Of a stretch of DNA of 64,000 nucleotides, positions 1 through 64,000 are shown one piece after another; within the stretch, counting starts at the first letter, position 1, and each line of letters opens with the position of its first letter. The notes under the pieces were generated by a model, which saw only the letters and a program-made list of their open reading frames with translations, made no database searches and was not told where the DNA came from. Position numbers and translations under genes: made by a program. The stretch comes from Orenia metallireducens (GTDB lineage: Bacteria > Bacillota > Halanaerobiia > Halobacteroidales > Halobacteroidaceae): contig NZ_PVNB01000018.1 in NCBI RefSeq assembly GCF_003001995.1, positions 1 through 64,000 of the forward strand, read 5' to 3'.

Positions 1-94
1 TGGAATGGAGCAACAATAAAGGAAAGCTGTATACGGGAAAACCGTACGTGCAGTTTGAAGAGAGGTCCCAGCTGTGAGGCTGGTCCTACTCTAT
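1..94 (+). mobile_element. Group II intron 3' end (domains V and VI)
   Basis: Positions 23-56 form a 34-nt hairpin typical of group II intron domain V: the arms AAAGCUG and CAGUUU pair, an AGC triad lies near the base, and the tip is a GAAA tetraloop closed by CGG/CCG. Positions 61-92 form a domain VI-like hairpin with CAGC (69-72) pairing GCUG (79-82) and AGAG pairing CUCU, followed by the terminal CUAU, so the intron should end near 94. The rest of the intron, including any reverse transcriptase gene, lies before the window. The 3' boundary is inferred from the structure. Confidence 0.82.
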
Positions 95-450
95 TATTGA
101 AATTATATTTTGAAAATCGTAGGTAGAGAGAAAAAATTAAACTGACATATTATATTAACCAGAAGAGTTTGCAGATGAAATAGTGTATTTATAAAGATGG
201 TATAACGAGAAGTTAAGAATGACTGCAACATAACTGTAATTTTTAATAAGATTTAATATCGCGAGGTTAGCTATATACTATTATAAGTTGCTAAGATTAA
301 AGATTTTTTTATTTTAGATTACATATATATTTAAGGGGTGAGGCTACTTTTACTCTATTTTTCAAATAAAGAAGGTAAACCTCTTTATTTTGTAGAATAT
401 GTTAAGATGTGGCAATTATCTGTGATATCTATTATCTGGAGGGATTTTAT
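95..450. other. Intergenic, no gene seen
   Basis: AT-rich sequence between the intron end and the esterase gene. It contains no open frame with a ribosome-binding site. A short imperfect inverted repeat (AATAAAGAAGG / CCTCTTTATT) at about 366-392 could be a terminator or leader hairpin. Confidence 0.5.
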
Positions 451-1182
451 ATGGGAGTCAATAAATTTACTAACCTTGAATATTGTAATGTTAATGGAAG
501 GTCTTTAGTGTTAGATATCTATGTACCTCAGTTAGCTGGTGAGAAGCCTCCTTTAGTAATTTATCTCCATGGAGGAGAGTGGGAAATAGGTAGCAATAAT
601 GGTTATGAAGAGGTTTATAGTGTGTCTAGACCACTGATTGAGAATGGATATGCTGTTGCAATAATAGACTATCGATTATATAATGAAGCAGAGTTCCCAG
701 CTCAGATTGAAGACTGTAAAGCTGCTGTTAGGTGGCTTAGGGCTAATGGAGACAATTATGGTTTTAATCCTGAGAAAATTGGAGTTTGGGGACGTTCAAT
801 TGGGGGGCATTTGGCATCTTTATTAGGCACAGCAGGGGATTTTAGAGGTTTTGATGTAGGTGAGTATCTAGAATATTCAAGCAAGGTACAGGCAGTCTGT
901 GATTTTTATGGAATGAGAGATTTATTAGAGATAACAGAGGCGAATCCAATTAATTATATAAGCCTAGAAGTACCTCCTTTTTTGATGGTTCATGGAGAGG
1001 CAGATATTGAGGTTCCTCTTTTGCAAAGTGAATTATTATATAATGCTTTAAAGAAATTTACTAATCAAGTGGAGCTATATATCTTAGAAGGAGAAGGTCA
1101 TGGCTTTGATATCATTAATCAAGAATTTCATCAGGATGTGTATAAACAGGTAATAGACTTTTTTAATAATTATTTAAGATGA
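451..1182 (+). CDS. Alpha/beta-hydrolase esterase/lipase
   Basis: A 243-residue single-domain alpha/beta hydrolase of the BD-FAE/acetyl-esterase type, probably a cytoplasmic carboxylesterase; no signal peptide is seen. The oxyanion-hole HGG is at residues 40-42, the nucleophile elbow GRSIGG at 114-119 (Ser116), the acid probably Asp185 in HGEADIEVP, and the catalytic His217 in GEGHGF. The frame is open from 409, but the ATG at 451 follows GGAGGG (438-443) at ideal spacing and gives a normal N-terminus, so it is preferred. A small membrane-protein gene follows 25 bp downstream. The substrate cannot be read from the sequence. Confidence 0.85.
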   Translation: MGVNKFTNLEYCNVNGRSLVLDIYVPQLAGEKPPLVIYLHGGEWEIGSNNGYEEVYSVSRPLIENGYAVAIIDYRLYNEAEFPAQIEDCKAAVRWLRANGDNYGFNPEKIGVWGRSIGGHLASLLGTAGDFRGFDVGEYLEYSSKVQAVCDFYGMRDLLEITEANPINYISLEVPPFLMVHGEADIEVPLLQSELLYNALKKFTNQVELYILEGEGHGFDIINQEFHQDVYKQVIDFFNNYLR

Positions 1183-1207
1183 TTTTTAAAGAGGAGTTTG
1201 ATATGTT

Positions 1208-1456
1208 ATGGAGGCTTTTGTACCGTTACTAGTTTTAATTCCTTTATTACCCTTTGTAGCTATAGCTGAATATATAAGATTAGAAGAGAAGGGGCAAAAT
1301 AAGAAGATTATAATCTTTAAAGTTCTATTGAATATTTTAGTGGTTGTCTTATCGGTGTTGTTACTTATTTATTTGCCAGCAGAGTATGATAAAATTTTAA
1401 ATATGTTAATTATAGTAGTTGTATTTTTAAAATATCGTGCTAAGGTTAAGAAATAG
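1208..1456 (+). CDS. Small two-helix membrane protein, unknown function
   Basis: An 82-residue hypothetical protein with two hydrophobic segments (about residues 4-20 and 33-57) separated by a charged stretch (EYIRLEEKGQNKK), and a basic C-terminus. A GAGGAG ribosome-binding site lies about 12 bases before the ATG. It sits between the esterase and a GIY-YIG gene with short spacing, so the three may be cotranscribed. I do not recognise the family. Confidence 0.6.
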   Translation: MEAFVPLLVLIPLLPFVAIAEYIRLEEKGQNKKIIIFKVLLNILVVVLSVLLLIYLPAEYDKILNMLIIVVVFLKYRAKVKK

Positions 1457-1483
1457 ATTATATATTATAAGGAGAGGAAGATA

Positions 1484-1966
1484 ATGTCATGGCGCAAGAT
1501 TAAGCGGACAATCACAGCAGAGCCTGGAACATATATCTTGATTCTAGAAGCTAAAGAGGTTCAAAAGGTTAAAGTTGGTAAATTAGGTTACTTTGATATT
1601 GAAAAAGGCTACTATGTTTATGTAGGGAGTGCTTTTGGGTCAGGCGGGGTACATTCAAGGGTTAGAAGGCATAATAAAAAGTATAAGAAGCTCTATTGGC
1701 ATATCGATTATTTAAGAAAGGAGACAGAGCTTATTGAAATTTGGTATGCTTATGGTAGAGAAAGGTATGAACATAAGTGGGCACAACTACTAGAAAGTTT
1801 AGAGAGTAGCTCTATCCCTTTTTCAGGCTTTGGGTCAAGTGATTGTGACTGCCCAGCACATTTATTTTATTTTGAAAATATACTAGGCTTTAATGATTTT
1901 TATAAAAAATTAAAGGAAAATTTAGCAAATCAAAAAGTAATAGAGCTGTCTAAGTTAGAACTATAA
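1484..1966 (+). CDS. DUF123 / GIY-YIG domain protein
   Basis: A 160-residue protein matching the DUF123 branch of the GIY-YIG nuclease superfamily. The signature appears as GTYILIL near residue 15 and GYYVYVGSAFGSGG near residue 42, followed by the conserved basic RVRRHNKK and WHIDYL block. A Cys-rich SSDCDCPAHLF motif lies in the C-terminal third. In other genomes DUF123 occurs alone or fused to endonuclease III, and nuclease activity is not established for the stand-alone form. The start follows AAGGAGAGG. Confidence 0.85.
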   Translation: MSWRKIKRTITAEPGTYILILEAKEVQKVKVGKLGYFDIEKGYYVYVGSAFGSGGVHSRVRRHNKKYKKLYWHIDYLRKETELIEIWYAYGRERYEHKWAQLLESLESSSIPFSGFGSSDCDCPAHLFYFENILGFNDFYKKLKENLANQKVIELSKLEL

Positions 1967-2083
1967 TCTATTTAAGAAGCTGCTCTATTAAATTTTTTAT
2001 GGATTTTCTTGATTTTTATGTTAATTTGGTTATAATTATATAGACTATTATATATAATATTGGATCTAATTTAAAGGAGGGAG

Positions 2084-2689
2084 ATTGGAATCGATAGTAA
2101 AGAGAAGATAATTAATACAGCTTTCAAACTATTTATTCGAAAGGGATATCAGGGGACTTCCCTAAATTCTATTGCTAAAGAATCGGGGTTGACCAAAGGT
2201 GGCATCTATCATTATTTTGATAGTAAAGAGGACTTATACTATCAGGTTTTAGAAGATTATTTCACTCCAAATGGAATACCTGAATGGCTACAAAATATAG
2301 AGTTAGATATAAAAGCTCTGATTTGGAGAGGTTTTGAATCTCTTAAAGAGAAGAAAAAGTACATTCAAGACTTGGTAGGTTCTGATAATGATGATGCGAT
2401 TTTACATTACTATAACTTTTTATATGAAGCTACTCGGAAGTATCCAGAGTTTCAAAGGGCAATAGATGAATCTGATAAGCTAAAGATTGGTATTTTGACT
2501 GCTGCTTTTAAAAAGGCACAAGAAAGAGGAGAGATTCGCCAAGATTTAGATCCAGAGATCTTATCCTTCGAGTTAGATGCGTTATTGCAGCAACTATCAT
2601 ATTTAAACTTTGTCAATCCAGGTATTAAAAAAGATCAGAATATGTTCAAGAGATTATTTGATAATTATTGGATAAGGTTGAAAGTGTAA
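2084..2689 (+). CDS. TetR/AcrR-family repressor, non-canonical or disrupted start
   Basis: The C-terminal 166 residues read from an ATG at 2189, but that would remove most of the DNA-binding domain. In the same frame, upstream codons encode a textbook TetR N-terminus (EKIINTAFKLFIRKGYQG, then IAKESGLTKGGIYHYF). An in-frame stop lies at 2072-2074 and no ATG, GTG or TTG exists between it and the helix-turn-helix. The only candidates behind AAAGGAGGG (2073-2081) are ATT at 2084 and ATC at 2090; a TTG at 2085 is out of frame and stops after eight codons. Either a rare AUU/AUC start is used or one base is wrong or mutated. It probably represses the MATE gene that follows. Confidence 0.75.
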   Translation: MGIDSKEKIINTAFKLFIRKGYQGTSLNSIAKESGLTKGGIYHYFDSKEDLYYQVLEDYFTPNGIPEWLQNIELDIKALIWRGFESLKEKKKYIQDLVGSDNDDAILHYYNFLYEATRKYPEFQRAIDESDKLKIGILTAAFKKAQERGEIRQDLDPEILSFELDALLQQLSYLNFVNPGIKKDQNMFKRLFDNYWIRLKV

Positions 2690-2706
2690 TTTTTTTATCT
2701 TAAAAA

Positions 2707-2726
2707 CATACCGACTGGTAGGTATG
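2707..2726. promoter_or_regulatory. Probable TetR-family operator
   Basis: An inverted repeat CATACC-N8-GGTATG lies between the tetR stop and the MATE start. The inner bases add a second TACC/GGTA pairing, a pattern often seen in TetR/QacR-type operators. Its position just before the MATE ribosome-binding site suggests that the adjacent repressor controls the efflux pump. Confidence 0.6.
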
Positions 2727-2740
2727 AACGGAGGGTTATG

Positions 2741-4117
2741 ATGAAAGAGAATAAGAATATAAGTAGATTAAAGGTGATTTTAGCTATAGCTTTACCGATT
2801 ATAATTCAGAATATAGTAATGCATTTTCAGATTATGATCGATAGAGCCTTTTTAGGAAATCTTGAGTCACGGTATCTAGCTGCAATTGGGAATGTCTTGA
2901 TTCCTTACAGTGCTCTAAACTTCTTCTTCTTTTCTGCAGCAACAGGATTGACAGTTTTGGTGGCTCAGAATTATGGGAGAAAGGATTATAGTAAGGTTCA
3001 GCGTTTAGGGGAATCGTCGTTCTTCTTTTCTACATTATTTTCAATAGGACTCTTCTTAATATGGGCTTTAGGTGGGAGATGGATATTCTCACTTTTTGGA
3101 GCAGAAGGGCAGATACTTCAGGATTCAGTTACTTATGTAAGAATTTTAGCAGTCTCATTAGTCTTTTTAGGAATTGAGGTTTCAGCAGCATCTATCTTCC
3201 AAGGTGTAGGCATTACCCGACCTATTATGGTCTTTGGAGTTGTCAAGAGTTTAAGTAATCTCTTTTTAGATTGGGTGATGATTTATGGTAAGTTTGGTTT
3301 ACCAGCTTTGGGTTTAGAAGGGGCAGCTTTAGCTACTATGATATCTAATATTATAGCAGCTGTGGGAATCTTTATAGCTGTTATAGTGTATAGTGATCTA
3401 CCTTTTAAGTTCTCTAAAAGGGCTTTGTTAAAACCAAACTGGAATTTATATAAAGAGACCTTAAATATAGGGATTCCTAGTGGACTTGAATCTCTTTTAT
3501 GGAATGTAGGGCAGTTGGTAATAGTACGCTTATTAAATCAGATTGATGGGATGACTATAGGGATTTATTCACTGGTAGCGGGGATTCAATCTCTGGCATT
3601 ATTTATTTATCTTGGTTTTGCTAAGGCCGCAATGACCAAGGTCGGTCAGTATTGGGGTAACGAAGATTTTGAGCAAGCAAGGGATATAGGTTTTTATTGT
3701 CAGAGGTTATCTGTAGTAGTTACTTTGGTTTTTGGGTTAATCTTCTTGATATTTCCCGAGTTTCTTGCAGGTGTCTTTACTTCAGATCCTAGTGTAATTG
3801 CTAGAGCAGTACCATTACTCCGCTTATCAGGACTACATATCAATTTACAGGTATTTAATGTAGTGATGGGTCATGCCATTAGAGGTACTGGTGATACCAA
3901 GTGGATGCTATATTCACAGATATTTGGGACTATCTTTGTAGTCTCTTTATCGCCGTTGATGATTTTTGGTCTCTCCTTAGGGCTAATGGGAATGTATCTT
4001 ACTCTAATCTTAGATGAAGGAATTAGAGGTGGAATCAATCTGATGAGATTTTATTATGAAGAAAATCCCTTTAAAGTATGGCTAGCATTAGTTAAGGATA
4101 ATAAAGAAGTAGCATAA
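2741..4117 (+). CDS. MATE-family multidrug efflux transporter
   Basis: About 458 residues with roughly 12 membrane helices, of the NorM/DinF-like MATE family that exports drugs or metabolites using Na+ or H+ gradients. The first helix carries IALPIIIQNIVMHFQIMIDRAF, matching the family's helix 1, and the C-terminal half begins near NIGIPSGLESLLWNVGQ, showing the internal duplication. Two ATG codons (2738, 2741) follow GGAGGG at 2730-2735; the second has the better spacing. A TetR-type repressor and its operator lie directly upstream. The substrate is unknown. Confidence 0.9.
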   Translation: MKENKNISRLKVILAIALPIIIQNIVMHFQIMIDRAFLGNLESRYLAAIGNVLIPYSALNFFFFSAATGLTVLVAQNYGRKDYSKVQRLGESSFFFSTLFSIGLFLIWALGGRWIFSLFGAEGQILQDSVTYVRILAVSLVFLGIEVSAASIFQGVGITRPIMVFGVVKSLSNLFLDWVMIYGKFGLPALGLEGAALATMISNIIAAVGIFIAVIVYSDLPFKFSKRALLKPNWNLYKETLNIGIPSGLESLLWNVGQLVIVRLLNQIDGMTIGIYSLVAGIQSLALFIYLGFAKAAMTKVGQYWGNEDFEQARDIGFYCQRLSVVVTLVFGLIFLIFPEFLAGVFTSDPSVIARAVPLLRLSGLHINLQVFNVVMGHAIRGTGDTKWMLYSQIFGTIFVVSLSPLMIFGLSLGLMGMYLTLILDEGIRGGINLMRFYYEENPFKVWLALVKDNKEVA

Positions 4118-4135
4118 GAAAAGCAGTTGATAATG

Positions 4136-4198
4136 TTAGTTGCTTAGGTCCAACATAACTGTACACTGTCAATAGTCAACTGTTCACTATCAATTCAA
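4136..4198. repeat. Intergenic AACTGT-word tract
   Basis: Short degenerate copies of AACTGT, TCAACTGT and ACTGTACAC words fill the gap between the MATE and glucosidase genes. Related words recur at 49133-49283 and 57871-57906. Confidence 0.5.
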
Positions 4199-4212
4199 TT
4201 GGAGGTAGAAAT

Positions 4213-5838
4213 ATGACAAAATCAGATTGGTTTAAGGATGTAGTTGTTTATCAGATATATACTAGAAGTTTTTTTGATTCTAATGGCGATGGAGTGGGAG
4301 ATATAGCAGGGGTAACTGCTAAGCTGGATTATATAGAAAAGCTGGGTGTAGATGTTATCTGGATAAGTCCTTTCTGTTCCTCTCCAAATTATGATAATGG
4401 TTATGATGTATCTGATTATAGAGATGTTATGAAGGAATTTGGGTTTATGGATGATATTGAACTTTTGATTGAGGAGTGCCACAAACGTAATATTAAAGTC
4501 ATGATGGATTTGGTTTTAAACCATAGCTCCGATGAGCACCCATGGTTTATTGAGGCTCGTTCTTCTAAGGATAGTCCTAAGAGGGATTATTACATCTGGT
4601 CTAAGGAGCCTAATAATTGGGAATCTTATTTTGAGGATTCAGCTTGGACTTTTGATGAAAGTAGTGAAGAATATTATTTACATCACTTCTATTATAAGCA
4701 ACCTGATTTGAACTGGAGTAATCCTAAGCTTAGAGAAGAGATGTATGAGATTGTTCAGTGGTGGATAGATAAGGGAATAGATGCTTTTCGTCTAGATGCA
4801 ATTCACCATATCGGAAAGCCAGAGGGGCTACCAGATGCTCTTGAACCTGAAAAAAGATGGAGTAAGAGAAACTATCGTAATACTGAAGAGACTCATCAGT
4901 ATTTACAAGAGCTTTACGAGAAGGTATTAATTAATCATGATGTAATGACCGTTGGTGAGACTGGTGGTACTACTCCAGAATCTTCAAGGCTTTATGTAGA
5001 TCAGGATAGGAATGAGCTTGATATGGTATTCCACTTTGGTCATGTACTTACGAAGAAGCTTGATGCACCAATCTTAAGGGATTATTTTAAGAAGTGGTAT
5101 GATTCTTTAAGCCCTAAAGGATGGGATACAGTCTTCTTTAGTAACCATGATCTGCCTCGCCATGTATCAGTCTTTGGTGATGATCAAGATTATCGAAAAG
5201 AGTCAGCTAAGTTATTTGCTACATTAGAATTGACTATGTGGGGAACACCATATCTCTATCAAGGTGAAGAGATAGGGATGACTAACGTTAGATTTGATGA
5301 TATCGATGACTATCAAGACCAAGCAAGTAAGAAGAGGTATGAGTGGGCACTTAAATCTGGTAAGAGTGAAGAGAAAGCTTTAGAATATTTTCTTCAACGT
5401 AATAGAGATAATGCAAGGACTCCAATGCAATGGAACAGCCAAGAGCATGGAGGATTTACTACTGGAGAGCCTTGGATTAAGGTAAATCCTAATTATAAGA
5501 GTATTAATGTAGAAGAAGAGAATCAAGAAGCTGATTCTATCTTAAATTATTATAAAGAGCTGATAGCCTTACACAAAGATAATAATGCCTTAAAGCGTGG
5601 AGACTTTAAGCTTTATGGAGAAGAAGATTCTCATATATTGGCTTATACTAGAACAGATGAAGAAAGAGAATTTCTAATCTTATTAAATATTTCAGGTGAT
5701 AGTGTGGAGTATAGAATAGATGAGATTAATCAAGATTGGAATCTGGTTATAGGTAATTATGTTAAGCAACCAGAATCATTATCGCAAAATAATCTATTTA
5801 AGCCTTGGGAAGCAAGAGTATATATGATTAATAAATAG
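4213..5838 (+). CDS. GH13 alpha-glucosidase (oligo-1,6-glucosidase-like)
   Basis: A 541-residue cytoplasmic GH13 enzyme of subfamily-31 type. It carries the QPDLN motif (residues 163-167), nucleophile Asp195 in FRLDAIHH, acid/base Glu249 in VGETGG and Asp313 in SNHDLPR, with DLVLNHSSDEHPWF upstream. It should release glucose from short malto- or isomalto-oligosaccharides. The residue after the nucleophile is Ala196. In this subfamily Val there goes with alpha-1,6 preference and Ala with alpha-1,4 preference, so alpha-1,4 activity is inferred. Ribosome-binding site GGAGG; a strong terminator follows, so it is probably monocistronic. Confidence 0.9.
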   Translation: MTKSDWFKDVVVYQIYTRSFFDSNGDGVGDIAGVTAKLDYIEKLGVDVIWISPFCSSPNYDNGYDVSDYRDVMKEFGFMDDIELLIEECHKRNIKVMMDLVLNHSSDEHPWFIEARSSKDSPKRDYYIWSKEPNNWESYFEDSAWTFDESSEEYYLHHFYYKQPDLNWSNPKLREEMYEIVQWWIDKGIDAFRLDAIHHIGKPEGLPDALEPEKRWSKRNYRNTEETHQYLQELYEKVLINHDVMTVGETGGTTPESSRLYVDQDRNELDMVFHFGHVLTKKLDAPILRDYFKKWYDSLSPKGWDTVFFSNHDLPRHVSVFGDDQDYRKESAKLFATLELTMWGTPYLYQGEEIGMTNVRFDDIDDYQDQASKKRYEWALKSGKSEEKALEYFLQRNRDNARTPMQWNSQEHGGFTTGEPWIKVNPNYKSINVEEENQEADSILNYYKELIALHKDNNALKRGDFKLYGEEDSHILAYTRTDEEREFLILLNISGDSVEYRIDEINQDWNLVIGNYVKQPESLSQNNLFKPWEARVYMINK

Positions 5839-5850
5839 AAGTATTAAGTT

Positions 5851-5880
5851 AAAATAGCTCCTAATTAGGAGCTATTTTAT
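5851..5880 (+). terminator. Intrinsic terminator after GH13 gene
   Basis: A perfect inverted repeat (AATAGCTCCTAATTAGGAGC and on to TATTTT) spans 5851-5878 and ends in a short T run. Confidence 0.85.
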
Positions 5881-5903
5881 TAGTTTATAGCAAAATAATA
5901 TTA

Positions 5904-6217
5904 TTTATAGATATTACTACACTTTCGCGTCTTAGTTGACAGTTAAGTTCTTTAAAGGCGAAAAGAATTATTGTTTGAACATAGCAAAAATTGAGATGAA
6001 CTTTAGAGTACAATGAATTTTTAATTAGAGAGTATAATAATTACTAATTCATATTATTTGGATTGCGTAGTGAGTTATAATTCTTTTCTAGACCTTTTGG
6101 TTACTTTTAGGGCAATGCTAAGATTAACTCGGGAAAAAAGCTGGTAAGCTTTCCCAAAAGAGATTTTTATAGTTTGAATTACTTTTCAAAGTATAACTGT
6201 TGCAACATCCTCACTAA
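5904..6217. repeat. Long TIR element, copy A
   Basis: About 310 bp of non-coding DNA beginning with AGATATTACTACACTTT and ending with a degenerate inverted version (ACTGTTGCAACATCC). The interior shares order and wording with 20677-20950 and 31678-32009: GTTTGAAC, TAGACCTTTTGGTTAC, a GGCAATG block, and GGGAAAAAAGCTG with its complement CTTTCCC. No coding frame is present. It fills most of the 510-bp gap before nudC; the rest of the gap (6218-6349) shows only AT-rich leader sequence. Confidence 0.65.
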
Positions 6218-6349
6218 CTCTTAATACATTAAAGTTTAATCAGCTACTTCATTTTAATTAAAGAGGTAGCAAGGTGATTATCAAGGAGTGGAGAAGTTAT
6301 TAAGATAGCTTAATAATTATAATTGTAATTAAAGGAAGGAAGATATTAT

Positions 6350-7165
6350 ATGGAATTCAAATCGTCAACAACACCCATATCTAATAAATCAGACTCAGCT
6401 TATTGGCTCTTATTTAGTGAGAATCAAATTTTACTTAAATTTAATAATGATATCCCTGCTGTCCCACTTATCAATAATAGATTTGTAGATAATTTAAATC
6501 CTATTGTCACAGAGTTTCTTGGCACTTTAGATGGAGTATCCTGTTATGTAGGATTGCTTGAATCCCCGAATAAATTACTTAACTGTTTATCTTTTTATGG
6601 AATTAGGGAACTCTATGGAGTAATAGGTGAAGATTCATTCAAATTAATCGGCTATGCACATCAATTTATCAATTGGTCTTATGATAGCCAATATTGTGGT
6701 AGGTGTGGGGGCCCTACAGAGAATTTAAAGAGGGAGAAGGCTAAAATTTGTAGTGAATGTAATCAGATAATCTTTCCTCGGATATCACCAGCTATCATAG
6801 TAGCTATTACTAAAGATAATGAGATTTTATTAGCTAACTCATATAGATTTTCCAATAAATTATATAGTGTGATTGCTGGTTTTGTAGAGCCAGGTGAGAC
6901 TCTAGAGGAGTGTGTTAGAAGAGAGGTTAAAGAAGAGGTAGGAATAGAGGTTAAAAATATTGAATATTTTGGTAGTCAACCTTGGCCTTTTCCAGATTCT
7001 TTGATGGTAGCCTATACTGCCGAGTATGCTAGTGGGGAGATAGTGATTGATGATGAAGAGATTGCAGATGCAAGGTGGTTTGATGTTAACAGCCTTCCTC
7101 AAATTCCAGAGAGGGTCAGTATTGCAAGAAGACTGATTGACTGCTTTATAGAGAATAATAGTTAA
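6350..7165 (+). CDS. nudC: NAD+ diphosphatase (NADH pyrophosphatase / NAD-cap hydrolase)
   Basis: A 271-residue NudC-family Nudix hydrolase. The zinc ribbon ligands are Cys116, Cys119, Cys134 and Cys137, the Nudix box GFVEPGETLEECVRREVKEE starts at residue 177, and the diagnostic SQPWPFPDS is at 209-217. The last motif separates NADH pyrophosphatases from other Nudix proteins. It converts NAD(H) to NMN(H) and AMP, and in other bacteria also removes NAD caps from RNA. The start follows AAGGAAGGAAG. An SDR gene follows after 12 bp and is probably cotranscribed. Confidence 0.93.
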   Translation: MEFKSSTTPISNKSDSAYWLLFSENQILLKFNNDIPAVPLINNRFVDNLNPIVTEFLGTLDGVSCYVGLLESPNKLLNCLSFYGIRELYGVIGEDSFKLIGYAHQFINWSYDSQYCGRCGGPTENLKREKAKICSECNQIIFPRISPAIIVAITKDNEILLANSYRFSNKLYSVIAGFVEPGETLEECVRREVKEEVGIEVKNIEYFGSQPWPFPDSLMVAYTAEYASGEIVIDDEEIADARWFDVNSLPQIPERVSIARRLIDCFIENNS

Positions 7166-7177
7166 TAGGGGGCTAAG

Positions 7178-7933
7178 ATGAAGGGTAAAACTGCGATTAT
7201 AACAGGTGGAGCACAGGGGATTGGTTCTGTGATAGCTCTTCACTTATTAAAAAAAGGGTGTAGTGTTGTAGTTTTAGATAATGATGCAGAAGCGATTGCT
7301 GATTTTATTGAAGATAATCAAGAGTTTAAAGAGAATATTCTAGCTATTAACTGTGATGTGGCTAAAGAAGATAAAGTAATTGATGCAGCAAGGAAAGTAG
7401 TAGAAAGGTTTAAGAAGATAGATTATATTATTAATAATGCTGCTATTGCTATCAATAAGGCTATTATGGAACTAAGCTTTGAGGAGTGGAATCGAGTAGT
7501 TGGAGTTAACTTGAGTAGTATCTTCTTGATTACTAAATACTTTAGACCATATTTTCGTAATAATCAGGGCGTTATTATCAACATGGCTTCTACAAGAGCC
7601 TTTATGTCTGAGTCAAATACAGAAGCCTATAGTGCTAGTAAAGGTGGTATCTATGCTCTGACCCATTCTCTAGCAATGAGCTTGGGACCTGTTATTAGGG
7701 TAAACTGTATCAGTCCAGGTTGGATAGATGTCTCTAATTATCAAAAGAAGAGTGAAAGAAAGCAGGAGAAGCTATCAAAAGAAGACCATCTACAGCATCC
7801 AGCTGGAAGAGTAGGTACTCCCCAAGATATTGCCTCAATGGTGGAATATCTATTATCAGATAAGGCAGAGTTTATTACAGGACAAAACTTTGTGATTGAT
7901 GGTGGAATAACTAAAAAGATGATATATTTTTAA
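7178..7933 (+). CDS. Short-chain dehydrogenase/reductase
   Basis: A 251-residue classical SDR. The cofactor motif TGGAQGIG is at residues 9-16, NNAA about 25 residues after the acidic Asp that follows strand 2 (VVVLDND, which suggests NAD(H)), and the catalytic YSASK follows INMAST. The C-terminal GQNFVIDGG is typical of the family. Substrate unknown. It lies 12 bp after nudC and is followed by a terminator. Confidence 0.88.
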   Translation: MKGKTAIITGGAQGIGSVIALHLLKKGCSVVVLDNDAEAIADFIEDNQEFKENILAINCDVAKEDKVIDAARKVVERFKKIDYIINNAAIAINKAIMELSFEEWNRVVGVNLSSIFLITKYFRPYFRNNQGVIINMASTRAFMSESNTEAYSASKGGIYALTHSLAMSLGPVIRVNCISPGWIDVSNYQKKSERKQEKLSKEDHLQHPAGRVGTPQDIASMVEYLLSDKAEFITGQNFVIDGGITKKMIYF

Positions 7934-7944
7934 TAAAATTGAGT

Positions 7945-7973
7945 AAGGGTACGAGAAATCGTGTCCTTTTTTC
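7945..7973 (+). terminator. Intrinsic terminator after SDR gene
   Basis: AAGGGTACGA, loop GAAA, TCGTGTCCTT, then six T residues. Confidence 0.8.
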
Positions 7974-8013
7974 TTTATATTATTTTGTACTCAACTAAGG
8001 GTTATTATAGTAA

Positions 8014-8105
8014 GAGGACGGTAACAAGTGATGATTAACTAGCAAGGAGAGAGAAATTTTACTGGTTACTGGTCACTTGTCACTGACTGCTTATCACTCA
8101 TCACA
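8014..8105. repeat. GTGATGAGTGA-word hairpin tract
   Basis: The left arm contains GTAACAAGTGATGATTAAC. The right arm contains GGTTACTGGTCACTTGTCAC and TTATCACTCATCAC, complementary to it. The tract sits directly before the ribosome-binding site of the next small gene. The same wording recurs at 42140-42213 and 45713-45786. Confidence 0.6.
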
Positions 8106-8123
8106 GAATAGGAGAAGGTAAAG

Positions 8124-8351
8124 ATGTCATTATTACCTAGGATTATTTTATGTCTTTTGCTGATAATTGCGGGGATTAAGCTCTTTCAATGGAGTTTTCA
8201 AGATTATAAGGAAGAAAGTTTTTCTAAAAATCTCTTAATAGCAATCCTAGATTTGTTTATGGGCTCTTTTGAAGATTCAGCCATAGGTGGTTTATTGATT
8301 GCTCTATTATTAATAGTAGGAGCTATACTCTTATTTATATATGGTGGATAA
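8124..8351 (+). CDS. Small two-helix membrane protein, unknown function
   Basis: A 75-residue hypothetical protein with an N-terminal hydrophobic helix (about residues 5-20) and a second at about 55-73, joined by a polar stretch containing QDYKEESFSK. It has a good ribosome-binding site (AGGAGAAGG) and is bounded downstream by a terminator, so it is a single-gene unit. I do not recognise the family. Confidence 0.6.
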   Translation: MSLLPRIILCLLLIIAGIKLFQWSFQDYKEESFSKNLLIAILDLFMGSFEDSAIGGLLIALLLIVGAILLFIYGG

Positions 8352-8398
8352 TCTATCTTTGATTTAATAAATATCATTATAATATAGATTATTTTTTC

Positions 8399-8429
8399 AA
8401 GTCGAGCAGATTTTCTGTTTGGCTTTTTT
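8399..8429 (+). terminator. Intrinsic terminator before spoIIIAA
   Basis: AAGTCGAGCAG (8399-8409) pairs with CTGTTTGGCTT (8415-8425), including G-U pairs, followed by a T run. It separates the small membrane gene from the sporulation operon. Confidence 0.75.
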
Positions 8430-8485
8430 CTTTTTATTGCATATTTTTACCATGGTATTAATATAGTTAGGTAGAGGTGGTATCT

Positions 8486-9442
8486 ATGGAAAATAAAATG
8501 AATAGAATCTTAAAACAGGGTATCTTGCCTGTACTAGCTCCTGAGCTTAGAAGGATAATTAATCATATAGATGATAACCAAATAGATGATTTGATAGAGA
8601 TAAGGTTAAGGGTAGGAAACCCTTTAATCTTAGAGAGGCGGCGAGGGGAATTGATAGTCGATAGTAGAGGCTATAGGATTAAAGATATTAAGCAAGGATA
8701 TTTAGTAACTATAAAGGATATTAAGGATACCTTAAATTTAATGACTAGAAGCTCCCTCTTTACTTTAGAAGGTGAGATTAAAGCAGGATTTTTCACCTTG
8801 ACAGGAGGGCATCGGGTAGGCTTAGTCGGTCAAGTCATTGCTGATGAGCAGGGGATTAAGAGGATTAAGCATATTTCAGGCTTGAATATTAGGATTTGTC
8901 AAGAAATTATCGGTGCAGGTGATAAGGTGGTTAAAGAGATAGTGAGAGGAAGAAATGATATTTACAATACTTTAATTATCTCTCCACCTCGTTGTGGTAA
9001 GACTACTTTGATTAGGGATTTAACTCGTCAGCTAAGTGATGGGATTCCTACTTTAAAATTCAATGGCTTGAAAGTAGGGGTGGTTGATGAACGTTCTGAG
9101 ATTGGAGGGGCATATCAGGGGGTAGCTCAGAATAGATTGGGAGTAAGGACAGATTTGTTGGATAGATGCCCCAAGGCTGAAGGGATGATGTTATTAATCA
9201 GATCCATGTCCCCTGATGTGATTGTTACCGACGAAATTGGGTCAGAAGAGGATGTTAAAGCATTACAGGAAGCTATCAATGCAGGGGTGAGAATCATTAC
9301 TACTGTTCATGGTAGTAGCTTAGATGAGTTGAAATTAAGACCAAGCTTAAAAGAGATTATAAATACTAATACCTTTCAAAGGATAATCATTCTAAGTCAT
9401 CGGCAGGGAGCAGGTACAGTAGAGAAGATTATTAAGATATAG
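8486..9442 (+). CDS. spoIIIAA: Stage III sporulation protein AA, ATPase
   Basis: A 318-residue SpoIIIAA with Walker A PPRCGKTT at residues 167-174 and a Walker B-like DVIVTDEIG, related to secretion ATPases. It should power the SpoIIIA-SpoIIQ channel that links mother cell and forespore. The frame is open from a GTG at 8477, but that codon overlaps the ribosome-binding site (AGAGGTGG); the ATG at 8486 has correct spacing. It is first gene of the operon, 10 bp before spoIIIAB. Confidence 0.95.
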   Translation: MENKMNRILKQGILPVLAPELRRIINHIDDNQIDDLIEIRLRVGNPLILERRRGELIVDSRGYRIKDIKQGYLVTIKDIKDTLNLMTRSSLFTLEGEIKAGFFTLTGGHRVGLVGQVIADEQGIKRIKHISGLNIRICQEIIGAGDKVVKEIVRGRNDIYNTLIISPPRCGKTTLIRDLTRQLSDGIPTLKFNGLKVGVVDERSEIGGAYQGVAQNRLGVRTDLLDRCPKAEGMMLLIRSMSPDVIVTDEIGSEEDVKALQEAINAGVRIITTVHGSSLDELKLRPSLKEIINTNTFQRIIILSHRQGAGTVEKIIKI

Positions 9443-9452
9443 GGGGACGGAA

Positions 9453-9962
9453 ATGAAACTATTGGGTGCATTAATTATCATTAGTAGTAGTACAACAATT
9501 GGATTTATTATAGCTGAGCAATATCTTTTAAGACCCAAACAGTTAAGGGAGCTACAGACTGCTTTACAGATGTTAGAAACTGAGATAAGCTATGGTGTTA
9601 CCCCCTTACCTGATGCCTTTGCTAAATTGGCTACTAGCTTATCAGCACCGATTTCAACAATCTTTCAGGTTGCACAAGAAGAGTTGGATTCTGGAATGAT
9701 AGCAGAAGAGGCTTGGCATAGAGCAGTTAATGCTACCTATAATCAAACAGCTTTGGTATCAGAGGATATAGATGTTCTGCTAGACTTTGGTTATAATTTA
9801 GGGCAGACAAGTATCGATGACCAAGTCAAGTATATGAATCTAGCCCAGCATAAGCTAGATGCTCTATATCAACAAGCCTTCACTGAGAAGGAGGAGAAGG
9901 TCAAGTTGTGGAGATATTTGGGGGTATTAGTAGGGGTGTTTCTTGCAATATTGATATTTTAA
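9453..9962 (+). CDS. spoIIIAB: Stage III sporulation protein AB
   Basis: A 169-residue SpoIIIAB: N-terminal membrane helix (residues 2-20), a soluble helical region with the family stretch LRELQTALQMLETEISYG, and a C-terminal membrane helix. It resembles GspF-like platform proteins of secretion systems. The usual tight coupling to spoIIIAC is broken here by 256 bp of repeat DNA. Confidence 0.93.
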   Translation: MKLLGALIIISSSTTIGFIIAEQYLLRPKQLRELQTALQMLETEISYGVTPLPDAFAKLATSLSAPISTIFQVAQEELDSGMIAEEAWHRAVNATYNQTALVSEDIDVLLDFGYNLGQTSIDDQVKYMNLAQHKLDALYQQAFTEKEEKVKLWRYLGVLVGVFLAILIF

Positions 9963-9963
9963 A

Positions 9964-10200
9964 AGCAGTAACGAGTGACGGGTAATAAGTTATGAGTAAA
10001 TAAAAGGATTAAATTAAGTTATTGATTATAGTACTAAGATTAATAATTTACTATTATAAGGTTTTATGTTATATAGGTTTAATGATTTTGAACTTAACTG
10101 TCCTTACGAGTCTGAAAATATGACTCTTCAAGTAAACCATCGTCAACTGTACCTACGAGTCGAAAAATATGACTCTTCGTGTAAGCCACTGTCAACTATT
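9964..10200. repeat. Repeat DNA between spoIIIAB and spoIIIAC
   Basis: 9964-10004 is one arm of the GTGACGAGTAA-word family. 10091-10142 and 10143-10191 are two diverged tandem copies of a unit of about 50 bp, each containing ACGAGTC and ATGACTCTTC, which can pair as a hairpin. A reading frame happens to run from 10066 through both copies into spoIIIAC. Confidence 0.7.
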
Positions 10201-10218
10201 AAGGTAGGAGGTTGGAAA

Positions 10219-10413
10219 ATGGATATAGATTTAGTCTTTAAGATTGCAGGTTTAGGAATTTTAATCTCAGTCTTCAATATGGTATTAAAGCAGGCAGAGA
10301 AGGAAGAGCAAGCCCAGATGTTGACTTTAGTTGGGGTAATAATTGTACTGATGGTGATTATTCAGCTGATAAATCAATTATTTACTAATGTTCGTAGTAT
10401 CTTTGGATTTTAG
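10219..10413 (+). CDS. spoIIIAC: Stage III sporulation protein AC
   Basis: A 64-residue two-helix membrane protein starting MDIDLVFKIAGLGILIS, with KQAEKEEQAQ between the helices, which matches SpoIIIAC at its normal length. The start at 10219 has GTAGGAGG ahead of it. The frame stays open upstream to 10066, but that extension is only translated repeat DNA. It lies 8 bp before spoIIIAD. Confidence 0.93.
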   Translation: MDIDLVFKIAGLGILISVFNMVLKQAEKEEQAQMLTLVGVIIVLMVIIQLINQLFTNVRSIFGF

Positions 10414-10421
10414 GAGGGGAT

Positions 10422-10811
10422 ATGGTGGAGATAATCCAGATTGTAGGTATAGGCATCATCGGTACCATTTTAGCTGTAGTAATCAAGCAATATAAGCCTG
10501 AATTATCTTTGCTCTTAAGTATAGTGGTGGGACTGATTATTCTACTCTTACTGCTAAGCAGGATAGCAGTAATTATTGATGTAATGGAGAATCTAGCAAC
10601 GAAAGCCAATATAGATTTAATTTATTTCAAAACAATTTTAAAGGTGATAGCTATTTCATACATAACTGAGTTTGCTTATAAGATCTGTGAAGATACAGGG
10701 CAGCATAATATAGCTATGAAGATACAACTGGCTGGTAGAATTTTTATTATGATTTTAGGTATTCCCATTATGTTAGCTATTTTAGAATCAGTAATGCAAC
10801 TCTTACCATAA
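10422..10811 (+). CDS. spoIIIAD: Stage III sporulation protein AD
   Basis: A 129-residue membrane protein of four predicted helices, of the SpoIIIAC/AD family. The stretch KQYKPELSLLLSI and the ending YITEFAYKICEDTGQ are family-typical. Tightly coupled to spoIIIAC (8 bp) and spoIIIAE (12 bp). Part of the mother-cell side of the feeding-tube complex. Confidence 0.93.
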   Translation: MVEIIQIVGIGIIGTILAVVIKQYKPELSLLLSIVVGLIILLLLLSRIAVIIDVMENLATKANIDLIYFKTILKVIAISYITEFAYKICEDTGQHNIAMKIQLAGRIFIMILGIPIMLAILESVMQLLP

Positions 10812-10823
10812 AGGCGTGATAAT

Positions 10824-12002
10824 ATGAAGAAGCTACTAATACTGATATTTATACTGACTCTAATCTCGCCACCTGTAGATGCTAATAATTCAGAGCAGGA
10901 CTTGTCAATTCAACCAGGAGAGATTATAGAGAAGCAACTAGAGAAGTTGAATCTATCAGAGTTAGATAAAGAGGTTGAAAAATTGAATAAAGAGGTAGAA
11001 GAGTACCTTCCTCAGATAAGTGTTAAGGATATTATTAAATTATTCAGTAAAGATGGCTTTAGAATCAAGATAATAGAGATTAGTAAAGGGATATTGAAGT
11101 ACTTCTTAGATGAAATTTGGGCAAATAGTAAGCTCTTAGGTCAATTAATAGTCCTAGCTATGATGGTAGCTGTTTTAAAGACCTTTCAGTCAAACGATTC
11201 AGCTCAGGTTAATAATCTAGCAAATGGGATAGTATATCTGGTTTTAGTGATTATAGCTCTGAATTCCTTTAAAGTTGCTATAGGAATTGGTAAAGATACT
11301 ATTAGGGATATGGTAGATATTATGCAGGCAATACTGCCAATATTATTGTCTTTACTGGTTAGTATGGGAAATGTAACCTCAGCAGCCTTATTTCATCCAA
11401 TCAGTTTCTTGATAGTCAATAGTTTAAGTACCTTTATCATCAATATCCTCTTTCCCTTGATCTTCTTAGCTACTATTTTAGATATAGTAAATAATCTCTC
11501 TGATAACTTTAAGGTGACAGGGCTGGCAGGGTTATTTAAGAAGGGGGTTGCTAGTATACTAGGATTAATTACAACAATCTTTTTAGGAACTATTGTAGCC
11601 CAAGGGACTATTGCTACTGTAAGTGATGGGGTTACTATTCGTACTGCCAAATATTTAACAGGTAGCTTTATCCCAGTAGTGGGAGGTTTTTTATCGAGTA
11701 CTTTAGATATGGTGATAGGTGGCTCATTATTAATTAAGAATGCTTTGGGAGTCTTTAGTGTATTTATTATTATTGTATTCTGCTCCTTCTCTGTGATTAA
11801 GATTTTAGCTTTGGTTTTTATTTATAGATTGGCAGCAGCGCTGATTCAACCTATCAGTGATGATAAGATAGTTGATTGTCTCAATAGATTAGCCAATAAC
11901 CTATTGTATGTCTTTGCATCGGTAGCCATTGTAGGGGTAATGTTCTTTGTAGTGATAATTATCATGGTAGGAGCAGCCAATTTTACAGTAATGATGAGGT
12001 GA
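10824..12002 (+). CDS. spoIIIAE: Stage III sporulation protein AE
   Basis: A 392-residue SpoIIIAE with an N-terminal signal-like helix (residues 1-20, ending PPVDA), a soluble region of about 100 residues with short charged repeats (LDKEVEKLNKEVEEY), then about seven or eight membrane helices. Known as an integral membrane part of the SpoIIIA complex. It ends 4 bp before spoIIIAF. Confidence 0.93.
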   Translation: MKKLLILIFILTLISPPVDANNSEQDLSIQPGEIIEKQLEKLNLSELDKEVEKLNKEVEEYLPQISVKDIIKLFSKDGFRIKIIEISKGILKYFLDEIWANSKLLGQLIVLAMMVAVLKTFQSNDSAQVNNLANGIVYLVLVIIALNSFKVAIGIGKDTIRDMVDIMQAILPILLSLLVSMGNVTSAALFHPISFLIVNSLSTFIINILFPLIFLATILDIVNNLSDNFKVTGLAGLFKKGVASILGLITTIFLGTIVAQGTIATVSDGVTIRTAKYLTGSFIPVVGGFLSSTLDMVIGGSLLIKNALGVFSVFIIIVFCSFSVIKILALVFIYRLAAALIQPISDDKIVDCLNRLANNLLYVFASVAIVGVMFFVVIIIMVGAANFTVMMR

Positions 12003-12006
12003 TAGA

Positions 12007-12561
12007 ATGGATTTTCTAACAGGCTGGATTAGAAATATAGTACTAGTAATTATCTTTGCTAACTTTATTGAGATGTTATTACCAAATAATAATACTAAAA
12101 GAGAAGTCAATATGGTGATTGGGCTGTTTATTATCCTAGTAATATTGAACCCAATAATTAATTTAATAAATTATCAGTCAAATTTTTTGAGCTTTTTTAA
12201 TATATTTAATTATAGTAAACCATCCTTTGAAGAGATAGTTCAAGAAGGAGAGCGATTAAAGGAAGATAATCAAGTTATAGCAGAGGATTATAAAAGAAGA
12301 TTAAACAGGCAGATTGAAGCTTTAATCAAGTTGAATTCAGATTTAGAAGATGTTGAGGTTGAGGTAGATTTTGATTCTAATAGTCGGCTCCAAGGAGTAT
12401 CTATTAGAGGAAGGGATAATAGAGTTAAAGAGGTTAGTGTAGATTTATCAAAAAATAATCCATCTCAAGATAATGGGGATAATCAGATAACAGAATTAAA
12501 AGAGCTGATAGCTAATTTTTATGGGATTGATATTGAGCAGATTACAGTAGACTTGAATTAA
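12007..12561 (+). CDS. spoIIIAF: Stage III sporulation protein AF
   Basis: A 184-residue SpoIIIAF with two N-terminal membrane helices (about residues 7-24 and 32-53), the connecting MLLPNNNTKREVNMVIGL block typical of the family, and a soluble C-terminal domain. Its stop is followed by 218 bp of repeat DNA instead of spoIIIAG directly. Confidence 0.93.
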   Translation: MDFLTGWIRNIVLVIIFANFIEMLLPNNNTKREVNMVIGLFIILVILNPIINLINYQSNFLSFFNIFNYSKPSFEEIVQEGERLKEDNQVIAEDYKRRLNRQIEALIKLNSDLEDVEVEVDFDSNSRLQGVSIRGRDNRVKEVSVDLSKNNPSQDNGDNQITELKELIANFYGIDIEQITVDLN

Positions 12562-12588
12562 TGCTTTCTATTATTTTAAAAGTGATAC

Positions 12589-12719
12589 TATATAGAGATA
12601 TTACGACACTTTTTATTAGCTCCTAGCCACTGGCTACTAGCTAAGAACTTATAGTTCTAATAGCCAGAAGATAGAGGCTAGAAGCTAGTAGCGAAAATGT
12701 CGCAATATTTCCATTAACC
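12589..12719. repeat. Short TIR element between spoIIIAF and spoIIIAG
   Basis: The left end AGATATTACGACACTTTT (12595 on) is the inverted complement of the right end AAAATGTCGCAATATT (to about 12710) and continues to CCATTAACC. Between them is a tract of CTAGCCACTGGCTACTAGC words and their complements. The rest of the gap to 12779 is a short AT-rich leader with AGAGAGGAGG as ribosome-binding site. Confidence 0.75.
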
Positions 12720-12779
12720 AACTAATATTCATATAAAAATTGTAAAATAGATTAAATCATATAAGAGAGGAGGACTTAT

Positions 12780-13367
12780 ATGGATAATATTTTTGGAAAA
12801 GAGGGTTTTTTCAATAAATCACAATTTAAGTTTATCAGATATTTGGTGATATTGGTCTTAGCAGGTGTCTTTTTAATGCTATTAGGTGACTTTGGCAAAG
12901 ATGTCTCTACCTCCAAGTCAAAAAAGTCATTAGCTAGCAGGAAAGCAAGCTCAATAAATACGAGTACTTCAAATTTGGAGGAGAGTATAGAACTTAAATT
13001 ACAGAAGATGTTATCTCAAATTGAAGGTGTTGGAAAGGTTGATGTAGATATAACTTTGGATTCTGGTTCAGAGTATACTTATGCTAGAGATTATCAAGAT
13101 TCTAAACAAGAGAGTTTAGAAGAGGATAACTCTGGAGGAAATCGTAAGACGATCCAATATGATAATAGGACTGAAGTAGTATTACTTAATAATAGTGGTG
13201 AGCAGCTTCCTTTGATAAAAAAGGAGGTCAAACCCCAAATTAGAGGGGTATTGGTGGTGGCAGAGGGTGCTGGGAATTCATATATTAAGGCAAAATTATT
13301 AAGGGCAATTAAGATAGGTTTAGGAGTACCTAGCTATAAGATAGTTATATTATCAAAAGAAAGGTAG
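12780..13367 (+). CDS. spoIIIAG: Stage III sporulation protein AG
   Basis: A 195-residue SpoIIIAG with one membrane helix (about residues 20-40), a Ser/Lys-rich linker, then the ring-building domain beginning KLQKMLSQIEGVGKVDVDITLDSG, and the conserved PQIRGVLVVAEGAG near the C-terminus. In B. subtilis this protein forms the large ring of the channel between the two membranes. The start at 12780 follows GAGGAGG. Overlaps or abuts spoIIIAH. Confidence 0.93.
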   Translation: MDNIFGKEGFFNKSQFKFIRYLVILVLAGVFLMLLGDFGKDVSTSKSKKSLASRKASSINTSTSNLEESIELKLQKMLSQIEGVGKVDVDITLDSGSEYTYARDYQDSKQESLEEDNSGGNRKTIQYDNRTEVVLLNNSGEQLPLIKKEVKPQIRGVLVVAEGAGNSYIKAKLLRAIKIGLGVPSYKIVILSKER

Positions 13368-13375
13368 TGATTTTA

Positions 13376-14014
13376 ATGAAGATAGTTGGAATGATAACTG
13401 ATCAAGAGTTGAAGAGAAGGGCAGGTTGGTTTTTAGTATTGATGTTATGGGTGGGAATGGTAACAGCGGTAGTGATTCATCGTAGTTCAGTATCTGATAA
13501 TCATCTAGCAGATATATCTTCACAGGAAGGCTACGTAGCCATAGAGGATGTAAAGGAGTCAGATACTGAAATTATCAGTGAAGAGCCAATCTTAAATGAT
13601 GTAACAGCTAAAGAGGTAATTAACTTATCCAAAGGTGATAAGGATACTAAGAATAAAGGCAAGGACTTTTTTGTAGAATATAGAATTGATAGGGATCAAG
13701 CTCGTAGTGAACAGATAAATCTGCTAAGAGAGATGATAAATAATCCTAATTCTGATAAGAATTTAAAGTCTAAAGCACAGGAACGTTTATTGACTTTGAC
13801 GAATAATATAGAGAAAGAGATGGAGATTGAAAGCTTGGTTAGAGCAAGAGGTTATCAGGATGGAATTGCCTTTATCCATGACAAGTCTATAGAGCTAATT
13901 ATCTGCACAGAAGCATTAAAGAAGGAGGATGTAGCAAAGCTTGGTGATATTATTAAAAATAGCACCAATATCAATTTACAGAATATAACTATCATTGAGA
14001 AAAAACCTGAATGA
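13376..14014 (+). CDS. spoIIIAH: Stage III sporulation protein AH
   Basis: A 212-residue SpoIIIAH: cytoplasmic N-terminus, one membrane helix (about residues 14-33), an acidic linker, and the YscJ/FliF-like domain beginning YRIDRDQARSEQINLLREMI, which in other spore-formers binds SpoIIQ. The frame also allows a GTG at 13367 that overlaps the spoIIIAG stop by one base; the ATG at 13376 is preferred because the possible ribosome-binding site (GAAAGG) would be too close to the GTG. Confidence 0.9.
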   Translation: MKIVGMITDQELKRRAGWFLVLMLWVGMVTAVVIHRSSVSDNHLADISSQEGYVAIEDVKESDTEIISEEPILNDVTAKEVINLSKGDKDTKNKGKDFFVEYRIDRDQARSEQINLLREMINNPNSDKNLKSKAQERLLTLTNNIEKEMEIESLVRARGYQDGIAFIHDKSIELIICTEALKKEDVAKLGDIIKNSTNINLQNITIIEKKPE

Positions 14015-14065
14015 ATTGACAAAATATATGAAAGAAGGTATAATAACTAAATAAGATTAACAGTG

Positions 14066-14100
14066 CTCAGGTTATATTTGTTCGTTAACCTGAGTCTTTC
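14066..14100 (+). terminator. Terminator at end of spoIIIA operon
   Basis: CTCAGGTTA (14066-14074) pairs perfectly with TAACCTGAG (14086-14094), followed by TCTTTCTG. The remaining gap to 14268 shows no gene. Confidence 0.7.
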
Positions 14101-14268
14101 TGTAATTAAGTCCAGTAATTCACTAATGAGTAAATTGTTTTTATGTTAAGGTTTGAAATGAAGATTAAATTAATCTTTTTGCTAGTAATTGCCGATAAAT
14201 TTAACGCTTAACAAGGAGTTAAATTGTAAATATAGAAATAATAGAATGAGTATTTAGGAGGGAGAAGA

Positions 14269-16128
14269 ATGAAGAGAAGAGTGAGAATTACCGATACAAC
14301 TTTAAGAGATGCTCATCAATCATTGTGGGCAACAAGGATGAGAACTGAAGATATGTTACCAATTATCGGTAAGATGGATGAAGTTGGCTATAATGCTATG
14401 GAAGTTTGGGGCGGAGCTACTTTTGATGTCTGTATGCGCTATCTAAATGAAGACCCATGGGAGAGGCTTAGGCTATTAAATAGCTATATCCGCAAGACTC
14501 CATTACAGATGTTATTGAGGGGGCAGAATGTAGTAGGGTATAAACATTATCCTGATGATGTTGTTAGAGCATTTGTTGATAAAGCAGCGGAGAATGGAAT
14601 AGATATTTTTAGAATCTTTGATGCTCTTAACGACGTAAGAAATATCGAAACAGCAATGAGTGCTGTTAAGGAGACTGGAAAGCATGCACAAGCTACAGTT
14701 GCATATACTGTTAGTCCTGTTCATACTATTGGACATTATGTAGAAACTGCAATGACATTAAGGGATATGGGAGCAGATTCTTTATGTATTAAGGATATGG
14801 CAGGGTTATTAACACCTTACCGTGCTCATAACTTAGTTTCAGCAATTAAAGAGAAGATTGATCTTCCAATTGAATTACATAGTCATTATATTGGAGGTAT
14901 GGCGATTCCAACCTATTTGAAAGGTATTGAAGCAGGTGTAGATATCGTTGATACAGCTACTGCATCTTTGGCTTTTGGTTCTTCTCAGCCGCCAGTTGAG
15001 ACTATGGCAGCTATTTTAAGAGAGACTGACTATGATACTGATTTAAATTTAGATTTATTATTCGAAATAGATAGTTATTGGGAAAGAGTAAGAAGACAAA
15101 AAGGCTTCCCTAGAGGAGTTACTAGGATTACTGACATGCAAACATTCTCACATCAAGTACCAGGTGGAATGATATCTAATCTAGTATCTCAATTAGAGAA
15201 GCAAGAGGCTTTAGATAGAATCCATGATGTATTAGAGGAGATACCAAAGGTAAGAGAAGACTTAGGGTTTCCTCCACTGGTAACACCAACCAGTCAAATT
15301 GTAGGAACTCAAGCAGTATTGAATATCTTATTAGGGGAAAGATATAAAGTAATTCCTGATGAGATTAAATCATACATTAAAGGATATTATGGTAGACCTC
15401 CAGCAGAGATCAATCCAGAGGTTCAAAAGAGAGCAATTGGTGACGAAGAACCAATTACTTGTCGTCCTGCTGATTTATTAGAGCCAATGTTGGATAATAT
15501 AAAAGACGAAGTTACACGCTATGCAGAAAAAGAAGAAGACTACTTATCCTATGCTTTATTCCCACAAGTGGGATTAAAATTCTTAAAAGAGAGAAAGAAA
15601 GAGAAAGATATCTTTGGAGAAACTGAACCAGAAATTAATAGGGAGGAAGAAGACATGGAATTAAAAGACATTAAAGAATTAGTACAGATTTTAAATGAAA
15701 CTGATATCTCGGAGATCAATCTAGAAAGTGATGGAACAAAGATCAGTATCAGAAAGGGAGGAAAAGTAGTAGCTCAAGAAGCTTCAGCGGTAGCTGCACC
15801 AGCTCCAATTGTGGAAGAGGTAAAATCTAATTCTACAGCTCAAGCACCAGCTGCTCAGCCAAAGGCTGAAGAAAAACCTGTTGTAGATGGAGAGAAGATA
15901 GAGGCTCCAATGGTAGGAACTTTCTATACATCACCTGCTCCAGATGCAGCTGCATTTGTTAAAGTTGGTGATGTTATTAATGCAGGAGATACTTTATGTA
16001 TCATTGAAGCAATGAAGCTGATGAATGAGATTGAAGCAGAATTTAAATGTAAGGTTGTAGATATTTTAGTAGAAGATGGAGAACCAATCGAATATGGTCA
16101 ACCTTTATTTATAGTTGAGCGAGTATAA
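14269..16128 (+). CDS. Carboxyltransferase (OadA/PycB) fused to AccB-type biotin carrier
   Basis: A 619-residue protein. Residues 1 to about 460 are the carboxyltransferase domain of oxaloacetate decarboxylase alpha / pyruvate carboxylase subunit B ([16 protein letters not shown] at 8-23, [18 protein letters not shown]). Residues 463 on match the complete N-terminus of AccB ([18 protein letters not shown]), then a Pro/Ala linker and the biotinyl domain with EAMKLMNE, Lys583 being the biotin site. With AccC directly downstream this should form a two-gene pyruvate carboxylase making oxaloacetate. No membrane OadB subunit is near, so a Na+ pump is less likely. Start follows AGGAGGGAG. Confidence 0.9.
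15641..15657 (+). promoter_or_regulatory. Ribosome-binding site and ATG inside the fused gene
   Basis: GGGAGGAAG at 15641-15649 is followed by an in-frame ATG at 15655, exactly where the AccB-like sequence begins (codon 463). The same bases encode the linker REEED. This is probably the former accB start and may still give a separate 157-residue carrier protein. Confidence 0.6.
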
Positions 16129-16139
16129 GGGAGTTGGAT

Positions 16140-17498
16140 ATGATGTTTAAGAAGATACTTATAGCTAACCGTGGAGAGATTGCATTAAGAATTATTAGAG
16201 CTTGTCGAGATCTTGGTATTAAATCTGTGGCAGTCTATTCAGAGGCTGATAGAGATTCATTACATGTAAAGTATGCAGATGAGGCTTACTGTATTGGTCC
16301 AGCTGCCTCAAATAAGAGTTATTTAGATATTCCTAGTTTAATCAGTGTGGCTGAAATTTCTCATGCTGATGCTATTCATCCAGGTTATGGATTCTTGTCA
16401 GAGAATGCTCATTTTGCAGAGGTTTGTGAAGAGTGTGGTTTTAAATTTATTGGACCTTCTCCTGAGCATATTAACAAGATGGGAGATAAATCTATAGCTC
16501 GTGAAACTATGATCAATGCTGGAGTGCCAGTTGTTCCTGGTACTGAAGGAGCTATTGAAGATGCTGATCAAGCTGTTGAAATAGCAAAAGAGATTGGCTA
16601 TCCAGTTATTGTTAAGGCTTCCTTTGGTGGTGGAGGTCGTGGGATGAGAGTAGCCAACAATGAATCAGAATTAGTTAAGGCTATTCAAACAGCAAGTTCT
16701 GAAGCAAAGGCTGCTTTTGGAAATGCTGAAGTTTATTTAGAAAAGTATGTTCAAAATCCACGCCACATTGAATTCCAGATCTTAGCTGATGAACATGGTA
16801 ATGTAGTTCATTTAGGTGAACGTGACTGTTCTATTCAACGTCGTCATCAGAAGGTAATTGAAGAAGCACCATCTCCAGCTATTGACCCTGAACTAAGACA
16901 GAGAATGGGAGATGCTGCTGTTAAGGCTGCCAAGGCTGTAGGTTATTACAATGCTGGTACAGTTGAGATGTTATTAGATAAGAATAATGACTTCTATTTT
17001 ATTGAAATGAATACTCGTGTTCAAGTAGAGCATCCTGTAACTGAGATGGTAACAGGGATAGATATTGTTGGTGAACAGATTAGAATTGCTCAAGGTGAAG
17101 AATTAGGTTATTCTCAAGAGGATATTATAATAGAAGGTGCGTCTATTGAATGTCGAATCAATGCTGAAGATCCTAGTAAAGACTTTAGACCTTCTCCAGG
17201 AAAGATAACTGAGTATTTAGTTCCTGGTGGAATTGGGGTAAGAGTTGATAGTTGTGCTTATCCTGAATATATGATACCTCCTTACTATGATTCTATGGTT
17301 GCTAAGTTAATTACCTTTGGTAAAGATAGAGAAGAAGCTCGTAAGAGAATGCTAAGAGCTCTACAGGAGTATGAAATTGATGGAATTAAGACTACAATTC
17401 CATTCCATCAAGAGGTTTTAAATAATGAACACTTTATTAAAGGTCAATTTGATACAGGGTTTATTGCTGAACATATCATGAAACCAGAAGATAATTAG
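16140..17498 (+). CDS. accC: Biotin carboxylase subunit (AccC/PycA)
   Basis: A 452-residue ATP-grasp biotin carboxylase, full length. It has the N-terminal [19 protein letters not shown], glycine-rich ATP loop [28 protein letters not shown], and [16 protein letters not shown] near the active site. It carboxylates the biotin on the upstream fusion protein using bicarbonate and ATP. ATG at 16140 (or 16143) follows AAGGGAG; a TTG at 16134 in frame is too close. It begins 11 bp after the carboxyltransferase gene, an obvious operon. It could also serve acetyl-CoA carboxylase, but no accD is nearby. Confidence 0.92.
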
Positions 17499-17609
17499 TT
17501 TTAGGAGATTTCGTAATTATTAAATGCCTCTAGACTTCAGTATAGATATTATAATAAATGAACAATATATAGTGACTTATACTAAATTGCTTTATTAAAT
17601 TAGGTATAT

Positions 17610-17641
17610 TGGCTAGAATATATTCTAGCCAGATAATCTGG
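17610..17641. other. Overlapping perfect palindromes before asp23
   Basis: 17610-17631 is a perfect 22-bp palindrome (TGGCTAGAAT and its exact complement). It overlaps a second perfect one, CCAGATAATCTGG, at 17629-17641. No T run follows, so a simple terminator is unlikely; an operator or a cruciform/RNA hairpin is possible. Confidence 0.6.
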
Positions 17642-17690
17642 TTATATAGTTGGATGTATTAGGTTTTAATAAAGACAAGGAGGGGCAAAT

Positions 17691-18110
17691 ATGAGCGAAG
17701 TTGAAAATGGTGTAGGAAGCATTAAGATTGCTAATGAAGTTGTAGGGATCATTGCTGGTTTGGCTGCTACTGAAATTGAGGGAGTAGCAGGAATGAGTGG
17801 TGGTATAGCTGGTGGAATTGCAGATATATTAAGAAAGAACAATTTATCTAAAGGTGTTAGGGTGGAGGTCGGAGAGACTGAAGCTGCTGTAGATTTATAT
17901 ACAATCATGAAATATGGAGTAAAGATACCTGAAGTTTCTCGAGAGATTCAAGAGAATGTCAAGAGATCGATTGAAAGCATGACTGGTTTAGATGTAGTAG
18001 AGGTTAATGTTCATGTTCAAGGTATCAGTTTTGAAGATGAAGAAGCAGAAGAGGAAGAAGAAGTTGAAGAAGAGGAAACAGAAGAAGTAGAAGTTCCTAG
18101 AGTAAGATAA
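17691..18110 (+). CDS. Asp23/Gls24 envelope stress protein
   Basis: A 139-residue Asp23/Gls24-family (DUF322) protein: GSIKIANEVVGIIAGLAATEIEGVAGM at the N-terminus, then the alpha/beta domain with VYTIMKYGVKIPEVS-like and IESMTGLDVVEVNVHVQGISF. The last 20 residues are almost all Glu/Asp, Val and Thr, a very acidic tail. In staphylococci Asp23 coats the membrane via AmaP; an amaP homologue and a DUF2273 gene follow here, giving the usual cluster. Start after AAGGAGGGG. Confidence 0.9.
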   Translation: MSEVENGVGSIKIANEVVGIIAGLAATEIEGVAGMSGGIAGGIADILRKNNLSKGVRVEVGETEAAVDLYTIMKYGVKIPEVSREIQENVKRSIESMTGLDVVEVNVHVQGISFEDEEAEEEEEVEEEETEEVEVPRVR

Positions 18111-18119
18111 GCACTAGAA

Positions 18120-18150
18120 AAGCTAGCTCTTGTTTAAAGGGTTAGCTTCT
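18120..18150 (+). terminator. Weak terminator or attenuator after asp23
   Basis: AAGCTAGCTCTT (18120-18131) pairs with AAGGGTTAGCTT (18137-18148) through two G-U pairs; only a weak T-rich run follows, so partial read-through to amaP is likely. Confidence 0.6.
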
Positions 18151-18330
18151 CTTATATTTCTGGTGATTTTTTATAAAAATAAACATTATAATATTTGTTA
18201 AAAACATTAAGCTAATACTTCTAATATATTTTAGATCTGGGTATGATTATACATAATAGGTTCCAACCTGAAAGTTATTATTCTTTAAATATTGTTACTA
18301 AAAACTGCTACTTTAGAGAGGAGTTTAAAG

Positions 18331-18873
18331 ATGACAGTTATTGACAAATTATTAATATTGCTGATTGATTTCATTACTATGATTCTTTCTATCTTGCTAA
18401 TTGGTCTTTACTCAGGTATATTGGATATTAAGTTCTTAATTGCTAACTTTGAAAATTATCAAAAATATACTGTAGGAATAGAGGGGATAGTTGTAGGGGC
18501 GGTCTTGTTTTTAATCTCTATCAGAATTTTACAGCTATTCTTTAGAAAAAAGAAGGTAAAGCAGGCTATAGTTGCTAGAAATGAATTCGGTGATGTAAAT
18601 ATCTCTTTAGATGCTATCAATAGCTTGGTCCATGACATAGTTAAAGAAGAGTCCAATGCTAAGGACATACAATCTAAGATCAAGGTCAAAGAGGATGGAG
18701 TACATGTCTATTTAAATTTTGTTGTTGATAGTAGGACTATTATTCCTGAGCTGTCAGAGCGCTTACAAGAGATATTAAAGGCTAGAGTAAGTGAGTCTAC
18801 AGGGGTTAAGATATCGAAAGTACAGATTCTAATTAAAGAGATTAAAAGAGAAGAAAGAGCAAGATTAGACTAA
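18331..18873 (+). CDS. amaP: Alkaline shock response membrane anchor protein AmaP
   Basis: A 180-residue protein with two N-terminal membrane helices (about residues 10-28 and 48-68), then RKKKVKQA and a soluble Asp23-like domain with VHDIVKEE and VHVYLNFVVDSRTIIPELSE. It should anchor Asp23 to the membrane. Start at ATG 18331 behind GAGAGGAG; the frame is open from 18292 but has no signal there. It overlaps functionally with asp23 upstream and the DUF2273 gene 17 bp downstream. Confidence 0.87.
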   Translation: MTVIDKLLILLIDFITMILSILLIGLYSGILDIKFLIANFENYQKYTVGIEGIVVGAVLFLISIRILQLFFRKKKVKQAIVARNEFGDVNISLDAINSLVHDIVKEESNAKDIQSKIKVKEDGVHVYLNFVVDSRTIIPELSERLQEILKARVSESTGVKISKVQILIKEIKREERARLD

Positions 18874-18890
18874 AAGAGAGGTGTTTAATA

Positions 18891-19124
18891 GTGATTAATA
18901 AGAATGATCTAATGGAACTTTTAAACCTCTTAACTGATTATAAAGGTAGAATTTTAGGAATTCTACTTGGTTTTGTGATTGCTTTATTAATTATTAACTT
19001 TGGTATTATCTTGTCAATCTTTATTATTATCTGTGTAGTTATTGGATATTATCTGGGGATGCGTTATGATAATAAACAGGACTTCAAAGATTTGATTAAT
19101 GATATTCTACCAAATAATGAATAA
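18891..19124 (+). CDS. DUF2273 small membrane protein
   Basis: A 77-residue protein with a GTG start and two hydrophobic segments (about residues 19-36 and 38-54) after LLNLLTDYKGRILGILLGF, a typical DUF2273 pattern. Such genes accompany asp23 and amaP in many Firmicutes; the exact role is not known to me. Confidence 0.82.
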   Translation: MINKNDLMELLNLLTDYKGRILGILLGFVIALLIINFGIILSIFIIICVVIGYYLGMRYDNKQDFKDLINDILPNNE

Positions 19125-19159
19125 TTATTGTTGAGACTATTAAAATTAATTAATAATTT

Positions 19160-19189
19160 ACCACCTAATTAAGTCATGGGTGGTTTTTT
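19160..19189 (+). terminator. Intrinsic terminator after DUF2273 gene
   Basis: ACCACCT (19160-19166) and GGGTGGT (19178-19184) form the stem, followed by a run of six T residues. Ends the asp23 cluster. Confidence 0.8.
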
Positions 19190-19195
19190 AAATGA

Positions 19196-19282
19196 GAAGT
19201 TGAGTTTAAGTCTGATTATAAGCTCAAGTCTAAGTCTTAAGCTTAGCCTTGATTTTAATCTTAGACTTAAGCTTAACCATAA
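19196..19282. repeat. TTAAGCTTAAG-word hairpin tract before nusB
   Basis: Words such as AAGTTGAGTTTAAG, AAGTCTAAGTC, then the complements CTTAGACTTAAGCTTAA. The two halves pair to a long imperfect hairpin ending 18 bp before the nusB start. Related tracts lie at 34350-34428, 47858-47936, 57824-57870 and 60376-60455. Confidence 0.6.
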
Positions 19283-19299
19283 TTTGGGGAGGAAATAAT

Positions 19300-19734
19300 A
19301 TGACTAGGGAATTAAACAGGCATGAAGCAAGAGAAGTAGCAGTACAGTTATTATACCAGATGGATATCAATCAAGAGAGTTTGGAGGAGAATCTAGAGGT
19401 TTTAAAGTCTGAACAGCCTGAATTGATGTTAGAAGAGAGTTTTTTATTGGAGTTACTAGAAGGTACTTATGAGAAGTTAGAAGAGCTAGATAATACAATT
19501 GATCAGAATGTTGTCGATTGGAAAGTAGATAGAATGGGTAAGGTAGATAGAAATATTATCAGATTAGCCATGTATGAGATTCTATTTAGACAGGATATTC
19601 CAGTAGCAGTCTCTATTAATGAAGCAGTAGAGTTAGCTAAGAGTTTTAGTGATGAGAAGTCGGCTAACTTCATCAATGGCATTTTAGGAAAATTGGTCGA
19701 TGCTTTAGATTTGGAGATAAAAGAGGAGGAGTAA
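19300..19734 (+). CDS. nusB: Transcription antitermination factor NusB
   Basis: A 144-residue NusB, all helical, with RHEAREVAVQLLYQMD at the N-terminus and the family endings AMYEILFRQDIPVAVSINEAVELAK and FINGILGKL. It binds boxA RNA with NusE (S10) for rRNA antitermination. The frame is open from 19249 but that part is the repeat tract; the ATG at 19300 follows GGGGAGG. Six bases before the TsaD-like gene. Confidence 0.95.
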   Translation: MTRELNRHEAREVAVQLLYQMDINQESLEENLEVLKSEQPELMLEESFLLELLEGTYEKLEELDNTIDQNVVDWKVDRMGKVDRNIIRLAMYEILFRQDIPVAVSINEAVELAKSFSDEKSANFINGILGKLVDALDLEIKEEE

Positions 19735-19740
19735 TTAAAG

Positions 19741-20679
19741 TTGATTTTAGGGATAGATACCAGTAATTATACAACTTCAGTTGCTTTAATGACTCTAGAA
19801 GGTAAATTAGTTAAGCAGAAGCGAGAGAGGCTAAAGGTTGACTTAGGGGAGAGGGGCTTACGCCAATCAGAGGCTCTATTTCAGCATGTGGAGCAGCTAC
19901 CAGCTTTGATTGCTGAGGTTGCAGAAGCTAGCAAGGATAAGTTGACTAAGATAATAGTCAGCACTAAGCCTTGCCCCCAAGAAGGCTCTTATATGCCAGT
20001 CTTTAAAGTAGGCTTTGGACATGCTAAGGCTCTAGCAAGTGTTTTAAACATACCCTTGATTAAGACTTCCCATCAGGAGGGGCATCTGATGGCGGGTTTA
20101 TGGTCTGCAAAGATAAATCTACATAATTTTTTGGCTGTTCATCTATCTGGGGGAACTTCAGAGGTACTGAAGGTAGAACAGAGTAATAATCATTTTGATA
20201 TTACAGAGTTGGGAGCTTCTCAAGATTTACATGCTGGTCAATTCATAGATAGAGTTGGTGTAGCACTAGGGTTATCCTTTCCAGCAGGACCCCAGCTAGA
20301 AAGTTTGGCTACTAAAGGTGAATTAGGCAAGGTCAGTATTCCATCTTCAATACAAGGCTATCAGATGAGCTTCTCTGGACCAGCATCAGCAGCGATGAGA
20401 TTGATTAAAACTGCTAAAGCTTCAGCAGATATAGCTTTAGCTGTGCAGCAGTGTATAGCCAATTCTTTGGAGAAGGTTTTAAAGAAAGCAATTGTTGAAG
20501 AGAAAAGCAAAGATATCTTAATCGTTGGTGGTGTAGCAGCCAATCAGTACATCAGAGAGAGATTAAAGAAACGTTTAGAACATCCTGCTGTAGGTGCTAA
20601 ACTATACTTTGCTGACCCTAAATGGAGTAGTGATAACGCAGTGGGTGTTGCTGCAATGGGGCTAAAAAGTGATGATTAA
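19741..20679 (+). CDS. TsaD/Kae1-like paralogue (annotated elsewhere as O-sialoglycoprotein endopeptidase)
   Basis: A 312-residue ASKHA-fold protein. GIDTSNYTTSVAL begins the ATP fold, HQEGH carries the H-x3-H metal ligands of TsaD, HLSGGTSE the phosphate loop, GGVAANQYIRERL and the final DNAVGVAAMG supply the rest. True TsaD is a little longer and normally has different spacing; in clostridia this type is often found next to nusB in addition to genuine tsaD. A role in tRNA t6A synthesis or another carbamoylation is inference. Starts with TTG behind GAGGAGG. Its stop codon is the first codon of a repeat element. Confidence 0.75.
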   Translation: MILGIDTSNYTTSVALMTLEGKLVKQKRERLKVDLGERGLRQSEALFQHVEQLPALIAEVAEASKDKLTKIIVSTKPCPQEGSYMPVFKVGFGHAKALASVLNIPLIKTSHQEGHLMAGLWSAKINLHNFLAVHLSGGTSEVLKVEQSNNHFDITELGASQDLHAGQFIDRVGVALGLSFPAGPQLESLATKGELGKVSIPSSIQGYQMSFSGPASAAMRLIKTAKASADIALAVQQCIANSLEKVLKKAIVEEKSKDILIVGGVAANQYIRERLKKRLEHPAVGAKLYFADPKWSSDNAVGVAAMGLKSDD

Positions 20680-20950
20680 TGGACTTATTGTGACACACTT
20701 TAAAATTGAGAATTAAAAGATTTTCAAACCGAAAAAAATTTCTGTTTGAATGAAGCAAGTATTTTCAAGGGATAAAAATAGTTGCAGAATCTTTGAATTA
20801 GAAGTACTATATTTCTCTAATTCAATAGATGTTGGTTGCTGAGTGAGTTGAATTTTTTTCTTGATTTTTTGGTTACTTTTTCATCAAGGAAAAATGTAAC
20901 CCGCCCTTAGGCGGAACCTGAGGTTTTGATTACTTTTTAAAAATAAATAT
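20677..20950. repeat. Long TIR element, copy B
   Basis: Starts with TTAATGGACTTATTGTGACA, the family terminal repeat, whose first TAA is the stop codon of the TsaD-like gene. The interior resembles copies A and C (TGTTTGAATGAAGCAAG, TTGGTTACTTTTTCATCAAGG and its complement GGAAAAATGTAACC). The right end is degenerate. It fills the 308-bp gap before murI. Confidence 0.65.
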
Positions 20951-20987
20951 TTATAAGTAAACTATCCCTAATTGTTTTGGAGGTGAG

Positions 20988-21755
20988 ATGGTGAAAATAG
21001 GCTTTTTAGATTCTGGAATAGGTGGACTTACAGTATTGAAAGAGGCTTTGAAAATATTGCCTAATCATGAGTATATCTACTATGCTGATACTGAAAATGT
21101 TCCTTATGGCATTAAGCCTAAAAATGAAGTAAAAAATTATATTTTTAATGCAGTTGATTTTATTATCAAGCAAGGAGTTAAAGCAGTATTAATAGCTTGT
21201 AATACAGCCACTAGTATTGCAATAAAAGATCTACGACAACAATATAATATTCCTATTATAGGAATGGAGCCGGCTGTTAAACCAGCTGTAGAAAATTGTG
21301 ATGGTAAGAGGGTTTTAGTACTGGCTACTCCTTTGACGTTAAAAGAAGAGAAATATCAAAAGTTGGTTTCTAGATTAGATTCTAAAGATATTGTTGATTC
21401 ATTGCCGTTACCAGAGTTAGTAGAATTTGCTGAAAATTTTGTATTTGATGAAGAGATAATAACTAGATATTTAAAAGATAAATTTGCACCCTATAATCTG
21501 AATGCTTATGGGACAATTGTGCTGGGGTGTACTCATTTTCCTTTTTATAAAAGCTTCTTTAGAGAGATACTTCCTGCTCATATAGATATAATTGATGGTA
21601 ATTTGGCTACAGTAAAGCACTTAAAAAGGAGCATAGAAGAAAGATACTCTAATATAAATACTGATAGTCAAGGAAAAGTTAATTTTTATCTTTCTGGTAA
21701 TAAAGTTTGTGAAGATGTAGTTTTAGATAAGTATATGGGGATTTTAAAATCATAG
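20988..21755 (+). CDS. murI: Glutamate racemase
   Basis: A 255-residue MurI. The two catalytic cysteines are in IACNTATS and LGCTHFPF, with DSGIGGLTV at residues 8-16 and NVPYG. It makes D-glutamate for peptidoglycan. Start follows TTGGAGGTG. After its TAG stop the same frame continues for 28 sense codons (to about 21839), so the stop may be recent; the protein is already close to full length. Confidence 0.94.
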   Translation: MVKIGFLDSGIGGLTVLKEALKILPNHEYIYYADTENVPYGIKPKNEVKNYIFNAVDFIIKQGVKAVLIACNTATSIAIKDLRQQYNIPIIGMEPAVKPAVENCDGKRVLVLATPLTLKEEKYQKLVSRLDSKDIVDSLPLPELVEFAENFVFDEEIITRYLKDKFAPYNLNAYGTIVLGCTHFPFYKSFFREILPAHIDIIDGNLATVKHLKRSIEERYSNINTDSQGKVNFYLSGNKVCEDVVLDKYMGILKS

Positions 21756-22084
21756 GAAGTTATTGCAATTGAAGATAATAAATATAGTGTAGATAAATTT
21801 GAAGAATTATTAGGTAGGGATAGCCTAATTTGGAAGATATAGAAGAAGTGAAAAATTTACAAGAGATAATATATTACAGAAATCATTAAAGATTTTGTAT
21901 TTGGTTTGTTATAATATTGAGCAACAGGTTTAAATCTGTTACTTATCAGAGCGATTATAAAGTTTCTCAAAAACATGAAACTTTATTTCTTCTCACAAGA
22001 GTCCAAAGGATTTGTAGAAAGAGTGAAGAAATTTGATAATGATTATTGTTTTACTCGTTACTGAACTTAAAAGGAGGATTAGTT
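21756..22084. other. Intergenic with two hairpins, no gene
   Basis: The first 84 bases keep the murI frame open and could be a decayed C-terminus. Further on, AACAG/CTGTT at about 21923-21940 and AAAGTTTC (21959-21966) with GAAACTTT (21977-21984) form hairpins downstream of a TATAAT box, so a structured leader of the next gene is possible. Confidence 0.4.
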
Positions 22085-22987
22085 ATGGAAAGAATCAAGT
22101 TAAGTGATACATTAGAGATATCAAGAGTTGTTCACGGGCATTGGCGTTTAGCAGACTGGGATATGTCTAAAGAAGAGATTATAGAGCTGGTGGAAGAATG
22201 TCTAGAGTTAGGGATAACCACCTTTGACCATGCAGATATCTATGGTAATTATACCTGTGAAGGTATTTTGGGAGAGGCTTTAAGTCTAAAGCCTAAGCTA
22301 AGGGATGAAATTGAGCTAGTAACTAAGTGTGGAATTAAGTTAATCTCTGAAAATCGTCCTGAACACAAGATTAAATCTTATGATACCAGTAAGGAACATA
22401 TTAGAAAATCTGTGGAGAATTCTTTAAGAAATTTTAAGACAGATTATATAGATTTGCTGTTGATTCATCGCCCTGATCCTTTTATGGATGCCGATCAAGT
22501 AGCAGAGGTATTTACAGAGTTAAAAGAAGAAGGTAAGGTGTTAAACTTTGGAGTCTCTAACTTCAAAGCCCATCAATTTAGTTTATTGAGCTCTCGTTTA
22601 GATTTTCCTCTGTTAACTAATCAAATTGAGCTTTCGGTAATGGAGCTAGAGAATATAGAGGATGGGACATTAGATTATTGTCAAGAGAAACGGGTTGCTC
22701 CAATGGCATGGTCGCCAATGGCAGGGGGCAGGGTCTTTACTTCTCAAGATGAAAAAGCTATTAGAGTCAGAGAGACTTTAGAGCAGATAGCTAAAGAAGT
22801 CAATGCTAAGTCGATTGACCAAGTAATGTATGCTTGGTTATTAGAGCATCCAGCTAAGATAATCCCTATTGTAGGAAGTGGAAAAATAAAGCGAATCAAA
22901 AGTGCTGTTGCAGCTATGGAAATAGAGCTGAGTAGGGAGCAATGGTTTGAAATTTTACAGAGTTCAATGGGCCATGAGGTACCTTAA
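22085..22987 (+). CDS. Aldo/keto reductase (YdhF-like)
   Basis: A 300-residue aldo/keto reductase. The catalytic tetrad is visible as Asp and Tyr in FDHADIYGNY, Lys in LVTKCG and His in LLLIHRPDP. The phosphate-binding end IIPIVGSGKIKRIKSA binds NADP(H). Closest in wording to E. coli YdhF; substrate unknown. ATG at 22085 follows AAAGGAGG; the open frame from 22046 has no start signal. Single gene, followed by a strong terminator. Confidence 0.88.
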   Translation: MERIKLSDTLEISRVVHGHWRLADWDMSKEEIIELVEECLELGITTFDHADIYGNYTCEGILGEALSLKPKLRDEIELVTKCGIKLISENRPEHKIKSYDTSKEHIRKSVENSLRNFKTDYIDLLLIHRPDPFMDADQVAEVFTELKEEGKVLNFGVSNFKAHQFSLLSSRLDFPLLTNQIELSVMELENIEDGTLDYCQEKRVAPMAWSPMAGGRVFTSQDEKAIRVRETLEQIAKEVNAKSIDQVMYAWLLEHPAKIIPIVGSGKIKRIKSAVAAMEIELSREQWFEILQSSMGHEVP

Positions 22988-22994
22988 ATATTAT

Positions 22995-23032
22995 AAAACT
23001 ACCTACTTTCATTTGAAAGTAGGTAGTTTTAT
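22995..23032 (+). terminator. Strong terminator after aldo/keto reductase
   Basis: A 16-bp perfect stem: AAAACTACCTACTTTC (22995-23010), loop ATTT, then its exact complement (23015-23030) ending in TTTT. Its symmetric ends would let it work on both strands. Confidence 0.88.
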
Positions 23033-23170
23033 AATTGCAATAAACAGGAAGCAAAATTGACTTATATTTAACAATTAAAAGATAATAATTATTAAAGAAT
23101 GATAAATAAAGTTGATTGTTACTTTAAATTAGATAGAAAAGTCAGATATTTTTTAATTTTTTATATAATA

Positions 23171-23221
23171 TTGCACTATATTACCACTTATGTTATAATA
23201 TAATTGTTAAAATAATAACAT
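23171..23221 (+). promoter_or_regulatory. Promoter and Rex-like operator of the alcohol dehydrogenase
   Basis: TTGCAC (23171-23176), a 17-bp spacer and TATAAT (23194-23199) make a good SigA promoter. Just downstream, 23204-23221 reads TTGTTAAAATAATAACAT, matching 12 of 14 fixed positions of the clostridial Rex motif TTGTTAA-N4-TTAACAA. Rex senses NADH/NAD+, a sensible control for an ethanol-forming enzyme. Confidence 0.65.
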
Positions 23222-23234
23222 TAGGGGTGATGAG

Positions 23235-24377
23235 ATGAGTACATTTTTGATTCCAAGAAATATTGAATTTGGTGAGAATTCTTTAGAGATTTTGAAAGGA
23301 TTAGAAGGAGAGAGAGCGGTTTTAGTTACAGGTGGAAGTTCAATGAAGAGATTTGGTTTCTTAGACCAAGCAGTAGATTATTTAAAAGAAGCTGGTATTG
23401 AGTCTAAAATAGTTGATGGAGTAGAGCCTAATCCATCAGTTAAGACTGTAATCAAAGGAAAAGAAGAGATGTTAGACTTTAATCCTGATTGGATCATTGC
23501 TATAGGTGGAGGTTCAGCTTTAGATGCTGCTAAGATTATGTGGGCATTTTATGAGCATCCAGATTTAGAGTTTGAAGATATTATTGAAGTAGCTTCTATG
23601 CCTAAGTTAAGAAATAAGGCTAAATTTATTGCAATTCCTTCTACTAGTGGAACAGCATCTGAGATTACAGCTTTCTCTGTTATTACAGATACAGAAAATA
23701 AGATTAAATATCCAATTGTATCTCCAGAAATTGTACCAGATATAGCAATCGTTGACCCTAAAATTCCTGCTACAATGCCAGCACATATTACAGCTAATAC
23801 TGGAATGGATGTTTTGGCACATGCAGTTGAAGCCTTTGTATCTACTGCAGCTAGTGACTATAGTGATGCTTTAGCATTAAAAGCAATCGAGATGGTATTT
23901 GAGTACTTACCTAAGGCTGTTAGTAATGGTGATGACATGGTAGCTAGAGAGAAGATGCATAATGCTTCTACAATGGCAGGAATGGCTTTCTCTAATGCAT
24001 CTTTAGGAATTGTACATAGTTTGGCTCATAAAATTGGTGGAGAATTACATGTTACTCATGGGTTAGCCAATGCTATATTACTTCCATATGTTATAGAATT
24101 TAACTATGAAGCTGCTAAAGAGAAGTTTGAAATAGTCGAAAAGGCATTAGGTGTAGATAGTTTAGCAGATTCTGTTAGAGATTTAAATAAAAAATTAGAT
24201 ATAGTACCTTCATTTAAAGCAATAGACTGGTTAGATTATACTGAGAAGGATTTTGAAAATATACTAGATAGAATGTCAAAAAATGCTCATCAAGATCCAT
24301 GTACATTAACCAATCCACAAGAGCCTACTGTTGAAGATATGAAACAGATTTATACTGACTCTTTCTATGGGAATTAA
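23235..24377 (+). CDS. Iron-containing alcohol dehydrogenase
   Basis: A 380-residue group III alcohol dehydrogenase. The GGGSALDAAK NAD(P) loop is near residue 95. The metal ligands lie in TGMDVLAHAVEAFVS, VHSLAHKIGG and VTHGLANAILLPYV. The family includes butanol/ethanol dehydrogenases and 1,3-propanediol dehydrogenase, here most likely reducing an aldehyde to regenerate NAD+. The upstream Rex-like site supports a fermentative role. Start after GGGGTGATG. Confidence 0.92.
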   Translation: MSTFLIPRNIEFGENSLEILKGLEGERAVLVTGGSSMKRFGFLDQAVDYLKEAGIESKIVDGVEPNPSVKTVIKGKEEMLDFNPDWIIAIGGGSALDAAKIMWAFYEHPDLEFEDIIEVASMPKLRNKAKFIAIPSTSGTASEITAFSVITDTENKIKYPIVSPEIVPDIAIVDPKIPATMPAHITANTGMDVLAHAVEAFVSTAASDYSDALALKAIEMVFEYLPKAVSNGDDMVAREKMHNASTMAGMAFSNASLGIVHSLAHKIGGELHVTHGLANAILLPYVIEFNYEAAKEKFEIVEKALGVDSLADSVRDLNKKLDIVPSFKAIDWLDYTEKDFENILDRMSKNAHQDPCTLTNPQEPTVEDMKQIYTDSFYGN

Positions 24378-24798
24378 TCAAGTCAAGCTTAGAAGGTAAT
24401 AGACTCAAAAATAAAATATTTTACTTAAAATAACCTAAAGCCACGGGATTTAATCTCGTGGCATTAATATTAAATGAGCAGATGAAAATTATTCCTGTAA
24501 ATTAAAGGTGAGAGATAAAGTTACACTTTGGGTGTTAAGTAGATAGGTGGGTAGGAAGTACCTAACTACCTAAATTTCTAACTCCTAGCCATCTAATACT
24601 CTACTCATAAAGTTTTAGTTATAAATGAAAAGAAGAGTAGGGTATTTTAATAATTTAGATGACATGTATTATTATTTATTCAAGAAAAGTTGATTTTAGC
24701 AACTAAATTGATATAATTATAATAATTAGTTTTATATTTTTATGCAATTTACTATTACTAATTAGAAAATCTATATAAATTAGGAGGAGAGAGTACAA
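24378..24798. other. Intergenic 421 bp: hairpin, word tract, leader
   Basis: No gene. GCCACGGGAT (24440-24449) pairs with ATCTCGTGGC (24453-24462) as a probable terminator. A word tract (24536-24606) follows, then AT-rich leader up to the TAGGAGGAG ribosome-binding site of nfnA. Confidence 0.6.
24536..24606. repeat. GTAGGTAGTTAGG-word tract
   Basis: AGATAGGTGGGTAGGAAG in the left half, then CCTAACTACCTAAATTTC and TAACTCCTAGCCATC as complements in the right half. The same family occurs in the glycine-riboswitch leader at 46130-46194. Confidence 0.55.
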
Positions 24799-27022
<2,224 letters not shown>

Positions 27023-27058
27023 TGGGTGACGAGTAACAAAGTAAATAATTTTTTGATT

Positions 27059-27101
27059 AATAGGGTAGCTTAAGGTGAAAATCTTAGGCTGCCCTATTTT
27101 T
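27059..27101 (+). terminator. Intrinsic terminator after nfnAB
   Basis: AATAGGGTAGC (27059-27069) pairs with GGCTGCCCTATT (27087-27098), extended inward by CTTAAG/CTTAGG-type pairing, followed by TTTTTG. Confidence 0.85.
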
Positions 27102-27170
27102 GTTTAGAGAATGTTTTTATTGGTGATATTCTTATAGCCTAATTATAAGCATAAATAAACACTAAAGTAG

Positions 27171-27287
27171 TGTTCTTATGGTTTACTCAATCTTAAACTT
27201 AGACTTAGACGATGGTCCTTGACAGATAAAAATTGCTGTGGTACTATATGAGTATAAGAACAAATAAACATATAAGAACAAATGTTC
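27171..27287 (+). promoter_or_regulatory. Promoter and operator boxes of the glycyl-radical operon
   Basis: TTGACA (27219-27224), 17-bp spacer, TACTAT (27242-27247) is a near-consensus promoter. TATAAGAACAAAT occurs twice downstream (27253-27265 and 27271-27283, period 18), and its complement TGTTCTTAT lies upstream at 27171-27179. GAACAAATGTTC (27276-27287) is also a palindrome. Similar GAACAT/ATGTTC halves sit at the gldA promoter. The SorC regulator encoded at 33409 is the likely binder. Confidence 0.65.
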
Positions 27288-27332
27288 ACAAGATAGATTC
27301 TTAAAATGAATTTAACTAGGAGGTGATAAGTT

Positions 27333-28109
27333 GTGTCTGAAGGTCTAGTTGCTAGAATAGAGAGTTATGGGGTTTATGATGGACCAGGAATTAGAACAGT
27401 AGTCTTTCTTAAAGGATGTCCCTTAAGGTGCCAATGGTGTAGTAGTCCTGAAACTCAACATAGAGGACAGGAGTACTATTATGGTGAGGACTCTTCTAAA
27501 GGAGAGTTAGTAGGCAGATATATGAGTGTTGAAGAGGTAGTTGAAGTAGTTAAACAGGATATGACCTTCTATAATCAATCTGGTGGAGGGGTGACCTTAT
27601 CTGGAGGAGAGGTCTTATCACAAGCTAAATTTAGTGCAGAGATTTTAAAAAGATGCCAAGAAGAGTATATTCATACTGCTATTGAAACCTCTGGCTATGG
27701 GAGTTGGGGGAATTTCAAGCAGGTTTTAGAATTTACAGATTTAGTACTATTTGATATTAAGCACTTGGATAGTAATAAACATTTAGAAGTAACAGGTGTT
27801 GAGAATACTTGGATAATAGATAATTTAAGAAGAGCTGCCCAACTAAATAAGGAGATGATCATCAGAATTCCTGTCATTCCAGGAGTTAATGATAGTAAAG
27901 AAAATATCAGTCAAACTGCCCAGCTGGCACAAGAGTTAGGTATAAAAGAGGTACACCTCCTTGCTTATCATAGCTTAGGTAGGGAGAAGTATGCTAGATT
28001 GGATCGAGAATATCTCTTAGAGAATTTAGAAAGTCCTAGTGATGAGAAGATGAATTATCTGAAGAAATTAGTAGAGTCTAAAGGGATAAAGGCTCAAATT
28101 GGAGGTTGA
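27333..28109 (+). CDS. Glycyl-radical enzyme activating protein (radical SAM)
   Basis: A 258-residue radical SAM activase. The [4Fe-4S] ligands are Cys29, Cys33 and Cys36 in GCPLRCQWC, preceded by DGPGIRTVVFLKGC, with SAM-binding SGGE at residues 90-93. It lacks the ferredoxin-like insert with extra clusters found in most eliminase activases and is closer to PflA in length. It should generate the glycyl radical on the enzyme encoded 22 bp downstream. GTG start behind AGGAGGTGA. Confidence 0.92.
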   Translation: MSEGLVARIESYGVYDGPGIRTVVFLKGCPLRCQWCSSPETQHRGQEYYYGEDSSKGELVGRYMSVEEVVEVVKQDMTFYNQSGGGVTLSGGEVLSQAKFSAEILKRCQEEYIHTAIETSGYGSWGNFKQVLEFTDLVLFDIKHLDSNKHLEVTGVENTWIIDNLRRAAQLNKEMIIRIPVIPGVNDSKENISQTAQLAQELGIKEVHLLAYHSLGREKYARLDREYLLENLESPSDEKMNYLKKLVESKGIKAQIGG

Positions 28110-28131
28110 TTATAAAATAGGAGGGATGAGT

Positions 28132-30546
28132 GTGAAAGATAAAGTTTATCAAATTCAAAGTCCTAGAGTAGAAAAATTAAGAGAGAGTGTTCTATCTAAA
28201 AGACCAGGAGTCTGTATCGAAAGAGCTAGATATATTACAGAAGCTTATCAAGAGAATGAAGCTGCTCCTATCTATTTAAAGAGAGCCAAAGCAGTAGAGA
28301 AGATTTTACAGAATATGAGTATTTATATTAAAGATGGAGAGCTAATAGTTGGAAATCAGGCTTCTGATGAGAGAACAGCCCCTATCTTCCCAGAGTATGC
28401 TGTAGAGTGGATGGAGGCTGAAATAGAAGCAGAAGGAAACTTTGATAAACGATCAGGCGATAACTTCCACTTACCTAAAGAGCATATTGACGAGTTATTA
28501 GAGCTTGTTCAATACTGGAAAGGTAAAACCTTACATGCTAAATGTTATCAGCTATTACCTGACGAGGTTAAGAAGGCTTCTAAGGTAAAGGTGATTCATG
28601 GTGAAGGGAATATGACCTCTGGTGATGGGCATATAGTTCCAGATTTTGAGAAGGTCTTGGATAAAGGTCTTGAAGGTATAATTGCAGAGGCTCAAGCAGA
28701 ACTTGAGAAGCTTGATTTAGGTGAGGTTGATGCTATTAGAAGAAAGGCTTTCTTAGAGGCTATTATTTTGACCAACAAAAGTGTGATGAATTTTGCCAAA
28801 AGATATGCTCAACTTGCTAAAGACCAAGTAGAAGAAGTAGCTGACCCTACTATAAAGGAAGAATTAATCAAAATTGCTGAGCTTTGTGAGCGAGTTCCAG
28901 CCAAAGCACCCCGTAATTTCTATGAAGCAGTTCAGACAATCTGGTTCATTCATTTAGTTCTTCAGATTGAAAGCAATGGACATTCAGCTTCTCTAGGTAG
29001 AGTAGACCAATATCTATATCCATTCTATAAAAATGATATTGAAGAGGGAACTATCACTAAAGAATTTGTCAAAGAGTTACTAGAATGCTTATGGATAAAG
29101 CTATTCTCGATTATCAAGCTTAGACCTACTTCCCATGCAGGTTATGGAGCTGGTTATCCTACTTATCAAAATGTAACTATTGGTGGTCAGAATGCCCAAG
29201 GAAAAGATGAAACTAATGAATTATCCTATTTGATTTTAGAGAGCGTTGCTGAGATGAAGCTGACTCAGCCTAACCTATCTGTTAGAGTCCATACTAACAG
29301 TCCAGAGAGATTCTTGCGAGAGGCTGCAGAGGTTATCAAGGCTGGTTATGGAATGCCGGCACTTCATAATGATGAGATTATCATTCCTTCTTTACTCGAT
29401 AAGGGAGTAAGTTATGAAGATGCCTATGGATATACGATGGTAGGGTGTGTAGAGGTAGCTGTACCTGGTAAGTGGGGCTATCGCTGTACTGGAATGACCT
29501 TCCTTAATATGTTAAAGGCCTTAGAGTTGACCTTAAATGATGGAGTTGATCCAAGAACTGGCTATGAATTATTTAAAGGGCAAGGAAACTTAAATGATTT
29601 TAGAAGCTTTGATCAACTTTGGAAGGCTTGGGAGGCTCATATTGCTTATTATACAAAGCTTTCTGTGATTGTTGACCATGTAGCAGATACTCAGCTTGAA
29701 GAGTTGGTGCCAGATATCTTATGTTCTTCATTAGTAAATGACTGTATTAAGCGGGGTAAGACTGTCAAAGAGGGTGGAGCAATTTATGATATGGTTAGTG
29801 GGCTTCAGGTAGGTCTAGCTAATGTGGCTAACTCTTTTGCAAGTATTAAGAAGTATATCTTTGAAGAGAAGTCCTTAAAGGCTGAGGAATTAATGGAGAG
29901 TTTAGCTAATAACTTTGCAGGTGATAGAGGCCAATTCATTAAGAAGATGCTACTTGATGCCCCTAAATACGGTAATGGTGATGATTATGTTGATCAGTTA
30001 GCAGTAGCTGCTTATAAGACCTATATGAATCAGATTAAAAACTACAAGAATACAAGGTATGGTCGAGGTCCTATCGGTGGTAACTATTACATGTCTACCT
30101 CAGGAATCTCATCTAATGTACCAATGGGAACAGTAACTGGTGCTACTCCTGATGGAAGAGAGGCTGAGAAGCCAACAGCAGAAGGTGCTTCACCTACCCA
30201 AGGAACCGATGTTAAAGGACCAACAGGGGTCTTAAACTCTGTAACCAAATTACCTACAATGATGATAACTGGTGGTCAACTCCTTAATCAAAAATTCCCT
30301 CCTGAACTAGTAGCAGGTGAGCGTCAATTTGATAGATTTGTCTCCTTTATCAAAGCCTTTATCAACCTAAAAGCTTGGCATGTACAATTTAATATCGTCT
30401 CTAGTAAGACCCTTAGAGCAGCTCAGCATAATCCAGAAGAATATCGGGATTTAATAGTCAGAGTAGCGGGATACTGTGCTCAATTTGTAACCTTAGATCA
30501 GAAGACCCAAGATGATATTATTGCGAGAACAGAACAGAAATTTTAA
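28132..30546 (+). CDS. Glycyl radical enzyme, eliminase type (PflD/YbiW-like by context)
   Basis: An 804-residue glycyl radical enzyme. The thiyl Cys439 sits in VGCVEVAVPGKWGYR, with Glu441 as the likely general base. Pyruvate formate-lyase has Cys-Cys there, so a dehydratase/lyase reaction is expected. The radical Gly780 is in RVAGYCAQFVTLD. The genes around it (short activase, fructose-6-phosphate aldolase, glycerol dehydrogenase) mirror the E. coli pflD/ybiW neighbourhoods. I recall recent work assigning such enzymes to 1,5-anhydroglucitol-6-phosphate opening to 1-deoxyfructose-6-phosphate; that assignment here is inference. GTG start at 28132 fits GGAGGG; the ATG at 28126 is too close. 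Confidence 0.88.
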   Translation: MKDKVYQIQSPRVEKLRESVLSKRPGVCIERARYITEAYQENEAAPIYLKRAKAVEKILQNMSIYIKDGELIVGNQASDERTAPIFPEYAVEWMEAEIEAEGNFDKRSGDNFHLPKEHIDELLELVQYWKGKTLHAKCYQLLPDEVKKASKVKVIHGEGNMTSGDGHIVPDFEKVLDKGLEGIIAEAQAELEKLDLGEVDAIRRKAFLEAIILTNKSVMNFAKRYAQLAKDQVEEVADPTIKEELIKIAELCERVPAKAPRNFYEAVQTIWFIHLVLQIESNGHSASLGRVDQYLYPFYKNDIEEGTITKEFVKELLECLWIKLFSIIKLRPTSHAGYGAGYPTYQNVTIGGQNAQGKDETNELSYLILESVAEMKLTQPNLSVRVHTNSPERFLREAAEVIKAGYGMPALHNDEIIIPSLLDKGVSYEDAYGYTMVGCVEVAVPGKWGYRCTGMTFLNMLKALELTLNDGVDPRTGYELFKGQGNLNDFRSFDQLWKAWEAHIAYYTKLSVIVDHVADTQLEELVPDILCSSLVNDCIKRGKTVKEGGAIYDMVSGLQVGLANVANSFASIKKYIFEEKSLKAEELMESLANNFAGDRGQFIKKMLLDAPKYGNGDDYVDQLAVAAYKTYMNQIKNYKNTRYGRGPIGGNYYMSTSGISSNVPMGTVTGATPDGREAEKPTAEGASPTQGTDVKGPTGVLNSVTKLPTMMITGGQLLNQKFPPELVAGERQFDRFVSFIKAFINLKAWHVQFNIVSSKTLRAAQHNPEEYRDLIVRVAGYCAQFVTLDQKTQDDIIARTEQKF

Positions 30547-30609
30547 TAACTTAAACTATATAAATTGAATTAAAGTTCTTCATATCAAAATCAATACCAA
30601 AAGAAAATT

Positions 30610-30876
30610 TAGACACAGATTTACACTGATAAATACAGATTAAAAATTAAATAAATTAAGGTTTTAAATCGGATCTTAATCAGATTTTAGTCTGTGTCAA
30701 AAAAGGTTTTGATTTATATCTTTTTTATGAAAATTATTAGTTCAACTTATATAGATATTAAATTTTAAAATAAATTCAGAGAAATTACTAGCCACAGATC
30801 TACACAGATTAAAACCAAATAACAATTATATTCTTATTAATTTATTATCTGTGCCCATCTGTGTTAATCCGTAGTA
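30610..30876. repeat. Two CACAGATTAA-word hairpins between enzyme genes
   Basis: 30610-30708: GACACAGATTTACACTG on the left, GATTTTAGTCTGTGTC on the right. 30790-30876: CCACAGATCTACACAG on the left, ATCTGTGCCCATCTGTGTTA on the right. Each can fold to a long imperfect hairpin. Sequences with these words are widespread in unrelated bacteria. No gene lies in the 374-bp gap. Confidence 0.65.
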
Positions 30877-30920
30877 AAAATAGGGTTTTAAAGCTATTTA
30901 TATAAAAAGGAGGAAATAAA

Positions 30921-31598
30921 ATGCTAATTTTATTAGATACAGCTAATTTAGAGAAGATTAAAAGACTTAATGATTTATATCCACTTGATGGTGTAACGAC
31001 CAACCCATCAATTATTTCTAAGGAGAATAAAGACTTCTTAGAATTATTAGCAGAGATTAGAAATATCATTGGTGAAGATAAGATGTTACATGCTCAAGTA
31101 TTAAGTACTAAGGCAGAAGAGATGATAGAGGAGGCTGAATTTTTAGCCAAAAAGTTTGGTGAAAACCTATATATTAAGATTCCAGTTATTCCTGAAGGAA
31201 TTAAAGCTATTAAAAACTTAAGTAAGCAAGGAGTTAAAATTACTGCAACAGCAGTCTTTACTCCACAACAAGCATTTATGGCAGCCAAAGCAGGAGCCGA
31301 TTTTGTAGCACCATATGTCAATCGTTTAGATAATATCTCTGCTGATGGTATTAAGGTTGTTGCTGAGATTATTGAATTATTTAAGGTGCATCGACTAGAT
31401 ACTAAGGTGATTGCTGCTAGCTTTAAAAATATTAATCAGATTCACCAATGTTTGTTACAAGGGAGTCAAGCTGTTACAGCCAATCCAGATTTAATTGAAA
31501 AGCTAGTCTATCATCCAATGACCAACTTAGGTGTAGAAGGCTTTATTGCAGATTGGGAGAGAGTCTATGGAGAAGGAAAGAAGGTCAATAATCTATAG
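30921..31598 (+). CDS. fsa: Fructose-6-phosphate aldolase (transaldolase-like)
   Basis: A 225-residue class I aldolase of the TalC/FSA group. The Schiff-base Lys86 is in LYIKIPV, Asp6 in LLDTANL, and TTNPS at 26-30. The decisive residue is Tyr132 in APYVNR: E. coli FsaA has Tyr131 in the same motif, whereas transaldolases carry Phe. It should therefore cleave or form sugar phosphates with dihydroxyacetone or hydroxyacetone and glyceraldehyde 3-phosphate. The context suggests cleavage of the radical enzyme's product. Start after AAAAGGAGGAA. Confidence 0.87.
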   Translation: MLILLDTANLEKIKRLNDLYPLDGVTTNPSIISKENKDFLELLAEIRNIIGEDKMLHAQVLSTKAEEMIEEAEFLAKKFGENLYIKIPVIPEGIKAIKNLSKQGVKITATAVFTPQQAFMAAKAGADFVAPYVNRLDNISADGIKVVAEIIELFKVHRLDTKVIAASFKNINQIHQCLLQGSQAVTANPDLIEKLVYHPMTNLGVEGFIADWERVYGEGKKVNNL

Positions 31599-31616
31599 AA
31601 TCTTCAACAAAATATA

Positions 31617-31652
31617 AAAGAGAGTAAATACATGGATATTTACTCTCTTTTT
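31617..31652 (+). terminator. Intrinsic terminator after fsa
   Basis: A 14-bp stem AAAGAGAGTAAATA (31617-31630) with its complement (31637-31650), ending in TTTTT. Closes the activase-radical enzyme-aldolase operon. Confidence 0.88.
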
Positions 31653-31677
31653 ATTATAGATAAACAATTTTAGAATG

Positions 31678-32009
31678 AAAAAATATAGAGATATTACGAC
31701 ACTTTTGAATTTACAATTAAAAGAACTTAAAGATTTTTAAGACGAAGAAAATTAGTGTTTGAACGAGGCAAATATTCTAAAAGAACAATAGGTTCAAGAT
31801 AATTTTTGAATTAGAAGTATCATATATCTTAATCCCAATACATCTGGATTGCTGAGGGAGTTTAATTTTTTTCTAGACTTTTTGGTTACTTTTGCGGCAA
31901 TGGCAAAAGTAACACGGGAAAAAGCTGATAAGCTTTCCCGTAACTTCTTTAATTAATAAAAATTTTGCTCACTTTTTAAAAGTAAAAAGTGTCGCAATAT
32001 ACTCATTAA
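31678..32009. repeat. Long TIR element, copy C (best preserved)
   Basis: Left end ATATAGAGATATTACGACAC, right end AAAAAGTGTCGCAATATA, inverted to each other. Inside, GGTTACTTTTGCGGC and GCAAAAGTAAC pair, and CGGGAAAAAGCT pairs with AGCTTTCCCG. No open frame. Fills most of the 556-bp gap before gldA. Confidence 0.75.
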
Positions 32010-32055
32010 ATTCAACTTTAGACTTGGACATCTATATAAAGAAAGCTAGAATATA

Positions 32056-32121
32056 TTGACTTTTTTTAGCAAATATACTATACTTATCTTAGAACATGAT
32101 ATCGTTTTAGTACATATGTTC
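32056..32121 (+). promoter_or_regulatory. gldA promoter with GAACAT/ATGTTC operator
   Basis: TTGACT (32056-32061), 17-bp spacer, TATACT (32079-32084). Directly after, GAACAT (32092-32097) and ATGTTC (32116-32121) form an inverted repeat with an 18-bp spacer, over the start of transcription. The halves match those before the glycyl-radical operon. Confidence 0.65.
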
Positions 32122-32154
32122 AAAGGAATTTAAAAAAAGAGAAAGGGTGATAAT

Positions 32155-33231
32155 ATGGCAAAGGTTCTAATTTCTCCAGGAAAGTATGTCCAAGGTAAAG
32201 GCGTGCTAAAAGAGGTTGGAGAGCACATTGCTAAATTAGGTGATAAAGTATTGGCTTTATCAGACCCAGTAGTCTTAGATTTATTCCAAGAAGAGATAAC
32301 AGCAGGACTAGAAGATAAAGATTTCATACTAGAGAGTTTTCATGGTGAGTGTTCTAAAAATGAGATTAATAGATTGAAGAAATTAGTAGCAGAACAAGAG
32401 ATTGAAGTTGTAATTGGTATTGGAGGAGGTAAGACCTTAGATACAGCTAAAGCTGTGGCTTATTATAGTGAGTTGCCAGTAGTTATTATCCCTACGATAG
32501 CTGCAACTGACGCTCCTTGTAGTGCTTTGGCTGTAATCTATAGCGATGAAGGGGTCTTTGAAGAGTATCTATTCTTACCTTCAAATCCTGATGTAGTCTT
32601 GGTCGATACAGAGGTGATAGCTAAAGCTCCAGCTAGATTCTTAGTATCAGGAATGGGAGATGCCTTAGCGACCTACTTTGAAGCCAAAGCATCTAGCTTG
32701 ACTAAAAGCAAAGCTATGTCAGGTGGAAGTCCAACTATGACAGCACTTAATTTAGCTAAGCTATGCTATGACACATTGATTGAATATGGTCTAGTAGCCA
32801 AAAAAGCAGCAGAAGCTGGTGTAGTAACAGAGGCTTTAGAGAAGATTGTAGAGGCTAACACCTTATTGAGTGGACTAGGCTTTGAAAGTGGTGGACTAGC
32901 AGCAGCCCATGCTATTCATAATGGCTTTACAGTATTAGAGGAGACCCATAATAAGACCCATGGAGAGAAGGTAGCTTATTCTACCATTGTCCAATTGGTC
33001 TTAGAGGGTAGAGAGCCTAAATTGCTTGAAGAGGTAATTGGATTCTGTAGATCTGTTGGTTTACCAACTACCTTAGCTGATTTAGGGATAGAAGAGATTG
33101 ATGAAGCTGAGATTTTAAAGGTTGCTGAGGCAAGTACTGTCAAAGGTGAAACGATTCATAATATGCCTTTTGCTGTAGATGCTCAGATGGTTAAAGATGC
33201 TATCTTAGCAGCAGATAGACTAGGAAGATAA
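32155..33231 (+). CDS. gldA: Glycerol dehydrogenase
   Basis: A 358-residue Zn-dependent GldA. Likely metal ligands are Asp169 (GMGDALATYFEA), His252 (AAHAIHNGF) and His269 (NKTHGEKV); the NAD loop is GIGGGKTLDTAKA at 88-100. It oxidises glycerol to dihydroxyacetone and commonly also interconverts hydroxyacetone and 1,2-propanediol. In this cluster reduction of hydroxyacetone would regenerate NAD+. Own promoter; start after AAAGGGTGA. Confidence 0.93.
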   Translation: MAKVLISPGKYVQGKGVLKEVGEHIAKLGDKVLALSDPVVLDLFQEEITAGLEDKDFILESFHGECSKNEINRLKKLVAEQEIEVVIGIGGGKTLDTAKAVAYYSELPVVIIPTIAATDAPCSALAVIYSDEGVFEEYLFLPSNPDVVLVDTEVIAKAPARFLVSGMGDALATYFEAKASSLTKSKAMSGGSPTMTALNLAKLCYDTLIEYGLVAKKAAEAGVVTEALEKIVEANTLLSGLGFESGGLAAAHAIHNGFTVLEETHNKTHGEKVAYSTIVQLVLEGREPKLLEEVIGFCRSVGLPTTLADLGIEEIDEAEILKVAEASTVKGETIHNMPFAVDAQMVKDAILAADRLGR

Positions 33232-33244
33232 GATTATAGTTTAG

Positions 33245-33271
33245 TAAGAGCGGACATTTTGTTCGCTCTTA
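33245..33271 (+). terminator. Hairpin after gldA
   Basis: TAAGAGCGGAC (33245-33255), loop ATTTT, GTTCGCTCTTA (33261-33271). The T run is poor, so termination may be partial. Confidence 0.65.
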
Positions 33272-33408
33272 TGCATTTTATTGATTGATACTTTGGCTGT
33301 AAAAATTAAATAGATTAGAGTAGGAAGTAGTAAAATATTCATGTAGACTTTAAAACTAATGGAAAAGGATTTATAATAAGAGTAGATTTCATTAAGGAGT
33401 GAATTAAT

Positions 33409-34344
33409 ATGCCAACTTATGAACCAAAATTAATGGCTAAAGTAGCTGAACTATACTATAAATATGATATGAGTCAACAGGAGATAGCCGATAGAATTAA
33501 GATTTCTAGAGTGAAGGTTTCAAGAGTCTTAACTGCAGCTAGAAAAGAGGGAATTATTGAAGTCAAGATAAATTATCCTAAAGATAATGCTACTAGGTTG
33601 GAGAGAAAGTTTGAGGAGAAATTTGCCTTGAAGGAAGCCAAGATTATCGTTAATCAAGATGCTTCAGAGGAAGTTTATTTTAATGAGGTGGCTAAGACTG
33701 CTGCTAAGCATTTAAGTGAGAAGGTAAGTGATGGCGATATCTTAGGTGTCTCGTGGGGAAGTACTTTACGGAGGGTAACTGATTATGTAGAACCCACTAA
33801 TAAAGAGGTTGATATTGTGCAACTGATAGGTAATTTAGGCTCTAATGATGTAAGTGCCAATACTATTATTCATAACCTTGCTAGAGCTTTTGGTGGTGAA
33901 TATAATATTTTGCCAGCACCTGCCATTGTTGATAATAAGGCAATTAGAGATGCTATTATCTCTGATAGAAAGATAAAAGAGGTCTTTGAGATGATGAATC
34001 AAATAACAGTAGCAATGCTTGGAATTGGAGGGTTAAAACCAGTATCGACTTTCATTAAATCAGGTTATTTGCTAGAAGAGGATATGAAATTGCTCAATCA
34101 AGCTGGAGCAATAGGTGATGTCTGTGCTCGATTCTTTGATATCAATGGAGAGAGGTGTAATGCTACCTTTGATGATAGAGTAATAGGAGTGGGTTTTAAG
34201 CAGCTTAAAGAGATTCCTTATGTAATGGGAGTGGTGTCTGGTGCTCACAAAGCAGAAGCTATCTTAGGTGTGCTAAGAAGTGGGGCAATAGATGTATTGA
34301 TAACCGATGAGATTACTGCTTTAGCTGTGTTGGAGTTGCTATAA
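33409..34344 (+). CDS. SorC/DeoR-type sugar-binding transcriptional regulator
   Basis: A 311-residue SorC-family regulator. N-terminal helix-turn-helix at about residues 19-42 (MSQQEIADRIKISRVKVSRV), then the sugar-binding domain with GVSWGSTLRRV, IVQLIGNLG, and the late MGVVSGAHKAEAILGVLRSG followed by DVLITDE. Family members bind phosphorylated sugars, so a sugar-phosphate of the adjacent pathway is the likely effector. Start after TTAAGGAGTG. Confidence 0.9.
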   Translation: MPTYEPKLMAKVAELYYKYDMSQQEIADRIKISRVKVSRVLTAARKEGIIEVKINYPKDNATRLERKFEEKFALKEAKIIVNQDASEEVYFNEVAKTAAKHLSEKVSDGDILGVSWGSTLRRVTDYVEPTNKEVDIVQLIGNLGSNDVSANTIIHNLARAFGGEYNILPAPAIVDNKAIRDAIISDRKIKEVFEMMNQITVAMLGIGGLKPVSTFIKSGYLLEEDMKLLNQAGAIGDVCARFFDINGERCNATFDDRVIGVGFKQLKEIPYVMGVVSGAHKAEAILGVLRSGAIDVLITDEITALAVLELL

Positions 34345-34349
34345 ATTCT

Positions 34350-34428
34350 CAGGCTGAGTTTAAGGTTAAGATTGAGTAAAACTGACTTGAATTTAATCTT
34401 ATACTCATACTTAACTTCAGATAATTCA
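34350..34428. repeat. TTAAG-word hairpin tract
   Basis: CTGAGTTTAAGGTTAAG on the left and CTTATACTCATACTTAAC on the right, partly complementary. Same family as 19196-19282. Confidence 0.5.
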
Positions 34429-34486
34429 GGTAGAGGAATTTTAATAAAGTAAGTGATGAGTATATTATTTTGAAAGGAGGCAAGCT

Positions 34487-35194
34487 GTGATTAGAAGAAG
34501 ATTAGTGTTGATAGTCTGTTTATTATCTATATTGATTTTAAGTGGCTGTGAAGAGATTTTAGATGACCAAAAATTTGTTGGAAAGAAGCTGGGAGTAGTT
34601 ATAGAGATTGAAAATAAAGAAGATTTACATTTTGGAGCACGAAGAAATGATAATTTACATAATGAGATGGATATTAGAGATATTTATCTTGATAAAGAAG
34701 AAGTTATTATATTAAATAATGAATTAATCGAATACATAAAGAGTCATACGCCAATGGAAACAGTAAAAGTAAGCAAGGATTTATTAGAAGCTAATAAAGT
34801 TGCTAATAAAATTTCAAACTTTGATTATTTATTACATATTAATATATCAGATATAAAGTTTTATTATGAAAGTCAACTAACTGAGCAAATAAGTCATTCA
34901 GATACTGATTCCCTCACTGTATCAACTGATTTTGAGGATGAAGAAGGTAATGAGATAGAGTATTCTTATCGGAATAATCTTTTTTATGAATTAATTGATA
35001 GTGCAACAGGTGAAGTAATCATATCTGGAGTAAAAAGTGGACATTATAAAAATGAATATCTTTTGACAGACAGCGATTTTGACCTTGAAGGTTTTGAATA
35101 TGAGCTAGATTATTCTGATTTTAAAGATTTTAGAGTTAAAGATATTAAATATAGTATTATTGATTCTTTGTTAAAAACAGATTTATATAAATAA
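34487..35194 (+). CDS. Putative lipoprotein, unknown function
   Basis: A 235-residue protein with a type II signal: RRR, a hydrophobic core, and the lipobox LSGC, so Cys21 should be lipidated. The mature part is acidic and soluble, with no family I recognise. GTG start behind AAAGGAGGC. Flanked by a word tract and a terminator, so it is a single-gene unit. It shows no link to the sugar pathway before it. Confidence 0.75.
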   Translation: MIRRRLVLIVCLLSILILSGCEEILDDQKFVGKKLGVVIEIENKEDLHFGARRNDNLHNEMDIRDIYLDKEEVIILNNELIEYIKSHTPMETVKVSKDLLEANKVANKISNFDYLLHINISDIKFYYESQLTEQISHSDTDSLTVSTDFEDEEGNEIEYSYRNNLFYELIDSATGEVIISGVKSGHYKNEYLLTDSDFDLEGFEYELDYSDFKDFRVKDIKYSIIDSLLKTDLYK

Positions 35195-35245
35195 AGTCAA
35201 AGGGTGTCATTTAAGTATATTCAAAATAAATAGGATAAAACTAAG

Positions 35246-35281
35246 AAGACTACTAAAGTTATATCTATTGGTAGTCTTTTT
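35246..35281 (+). terminator. Intrinsic terminator after lipoprotein gene
   Basis: AAGACTAC (35246-35253) pairs with GTAGTCTT (35271-35278) with a 17-base loop that has further weak pairing, then a T run. Confidence 0.7.
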
Positions 35282-35298
35282 ATAATACAAGTAATGTT

Positions 35299-35460
35299 AG
35301 TTAATGGATATATTGCGACAGCTTAGCTACTAGCTTCTGGCCTCTCCTACGGGTTTGAAAATCATAAACCCTCCGTGATAAATCTGCTATTAGCTAAGAA
35401 CTTATAAAGCTAGAGGCTAGTAGCCAGTAGCTAGTGGCTATTAAAAAGTGTCGCTTTTTC
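35299..35460. repeat. Short TIR element with CTAGTAGCTAG interior
   Basis: Left end TTAATGGATATATTGCGACA, right end AAAAAGTGTCGC. The interior has CTTAGCTACTAGCTTCTGGC and the complementary GCTAGAGGCTAGTAGCCAG, plus a short insert (ACGGGTTTGAAAATC...). Same type as 12589-12719. Confidence 0.7.
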
Positions 35461-35513
35461 TTTCTAAAATGACAGTTATTATATCAGTATATTTAGTTGA
35501 AAGGAGGTAAATT

Positions 35514-38500
35514 ATGAATTACTTAGCTATGATTTTTAAGTTATTAGGTGGAGGTGTAACAGGATATATTACCAATGATCTTGCAATCAAGATGTTATTT
35601 AGGAAGTATGGACCCTTTGGTGGGGTGATTTTGGAGACCAAGGATGAGTTCATTGAGAATATAAGCCAGTTGGTAGAACGGGATATCATCAATTATCAGA
35701 CCATTGAGCAGGAGCTATCTAAGAAGGAGTTTAAGCAAGCTTTTCAAGCTACAGTCTCTGATCTCTTAGAAAGATATTTATACCAGAATACTGAGAATAT
35801 ACAGTGGTCAAAGATACCTAAATTAGATGAATCATTGGAAAATATCAGCAACTTTTATGATCAGAAGAGGTCAGGCTTCATAACGGAGTTTTTAGATATT
35901 TTGGCTGAGAATATCTTAGTAGAGGAGTTACTAAGTGTTGAGCAACTAGAGCAGTTGCTCAACTTAAGCTTTGATCTTTTTACTAATACTCTAGCTGAAA
36001 GTAAAGTAGTTGATAATTTGCTTGATGATATCTACAATACTAACTCTACAGAAGAGTTAGTAGAGTTTATTCCAGCAACTATTTTCAAGACCCTTGCCAT
36101 TAATTTAGAGGATAGTACTAGAGGCTTTCATGTTAGGCTTAAAGATAAATTTGAAGCTAGTATCGATGAGAATATAGAAAAATTATATTCAGAGTTGAGT
36201 ATCTCTGATATCTTGGCTGAGATAGAGGAGAAGGTTAAAGCTAAGTCTCTGGCTGAAATCTTAGGAGAGAAGCAAGTAGATGATATAAGTAATCAACTTC
36301 TCTTAAGGGTAATTGAATTCTTCAAATCAGCAGAAGGTAAGAGGTTAATCTATAATTTTCTAGAAGGAGCTCTAGAATTATTAAAGCAGATTGATCTTCC
36401 TATCTTGAGCCTGTTAAGTGAAGATATTAAAGAAAACTTAGAGAAGTTTATGTACAAGCAGTTACCCTATTTGGTGGAAGAAGGTGTAAGGTGGATTAGG
36501 GCGAATCAACAGGAGATTGAAGAGTTGATTGAAGAGAGTATTGATGAGGTTTTGGAGAAGGGGTCAGGGGTTAAGAATTGGATTAAAGGTCAGATAAAAG
36601 AAAGTTTAGGTAATATCGCTAGAAGGTTTCAGCTGATTGATAAGCTATTATTGTCTTTAGAGGATGATTCTGATATTAAGACTCTAAGCCGAGAATTGAG
36701 CCATCAGATCATAAATTATATCAAGGATAATAGTATCAAGGATATTATTGATTATCTAGAGAGTAGGGATTTAATCAGGATACAGAACCTTGTCAAGTTG
36801 ATTGACAGGAATATCGATAGATATTTAGATGGGATTGATTTGAGTGGCTTTGATAGGTTATTTGAGATTAGCTTAGGTGAGATTATAAATATAAATCTGG
36901 CTCAATACTTTGATGATAATATTAAAGACAATTTAATTGAGAAATTTAAAGAAGATTTTCTCTTTACACCTCAATTAACAGAGATATTGCAAAGAGAGTT
37001 ATTTCAGCAGATAATCAAGGTTGCTCAATTAAAGTTAGCAGAGCTTATTGATGAAGAGAGCTTGGAAGCTAGCTTACCTTTAATTAAAGGTAAAATCATA
37101 GGTTATTTACGAGAGAATCATGAGATTATTATAACTAAAGTGAGAGAAGAAGTTGAAGCATTTGTTAAGGGGAAGAGTTTCTCTGAGCTATTTACAGATA
37201 AATTGAAGGAGGAGTTAGTTAATAATCTTGGAGACAAATCTAGTAACTATTTAAAAGAATCTCTTTCAGGCTTACAAGAGCAGAGAATAACTGAACTATA
37301 TGATAGATTAAATCAGCAGGAGGATGTAGTGCAAAGGATAACTGCTTTGATATTGGAGTTAGTAAATAAGAATCTACCTCTTATGCTAGAAGGGAAGGTC
37401 AAAGGTGCAGTAGCCGATAATTTGTATAAATTAGAAGATAAGCAGGTACAAGATGTAGTTGAGGGCTTTATGGGCAAAGAGTTGAAGCCGATTACTCAAC
37501 TAGGGGCATTGTTGGGGATCATAGCAGCATTAATTTTATATTTAATTCAGGGGAGTATCAATCTATCACAGTTAGGCTGGCTTAATTTTATCTTATCTAC
37601 CTTTACATATGGTTTTGTCGGTTATTTTACCAATGTACTTGCTCTTAGAATGATCTTCCGTCCTTATAGTGAGAAGAAATTATTAGGGCAGAGAGTTCCT
37701 TTTACTCCAGGAGTAGTTGCTAAGAATAAACCTAGGTTTGCTGATTCTATGGGTAAATTTGTAGATGAACAGTTATTGAATGGGGAATCAATCAATAAGT
37801 TATTTAAAGATAATAGAGTGAAGATAGAAGATGATTTGAAAAGCCTGTTTGCTAAAGATAATTATCTGATTCTTAATAAATTGTTAGTCAAGAACAGGGG
37901 CTTGATATCGGAAAAAGTTTTTATATCTTTGTTAAACGTACTCAAATTTAATGGCGATGATTTAGTTAATAAATTATTGAATCAATTAAAAGAGATAGAT
38001 ATATTAGAGGTTGATCTTTCATTATTAGAAGCTAAACTAGCTTCAAAGCTAGAAACAATATTACTAGAGTCAGAAGATATTTTAACAGAAAGACTATTTC
38101 AATTTATAAATAACAAGAATTCTCTAAAGGAATTCCTACCAGAGTCTTTAAAAGTGAGAATAATAGAGCTGTTAAAGGAAGTAGTAGATAATGAGCTAAC
38201 AGAATTAGTAGCTTTAATAGATAATCCTGATAAAATTCAGCAGCTATTGACAGAATACTCACCAAAATTTGATGAATTAATTGAAGAGAAGCTGATGGAG
38301 TTAATCCCTTCTTCCCATCAGAAAGCATTGAAGGATTTTATAGTTGAGTATTCTCTTGAAAAGTTTAAGTCAACTGAAATCCGTCAGCAATCAGCCTCTT
38401 TAATTGAAAATAATATCTTTAAAAAAATAAATCCTGAGGATAGGATAAAAGATTTATTCAATGGTAAGTTAATGAATCCATTATATGATAATATGGACTT

Positions 38501-39677
38501 TATAATCAATAATTTCTTCAATAAAGGGATTCGTTATCTACAGTATCAGAAGAGATTTATCAAAGATATGGCTTTAGAGGTAGTTGAAGAGGAGTTTGCT
38601 AGAGAACAGATAAGTGGAATCGGTGGTTTAATTACAGGTTATTTTAAAAGAGGGGTATATAATCTAACAGATACAGCAGAGACTATCGAGAGTATTATCG
38701 ATAATCTAATAGATGAAAAGCTACCTGAGTTTATAAAGCTGAAAGAACAGGAGATAGTCAAGCTAGTAAATAGATTTTTAGATAAAGTGGGAGATAGAAG
38801 GCTTAAGGAGATTGGGATTGATTTAGATAGTGCTGCCTTAATGAGTTTGGTGGACAAGCTCTTAGCTAATGAAAATTTGGTCAATAGCTTATCGGTTTTA
38901 GTAGCTAGAGTAGTTGACTCAATTTTAGAATTAAAGTTAAAATCAGTCTCAAGGATAATGGCTATCGATGATATTTCGGATATGCTAGAGTTTTTTACAG
39001 ATGAGATTGATGTATTTAGCAACTCTTTGAGTAGTAATCTTAGGAATAAAGAAGGGGTAATTAAAGAAAATTTATTAGTTTTGTTCAGTGAGATATTGGA
39101 TAGACTGATTTTATCATTACCACTTAATCAGCTTGCTGTTAATATCAGTAGAGGTGAGTTGAAGAAAGTAGTCAATAAAATTATTGAGACTATCCATAGT
39201 ACTCCTACTTTTGAAGAAAATTTGAGTATCTTTATGAAGGATATAATTGCTAAATTAGCAGAGAAGAATATCGATAAAATTCTAAATTTTGATTATTTAG
39301 CTGCTGATATTAAGAAGCTTCTAGCTAGAATGATAGATGATGGAGAACTAAGATATCAACTATTAATCTTTATCAAGAAAGTTATAGAGGAGATATTAGC
39401 AGAGTTAAATAGCATGCTTGAATCAGATACTAAGGGATTCTGCTTTGAGATTATCTTAGCTAGTAGCTTAGATTCATTAGAGAGCCATTTTTTAGAGTTG
39501 CTAACTGCTTTAAATATCAAAGAGGTAACGGAATTAGAAGTCAATCAGATGAGCTCTCAGGATATCGAGGATCTCTTCAACTCCTTTGCAGGAAGATACT
39601 TTAGAAGATTAGAGGCTTATGGGTGGATGGGAAGTGTAGTTGGGGTATTTACAGAACTGCTTTCTATTATATTGTAA
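35514..39677 (+). CDS. Giant protein with two DUF445 units
   Basis: A 1387-residue protein, about three times the usual DUF445 length. The family's membrane motif appears twice: GGGVTGYITNDLAIKMLF at residues 12-29, and a longer version starting near residue 664 (GALLGIIAALILYLIQG, then TYGFVGYFTNVLALRMIFRP and the hallmark PFTPGVVAKNKPRFADSMG). Between and after these are long amphipathic helical segments rich in Leu, Ile, Glu and Lys. A last hydrophobic stretch (WMGSVVGVFTELLSIIL) ends the protein. Probably a membrane-anchored elongated envelope protein; function unknown. Start after AAAGGAGG. Confidence 0.85.
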   Translation: MNYLAMIFKLLGGGVTGYITNDLAIKMLFRKYGPFGGVILETKDEFIENISQLVERDIINYQTIEQELSKKEFKQAFQATVSDLLERYLYQNTENIQWSKIPKLDESLENISNFYDQKRSGFITEFLDILAENILVEELLSVEQLEQLLNLSFDLFTNTLAESKVVDNLLDDIYNTNSTEELVEFIPATIFKTLAINLEDSTRGFHVRLKDKFEASIDENIEKLYSELSISDILAEIEEKVKAKSLAEILGEKQVDDISNQLLLRVIEFFKSAEGKRLIYNFLEGALELLKQIDLPILSLLSEDIKENLEKFMYKQLPYLVEEGVRWIRANQQEIEELIEESIDEVLEKGSGVKNWIKGQIKESLGNIARRFQLIDKLLLSLEDDSDIKTLSRELSHQIINYIKDNSIKDIIDYLESRDLIRIQNLVKLIDRNIDRYLDGIDLSGFDRLFEISLGEIININLAQYFDDNIKDNLIEKFKEDFLFTPQLTEILQRELFQQIIKVAQLKLAELIDEESLEASLPLIKGKIIGYLRENHEIIITKVREEVEAFVKGKSFSELFTDKLKEELVNNLGDKSSNYLKESLSGLQEQRITELYDRLNQQEDVVQRITALILELVNKNLPLMLEGKVKGAVADNLYKLEDKQVQDVVEGFMGKELKPITQLGALLGIIAALILYLIQGSINLSQLGWLNFILSTFTYGFVGYFTNVLALRMIFRPYSEKKLLGQRVPFTPGVVAKNKPRFADSMGKFVDEQLLNGESINKLFKDNRVKIEDDLKSLFAKDNYLILNKLLVKNRGLISEKVFISLLNVLKFNGDDLVNKLLNQLKEIDILEVDLSLLEAKLASKLETILLESEDILTERLFQFINNKNSLKEFLPESLKVRIIELLKEVVDNELTELVALIDNPDKIQQLLTEYSPKFDELIEEKLMELIPSSHQKALKDFIVEYSLEKFKSTEIRQQSASLIENNIFKKINPEDRIKDLFNGKLMNPLYDNMDFIINNFFNKGIRYLQYQKRFIKDMALEVVEEEFAREQISGIGGLITGYFKRGVYNLTDTAETIESIIDNLIDEKLPEFIKLKEQEIVKLVNRFLDKVGDRRLKEIGIDLDSAALMSLVDKLLANENLVNSLSVLVARVVDSILELKLKSVSRIMAIDDISDMLEFFTDEIDVFSNSLSSNLRNKEGVIKENLLVLFSEILDRLILSLPLNQLAVNISRGELKKVVNKIIETIHSTPTFEENLSIFMKDIIAKLAEKNIDKILNFDYLAADIKKLLARMIDDGELRYQLLIFIKKVIEEILAELNSMLESDTKGFCFEIILASSLDSLESHFLELLTALNIKEVTELEVNQMSSQDIEDLFNSFAGRYFRRLEAYGWMGSVVGVFTELLSIIL

Positions 39678-39964
39678 AAATTTACATTAAATTATTCATC
39701 TTATTATTATAAATCTCAATAAAGAAAAATCTCATTTAACCTTTTACTATGGTTATAATCTATGTTATAATTATCTCCGTGTCTATAAGCCTTGGGATGT
39801 GTTTCTTAATAAGCAGTGTAGTAAATTTTAGATAGTTAAAATTATAAGGTTATATATAAGGCGGTTTTTGTTTTAAGCTAACATCTTTATAAGAGACTAT
39901 ATAAAAGAAGTTTATATAAGAAGTTTATATAAGTTTATAAGAATATAAGGAGGAGATGTTTTTT
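39678..39964. other. Leader of the SulP gene with tandem repeat
   Basis: No gene. The 13-mer AAGTTTATATAAG is repeated perfectly in tandem (39908-39920, 39921-39933) with a partial third copy, just before the AAGGAGGAG ribosome-binding site. Further upstream only AT-rich sequence is seen. Confidence 0.55.
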
Positions 39965-41530
39965 ATGGTAAAAAGGATGAAAGAGAGCTTTAACCGACAG
40001 ATAGTTAAAGATGATGTTCTATCTGGATTGACAGTAGCTTTAGCGTTGATTCCAGAATCAGTGGCGTTTGCTTTTGTAGCAGGGGTGAGCCCAATTATCA
40101 GTCTGCAAACCGCTGTTATTATTGGTCTAATAGCAGCTACTTTTACAGGAAGACCTGGAATGATTAGTTCGTCTACAGCTGCACTTTCAGTTGTATTTGC
40201 TTCATTAATCTCTCAGCATGGCTTGGAGTATCTCTTTGCTACAGTAGTTCTAATGGGGATTATTCAGGTATTAATAGGGGTATTTAAGTTGGGTAAATAT
40301 GCCAGAATGATACCTTATCCAGTAATGCTTGGTTTTCTTAATGGGTTATCGATAGTGATGTTTTTGGCTCAGTGGGAGCAGTTTAAAGTAAAAAAGACAA
40401 TAATGGTAGATGGTGTTGAAATGATACATAAGGTTTGGTTACCTGCATCAGATATGACAATAATGTTTTTATTTGTAGTCTTTACTATGGCAATTATTCA
40501 TTTTGTTCCTAAATTGACTAAAGCAGTTCCAGCAAGTTTAGTGGCTATTGTAATAATGACAGTTATTGCAGTTCTTTTGGATAAAAATGGCTATCATCTA
40601 AGAAATGTACAAGACTTTGCTGGAATGGAGTTAAAAGGTGGCTTACCTAAGTTTCATATACCCCAAGTTAAAATAAATTTGGATATGTTAAAAATTATCT
40701 TTCCCTATGCGATAATTGGGGGACTTGCAGGATTGACAGAGGCAGTACTTACCCTTAGAGTAATTGATGAGATGACTGATACTAGAGGGCATACTAATAA
40801 AGAATGTATTGCACAGGGTCTAGCTAATACTGTTAATGGATTTTTTGGTGGAATGGGCGGAGATGCTATGATAGGTCAGTCTATTATTAACATTAAATCT
40901 GGTGGTAGAACAAGATTGTCAGGATTGGTAGCAGCATCAGGGCTAATGATGTTCATCATGTTTGGCTCAGGTTTTGTAAATGTTATTCCACTGGCAAGTT
41001 TAGTAGGGGTTATGTTTATGGTTGTAGTAGGAACCTTTAAGTGGGAAAGCTTAAAGTATGGTAAGAAGATACCTAAAGAAGATATTGTAGTGGTAGTAGC
41101 AGTTACTTTAATTACAGTATTGGTAGATTTAGCTACAGCTGTAATTATAGGGGTAATCCTATCAGCATTGATCTTTGCTTGGCAGAAAGGAAAAGCAATT
41201 CAGGTAAATAAAAGAAATAGTCACTGTGGTTCTAAAGTTTATGAGGTAGATGGACCATTATTCTTTGGCTCTGTATTAGAGTTTAGAGATTTATTCGATA
41301 TTAAGGGTGATCCTGAGAATATTATCATCGACTTTAAAAACTCTAAAGTAATGGATCACTCAGCTATCGAAGCTATTAACTCTATAACAGAAAAATACTT
41401 CAATGCAGGTAAGAAAATTATTTTGCGGCATCTTAGTAAAGACTGTCAAATGCTTTTAAAGAATGCCGAGAGTATTATCCAAGTTAATATAGAGGATCCT
41501 AATTATCATGTGGCTGATGATCTATTATAA
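39965..41530 (+). CDS. SulP-family anion transporter with STAS domain
   Basis: A 521-residue SulP/SLC26 protein: about 12-14 membrane helices beginning DDVLSGLTVALALIPESVAFA, the conserved GRPGMISSSTAALSVVF, and a C-terminal STAS domain (about residue 425 on: VYEVDGPLFFGSVLEF, DFKNSKVMDHSAIEAI). Substrate could be sulfate, bicarbonate or a dicarboxylate. ATG 39965 chosen, because the in-frame ATG at 39956 overlaps the ribosome-binding site. Confidence 0.92.
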   Translation: MVKRMKESFNRQIVKDDVLSGLTVALALIPESVAFAFVAGVSPIISLQTAVIIGLIAATFTGRPGMISSSTAALSVVFASLISQHGLEYLFATVVLMGIIQVLIGVFKLGKYARMIPYPVMLGFLNGLSIVMFLAQWEQFKVKKTIMVDGVEMIHKVWLPASDMTIMFLFVVFTMAIIHFVPKLTKAVPASLVAIVIMTVIAVLLDKNGYHLRNVQDFAGMELKGGLPKFHIPQVKINLDMLKIIFPYAIIGGLAGLTEAVLTLRVIDEMTDTRGHTNKECIAQGLANTVNGFFGGMGGDAMIGQSIINIKSGGRTRLSGLVAASGLMMFIMFGSGFVNVIPLASLVGVMFMVVVGTFKWESLKYGKKIPKEDIVVVVAVTLITVLVDLATAVIIGVILSALIFAWQKGKAIQVNKRNSHCGSKVYEVDGPLFFGSVLEFRDLFDIKGDPENIIIDFKNSKVMDHSAIEAINSITEKYFNAGKKIILRHLSKDCQMLLKNAESIIQVNIEDPNYHVADDLL

Positions 41531-41568
41531 GATTAATAAAGAATGATATGATTACTATTAACACCTAA

Positions 41569-41607
41569 AATAATCCCCTACTTCTAATTAGAAGTAGGGG
41601 ATTATTT
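41569..41607. terminator. Bidirectional terminator between convergent genes
   Basis: A perfect palindrome with arms AATAATCCCCTACTTC and its complement around TAAT, flanked by A and T runs, serving both the SulP gene and the minus-strand gene. Confidence 0.88.
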
Positions 41608-42048
41608 CTAAATAGTAATCATATTTTCAAACTCTGAAATATACCAATTACCATTGAGTTTATCTAACTCTAAGGTAGCCTTAGCATTACCATAGCTATT
41701 GACTTGCCCACTTTCTTTCTCTCTTACTTCAATTAAGATATCAGCAGTAAAGATATACTTCTCGCCTTTTTTAAAAATCTCTTCATTATTAGTTTGGAAC
41801 TTTAGGTAATCTCTTCTTGTAAATAGGTCTCTACAATAATCAATAAACTCTTCTTTACTAAATTCATTAACCTTTTCACTGATTATATCATTATCCTTAA
41901 TAATTATTTCTATCTCCATAAATCTGTCAGGGGCTATAGTTCTTTCTAATTCCTTATAATCGGCAAATACCCAAGAATCAAAAAAATCTCTTACTCTCTC
42001 TTTAATTTTATGTTTCTCAGTTAGATTCAAGCATTGAGTCTCTTCCAT
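41608..42048 (-). CDS. Hypothetical NTF2/SnoaL-like protein
   Basis: The only minus-strand gene supported here; 146 residues. A helical N-terminus (KHKIKERVRDFFDSWVFADY) followed by alternating strands and a final NGNWYISEFENMI suggest an NTF2/SnoaL-like fold. No catalytic residues can be claimed. A ribosome-binding site GGGGTGG precedes the ATG on the minus strand, and it shares the bidirectional terminator with the SulP gene. Confidence 0.7.
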   Translation of the reverse strand: MEETQCLNLTEKHKIKERVRDFFDSWVFADYKELERTIAPDRFMEIEIIIKDNDIISEKVNEFSKEEFIDYCRDLFTRRDYLKFQTNNEEIFKKGEKYIFTADILIEVREKESGQVNSYGNAKATLELDKLNGNWYISEFENMITI

Positions 42049-42139
42049 AATACCACCCCTTTGCCAAATTAGTATATATTATTAATTGAACAAAGTTTTA
42101 TAAAATCCTTTCTATTTTTGCATTATAGATAGTAAAATA

Positions 42140-42213
42140 GTAATGAGTTATGAGTAACTAGTGACGAGAAAAGAATTTTACACTGGTTATTCATCACCTG
42201 TCACCCGTCACTA
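42140..42213. repeat. GTGATGAGTGA-word hairpin tract
   Basis: Left arm AATGAGTTATGAGTAAC and AGTGACGAGA. Right arm GGTTATTCATCACCTGTCAC and CCGTCACT. It lies before folD. Confidence 0.6.
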
Positions 42214-42288
42214 AATTAAAGTTGGATGATCAGAGTGTTTTTATGTTATAATTGTTAATATATTAGAGAATAGGGAGTGAGTAGTAGA

Positions 42289-43140
42289 ATGAGTCAAACT
42301 AAGATTTTAGATGGTCGCAAAGTAGCTAAAGAGTTAGAAGCCGAGATTGGTCAAGTAGTAGAGAACCTAACTAAGCAAGGTATCACTCCAGGACTAACGG
42401 TTATTTTGGTAGGTGATAACCCAGCTTCAGAGATTTATGTATCTTATAAAGAGAAGGCATGTAAGAGGGTTGGAATCAACTCTAATCTAATTAAATTACC
42501 TGCTGAAATCAATGAAGAAGAGTTGTTAGGAGAGGTAGAGAGATTAAATCAAGATGATAGTGTAGATGGTATCTTGGTACAATTACCATTACCAGAGCAC
42601 ATAGATGAAGAGAAAGTAATCAATACTATCAGAGCAGATAAGGATGTTGATGGTTTCCATCCAATCAATATAGGTAAGCTGATGATTAATGGTAGTGGAC
42701 TTCATTCATGTACACCAAGGGGAATTATGGAGATATTACATAGATATGAGATTGAAGTAGAGGGTAAGAATGCAGTTATAATTGGCAGGAGCAATATTGT
42801 AGGTAAACCAATGGCTCAGATGCTTCTACAGGAGAACGCTACTGTGACTATCTGCCATAGTAGAACCAAAGATTTAAAGGAGCATACGCTAAAGGCAGAT
42901 ATTTTGGTAGCAGCAGTAGGTAGAGCTGAATTTGTAACTGCTGATATGGTCAAAAAAGGAGCAGTTATAATAGATGTAGGAATTAATCGAACTGAAAATG
43001 GACTACTAGGAGATGTTGAATTTAAAGGTGTCAAAGAAAAGGCAGCTGCTATTACTCCAGTACCAGGTGGAGTAGGTCCGATGACTATTGCTACTCTACT
43101 TAAGAATACTTTAAAGGCATGTCAGGAAAGAAGGGGATAA
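42289..43140 (+). CDS. folD: Methylene-THF dehydrogenase/cyclohydrolase
   Basis: A 283-residue bifunctional FolD. YVSYKEKACKRVG holds the catalytic Tyr/Lys, DGILVQLPLPEHI and PVPGGVGPMTIATL are signatures, and GRSNIVGKPMAQMLL binds NADP. ATG 42289 is preferred; a GTG at 42277 lies in the GGGAGTG ribosome-binding site. Immediately followed (1 bp) by xseA. Confidence 0.95.
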   Translation: MSQTKILDGRKVAKELEAEIGQVVENLTKQGITPGLTVILVGDNPASEIYVSYKEKACKRVGINSNLIKLPAEINEEELLGEVERLNQDDSVDGILVQLPLPEHIDEEKVINTIRADKDVDGFHPINIGKLMINGSGLHSCTPRGIMEILHRYEIEVEGKNAVIIGRSNIVGKPMAQMLLQENATVTICHSRTKDLKEHTLKADILVAAVGRAEFVTADMVKKGAVIIDVGINRTENGLLGDVEFKGVKEKAAAITPVPGGVGPMTIATLLKNTLKACQERRG

Positions 43141-43141
43141 G

Positions 43142-44368
43142 ATGTTGAGAAATAATGGAGTAACAGATCGAATCTGGTCTGTTACCCAAGTAACAAATTA
43201 TTTAAAAGAGTTACTAGAGACTGATCCCAACCTCAGTCCAGTTATGCTCAAAGGGGAGATTTCTAACTTTCACCACCACTCATCAGGGCATATGTATTTT
43301 ACTATCAAGGATGAGAAGACTCAGCTTAGTGCAGTAATGTTTAAAGGTTATAATCAGAGTTTAGACTTTATCCCTGAGGATGGGATGTCGGTAATTGCTG
43401 AAGGTAAGATAAGTATCTATCCTGCTAGGGGTCAATATCAAATTTATGTCCATCGGATGCAGCCTGATGGTATCGGTAGCTTACATCTAGCTTATGAGCA
43501 ATTGAAGGAACGCTTGGAAAAGGAAGGCTTATTTAGAGCAGAGTTAAAGCAGGCTATCCCTAAGATTCCAGCCAAAGTAGGTGTAGTCACCTCTCCAACT
43601 GGTGCTGCTATTAGAGATATTATCAGTGTGATTAAACGGCGGTTCTCCAATGTGTCACTATTGATTGCACCAAGCCAAGTACAAGGTGTGGGAGCAGAAG
43701 AGACTCTGGTTAGAGGATTGGAGCTATTAAATCAGAGTGATGTTGATGTAATAATTATCGGGCGTGGTGGAGGGTCTATTGAGGATTTATGGGCATTTAA
43801 TAAAGAAAAGCTAGCTAGGGCTATCTTCAATTCTAGAATTCCTATTATCTCAGCAGTTGGTCATGAGACCGATTTTACTATCGCTGATTTTGTAGCTGAT
43901 TTGCGAGCACCGACACCTTCAGCAGCAGCTGAGTTGGTAGTCTCTAATCGAGAAGAGATAGTTAAATACTTAGCCAGATTATATAATAACTTAAATAGTG
44001 CAATGGATAATCGAATAAACCGTTTAAATGATAGGTTACTTAGCTTAAAGGAACGAAGAGCATTGCGTTTACCTGAAGAGAAGATTACAGAGTATATGCA
44101 ACAAGTTGATGAGTTGAGTATGAAGCTTGAGAAAGAGATTTGTGACAACCTGACTAAGAAACAAGAAGAGCTAGAAAGAGTAGTTGGACAGCTTAATTCA
44201 TTATCCCCATTAAGTACCTTTGCCAGAGGATATAGTTTAGCACGGAAGCTAGATAGCAAAGAAGAGATCAAGTCAATAGCTCAGCTAGAAGAAGGGGAGA
44301 TGATAGAGGTTATCTTAAAGGATGGAGCTTTGGATTGTAAGGTTGAATCAGTAACCGGTGAGAAGTAA
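43142..44368 (+). CDS. xseA: Exodeoxyribonuclease VII large subunit
   Basis: A 408-residue XseA. N-terminal OB-fold (VTQVTNYLKELLETDP, LKGEISNFHHHSSGHMYFT), catalytic-core GVVTSPTGAAIRDII and IGRGGGSIEDLWAFN, and a coiled-coil C-terminus. It degrades single-stranded DNA together with XseB. Usually xseB follows directly, but here it is 3.6 kb away and a terminator follows xseA. Confidence 0.95.
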   Translation: MLRNNGVTDRIWSVTQVTNYLKELLETDPNLSPVMLKGEISNFHHHSSGHMYFTIKDEKTQLSAVMFKGYNQSLDFIPEDGMSVIAEGKISIYPARGQYQIYVHRMQPDGIGSLHLAYEQLKERLEKEGLFRAELKQAIPKIPAKVGVVTSPTGAAIRDIISVIKRRFSNVSLLIAPSQVQGVGAEETLVRGLELLNQSDVDVIIIGRGGGSIEDLWAFNKEKLARAIFNSRIPIISAVGHETDFTIADFVADLRAPTPSAAAELVVSNREEIVKYLARLYNNLNSAMDNRINRLNDRLLSLKERRALRLPEEKITEYMQQVDELSMKLEKEICDNLTKKQEELERVVGQLNSLSPLSTFARGYSLARKLDSKEEIKSIAQLEEGEMIEVILKDGALDCKVESVTGEK

Positions 44369-44388
44369 ATAGTAATAAGTAATATTTA

Positions 44389-44416
44389 GGCAATCTTCGT
44401 AGATTGTCTTTTTTTT
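44389..44416 (+). terminator. Intrinsic terminator after xseA
   Basis: GGCAATCT, loop TCGT, AGATTGTC, then eight or more T residues. Confidence 0.88.
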
Positions 44417-44548
44417 ATCTCTGACAAGTTATAATATACTTATTATGGTTAATGTGGTTTTTGATTACAAGATATCAATTTAAATTCTACAGAATAGTCC
44501 CCTAATTTTAGACATATAATCTTACTAGTATATTGTGGAGGGGAGCGT

Positions 44549-45676
44549 ATGTTTCTTTTGATTGAATTAAATAGAGAGAAGATCTTGCTGTTATCTATAT
44601 TTCTCTTGATATTTTTAGGATTAGGGGGCTATTTAGGGGTTTTGTTTAGAGAAGATGCTGTAATGGTTATTGATGATGAGGTCAAGGATATCTTATCCCA
44701 AGATATACAGAATATATTTAATATTAGAAATAAGGCTTTGGTAGAAGGGGATAAAGATACTCTAAAAGCTCTATATAATACAGAGGGTAGGACAGGGCGA
44801 TGGGCTTATGAACATTCTTTAAGAAAGATGAGGTACTTACAAGATTGGGGAGCTAAACAAGGTGTGAAATTTAAAGATATTAACTCTGAAGTTCTTTTAA
44901 GATATGTCAAGGAGAAGGGGGATGGCTATTCAACTACTCTGTTGGTCTCCACAGAGTATAAGTATGCTTATCAGGATTCACCGAAAAAATATAATACTTT
45001 TAGAATTGGAGCATATCATGCCTTTGAGATTATTCCCAAAGATGAGAGGTGGGTGATTAGCAAGGAGTGGTATATGGATCCTATGGATGACTCTCTAGAG
45101 CTAGAGCAGAGTAAGATTGAAGAGGTAAATGAGGTTATTCTTGCAGAGGAGCCTAAGGATTTATCGAATTTAAATAAAAGAAGACTTAAAGCAGTGGAGT
45201 ATGCTGATAAGTATTGCGGAACTGCTAGTTTACCTAAATATGGTTTTAAATATAACCCTAAATATAGAAACTTTAATTCTCAAGGGGGTAACTGTGCCAA
45301 CTTTGCTTCACAGATATTATATGAGGGAGCAGGGTTTAGAAAGAATCGTGCCTGGAATTATAGTAGAGGAAGTGGTACTAAGGCTTGGCTAAATGCTCAT
45401 GGTTTTAATCAATATATGACCTATAGTGGTCGGGCAGCTATGATTGCCCATGGCAGTTATGATCAGGTTCTAAAGTCCTCCTATAAGCTATTACCAGGAG
45501 ATTATGTTGCTTATGAAAAGAAAGGAAAGGTTGACCATATATCTGTGGTAACTGGATTAGATTCTAAAGGCTATGCTCTAGTAAATTGTCATAACTCCGA
45601 TAGATATCGAGTCCCTTGGGATATAGGTTGGAATAAGAAAGGGGTTAAGTTTCGTTTGGTTCGAGTACATTATTAA
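44549..45676 (+). CDS. Membrane-anchored amidase (Amidase_6 domain)
   Basis: A 375-residue protein with one N-terminal membrane helix (about residues 12-32), an extracytoplasmic NTF2-like middle part, and a C-terminal Amidase_6 domain. Catalytic Cys249 lies in GGNCANFASQ, His330 in VDHISVVTG, and NCHNSDR closes the site. NlpC/P60-like papain fold; probably a cell wall or spore-cortex amidase. Start follows GGAGGGGAG. It lies between xseA and xseB, where it is not normally found. Confidence 0.82.
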   Translation: MFLLIELNREKILLLSIFLLIFLGLGGYLGVLFREDAVMVIDDEVKDILSQDIQNIFNIRNKALVEGDKDTLKALYNTEGRTGRWAYEHSLRKMRYLQDWGAKQGVKFKDINSEVLLRYVKEKGDGYSTTLLVSTEYKYAYQDSPKKYNTFRIGAYHAFEIIPKDERWVISKEWYMDPMDDSLELEQSKIEEVNEVILAEEPKDLSNLNKRRLKAVEYADKYCGTASLPKYGFKYNPKYRNFNSQGGNCANFASQILYEGAGFRKNRAWNYSRGSGTKAWLNAHGFNQYMTYSGRAAMIAHGSYDQVLKSSYKLLPGDYVAYEKKGKVDHISVVTGLDSKGYALVNCHNSDRYRVPWDIGWNKKGVKFRLVRVHY

Positions 45677-45694
45677 GAAGAATAAAGTTGGATT

Positions 45695-45810
45695 TTAGAG
45701 AGATATTAAGACAGTAATGAGTGATAAGTGATAAGTGACGAGAAGAGATTTTTACTCATTACCTGTCACTCGTCACTGATTACTAAAAGATTTAGTGTGA
45801 CTATATATAT
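45695..45810. repeat. TIR element carrying a GTGATGAGTGA hairpin
   Basis: Left end AGAGAGATATTAAGACAG resembles the TIR family; right end TTTAGTGTGACTATATAT resembles its inverse. Inside (45713-45786) AATGAGTGATAAGTGATAAG pairs with ATTACCTGTCACTCGTCAC. This nests one repeat class in another. Confidence 0.6.
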
Positions 45811-45939
45811 AATTTTAAATTTACAAGTATAATCTTTTAGTTTGTAAGCTTTTAATAAATTTTTTAAATAATTACTTGCAAGGGTGACAAACATATGTTA
45901 TTATAATTCTGGCAAAATAGAATAACGTGTCGGATGAAT

Positions 45940-46116
45940 GTTACAGGAGAAAAGCTTAAGCTTTGCCGACGGGGCAAGTCTATAGTTGTCCGACTATAGA
46001 TGAAACTCTCAGGTAAAATACTGTAACTGGACGGCGCTCTGGAGAGACTCATTAAGAGCACCGAAGGAGTAACCTGATTAATTCAGGGTAATCTCTCAGG
46101 TAAAAGGACAGGGTAA
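45940..46116 (+). ncRNA. Tandem glycine riboswitch
   Basis: First aptamer 45940-46027: P1 GTTACAG with CTGTAAC, GGAGAAAAGC, GCCGACGGGGCAAG and CTCTCAGGTAAAA. Second aptamer from about 46029: GCTCTGGAGAGACTC, CACCGAAGGAG and CTCTCAGGTAAAAGGACAG. These are the conserved blocks of the two-aptamer glycine riboswitch. The next gene is an AgcS-type symporter, so glycine should control its own transport. Confidence 0.93.
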
Positions 46117-46129
46117 AGGACAGATATAA

Positions 46130-46194
46130 AGCAGGTGGGTAAAATATAGGTTTTAGGAGTGTAGTAACTAACTACCCAAACACCTAACTACCTT
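46130..46194. repeat. GTAGGTAGTTAGG-word tract inside riboswitch leader
   Basis: GCAGGTGGGTAAAATATAGG on the left; CTAACTACCCAAACACC and TAACTACC on the right. It lies between aptamer II and the terminator. It is enclosed by GGTAAAGGACAGAT (about 46112-46125) and ATTTGTCTTTCTCC (46199-46212), which pair with two mismatches. Confidence 0.6.
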
Positions 46195-46217
46195 TATTTA
46201 TTTGTCTTTCTCCAGAG

Positions 46218-46248
46218 TCTAAGCCTTAGAGGTTTAGATTTTTTTAAT
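46218..46248 (+). terminator. Terminator of the glycine riboswitch
   Basis: TCTAAGCC (46218-46225) pairs with GGTTTAGA (46231-46238), followed by TTTTTTT, 40 bp before the symporter start. It lies in the leader and so is the probable regulated output. Confidence 0.8.
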
Positions 46249-46286
46249 TTGTACTAAAAATTATAATAAGGATTAGAGGAGGAAGA

Positions 46287-47666
46287 ATGATGGCAGCATT
46301 GCAAGAATTTTTTAGTAGTATGAGTAGTTTGGTCTGGGGACCACCAATGTTAATCTTATTATTAGGAACAGGAATTTACTTGACCATTAGATTAAAAGGG
46401 GTGAGCATATCTAAGGTTCCTCATGCAATCACCTTAATCTTTAAAAAGGATAAGAATAGTAGTGAAGGTGATGTGTCGGCCTTTGAAGCTTTGGCTACAG
46501 CATTATCATCAACAATTGGAACTGGTAATATCGCAGGGGTAGCTACTGCTATTGCTGTTGGTGGACCGGGAGCTGCTTTTTGGATGTGGATGGCTGCTCT
46601 AGTGGGAATGGCGACTAAATTTGCTGAAGGTGTACTAGCTGTCAAATATCGTGTTAAGAATAAAGCAGGAGAGATGGCTGGAGGTCCAATGTATTATATC
46701 CAAGAAGGATTAGGAGAGAAATGGAAGCCATTATCAATCTTCTTTGCAGCCTGTGGAGTAATGGTAGCATGGCTTGGAATTGGTGCTACAGTACAGGCAA
46801 ATTCAATGGCTGATGCTTTAAATGCTAACTTTGGGATTAAACCTTTATATACAGGAATTGTTTTATCAATCTTGGTTGGAGCAGTAGTATTAGGTGGAAT
46901 TAAGAGAATTGCGAAGGTGGCAAGTAAGATTGTTCCATTGATGAGTGTAATCTATATTGGAGGAACCTTATATATCATCCTTTCTCATATCGGTGAATTA
47001 CCTGCTGCTGTTGGGTTGATTATCAACTCTGCTTTTAATGGACAAGCTGCTGTTGGTGGCTTTGCTGGAGCTGGAGTTATGTTAGCTCTTAGAAAGGGGA
47101 TCTCAAGGGGGATTTTCTCTAATGAAGCAGGACTAGGAAGTGCACCTATTGCCCATGCTGCTGCTAAGACAGACAGTCCAGTAAGACAAGGATTAATTGC
47201 TATGTTAGGTACTTTAATTGATACTATTATTATCTGTAGTTTGACAACCTTGACTATTATCATGACTGGTGTCTGGAATAATGGAATGACTGGGGCTGCT
47301 TTGACAACAGAAGCCTTTAATGTAGGAATGCCAGGACCAGGTGGGTTGGTAATAGCTATCGGAATTATTTTCTTTGCTTTCTCTACAACACTAGGATGGT
47401 GTTACTATGGAGAAAAATGTATTGAATACTTATTAGGAACTAAAGCAATTAAGCCTTATAAATTTATCTATATCCTCTGTATCTTGATGGGAGCTACTGT
47501 CAAGCTAGAGTTAATCTGGGCTATCTCTGATGTAGTAAATGGATTGATGGCATTTCCTAACTTGGTAGCTTTATTAGGATTATCAGGGGTAGTAATTAGT
47601 ATGACTAAAGATTACTTTAATAATGTCGATATAAAAGAGTCAGAAGAATTAAAAACTATTGCTTAG
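46287..47666 (+). CDS. Alanine/glycine:cation symporter (AgcS family)
   Basis: A 459-residue AgcS/AlsT transporter with about 11 helices. Signatures TALSSTIGTGNIAGVATAI and WMWMAALVGMATKFAE are present, as is RGIFSNEAGLGSAPIAHAAA. It takes up alanine or glycine with Na+. The glycine riboswitch in its leader argues for glycine; with a transporter under an ON-type switch, glycine could also be exported or used as an energy source. Two ATG codons (46287, 46290) follow AGGAGGAAG. Confidence 0.93.
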   Translation: MMAALQEFFSSMSSLVWGPPMLILLLGTGIYLTIRLKGVSISKVPHAITLIFKKDKNSSEGDVSAFEALATALSSTIGTGNIAGVATAIAVGGPGAAFWMWMAALVGMATKFAEGVLAVKYRVKNKAGEMAGGPMYYIQEGLGEKWKPLSIFFAACGVMVAWLGIGATVQANSMADALNANFGIKPLYTGIVLSILVGAVVLGGIKRIAKVASKIVPLMSVIYIGGTLYIILSHIGELPAAVGLIINSAFNGQAAVGGFAGAGVMLALRKGISRGIFSNEAGLGSAPIAHAAAKTDSPVRQGLIAMLGTLIDTIIICSLTTLTIIMTGVWNNGMTGAALTTEAFNVGMPGPGGLVIAIGIIFFAFSTTLGWCYYGEKCIEYLLGTKAIKPYKFIYILCILMGATVKLELIWAISDVVNGLMAFPNLVALLGLSGVVISMTKDYFNNVDIKESEELKTIA

Positions 47667-47674
47667 TCAAATTC

Positions 47675-47701
47675 AAAGGTTGCCTTAAGGCGACCTTTTT
47701 G
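47675..47701 (+). terminator. Intrinsic terminator after the symporter
   Basis: AAAGGTTGCC, loop TTAA, GGCGACCTTT, then TT. Confidence 0.85.
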
Positions 47702-47727
47702 TTATTATAAAGAAAGATATTATTAAT

Positions 47728-47936
47728 ACAGTGACAAGTAACGAGTGATTATGAAGAAGATTTTTATAATTTACTGATACATAGACTATTTATACTGGAA
47801 CTAAATTATAGATTAAATTTATAAAATTAGTATTTTTAGGTATAATAAGGTGTATTAGTTTAAGTATAAGTTTAAGGCAAAATAATACCTAAATTAGTCT
47901 TGAACTCAAACTTAAGCTTAGACTGAACCTTAATAT
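47728..47936. repeat. Intergenic word tracts before xseB
   Basis: A partial GTGACAAGTAACGAGTGA arm at 47728-47750, then a TTAAG-word hairpin at 47858-47936 (GTTTAAGTATAAGTTTAAGG against CTTAAGCTTAGACTG). No gene in the 339-bp gap. Confidence 0.5.
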
Positions 47937-48005
47937 ATGCAGGTGATAAAACACTAATCTAGAAGTAATTATACTGTAGTATTGTAGATAAGGAGATGAA
48001 ATTTG

Positions 48006-48251
48006 ATGGGTAATAAATCGGAATTAACCTTTGAAGAAGCATTAAATCAATTAGAAGAGGCTGTTGAGAACTTAGAAAAGGGAGAGCTAACCTTAGCTGA
48101 TTCTTTAGAAGAGTTTGAATTGGGTGTTAAGTTAACTAAGTTTTGTTCTGATAAATTAGAGCAGGCCCAAGAGAAGATAGAGATTATAAAAGAAGAGAAT
48201 GGTAGGGTTAAGATAGAGGATTATAATTACCAAGATGAAGGAGCAGAATAA
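48006..48251 (+). CDS. xseB: Exodeoxyribonuclease VII small subunit
   Basis: An 81-residue XseB: LTFEEALNQLEEAVENLEKG, DSLEEFELGVKLTKFC and the usual EKIEII. Forms the exonuclease VII complex with XseA. ATG at 48006 after AAGGAGATG; a TTG lies 3 bases upstream. Its stop overlaps the ispA start by one base (TAATG). Confidence 0.93.
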   Translation: MGNKSELTFEEALNQLEEAVENLEKGELTLADSLEEFELGVKLTKFCSDKLEQAQEKIEIIKEENGRVKIEDYNYQDEGAE

Positions 48252-49132
48252 TGGATATTAGAAGATTTATTAAAGAAAAGAGCCAATTAATCAACCAAGC
48301 TTTAGAAGATTATTTACCTAATCAAGAGCTTCACCCTGCTAAATTACATGAGTCGATGAGTTATAGTGTTTTAGCAGGTGGAAAGAGGCTAAGACCTATT
48401 TTAGTATTAGAGGCTGCTAAGTTAATCGGTGCTAATGAAGATGATATTTTAGCAGCAGCTTGTGCTTTAGAGCTGATACATAGTTATTCCTTGATTCATG
48501 ATGATTTACCTTGTATGGATGATGATGATTTTAGAAGGGGAAAACCGACAAATCATAAGGTCTTTGGTGATGCGATAGCAGTATTAGCTGGAGATGCTTT
48601 ATTGACCTATGCCTTTGAGCTTATGACTGAAGTCAAGAATATTTCGCCAGATAAGGTCTTATTAGCTATTAAGGAGTTGGCCAAAGCCTCTGGAAATCGA
48701 GGGATGGTAGGTGGACAAGTTGCCGATATTATGGCAGAAGGTCAGAAGATAGATGGCAGTGAGCTAGAGTACATACATACCCATAAAACGGGTGCTTTAT
48801 TGAAGGCTTCTGTCAGAGTTGGTGCTATTTTAGCTGGGGCTAGTGATGAACAGTTAGCAGCTTTGACTACTTATGCTAAAGAGATTGGTTTAGGATTTCA
48901 AATTGTTGATGATATTTTAGATATTGAAGGGGATGCCAAGAAGTTAGGTAAGGATATAGGCAGTGACTTAGATCGGGATAAAGCTACCTTTCCTGCGATT
49001 TATGGCTTACAAGAGTCAAAAGAGATGGCTACTGCTACCTGTAAAAGGGCTAAAGAGGCGTTGAATATTTTTGGTGAAGATGCTGAGTTATTATTGCAAT
49101 TAGCAGATTATATTATAGAACGAGAGTATTAA
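48251..49132 (+). CDS. ispA: Geranyl/farnesyl diphosphate synthase
   Basis: A 293-residue trans-prenyltransferase. First aspartate-rich motif DDLPCMDDDD near residue 84, second DDILD near residue 224, GGKRLRP at the N-terminus. The extended first motif with a four-residue insert is typical of bacterial FPP synthases. Product length is not provable from sequence. Translationally coupled to xseB. Confidence 0.93.
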   Translation: MDIRRFIKEKSQLINQALEDYLPNQELHPAKLHESMSYSVLAGGKRLRPILVLEAAKLIGANEDDILAAACALELIHSYSLIHDDLPCMDDDDFRRGKPTNHKVFGDAIAVLAGDALLTYAFELMTEVKNISPDKVLLAIKELAKASGNRGMVGGQVADIMAEGQKIDGSELEYIHTHKTGALLKASVRVGAILAGASDEQLAALTTYAKEIGLGFQIVDDILDIEGDAKKLGKDIGSDLDRDKATFPAIYGLQESKEMATATCKRAKEALNIFGEDAELLLQLADYIIEREY

Positions 49133-49283
49133 GGACAGTTAACAGTTGACAGTGAACAGTGTACAGTTAAAATCCTAAAACATAAGAATTTTGACTTGTA
49201 TAAATCTTCTATTTTAGATTTAATGTTGGATTTATATCTTAAATAACTGTAAACTGTAAACTGTACATTGTAAACTAATTAAA
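49133..49283. repeat. AACAGTTGACAGT-word hairpin between ispA and dxs
   Basis: Left arm: GACAGTTAACAGTTGACAGT and GAACAGTGTACAG. Right arm: AACTGTAAACTGTAAACTGT and ACATTGTAAAC. The arms are complementary over about 30 bases and enclose about 80 bases. No gene. Confidence 0.65.
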
Positions 49284-49300
49284 AGAGGGTGATTTTTATT

Positions 49301-51172
49301 ATGGATGATCTATTATCTAAGGTCAATTCACCGCAAGATTTAAAGAATTTATCCATAGAGAGTTTATATAAACTAGCTCAGCAAATTAGAGATGAGATTA
49401 TCATTAATTTATCACAAACAGGAGGTCATTTAGCCTCTTCTTTGGGCGTAGTAGAGCTGACTATTGCCCTTCATTCTATCTTAGATAGTCCCAAGGATAA
49501 GATTATCTGGGATGTAGGTCATCAGGCCTATGCTCATAAGATTTTAACAGGGAGAAGAGCAGACTTTAAGAGTTTAAGAAAGTTAAATGGGATAAGTGGA
49601 TTTCCTAAACGTATTGAAAGTGTTCATGATCAGGTAGATGTCGGTCATAGTAGTACTTCGATTTCATCAGCCTTAGGGATTGCCTGTGCCCGTGATATTA
49701 AAGGTGATGATGATACGATTGTGGCTGTAATTGGAGATGGGGCATTGACAGCAGGAATGGCCTTTGAGGCGTTAAATCATGCTGGTCATTTGCAAAAAGA
49801 TATGATAGTTATTTTAAATGACAATGAGATGTCTATCTCTGAAAATGTAGGTGCAGTCTCTAATTATTTAGATAAGTTAAGGACAAATCCTAAGATTCAT
49901 CGGGCTAAGAAGGATTTAGGACATTTAATTAATGCTATTCCAGCTATTGGAGATCATTTGCTAAAAACAGCAAACAGAGTAAAAAATAGTCTAAAGTATC
50001 TACTGGTATCGGGAATTTTATTTGAGGAGTTCGGCTTTACTTATTTAGGACCTATTGATGGTCATAATATTAAAGTCTTACAAGAGCATATCAAAGATGC
50101 TCAAAAGATTGGTGGTCCAGTCTTAATTCATACGATCACCACTAAAGGGAAGGGATATACTCCTGCTGAAGAAGAACCAGCTAAATTTCATGGAGTAGGT
50201 CCTTTTAATATTAGAACAGGGGAAGGAAAGAATAAGAAGCAAAGAAGAACCTATACCAATATTTTCAGTCAGACCCTAATTGATCTGGCTAAAGATGATA
50301 GTGAGATTGTAGCGATTACAGCAGCTATGCCTTCAGGTACGGGCTTAAATAAATTTGCTCAAGAGTTTCCTAAGCGTTTTTATGATGTAGGGATAGCTGA
50401 GCAGCATGCAATAACTTTGGGTGCTGGTTTAGCCTTAAATGGAGTCAAGCCCTTTGTTACATTATATTCTACCTTCTTACAACGGGGCTATGATCAGGTA
50501 ATGCATGATGTCTGTATTCAGAATTTACCTGTTAAATTGGCAATTGATCGTGCTGGAATTGTTGGAAGGGATGGGGAGACTCACCAAGGTGTCTTTGATT
50601 ATGCCTTCTTACGCCATCTGCCAAATATGACTGTGATGGCTCCTAAGGATGAAAATGAATTGAAGGCTATGATTAAGTTGGCTGCTAACTATAATAGACC
50701 AATTGCTCTTAGGTATCCACGGGGAGAGGTTGTCGGAGTAGAAAGAGTAGAGATAGATGATTTAGAGATAGGCAAGGCAGAAGTTTTATGTGAAGGCAAG
50801 GATGGAGCTATCTTAGCTATAGGTTCTATGGTCTATCCTGCTTTAGAGGTTGTTAATGATTTAGCTAAAGAAGGGATAGATTTGACTGTGGTCAATAGTC
50901 GCTTTGTTAAACCATTAGATCAAGAGTTAATTTTAGGTTTAGCTGATAAATATAATAGAATCTTCACTATTGAGGAGCATGTCCTACAGGGAGGTTTTGG
51001 TAGTGCTGTAGCTGAGTTATTGCTTGATAATGATAGTAGTGTAAGATTAACACGAATAGGGCTACCTGATAAGTTTATAGAGCATGGTTCTAGTGAAGAA
51101 CTTTTAGCTAGATATGGCTTAGATATAGAAGGGATTAAAAAGCGGATTAAAGAGGTAATGCAGGAGGGGTAA
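49301..51172 (+). CDS. dxs: 1-deoxy-D-xylulose-5-phosphate synthase
   Basis: A 623-residue DXS of full length. TPP-binding GDGALTAGMAFEALNHAG with NDNEMSIS, the pyrimidine region VGIAEQHAITLGAGLAL, and the transketolase C-terminal domain are all present. It makes DXP for the MEP isoprenoid pathway from pyruvate and glyceraldehyde 3-phosphate. ATG 49301 preferred over an in-frame GTG at 49289 within GAGGGTG. One base before tlyA. Confidence 0.95.
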   Translation: MDDLLSKVNSPQDLKNLSIESLYKLAQQIRDEIIINLSQTGGHLASSLGVVELTIALHSILDSPKDKIIWDVGHQAYAHKILTGRRADFKSLRKLNGISGFPKRIESVHDQVDVGHSSTSISSALGIACARDIKGDDDTIVAVIGDGALTAGMAFEALNHAGHLQKDMIVILNDNEMSISENVGAVSNYLDKLRTNPKIHRAKKDLGHLINAIPAIGDHLLKTANRVKNSLKYLLVSGILFEEFGFTYLGPIDGHNIKVLQEHIKDAQKIGGPVLIHTITTKGKGYTPAEEEPAKFHGVGPFNIRTGEGKNKKQRRTYTNIFSQTLIDLAKDDSEIVAITAAMPSGTGLNKFAQEFPKRFYDVGIAEQHAITLGAGLALNGVKPFVTLYSTFLQRGYDQVMHDVCIQNLPVKLAIDRAGIVGRDGETHQGVFDYAFLRHLPNMTVMAPKDENELKAMIKLAANYNRPIALRYPRGEVVGVERVEIDDLEIGKAEVLCEGKDGAILAIGSMVYPALEVVNDLAKEGIDLTVVNSRFVKPLDQELILGLADKYNRIFTIEEHVLQGGFGSAVAELLLDNDSSVRLTRIGLPDKFIEHGSSEELLARYGLDIEGIKKRIKEVMQEG

Positions 51173-51173
51173 T

Positions 51174-51986
51174 ATGAGCAAAAAAGAACGATTAGATGTA
51201 CTATTAACTGAGCGGGGTTTTTTCAAAAGTCGTTCCAAAGCTAAAAGATCAATCATGGCTGGATTAGTCTTTGTTGATGAGCAGAAGATAGATAAGGCAG
51301 GTACTAAGATAGATTTGGAAGCAGAGATTAGAGTAAAAGGTGACTTGCACCCTTATGTAAGTAGAGGGGGATTGAAGTTAGAGAAAGCCCTTGAAGTTTT
51401 TAATATCGATTTAAGTGATAAACTAATAATCGATATAGGTGCTTCTACAGGAGGATTTACCGATTGTGCCTTGCAAAATGGTGCAAGAAAGGTATATGCA
51501 ATAGATGTAGGTTATAATCAACTGGCTTGGAAGTTACGGAGTGATGAGCGGGTAGTCTGTATGGAGAAGACCAATGCTCGTTATTTAACCTTAGAAGATA
51601 TAGGAGAAGCAGGTGATTTTGGAATGACCGATGTTTCCTTTATCTCTTTAACCAAAATCTTACCTGCTTTAAAAGGGTTATTGAACAGTTCTGGTGAAAT
51701 TGTAGCTTTAATTAAGCCACAATTTGAAGCAGGGCCAGAGAATGTGGGTAACAATGGTGTTGTTAAAGATCCAGCTATCCATAAAGAGGTGATTTATAAG
51801 ATCTTTAATTTTGCTAAAGAGATTGGCTTGATTCCAATCGGTCTTAATTATTCACCAATTACTGGAGGAAAGAGCCATAATATCGAATACTTATCTTATT
51901 TCACTCTTGATCAAAAGGCTTTAGAAATCTCTAATTTAGATCAGAAGATAGAAGAAATAATCAAGGTTGCCCATCAAGATTTATAA
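51174..51986 (+). CDS. tlyA: TlyA-family 2'-O-methyltransferase
   Basis: A 270-residue TlyA: N-terminal S4 RNA-binding domain (RLDVLLTERGFFKSRSKAKR) and an FtsJ-like methyltransferase domain with SAM motif DIGASTGGFTDCALQNGA, DVSFISL and LIKPQFEAGPE. Homologues methylate 16S and 23S rRNA. Conserved position between dxs and nadK. Confidence 0.92.
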   Translation: MSKKERLDVLLTERGFFKSRSKAKRSIMAGLVFVDEQKIDKAGTKIDLEAEIRVKGDLHPYVSRGGLKLEKALEVFNIDLSDKLIIDIGASTGGFTDCALQNGARKVYAIDVGYNQLAWKLRSDERVVCMEKTNARYLTLEDIGEAGDFGMTDVSFISLTKILPALKGLLNSSGEIVALIKPQFEAGPENVGNNGVVKDPAIHKEVIYKIFNFAKEIGLIPIGLNYSPITGGKSHNIEYLSYFTLDQKALEISNLDQKIEEIIKVAHQDL

Positions 51987-52050
51987 TTCCAATTAATATA
52001 GATTATATAAAGATAAGGATCTTTAATCCATATTCCTGAGGTGAATAGAA

Positions 52051-52926
52051 GTGAGTATTAGAGGTGAGATTAAAAAAATTGCTTTAATTGCTAACACAAA
52101 CAAGGCCAAAGCTGTAAATGTAATGGAGCAAGTCTGTAATTACTTAGATGATAAAAGGAAGGATTATATTCTAGAAGAAGCCAGTGCAGGCTTGTTAGAA
52201 CGGAGAGTTAAAAGTCAAGTTTATGAGAGGTTGGTTGATTTTGCCGATATAGTAATTGTTTTTGGTGGTGATGGTACCTTTTTAAAGGCTGCTCGTACCT
52301 TTGCTGCTAGTGATGTGCCAATTTTGGGGATTAATTTGGGGCAGCTAGGCTTTTTAACTGATATAGAGGTAGAGATGTTAGAGGATGGTTTAGATAAACT
52401 ATTAGCAGGAAAATATCAGATAGAGGAGAGAATGATTCTAGAAGGAAGGGTTATTAGGTCTAAACAACTGGTCAGTCGCTTAATTGCTATCAATGATTTA
52501 GTCCTTACTAAGGGACCCTTTTCTAGAATTATTAAGTTAGAGACCTTCATTGATGGAGAATACATCACAACTTACCCAGGTGATGGACTGATTATAGCCT
52601 GTCCAACAGGTTCAACAGCCTATTCCCTATCAGCAGGGGGACCTATTGTCAATCCTAAGATGAAATCTCTAATTATTACTCCAATTTGCCCCCATACCTT
52701 AAATTCTCGATCTATAGTTACTACTGAGGATGAAGAGATAGTAGTTAAGGTAGATGCTGACCATAGTGAAGTGATGTTGACAGTAGATGGTCAAGAGAGT
52801 TTTCCTATACTATCAGATGATATCATTAAGATCAATAAATCTAATTTAGTGGCTAAAATGATAAAATTAGAAGGATATAATTTTTATAAAATTCTAAGAA
52901 ACCGGTTACATAATAATCGGTTTTAA
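52051..52926 (+). CDS. nadK: NAD kinase
   Basis: A 291-residue NAD kinase: FGGDGTFLKAAR near residue 72, ND in AINDLVLTK, PTGSTAYSLSAGGPIV, and SIVTTEDEEI. Phosphorylates NAD to NADP. GTG start after CCTGAGGTG. A 64-bp gap follows tlyA. Confidence 0.94.
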   Translation: MSIRGEIKKIALIANTNKAKAVNVMEQVCNYLDDKRKDYILEEASAGLLERRVKSQVYERLVDFADIVIVFGGDGTFLKAARTFAASDVPILGINLGQLGFLTDIEVEMLEDGLDKLLAGKYQIEERMILEGRVIRSKQLVSRLIAINDLVLTKGPFSRIIKLETFIDGEYITTYPGDGLIIACPTGSTAYSLSAGGPIVNPKMKSLIITPICPHTLNSRSIVTTEDEEIVVKVDADHSEVMLTVDGQESFPILSDDIIKINKSNLVAKMIKLEGYNFYKILRNRLHNNRF

Positions 52927-52939
52927 AGGAGGAGACTGT

Positions 52940-53395
52940 GTGAAAAGTAAGCGCCATCTTAAAATTATGAGCTTAGTCCAAGATGAAGATATTCATACCC
53001 AAGATGAGTTGGCTTCTAGGCTAGAAGAAGAGGGAATTGAAGTGACCCAAGCAACGGTATCCCGTGATATCAAGCAATTGGGTTTGATTAAAATACCGCT
53101 AGATAATGGAGGTTATAAATATTCATTACCTCTTCAGCAGAAGGATAATATTAATATAAATAGTAGAATGAAGAGGATGTTTGAAGATTCAGTAAGCAGG
53201 ATAGACTATAGTGAAAATTTAGTTGTAATTAATACTTTACCAGGAACAGCTCAAGCAGTAGCTTCTTTAATCGATAATACAGAATGGAAGAATGTATTAG
53301 GGACAATTGCTGGTGATGATACTATTTTGCTGATCATAAAGCCTAAAAGTGCTGTTACAAGTGTGATTGAAAGGCTAAAAAGTCTGACTGTTTAA
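52940..53395 (+). CDS. argR: Arginine repressor
   Basis: A 151-residue ArgR/AhrC. Winged helix TQDELASRLEEEGIEVTQATVSRDIKQLG, C-terminal hexamer and arginine-binding domain with PGTAQAVASLID and GTIAGDDTILLI. In Firmicutes it regularly sits between nadK and recN. GTG start after AAAGGAGGAG, 13 bp from nadK. Confidence 0.94.
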   Translation: MKSKRHLKIMSLVQDEDIHTQDELASRLEEEGIEVTQATVSRDIKQLGLIKIPLDNGGYKYSLPLQQKDNININSRMKRMFEDSVSRIDYSENLVVINTLPGTAQAVASLIDNTEWKNVLGTIAGDDTILLIIKPKSAVTSVIERLKSLTV

Positions 53396-53415
53396 AGATA
53401 GAGGGAGGTAAAGCA

Positions 53416-55116
53416 GTGCTATCTGAGTTAGTTATAAATAATTTTGCATTGATTAAAGATGTTAAATTAGAGTTGACTCCAGGATTAAATATATTAACTG
53501 GAGAGACTGGTGCTGGTAAATCAATTATCATTAAAGCTTTGGATATGTTATTAGGTGGTAGAGCATCGACAGATTTTATTAGATTTGGTGAGGAGAAGGC
53601 GATTATAGAAGGATGCTTTGATATCAAAGATAATCCTCTTGTCAAAGATCTATTAAAGGAATTGGGGATAGATATATTAGAGGAGGAGACTCTAATTTTA
53701 ACCCGTGAAATCTCTACAAGTGGGAATAATAAATCAAGAATCAATGGGAGAGTTGTTACCCTAGAGATGGTTAAGGAGCTAACCCAATATTTAATAGATA
53801 TTCATGGGCAGCATGAACACCAGTCACTGCTAAATCCTGAAGACCATTTGAGGCTATTAGATCAGTTTGGTGGTAAAGAGCTGATGGTACTTAAAGATAG
53901 GCTAGAAGAGGTATATAGCAGATGGCAGCAGAAGAAGAATAGATTAAATAAGATCAGTTATGATGAGAAAGAAAGAGAGAGAAGAATTGATTTATTAGAG
54001 TTCCAAATCAATGAAATTGAGCAAGCAGAATTAAAGCTTGAAGAAGATGAAGAGTTATTAGATGAGAAGAAGAGGTTAAGTAATGCTGAAGAGTTGAGTA
54101 GAACTGTCAATAAGGCTTATAACTCGCTATATCAAAGTGATTTTGAACAGACTGCTATTATTGACCAGATTAAGCAGTTTTCTAAGGAACTTGATAGTCT
54201 AGTCAAGATAGACAGTAGCTTAGAGGAGATTGCTGAGAGTTTAAGAAATATCAATTATGAGTTAGAGGATATCTCTTTTAGATTGAGTGACTATAATGAT
54301 AAAATAGAGTTCAATCCCCAACGCTTGGATATGATAGAGAATAGATTGAAGTTAATCAATGATTTAAAACGTAAATATGGAGATTCCATTGAAGAAATTT
54401 TAGACTATTATCAAAAAATAGATCAAGAGTTGGCTGAGCTGAAAAATAGTGAGGTAGAGAAAGGTGAGCTATTAGCTGAAATTACTAAATTAGAAGAGGA
54501 ATACTTAGTTGAAGCTGAAGAATTATCTACTCAAAGAAAAGTAATTGCTACAGAGTTAGAGAAGAGTATCGCTAGAGAGTTAATGGATTTATCGATGTTA
54601 CAGACTAGATTTAAGATAGATTTTCTAAGAAAAGAGAACTTTACTAAAGATGGGATTGATAAGGTGGAGTTTTTAATCTCACCAAATCCTGGATCTGAGC
54701 TGCTTCCTTTGATTAAGATTGCATCAGGAGGAGAGCTATCGAGAATCATGTTAGCTTTAAAGACGATAACGGCAGATATTGACCAGATATCTACATTAAT
54801 CTTTGATGAAATAGATACTGGAATTGGCGGTAGAGTCGGTAAGCTAGTTGCTGATAAATTGCTAGTCTTATCAGCTAAACATCAATTAATCTGTATTACC
54901 CATCTTCCCCAGATTGCATGTATGGCAGATAACCATTATTTCATTATGAAGAAGGTAGTCAATGATGAGACTGAGACGGTAATCCATCCATTAAATGATA
55001 ATGGTAGAGTTAGAGAATTAGCGAGGATGTTAGATGGTACTCTAACCGAGACAACTCTAGACCATGCCAAAGAATTACTTAAATCAGCTATAGAAAAGAA
55101 AGAAAGAATTGAATAA
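53416..55116 (+). CDS. recN: DNA repair protein RecN
   Basis: A 566-residue SMC-like RecN: Walker A TGETGAGKSIIIKAL near residue 32, two long coiled-coil arms (about residues 155-400), signature SGGELSRIMLALK and Walker B TLIFDEIDTGIGG. Acts in double-strand break repair. GTG start behind GAGGGAGG. Terminator follows. Confidence 0.95.
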   Translation: MLSELVINNFALIKDVKLELTPGLNILTGETGAGKSIIIKALDMLLGGRASTDFIRFGEEKAIIEGCFDIKDNPLVKDLLKELGIDILEEETLILTREISTSGNNKSRINGRVVTLEMVKELTQYLIDIHGQHEHQSLLNPEDHLRLLDQFGGKELMVLKDRLEEVYSRWQQKKNRLNKISYDEKERERRIDLLEFQINEIEQAELKLEEDEELLDEKKRLSNAEELSRTVNKAYNSLYQSDFEQTAIIDQIKQFSKELDSLVKIDSSLEEIAESLRNINYELEDISFRLSDYNDKIEFNPQRLDMIENRLKLINDLKRKYGDSIEEILDYYQKIDQELAELKNSEVEKGELLAEITKLEEEYLVEAEELSTQRKVIATELEKSIARELMDLSMLQTRFKIDFLRKENFTKDGIDKVEFLISPNPGSELLPLIKIASGGELSRIMLALKTITADIDQISTLIFDEIDTGIGGRVGKLVADKLLVLSAKHQLICITHLPQIACMADNHYFIMKKVVNDETETVIHPLNDNGRVRELARMLDGTLTETTLDHAKELLKSAIEKKERIE

Positions 55117-55132
55117 AATTAAACTATTTAGG

Positions 55133-55162
55133 GCATCTTTATTAATTAAAGGTGCTTTTTTT
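55133..55162 (+). terminator. Intrinsic terminator after recN
   Basis: GCATCTTT and AAAGGTGC pair around ATTAATT, then seven T residues. Confidence 0.85.
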
Positions 55163-55543
55163 ATTTTATATTTAAATTTAAAATTGTCATTATATCCATC
55201 TATCTTCGAATCTAACTTACGAATTTATTATAAAAATTTTAAATTAGCAGGATTAATTTTATGATAATAATAAATAATTTAAAAATATTATTAAATTTAA
55301 AAACAATTAACATAAAAACCTTTAAAATACAACTGAATATAACTATTTATGGTGGGTATAATAAGTATATATCTAAGTTAAATATCATCCACAGTGGTAT
55401 TTTAGAGTGCTTAAAATGTATCTATAGTCTTCTTTGATAGATTAATCTTTGAGTTTATTTTTAGTATTGGCAGATGAAATTTTGTTAAAATTCTTTTAAT
55501 TGGAAGATACTACACAGGTGGGGACTGTGTAGGAGTGTGACAA
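55163..55543. other. spoIVB upstream region, no gene
   Basis: About 380 bp of AT-rich DNA without a coding frame. ACACAG (55512-55517) and CTGTGT (55525-55530) form a hairpin just before the AGGAG ribosome-binding site of spoIVB. A SigG promoter is expected here, but I cannot pick one with confidence. Confidence 0.5.
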
Positions 55544-56869
55544 ATGAAAAAATATAAGAGAGTAGTGGTGATCAATCTTCTTCTATTATTAATCTGTTTT
55601 TTGTCATTGCCTAGAGTATTGATCTTTTTAGGTCTACCTGATAATTGTCAAATATTTGAGGGGAATAAGACACCATTAAAGATAAATTTACCTTTTAATG
55701 TATCTATCCGATCAAATCAACAGGGAAATCTAAAGATTAATGGTCAAAAACTTTCTCAGCATGAACTGAATATCAATCTTTCTAATCCGATTGCTTTACA
55801 GGCTTCTTCTGTTGGTGAGTATAATCTTGATTTTAAATTATTTGGCTTAATCCCATTAAGAAAGATGGTTGTGAATGTTCTCCCTCAGGTCAAGGTCATT
55901 CCTGGAGGGCAGGCCATTGGAGTAATTCTTAAGTCTGATGGGATTATGGTAGTGAGAAACTCCTATATTATTGGAGAAAATCAGCAAAAATACTTCCCTG
56001 CTAAAGAGGCTGATATTGAAGTAGGTGATAGTCTGTTAGAGGTCAATCATGTTGAAATTAAGAATAAATATCATTTGGCTAGATTAATCAATGAATATGG
56101 GAAGAAGGGCGAAAGCTTAAGATTTAAGATTAGAAAAAAGTCAGGGGAGGTTCAATTTAAGGAGATTACTCCTATTAAAAGTAAAGATGGATTTTACATG
56201 ATAGGTATTTATGTCGATGATGGTGCTACTGGGGTAGGAACGATGTCCTTTTATGAACCAAAGAATGGCTATTATGGTGCTTTGGGTCATATGATTACTG
56301 AAGCAAATACACAATTGAAGATTGATGTAGGAGAAGGAGAGATAGTTAGAGCTAATATTTCAGGAATTAATCAGAGTCATGATGGCTTACCAGGAGAGAA
56401 ATTAGGAACTTTTTTCAATGGACAAGGTATGCTAGGGAATATAACCAAGAATAATAGTTTTGGAATTTATGGTCGCTTATCTATCTCACCTAAGCATCCT
56501 TATTTTAAGGAAGCTATACCAGTAGCAAGCCCTTTAGAGATTAAAGAAGGACCTGCTAAGATTTATACTGTACTCCATGGTGGAGAGATAGAGGAATTTA
56601 ATATAGAGATAGAGAAGGTTAGAAGGCAATATGAACCTGCTGAAAAAGGCTTGATTATTAGAATAGTTGATTCTCGGCTTTTAAGTCAGACAGGAGGAAT
56701 AGTACAAGGAATGAGTGGCAGTCCTATTGTACAAGATGATAAGTTAGTAGGTGCTATTACCCATGTTTTTGTCAATGACTCTACTCGTGGCTATGGTATT
56801 TTGGCTCAATGGATGATAATGCAGACTGATTTATTAGAAAAGAATGTCGCCAAAGAATTTGCATCATAA
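55544..56869 (+). CDS. spoIVB: SpoIVB peptidase
   Basis: A 441-residue SpoIVB (family S55). N-terminal membrane helix (residues 8-24), PDZ domain about 115-210, catalytic domain with His249 in YGALGHMIT and the nucleophile region GMSGSPIV (Ser391/Ser393). Secreted from the forespore it cleaves SpoIVFA, releasing pro-SigK processing in the mother cell. Directly before spo0A, as in most endospore formers. Confidence 0.95.
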   Translation: MKKYKRVVVINLLLLLICFLSLPRVLIFLGLPDNCQIFEGNKTPLKINLPFNVSIRSNQQGNLKINGQKLSQHELNINLSNPIALQASSVGEYNLDFKLFGLIPLRKMVVNVLPQVKVIPGGQAIGVILKSDGIMVVRNSYIIGENQQKYFPAKEADIEVGDSLLEVNHVEIKNKYHLARLINEYGKKGESLRFKIRKKSGEVQFKEITPIKSKDGFYMIGIYVDDGATGVGTMSFYEPKNGYYGALGHMITEANTQLKIDVGEGEIVRANISGINQSHDGLPGEKLGTFFNGQGMLGNITKNNSFGIYGRLSISPKHPYFKEAIPVASPLEIKEGPAKIYTVLHGGEIEEFNIEIEKVRRQYEPAEKGLIIRIVDSRLLSQTGGIVQGMSGSPIVQDDKLVGAITHVFVNDSTRGYGILAQWMIMQTDLLEKNVAKEFAS

Positions 56870-56886
56870 ATTCTTTGGCTTTTTTT
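56849..56886 (+). terminator. Terminator overlapping the 3' end of spoIVB
   Basis: GCCAAAGAATTT (56849-56860) lies in the last codons and pairs perfectly with AAATTCTTTGGC (56868-56879), then TTTTTTT. Confidence 0.9.
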
Positions 56887-56896
56887 ATTTTTTAAA

Positions 56897-56924
56897 GGAG
56901 GAATTTGGAAACAGACATAGAATT
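56897..56924 (+). promoter_or_regulatory. SigH promoter of spo0A
   Basis: GGAGGAATT (56897-56905), an 11-bp spacer and ATAGAATT (56917-56924) match the SigH consensus RNAGGAWWW-N11-RNNGAATW at every position. B. subtilis spo0A has a SigH promoter at the equivalent place. No clear 0A box (TGTCGAA) was seen next to it. Confidence 0.75.
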
Positions 56925-56959
56925 TGTAGTATAGAGTCAGTATGAGGAGGAAATGTACT

Positions 56960-57757
56960 ATGAGAGAAGCAGATGAAATCAAGGTGTTATTAGTAGATGA
57001 CAATAGGGATTTTTGTAATTTGATTAAAGAGTATCTTGACCAGCAAGATGAGTTTAAGGTAGTAGGAATTGCTAATGATGGAGTTGAGGCTTTAAAGGTA
57101 ATCGATGAGGTCGACTTTGACGTATTGGTCTTAGATGTGATTATGCCGCATTTAGATGGAATTGGAGTATTAGAAGAGTTGCATAGTCAAGGAGTAACTG
57201 ACAAATTTAAGATAATCATGTTGACTGCTTTTGGACAAGAAGAGTTGACACAGCGAGTTGTTAATTTAGGTGCTGATTATTATATCTTAAAGCCTTTTGA
57301 TTTAGAGAAGTTATCTAATAGAATCAAGCAAGTTACTTCTAAAGTTGCTTGTGGAAGCAGAGGCTATACATTTACTACTTCGGCTAATAATCCAAATAAC
57401 GGAAAAAATGTTGAAGAAAGAATTACTGATATAATGCACCAGATTGGAATTCCAGCACATATTAAAGGATATCTATATTTAAGAAAGGCAATTGCTATGG
57501 TCGTTGATGATGTAGAGTTATTAGGAGCAGTAACTAAAGAGTTATATCCTTTAGTAGCTAAGGAGTTCAATACAACAGCTAGTAGAGTGGAAAGAGCAAT
57601 TCGACATGCTATTGAGGTTACTTGGGAGAGAGGCAATACCAATGCTATTAATAGAATTTTTGGTCATTCTGTGACAAGTGCTAGTGGTAAACCTACTAAC
57701 TCTCAATTTGTCGCTAAAGTAGCAGATAAGTTAAGAATTGAATTAAGAGTCAGCTAG
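56960..57757 (+). CDS. spo0A: Sporulation master regulator Spo0A
   Basis: A 265-residue Spo0A. Receiver domain with the acidic pair Asp13-Asp14, phosphorylation site Asp59 ([13 protein letters not shown]), and conserved Thr and Lys in MLTAFG and ILKPFD. C-terminal effector domain with [16 protein letters not shown], the recognition helix [22 protein letters not shown]-like region ([15 protein letters not shown]) and WERGN. ATG 56960 follows GAGGAGG; an in-frame ATG at 56942 overlaps upstream of that site. Confidence 0.97.
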
Positions 57758-57792
57758 AGAAATAAGCTAAAGGCTAAGTATAAGATTAAATT

Positions 57793-57821
57793 AGAGCATC
57801 CAATTTTGGGTGCTCTTTTTG
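57793..57821 (+). terminator. Intrinsic terminator after spo0A
   Basis: AGAGCATCC, loop AATTTT, GGGTGCTCT, then TTTTT. Confidence 0.9.
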
Positions 57822-57823
57822 TA

Positions 57824-57906
57824 GTTAAGTTTAAAACTCAATTAAATTTAGCCTTAAGCTCAAACTTAAACTTAATTGTAAATTGTACATTGACAATTGT
57901 AAATTA
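57824..57906. repeat. Mixed TTAAG- and AATTGT-word tract
   Basis: AGTTAAGTTTAAAACTC and TAAGCTCAAACTTAAAC (TTAAG family), followed by AATTGTAAATTGTACATTG and its complement (AACTGT-like family). Two tract families are joined end to end. Confidence 0.5.
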
Positions 57907-57989
57907 ACTCTGCTCCCTTTTATTAGAAGTATGATAGTAATTCAATCAAGATATACTAAAGGTAGTAGTAAATTTAGGAGGCTCCCATT

Positions 57990-59108
57990 ATGAAAATAAC
58001 TGGAAGAGTTAGACTAGGTACTAAGACGAAGGATTTAGTCAAGGAATTGCTTGAAGGGGAGATAGCTATCATTGATCACAAGGATATCGATCAATTGGCT
58101 GCTGAATCATTGATTGAGAGAAGAGTTAAGGCTGTAATCAATGCTAGTCCATCTATCAGTGGTAAATATCCTAATTTAGGTCCTAGAAGATTATTGGCAG
58201 CTGGGATAGCAATTATTGATGATGTTGATAAGGCTATCTTTGATAAGTTGTCTGAAGGGGATTTGATTAATATCAAAGATGGTCAGATATTAAAGAATGA
58301 AGAGCTTTTATTTGAAGGTGAAGTTCTTAATACTAAGAAGGTTGAGCAGAGGTTAGAACAGACTAAGGAGAATATTGGTGTAGAGTTAAATAAGTTTGTA
58401 GATAATACCCTAGATTATGCCAAAAAAGAGAAGCATCTGATTTTGGGAATAGATATACCTAAAATAGATATTAAGTTGAAGGATAAAGATGTCTTAATTG
58501 TAGTAAGAGGAAAGGATTATCGAGAGGATTTAGAGGCTGTTAGTTCTTATATTAGGGAGGTTAGACCTGTCTTGATTGGGGTAGATGGGGGAGCAGATGC
58601 TTTAGTAGAGTATGGTTTTGAGCCTGATATTATCATTGGTGATATGGATAGTATCAGTGACAAGACTTTAGCATCTGGGGCTGAGTTGATTGTCCATGCT
58701 TATCCTGATGGTCATGCTCCAGGAATGGAGAGGATTAAAGGACTTAATTTAAAGGCTAAGACCTTTCCAGCGCCAGGGACAAGTGAGGATATTGCTATGT
58801 TATTGGCTTATGAGAAAGGGGCAGAGTTGATTGTGGCTGTAGGTACTCATACTACTATGATAGATTTTTTGGAGAAAGGGCGTCCAGGGATGGCTAGTAC
58901 CTTTTTGGTCAGATTGAAGGTAGGAAGTAAGCTAGTTGATGCCAAAGGAGTAAATAAGCTATATAAGAGCCGAATAAAGCCTAAATATGTTGCAGAGGTC
59001 TTAGTAGCATCACTAATACCGATCATTGCTATAATGAGTGTGTCAACACCATTTCATCAGTTACTCAAATTATTAATAATCAGACTAAGAATGAATATTG
59101 GCTTTTAG
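57990..59108 (+). CDS. steA: SteA-like putative cytokinetic ring protein
   Basis: A 372-residue SteA-type protein: N-terminal GRVRLGTKTKDLVKEL, ISGKYPNLGPRRLLAAGI, a thiamine-pyrophosphokinase-like core (VLIGVDGGADALVEYG, PDIIIGDMDS), VGTHTTMIDFLEKGRPGMASTFLVR, and one C-terminal membrane helix with a basic end. Pairs with steB just downstream (11 bp). In actinobacteria SteA/SteB function in cell division and envelope integrity; the enzyme activity of the core is unproven. Confidence 0.85.
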   Translation: MKITGRVRLGTKTKDLVKELLEGEIAIIDHKDIDQLAAESLIERRVKAVINASPSISGKYPNLGPRRLLAAGIAIIDDVDKAIFDKLSEGDLINIKDGQILKNEELLFEGEVLNTKKVEQRLEQTKENIGVELNKFVDNTLDYAKKEKHLILGIDIPKIDIKLKDKDVLIVVRGKDYREDLEAVSSYIREVRPVLIGVDGGADALVEYGFEPDIIIGDMDSISDKTLASGAELIVHAYPDGHAPGMERIKGLNLKAKTFPAPGTSEDIAMLLAYEKGAELIVAVGTHTTMIDFLEKGRPGMASTFLVRLKVGSKLVDAKGVNKLYKSRIKPKYVAEVLVASLIPIIAIMSVSTPFHQLLKLLIIRLRMNIGF

Positions 59109-59118
59109 GAGGAGGATT

Positions 59119-59727
59119 ATGTTAGTTGATTTAAGATACCATGTGATTACAATTGTAATTATATTTGTAACATTGGCGATTGGCATCTTGATTGGTAGCA
59201 GTATGGTGGGAAATGATTTAATTGTTAATGAGCAGAAGCATTTGATTTCAAATTTAGAAGAGGATTTTAAATCTTTAAGAACTAAGAATAAGGAGTTCTC
59301 TAAAGAGGTTAACTATTTAGAGACTAGGTTGGCTGATAATATAAATTTTCAGAAGATGATTATGCCTTTAGTGGTCAAGGAGCAGTTAAAGGATCAAAGT
59401 TTGTTGGTAGTAGTAGGTAATAATGTCGATTCTGAGTTGAAAAACAAGATAATCAAAACCTTGAAGCTAGCTGATGTTCAGGGGCTAGAGGTAATTGAAG
59501 ATTTAACTACTATAGGTGAAAAGAGTGATTTTACAAAGGTACTCTTATTAGGGGATTTGGATGAAGGGCTTAATTATCCTATAAATCTAAAAGAAAAGTC
59601 TATTAAAATTGATTTACAGAGTATTAAGAGTATCTCTGGATTGATCAAGTTGGTATTTGAAGTTGCAGCTAAAGACCTTCCAGATCTTGAGGAGGGAGAG
59701 CATTGGATAAATCAATTTCAGTTTTAA
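59119..59727 (+). CDS. steB: SteB-like membrane protein (MctB/copper transporter family)
   Basis: A 202-residue protein, DUF3186-like: MLVDLRYHVITIVIIFVTLAIGILIGSSM forms a signal-anchor helix followed by a coiled coil (about residues 35-75) and an alpha/beta domain. The 'copper transporter' name is historical. ATG 59119 chosen after TTTTAGGAGGAGG. The end overlaps the next gene by 25 bp. Confidence 0.82.
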   Translation: MLVDLRYHVITIVIIFVTLAIGILIGSSMVGNDLIVNEQKHLISNLEEDFKSLRTKNKEFSKEVNYLETRLADNINFQKMIMPLVVKEQLKDQSLLVVVGNNVDSELKNKIIKTLKLADVQGLEVIEDLTTIGEKSDFTKVLLLGDLDEGLNYPINLKEKSIKIDLQSIKSISGLIKLVFEVAAKDLPDLEEGEHWINQFQF

Positions 59728-60377
59728 TCCCTGCGTATAATGAAGAGGACAAGATAGAAGATACTATCAAGAGTATTAAAGACTTAGATGGAGTTGGGGA
59801 AGTGGTTGTAATTGATGATGGCTCTGTAGATAATACCTATCAAAAGGCTAGTAATTTGGCTACTAAAGTAATTAAATTAGAGCAGAACCAAGGAAAAGGT
59901 GCTGCTTTAAATCGTGGTTTAGAGGAGGTTAATGGAGATATTATCCTCTTATTAGATGCTGATTTGGGTGGTAGTTCAGCAGAGGCTATGAAGTTAGTAG
60001 AGCCTCTGTTAGAGGGAAGAGCAGATATGTCTATTGCTAAATTTCCTCCAAGTAAAGTTAAAGGAGGCTTTGGACTGGTTAAGGGGCTGGCTAATTGGGG
60101 GTTAAGAAAGTTGACCTGTCAAGAGTTTTCAGCCCCTCTTTCTGGACAAAGAGCTCTCTCTAAAGAGGTAGTTAAAGAGCTAAAAGGCTTTGCCAAAGGG
60201 TTTGGAGTAGAGGTCTGCTTAACTGTTGATGTCTGCCAAGCTGGATTTAGAGTAGAAGAGGTTCCAGTAATGATGAAGCATCGTGAAAGTAAGAGGGATA
60301 TTCAAGGTTTTATCCATCGAGGTAAGCAGTTTAAAGATGTAGCACTTGTGCTTATCTCTAAAATTAATAGAGTATAA
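59703..60377 (+). CDS. Family 2 glycosyltransferase
   Basis: A 224-residue GT2 enzyme: VLIPAYNEEDKIEDTI, VVIDDGS, and LLLDADLGG containing the metal-binding DxD-like motif. It resembles polyprenyl-phosphate sugar transferases. TTG start behind GAGGAGGGAGAG inside steB. Coupling to steAB and the PNPT gene suggests assembly of an envelope glycan on a lipid carrier. Confidence 0.85.
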   Translation: MDKSISVLIPAYNEEDKIEDTIKSIKDLDGVGEVVVIDDGSVDNTYQKASNLATKVIKLEQNQGKGAALNRGLEEVNGDIILLLDADLGGSSAEAMKLVEPLLEGRADMSIAKFPPSKVKGGFGLVKGLANWGLRKLTCQEFSAPLSGQRALSKEVVKELKGFAKGFGVEVCLTVDVCQAGFRVEEVPVMMKHRESKRDIQGFIHRGKQFKDVALVLISKINRV

Positions 60378-60455
60378 GGATAAGTCTAAGTATAAGTTTG
60401 AGTTTGAGTAAGATAATTAATTTAGTGTTCTTAGGATCAAAGTTAATCTTAAACT
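60376..60455. repeat. TTAAG-word tract between GT2 and PNPT genes
   Basis: GGATAAGTCTAAGTATAAG, GTTTGAGTTTGAGTAAG, then TTAATCTTAAACTGTCAC as weak complement. Same family as 19196-19282. Confidence 0.45.
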
Positions 60456-60536
60456 GTCACAATAATCACTAAACCTTATTGAATAGATTAAAATTGAAAT
60501 AATAGGTTAAATTATAATTAAGAAGGTGATTTATTA

Positions 60537-61346
60537 GTGTTAGCACTTACAATATTAATATTTATCAGCTTTATTTTCTCTAAATTAGGATTTAAGTTAA
60601 TCCCTCCTCTGTTGATTGAGGCAGAGTCTATTGAGTTTAATTTTAAAGGTGATAAGATACCGGTAGGCTATGGACTAATTTTTGCTTTTAATTTAATTGT
60701 TATTTTGATTTTAGGAACACTATTTGGTTATTATTCCCCGCAGCAAGTTATTCCTTTAATTACTTTAATCTTGGCTATGGCCTTTGTAGGGTTATTAGAT
60801 GATACTTTTGGCAATAAAGATAGTCAGGGCTTTAGTGGTCATTTTAAATCCTTAATATTTGAAAGAAGATTGACTACAGGAGCAATTAAGGCTATCTTTT
60901 CTTTGATGGTTGTTCTTTTTATCAATTTTTATTGGAATAAGAGTTATCTTGATTTATTCATTAATACCTTTTTAATCTTATTGATGAGCAACTTTATTAA
61001 TTTAGTAGACTTAAGACCAGGAAGAGCTTTAAAGGTAACACTATTTTTTTTAATATCACTTTTAGGAATAGACTTAAGTAATTACCTCTTAATTATACCT
61101 ATAGTAACTATGGTAGTTGTTGCTTTAAACTTTGATTTACAAGCTAAGGGGATGATGGGCGATATAGGCTCTAATGTACTAGGGGTAAGCTTAGGAGGAA
61201 TATTGGCGGTAAATTATGGGATATACATTAGAACTTTAATTATGCTTCTATTATTTTCTATTCATTTATATAGTGAGTTTCATTCATTATCTGAATTGAT
61301 TAAAAATAATAAGATATTATTATATCTCGATAAGTTGGGTAGGTGA
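60537..61346 (+). CDS. MraY/WecA-like phospho-sugar transferase (PNPT)
   Basis: A 269-residue multi-helix membrane protein of the polyprenyl-phosphate N-acetylhexosamine-1-phosphate transferase superfamily. AFVGLLDDTFGN supplies the DDxxG-like site, NFINLVDLRPGRA the second Asp motif, and KGMMGDIGSNVLG the third. It is shorter than MraY and lacks the usual DGxDG. It is probably an accessory enzyme loading a sugar phosphate on undecaprenyl phosphate. GTG start after AGAAGGTGA. Confidence 0.78.
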   Translation: MLALTILIFISFIFSKLGFKLIPPLLIEAESIEFNFKGDKIPVGYGLIFAFNLIVILILGTLFGYYSPQQVIPLITLILAMAFVGLLDDTFGNKDSQGFSGHFKSLIFERRLTTGAIKAIFSLMVVLFINFYWNKSYLDLFINTFLILLMSNFINLVDLRPGRALKVTLFFLISLLGIDLSNYLLIIPIVTMVVVALNFDLQAKGMMGDIGSNVLGVSLGGILAVNYGIYIRTLIMLLLFSIHLYSEFHSLSELIKNNKILLYLDKLGR

Positions 61347-61449
61347 AAATAAAATTTACCAAATCTAAATCTATTCTTGACTAGATAAATTAAACCATAT
61401 ATAATAGTTTATGCATTACTTATATGTGTCATAGGTAAGTAGTAAGAAG

Positions 61450-62976
61450 TTGAGTAGAATGAAAATTGTAAAAGGAGGATTTAGAGTATGGAGAAGTAGA
61501 CTCGGTTTTATTTTAGCTGCTGTCGGTTCTGCTGTTGGTTTAGGAAATATTTGGCGTTTTCCGTATATGGTCTATGAAAATGGTGGAGGTGCTTTCTTAT
61601 TACCTTATTTCTTTGCGGTATTAACTGCAGGAATTCCGATGTTGGTTTTGGAGATGGGATTAGGGCATAAGATGAGAGGTTCTGCACCGTTAGCTTTTAG
61701 AAAGATTAAAGAGAAGTATGAGACTTTAGGTTGGTGGGCAGTATTAGTAACAGCTGTAGTAACAGTTTATTACTCTGTTATCGTTGCCTGGGCTGTTAAT
61801 TACATGGTTTTTGCTGTTAAGCAGAGCTGGGGAGCTGACCCTAATGCTTTCTTCTTTAAAGATTACTTAGGAGCTACTGGTTTCTGGGATTTTGGAACCA
61901 TTAAGACGAATGTATTATTAGGTTTAGCTGTAGTTTGGGGAATTACTTATGTTATTCTTTATAATGGTATTAAAGAAGGAATTGAGAAGGCAAGTAAGAT
62001 CTTTATGCCCTTATTAATAGTCTTACTTGGTGTTATGGTTGTTAGAGGTGTGACTTTACCAGGAGCTATAGAGGGGTTAAACCATTTCTTAGAGCCTGAT
62101 TTTTCTGTACTAAAGGACTATAATGTCTGGGTTAGTGCTTATGGACAGGTATTCTTTACCTTGAGTTTAGGTTTTGGAATTATGATTGCTTATTCTAGTT
62201 ATTTACCAAAAAAATCTGATGTTGTTAATAATGCTTTTATTACAGCATTTGCAAATTGTGGGTTCAGCTTTTTATCTGGATTTGCTGTCTTTGGTATCTT
62301 AGGATATATGGCACAAGCACAGGGGGTACCAATTAATGAGGTTGCTAGTGGTGGAATTGGATTAGCCTTTATCGTCTTCCCTAAAGCAATCAACTTATTG
62401 CCGGGAATGAACTCCTTCTTTGGAATTCTATTCTTCATGTCATTGGTTGTTGCTGGGTTATCATCAATCATTTCTTTGGTTGAAGCCTTTACATCTTCAA
62501 TTATGGATAAGTTTAAGATGACAAGAAAGAAAGCTGTTAGTGTAGTATCTTTAGGTGGATTCCTATGTACGATTGTATTTGCAACAGGATTAGGGATCTC
62601 AATTCTAGACCTAGTAGATCATTTCTTAAATAACTATGGATTAGCTGTAGTTGGATTAGCTGAATGTATCATCTTAGGTTATCTATGGAAGCTAACTACA
62701 GTAAAAGAGCATGTAAATTCAGTTTCTGATTTTAAAGTTGGTAACTGGTGGGATATCTCTATTAAATATGTAACCTCTATTGTTTTAGGTTATATGCTAA
62801 TCATGAAGGTTAAAACAGAGCTTACAGTAGCTTACGGAGGATATCCAACTAGTGCCCTTATGACCTTAGGTTGGGGACTTGTTATCGCTTTATTAGTATT
62901 AGCTTATGTAATGAAGAATATCAGCTGGAATGAAGATGTATTATTAGATGTAAATTCAGCAAAGGAGGAGATTTAA
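61450..62976 (+). CDS. Sodium-dependent amino acid transporter (NSS/SNF family)
   Basis: About 500 residues, 11-12 helices. SRLGFILAAVGSAVGLGNIWRFPY is the family's helix 1 with the Na+ and substrate sites; GGGAFLLPYF follows. The start is uncertain. The frame begins with TTG 61450 or ATG 61459, neither with a good ribosome-binding site. The strong site AAAAGGAGG (61470-61478) leads to ATG 61488, which is out of frame and stops after three codons (MEK). A one-base error or a programmed +1 shift would restore a typical MEK-RLGF N-terminus. A MetS small subunit follows directly. Confidence 0.88.
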   Translation: MSRMKIVKGGFRVWRSRLGFILAAVGSAVGLGNIWRFPYMVYENGGGAFLLPYFFAVLTAGIPMLVLEMGLGHKMRGSAPLAFRKIKEKYETLGWWAVLVTAVVTVYYSVIVAWAVNYMVFAVKQSWGADPNAFFFKDYLGATGFWDFGTIKTNVLLGLAVVWGITYVILYNGIKEGIEKASKIFMPLLIVLLGVMVVRGVTLPGAIEGLNHFLEPDFSVLKDYNVWVSAYGQVFFTLSLGFGIMIAYSSYLPKKSDVVNNAFITAFANCGFSFLSGFAVFGILGYMAQAQGVPINEVASGGIGLAFIVFPKAINLLPGMNSFFGILFFMSLVVAGLSSIISLVEAFTSSIMDKFKMTRKKAVSVVSLGGFLCTIVFATGLGISILDLVDHFLNNYGLAVVGLAECIILGYLWKLTTVKEHVNSVSDFKVGNWWDISIKYVTSIVLGYMLIMKVKTELTVAYGGYPTSALMTLGWGLVIALLVLAYVMKNISWNEDVLLDVNSAKEEI

Positions 62977-62977
62977 G

Positions 62978-63073
62978 ATGACAGCAGGAGCAATTGGAAT
63001 GTTGATCTTTGGATCTACTATTTTATTTGGTGGATTAGCAGTTTGTTTAAATATTGCAATGAAGAATGACTAA
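62978..63073 (+). CDS. MetS-type small subunit of NSS transporter
   Basis: A 31-residue single-helix protein (MTAGAIGMLIFGSTILFGG, then LAVCLNIAMKND). It starts 2 bp after the transporter stop with AAAGGAGGAG as ribosome-binding site. Small subunits of this kind are needed by MetP-type methionine/alanine importers. It is too short for ordinary gene finding, but both sequence and position fit. Confidence 0.85.
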   Translation: MTAGAIGMLIFGSTILFGGLAVCLNIAMKND

Positions 63074-63086
63074 TTTTTGATATATA

Positions 63087-63118
63087 AAATCCTAGCTCTT
63101 TGGGCTAGGATTTTTTTC
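63087..63118 (+). terminator. Intrinsic terminator after metS
   Basis: AAATCCTAGC (63087-63096) and GCTAGGATTT (63104-63113) flank a seven-base loop, then TTTT. Confidence 0.9.
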
Positions 63119-63136
63119 TTGGATATATACTTGAGT

Positions 63137-63162
63137 GGTTAATGGAGATATTACGACAGTTT
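63137..63162. repeat. Solo end of the TIR family
   Basis: GGTTAATGGAGATATTACGA followed by CAGTTT is a near-consensus terminal repeat. No right end is seen in the 195 bases before the next gene; the rest of that gap is AT-rich and without genes. Confidence 0.6.
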
Positions 63163-63357
63163 AGTTTATTTTTAAGAATGAATTTTTATCTTATAAAGAG
63201 GGATTATAGTAAATAATATTTAATATAAATAAAAGTGGTGAATAATTAGAGTAAAGGGGTTATACATAATAATTAATAGGACTAATAATTAATCTTTAAG
63301 GGTTAATTATTTAAAATTTAAATAAATTTTTAAAATAATATTGAGGAGTTGTAGTCG

Positions 63358-64000
63358 ATGAATCAAGAGAGAATTATCAAACAGTTTTTAGAGTTGGTAC
63401 AGATAGATAGTATCTCTAAGGAGGAAGGCAAGGTTGCTGATTATTTAGTAGGAGTTTTAGAAGAGTTGGGGTTGGAAGTAACTAGAGATGATGCTGGTAA
63501 GAAGGTAGGAGGAGAGACTGGGAATATCATTGCTAAATTAGCTGGTGATGCTACTAAACCGAAATTATTGTTAAGTGCTCATATGGATACAGTTACTCCC
63601 GGTAGAGGGATTAAACCAATCATTAAGGATGGAGTGATTTATAGTGAAGGTGAGACGATTTTGGCTTCTGATGATAAAGCAGGAATTACTACTATCTTAG
63701 AAGCTCTAAGGCTCATTAAAGAGAATGATATTGATCATGGAGCTTTAGAAGTTGTCTTTACAATTGGAGAAGAGGTTGGATTATTAGGTGCTAAAAACTT
63801 AGATTATAGTCTAGTTGATGCTGACTTTGGAATTGCTTTTGACTCTGGAGGAGAGATTGGAACGATTGTTACTCAAGCTCCTTCCCAGGATAAGATCAAT
63901 GTCAAGGTGATAGGAAAGGCGGCCCATGCAGGTATGAACCCTTCATCAGGAATCAATGCTATTAAAGTAGCCAGTGTGGCTTTATCGAATATGAAATTAG
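63358..64000 (+). CDS. PepT-like M20 metallopeptidase, partial
   Basis: The first 214 residues of a gene cut by the window end. MNQERIIKQFLELVQIDSIS and HMDTVTPG (metal His-Asp), SDDKAGITTILEAL, and GEEVGLLGA with the catalytic Glu pair identify a peptidase T-like M20B aminopeptidase. The insert domain begins KINVKVIGKAAHAGMNPSSG. Start follows GAGGAG. It probably cleaves tripeptides. Confidence 0.9.
   Translation, partial: MNQERIIKQFLELVQIDSISKEEGKVADYLVGVLEELGLEVTRDDAGKKVGGETGNIIAKLAGDATKPKLLLSAHMDTVTPGRGIKPIIKDGVIYSEGETILASDDKAGITTILEALRLIKENDIDHGALEVVFTIGEEVGLLGAKNLDYSLVDADFGIAFDSGGEIGTIVTQAPSQDKINVKVIGKAAHAGMNPSSGINAIKVASVALSNMKL

Follow-up and report, generated by a model that had tools for sequence, protein, structure and literature searches.

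Introduction

The DUF445 family (PF04286) includes YjiN of Escherichia coli and YheB of Bacillus subtilis. Single-copy DUF445 open reading frames in the sampled genomes run from about 198 to 536 codons, and the family was detected in four of 14 control genomes (E. coli, B. subtilis, Synechococcus and Corynebacterium). A search of the literature found neither a functional study of DUF445 nor a report of a tandem form. Two table rows mention the E. coli member: one gives YjiN as raised in a delta-spr strain (PMC7774453), and the other enters yjiN, in brackets, as a FliA site (PMC4183435). A further candidate source (PMC3355149) was rejected, as its matches are to DUF4453 and DUF4454, which share the prefix only.

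Here we describe a 1387-residue protein with two DUF445 copies, encoded in the window (the whole stretch of 64,000 nucleotides analysed). Its likeness to the family lies in the GY.TN..A..M opening and the closing membrane segment, which are found in both copies. EzrA, a bacterial spectrin (PMC4243239), is a membrane-anchored cytoplasmic helical rod of five linear triple-helix repeats. The window protein may work like EzrA as such a rod, but differs in that it is predicted to form a hairpin, with a membrane helix at either end, and Pfam at E 0.1 gave no EzrA match in it.

The gene and its upstream repeat

The reading frame is intact, without internal stop, and is preceded by GAAAGGAGG (Table 1). 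The ortholog in the congener G007 is 77% identical, also has 1387 codons and aligns with zero gaps; dN between the two is 0.122 and dS 0.581 (dN/dS about 0.21). The gene is under purifying selection. A TIR element had been reported directly upstream by the first-pass annotation, and it is real: its inverted arms of 16 nt (35326-35341 and 35409-35424) are 88% complementary. The other copies in the genome share 88-99% identity over at least 120 bp, and the element is a dispersed repeat unrelated to the DUF445 gene.

Table 1. Features of the tandem DUF445 locus (positions in the window; residues of the 1387-residue protein).
Feature	Position	Strand	Basis
TIR element, dispersed repeat upstream, outside the gene	35301..35470	.	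at least 16 other genome copies (40 of 187 candidates scored); missing at matching G007 site
Tandem DUF445 gene, 1387 aa	35514..39677	+	intact ORF, Pfam DUF445, dN/dS against congener
N1, copy 1 opening: membrane helix plus base motif (derived form), residues 1-33; conservation of the base extends to about 110	35514..35612	+	HMM, AF2, conservation
Arm 1, predicted helical hairpin shaft, residues about 101-620, mostly low conservation	35814..37373	+	AF2 model m167392079f9a, conservation profile
Arm 1 tip, residues about 341-370, conserved island at the model's turn-back	36534..36623	+	AF2, bridge residues, conservation
C1, closing membrane segment of copy 1, residues 621-682, canonical ELKPI..LGALLG	37374..37559	+	HMM from single-copy ends
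N2, copy 2 opening: membrane helix plus canonical base motif, residues about 688-766, GYFTN...RPY...PFTPG	37575..37811	+	HMM
Arm 2, residues about 767-1319, mostly low conservation	37812..39470	+	half-half profile comparison, conservation; model is that of the compact homolog
Putative arm 2 tip, residues about 1041-1075, conserved island at arm midpoint	38634..38738	+	conservation profile
C2, closing membrane segment of copy 2, residues about 1320-1387, derived SFAG.YF..L..YGW.G	39471..39674	+	HMM

Two complete DUF445 copies

Pfam DUF445 matched the window protein in four stretches (E 3.8e-50), with 172.3 bits against a curated cut-off of 33.8. Profile HMMs built from the termini of 47 single-copy DUF445 proteins located the TN..A..M opening and the closing membrane segment in each copy: the opening model scored 42.3 bits on N1 (residues 1-80) and 72.4 bits on N2 (685-765), and the closing model 23.9 bits on C1 (622-684) and 19.5 bits on C2 (1325-1387). 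Furthermore, profile comparison of the two halves, a check proposed in the first-pass annotation, aligned them over 626 columns (probability 99.6, E 3.3e-24). The protein thus consists of two complete DUF445 copies that are homologous over their whole length, and not of two unrelated domains. In this it departs from the usual single-copy form of about 200-540 residues, for which the annotation's figure of about 400 was only rough. The annotation had placed the two motif copies at residues 12-29 and about 664-720; two copies there are, but the second stretch is where copy 1 closes (helix at about 660-680) and copy 2 opens (helix at about 690-715).

The inner segments are canonical and the outer ones derived. 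N2 outscored N1 in all 25 giants of A1 and in 28 of the 29 rows of A2; C1 likewise outscored C2 in 22 of these giants and 26 of these rows. This prompted an interlocked pairing (N1 with C2, C1 with N2) as a candidate, which the predicted model of half 1 does not support, as arm 1 folds back in it with both ends at the base.

Occurrence and origin

Giant tandem frames were found in 27 of 59 genomes of the class, across many of its families, and fragments in four more (G035, G041, G044 and G048), which were counted as carriers to give 31. The single match in G041 lies under the Pfam cut-off and was called a fragment by tblastn, while G045, with tandem fragments by tblastn and no Pfam match, was counted as without the giant. 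In one Clostridia family, frames of more than 1000 codons occurred in 11 of 60 genomes and the small form in 44 of 60, with both in none. The exclusivity is not absolute, since the window genome and G007 carry the giant together with a small DUF445 and G057 carries it with a medium one. Giants were also found in Peptoclostridium and Intestinibacter when genome contigs were queried with an alignment; the single window protein as query returned nothing. Searches of plasmids, viral contigs, solved-structure sequences and NCBIfam gave no match. The first-pass annotation had taken the length as out of the ordinary, which does not hold: giant size is common within the class and among some genomes of one Clostridia family, and is therefore a trait of a subfamily rather than an oddity.

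Compact tandems of 747-761 aa were found in seven metagenome genomes (L132-L138), four of them titled from goat or sheep gut. They share the element order of the giants and, by the tree, the same duplication. When 40 N1, 40 N2 and 47 single-copy opening segments were placed in one tree, each group fell on one side of a branch, with N1 and N2 united at 98/88, and the 40 tandems tested fit one duplication.

Conservation and arm length

The membrane ends are well conserved and the shafts poorly so, and conservation rises again to a high level in the middle of each arm, with peaks at residues 357 and 1054; three more peaks of similar height, at 105, 615 and 1320, lie next to the bases and were left out of account. 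The arms of the window protein are matched in length (666 and 663 residues), as are those of other tandems: giants have 560-680 residues in each arm, and the lengths of arm 1 and arm 2 correlate with r 0.95 over 27 distinct pairs and 0.64 over 24 giant pairs, kinship being ignored in both.

These observations bear on the idea that the giant is a fused duplicate of no special role, the arm length of which drifts so that size is meaningless. The arm sequence is indeed poorly conserved, and the giant is absent from G006, a genome of the same genus, and so is dispensable there. Against this stand the dN/dS and gap-free alignment given above, the matched arm lengths with conserved arm middles and the presence of the giant in many families of the class, and we regard the idea as very unlikely.

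Predicted shape

AlphaFold2 (AF2) models cover copy 1 of the window protein and one compact tandem homolog, from alignments of 29 rows. Residues 1-689 were predicted as helical with a mean pLDDT of 79.4 and a pTM of only 0.36, pLDDT falling below 50 at residues 350-354, 360-366 and 685-689; the compact model reached a pLDDT of 81.9 and a pTM of 0.61. The hairpin shape was read from the secondary structure and the alignment ranges of the models. Ten bridge residues of half 1, paired in nested order by the analyst, give sums of 688-703 around the tip, and 128 of 100000 random placements were equally even. In structural comparison of copy 1 (VIA), the first and last aligned residue add up to 670-715 in 44 of 50 rows, which puts their centre near residue 345. 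Antiparallel coiled-coil hairpins (Smc5/6, chemoreceptor) head the list; one row covers 1..688, and none of the matches is significant. Together, these data suggest that copy 1 is a helical hairpin with both membrane helices at its base and its tip near residue 350, and support, as a prediction, the membrane-tethered rod of the first-pass annotation.

The arms of SMC, MukB and Rad50 and the chemoreceptor hairpins resemble the window protein in this antiparallel helical shape, although by Pfam the window protein has no ATPase head. The best Foldseek match (E 0.065) and the best VIA score (Z 6.3) are below the level of kinship for long helices, and structure look-ups with the models returned no match at E 0.001 or better. 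The VIA lists contain generic helical rows, and the lack of a fold match there proves nothing.

Half 1 of the compact tandem aligns to residues 4-257 and 541-673 of the window protein, which places the surplus length of arm 1 at its tip. The giants have about 280 additional residues there, and the compact arms are about half as long. Profile comparison found the outgoing and returning parts of arm 1 alike (probability 91), and those of arm 2 not (14). A simple bridge pattern gave nine hits in the window protein against a mean of 2.5, with 2 of 2000 shuffles reaching as many; none of the nine lies in arm 2, and the pattern is weak in many orthologs. The ten-site bridge motif of half 1 was not detectable in half 2, where 65 of 300 shuffles scored equally well.

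Membrane topology

In 38 of 40 tandems, the loop between C1 and N2 is poor in K/R, with 11 among 641 residues (0.017), whereas the arm side has 0.14-0.20 per residue. By the charge rule, the arms are therefore predicted to lie in the cytoplasm, where the residue count would limit the reach of each rod to about 40 nm. Alternatively, the rods could point outward and bridge the envelope, either between inner and outer membrane or between membrane and wall, and act as structural linkers or lipid conduits. Such a length could span the envelope, many carriers in the class are diderm, and K/R residues are frequent beyond the final membrane segment (0.231 per residue), a misfit to a simple cytoplasmic topology. 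However, the charges around the other membrane segments put the arms inside, giants occur in Peptoclostridium and Intestinibacter, which are monoderm, and no significant fold match of any kind was found. We consider outward rods unlikely.

A role in sporulation or as a rod of the spore coat is highly improbable. The window genome has spoIVA, and small DUF445 genes adjoin ytxC-type genes, but the giant does not follow spoIVA: this gene is absent from 20 of the 31 carriers in the class (giant or fragments), and the giant from 16 of 27 genomes with spoIVA. This distribution rules against the spore coat and, with the cytoplasmic charge pattern, leaves the first-pass proposal of a rod linking sites in the envelope or spore coats unsupported.

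Gene neighbourhood

No neighbour of the giant gene is common to different families; some recur among members of the Halanaerobium family (f7) or of f8, or in both the window genome and G007. Those in f7 resemble CorA-type and zinc ABC transport genes, as judged from sequence alone. The contexts in Clostridia and those of the compact tandems are different again. When 46 single-copy DUF445 loci were grouped by BLAST clusters, nine sat between a ytxC-type gene immediately preceding and a thrS-type gene immediately following the DUF445 gene, Pfam names being checked on L092 (ytxC-type, thrS-type) and L169 (YtxC). Mid-size DUF445 genes adjoin Metallophos and AAA_27 genes, the latter SbcC/YhaN-like, in two of six loci of the class and in six staphylococci, which add a YlbF-family gene.

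Both contexts would suit a housekeeping anchor for nucleic-acid machines, in which single-copy DUF445 would work at the membrane with proteins that process RNA or DNA and the giant would do likewise with a longer reach. However, the giant lies outside these contexts, and the neighbours may form housekeeping islands with no functional link, which makes such an anchor fairly unlikely.

Proposed role and implications

On the most likely reading, to which we give about an even chance, the protein is a membrane-anchored cytoplasmic spacer with two binding tips, held up to about 40 nm from the membrane, which tethers or positions a partner. Against it stand the absence of gene neighbours shared between families, the ten-site bridge motif seen in half 1 but not in half 2, the low pTM of the half 1 model, the K/R-rich end of the chain, the conservation peaks next to the bases, the incomplete exclusivity of giant and smaller forms and the absence of the giant from G006. 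In this model, each copy would run from one membrane helix out along an arm to the tip, and back along a returning arm to a second membrane helix. The copies would be joined on the outer face by a short loop without charge, so that two equal rods reach into the cytoplasm. The conserved membrane base would serve as a foot and the variable shafts would set the distance, while a conserved patch on each tip would bind a partner and thereby tether or position something relative to the membrane. Tandem homology, selection, the single-duplication tree, the matched arm lengths and the conservation pattern of base, shaft and tip are results, whereas the hairpin fold and the cytoplasmic side are predictions. 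We infer that the tips bind partners, that the protein spaces or tethers, and that in doing so it elaborates on the function of the short DUF445 proteins. The more specific idea of a ruler, with two equal hairpins whose two conserved tip patches would lie tens of nanometres away from the inner face of the membrane and arm lengths that evolve in step, is possible but doubtful.

If true, the ruler would be a class of cytoplasmic spacer without description in the literature searched. DUF445 proteins occur far apart among bacteria, and the search found no function for the family. The tandem subfamily separates the parts of DUF445 into conserved feet, shafts of free length and conserved tips, which gives the family as a whole a design open to experimental test and favours spacing in the cytoplasm over a role in the envelope or spore.

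Two DUF445 copies in one protein

The sole Pfam family in the 1387-residue protein of the window is DUF445 (E 3.8e-50, in four stretches), and there was no match in NCBIfam or among the sequences of solved structures. Membrane-segment HMMs were built from both ends of 47 single-copy DUF445 proteins. They place opening segments at residues 1-80 (N1, 42.3 bits) and 685-765 (N2, 72.4 bits) and closing segments at 622-684 (C1, 23.9 bits) and 1325-1387 (C2, 19.5 bits), while segments of the wrong kind score -1.6 to 2.9. When residues 1-686 were compared with 687-1387 as profiles, the probability was 99.6 (E 3.3e-24, 626 columns). Both analyses thus bear out the two copies proposed in the first-pass annotation; the stretch at about residues 664-720, taken there for the second copy, instead spans two helices, the closing one of copy 1 and then the opening one of copy 2.

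In the tree used to examine the origin of the tandem, built from 127 opening segments (40 N1, 40 N2 and 47 single-copy), each group lies on one side of one branch and N1 and N2 are joined at 98/88. A single duplication is a good fit, short of proof, because the alignment has only 92 columns and the tool warned of long branches meeting. N2 and C1 are near the single-copy family and N1 and C2 are derived; among 25 giants (this protein and its long orthologs), N2 outscores N1 in all 25 and C1 outscores C2 in 22.

The ortholog in the congener G007 also has 1387 residues and aligns gap-free at 77% identity (dN 0.122, dS 0.581), which indicates purifying selection. In a second congener, G006, the upstream regulator gene is directly followed by the counterpart of the folD-like gene (read from sequence) at window position 42277, with no giant between them; the gene is therefore not essential in the genus.

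The element with terminal inverted arms that had been noted directly upstream is real, and G007 has the same terminator-like hairpin at the matching site without it. It is an insertion, with at least 16 other copies in the genome (each at least 120 bp, 88-99% identity) and no sign of a tie to the function of the giant. The adjacent lipoprotein-like ORF is also absent at the G007 site and has AGTATATT on both flanks, which points to lineage-specific insertion or repeat-mediated loss.

Features of the tandem DUF445 locus and related elements in the window
Feature	Position	Strand	Remarks
Tandem DUF445 ORF	35514-39677	+	1387 residues, no stop inside
TIR element, dispersed repeat (MITE-like)	35301-35470		inverted arms of 16 nt
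Partial TIR element copy	about 12604-12722		
Small lipoprotein-like ORF	34487-35194		235 aa; between regulator gene and giant; no Pfam match
Sulfate permease family gene (PF00916)	39956-41530		after giant; missing at matching place in G007

Predicted shape and membrane topology

The rod shape suggested in the first-pass annotation holds as an AlphaFold2 prediction. The model of a compact tandem (L133; two copies in a short protein) has a pLDDT of 81.9 and a pTM of 0.61; its helices 2-34, 338-375, 388-411 and 703-749 coincide with the four membrane positions, and the model is weak at 213-220 and 561-563. Window residues 1-689 gave a pLDDT of 79.4 (72.0-79.4 over five models) and a pTM of 0.36; they are helical except at bridge residues, and the segments 350-354, 360-366 and 685-689 are weak. 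When the ten isolated bridge residues are matched in a nested fashion, their sums are 688-703, a ladder that folds near residue 345-350; among 100000 random placements, 128 were equally even. No structure match to residues 1-689 was significant (best Foldseek E 0.065, best Z 6.3). Among the best 50, the first and last aligned residues sum to 670-715 in 44 (for example 185..507, 141..546 and 139..552, centred alike) and six do not fit; a single match, to a membrane protein, spans 1..688. From the models, the ladder and this common centre, copy 1 is taken to form a helical hairpin whose base holds the two membrane helices. Calculated from helix rise, it could extend 41 nm at most, a limit set by the shorter, returning strand, and kinks will lower the true reach.

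The side of the membrane was predicted from charge in 38 of 40 tandems, two being left out as the motif is missing. The K/R density per residue is 0.017 in the C1-N2 loop (11 over 641 residues), 0.05 at the N-terminus and 0.14-0.20 on the arm-side flanks. By the positive-inside rule, this scarcity in the loop and abundance on the arm-side flanks predict cytoplasmic arms. Against this, a K/R-rich stretch (0.231) lies beyond the last membrane segment. The bias is weaker in the 47 single-copy proteins (0.085 and 0.100 outside versus 0.189 and 0.145 inside).

Arm length and conservation

The two arms of the window protein measure 666 and 663 residues from motif to motif. Arm lengths were taken for 52 of 53 rows (L116 lacks the second motif and was left out; the end of L110 was guessed) and correlate at r 0.95 over 27 distinct pairs and 0.64 over 24 giant pairs, uncorrected for kinship. 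The first half of a compact tandem aligns with window residues 4-257 and 541-673, its residues 237-263 being matched twice; about 280 extra residues of the giant therefore lie at the tip of arm 1. Arm 2 aligns well in its returning part only, and its extra length could not be placed.

Across 25 giants, most membrane-end blocks have a weighted conservation of 2-3.5 bits and the shafts one of 0.65-1.5, with values climbing again mid-arm at 341-360 (1.8) and 1041-1060 (1.86). The five top smoothed peaks within 100-614 and 791-1320 are at 105, 1054, 357, 1320 and 615; three of these flank the bases, which leaves 1054 and 357 as the highest in the interior. An overlapping second set of 22 giants gave the same conserved islands (1068, 334, 360 and 1042). 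A spacer whose ends bind would be expected to show this pattern, with feet and tips conserved and the shafts free.

Distribution of the tandem form

DUF445 matches were found in 50 of the 59 genomes of the class, which were sorted by open-frame length. A giant frame of 1233-1398 codons is present in 27 (the 1233-codon frame, in G022, ends at a contig edge) and giant fragments in four more; 12 genomes have only the small form (198-231 codons), six only the medium form (489-509) and one both of these. The giant stands alone in 24 of the 27, accompanied by a small form in two (the window genome and G007) and by a medium form in one, G057, which is of the window genome's order.

The Clostridia sample comprised 60 genomes of the Intestinibacter bartlettii family, including the known giant carriers G061 and G062, the only two of its long-frame genomes aligned as tandems. 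Frames of 1019-1433 codons occur in 11 genomes, the small form in 44, a cut fragment alone in one and no DUF445 match in four. Long and small forms never occur together in the 60 (P about 1e-8 by chance, kinship ignored). A named-genome search added Peptoclostridium litorale, Intestinibacter, one Family XIII genome, many Halanaerobium and a fragment in Sporomusaceae, plus seven tandems of the compact kind (747-761 aa).

Of the two linker roles suggested as possible in the first-pass annotation, one in the envelope is not supported, the arms being predicted to be cytoplasmic, and one in the spore coats was rejected, as the distribution of the giant is not tied to spoIVA across the class. This gene is present in 27 of the 59 genomes; 20 of the 31 with a giant or fragments lack it and 16 of the 28 without a giant have it. 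All 12 Halanaerobium genomes among the 59 lack spoIVA; 11 carry a giant frame and one (G035) fragments.

Gene neighbourhoods and possible role

Neighbours of the giant are common to members of some families, never across families. In the Halanaerobium family (f7, L075-L088) it lies near genes read from sequence as CorA-type and zinc ABC transport genes.

In nine of the 46 single-copy loci clustered, the gene just before is of ytxC type and the one just after of thrS type (L092, L093, L094, L099, L100, L166, L169, L170 and L171). The second DUF445 gene of the window genome (199 aa; in the region L092:7542-12572, contig C22) is flanked by a YtxC-family gene on one side and thrS-infC on the other. 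In a Calditrichales genome (L172), only the ytxC-type gene of these neighbours is present. Mid-size genes adjoin Metallophos and AAA_27 genes, an SbcCD/YhaON-like pair, in two of six loci of the class. Six staphylococci show the same arrangement, with a YlbF-family gene adjoining as well. This pair was seen at L097:8789-14919 and L142:5953-11894, in Halanaerobiia and staphylococci alike. Neighbour Pfam names were confirmed on L092, L097, L142 and L169. From these contexts the DUF445 family may have a housekeeping role tied to nucleic acids or translation, which is only a lead.

No description of the tandem subfamily was found in the literature searched. The 1387-residue protein, a member of it, is best explained, with middling confidence, as a membrane-anchored cytoplasmic twin spacer.
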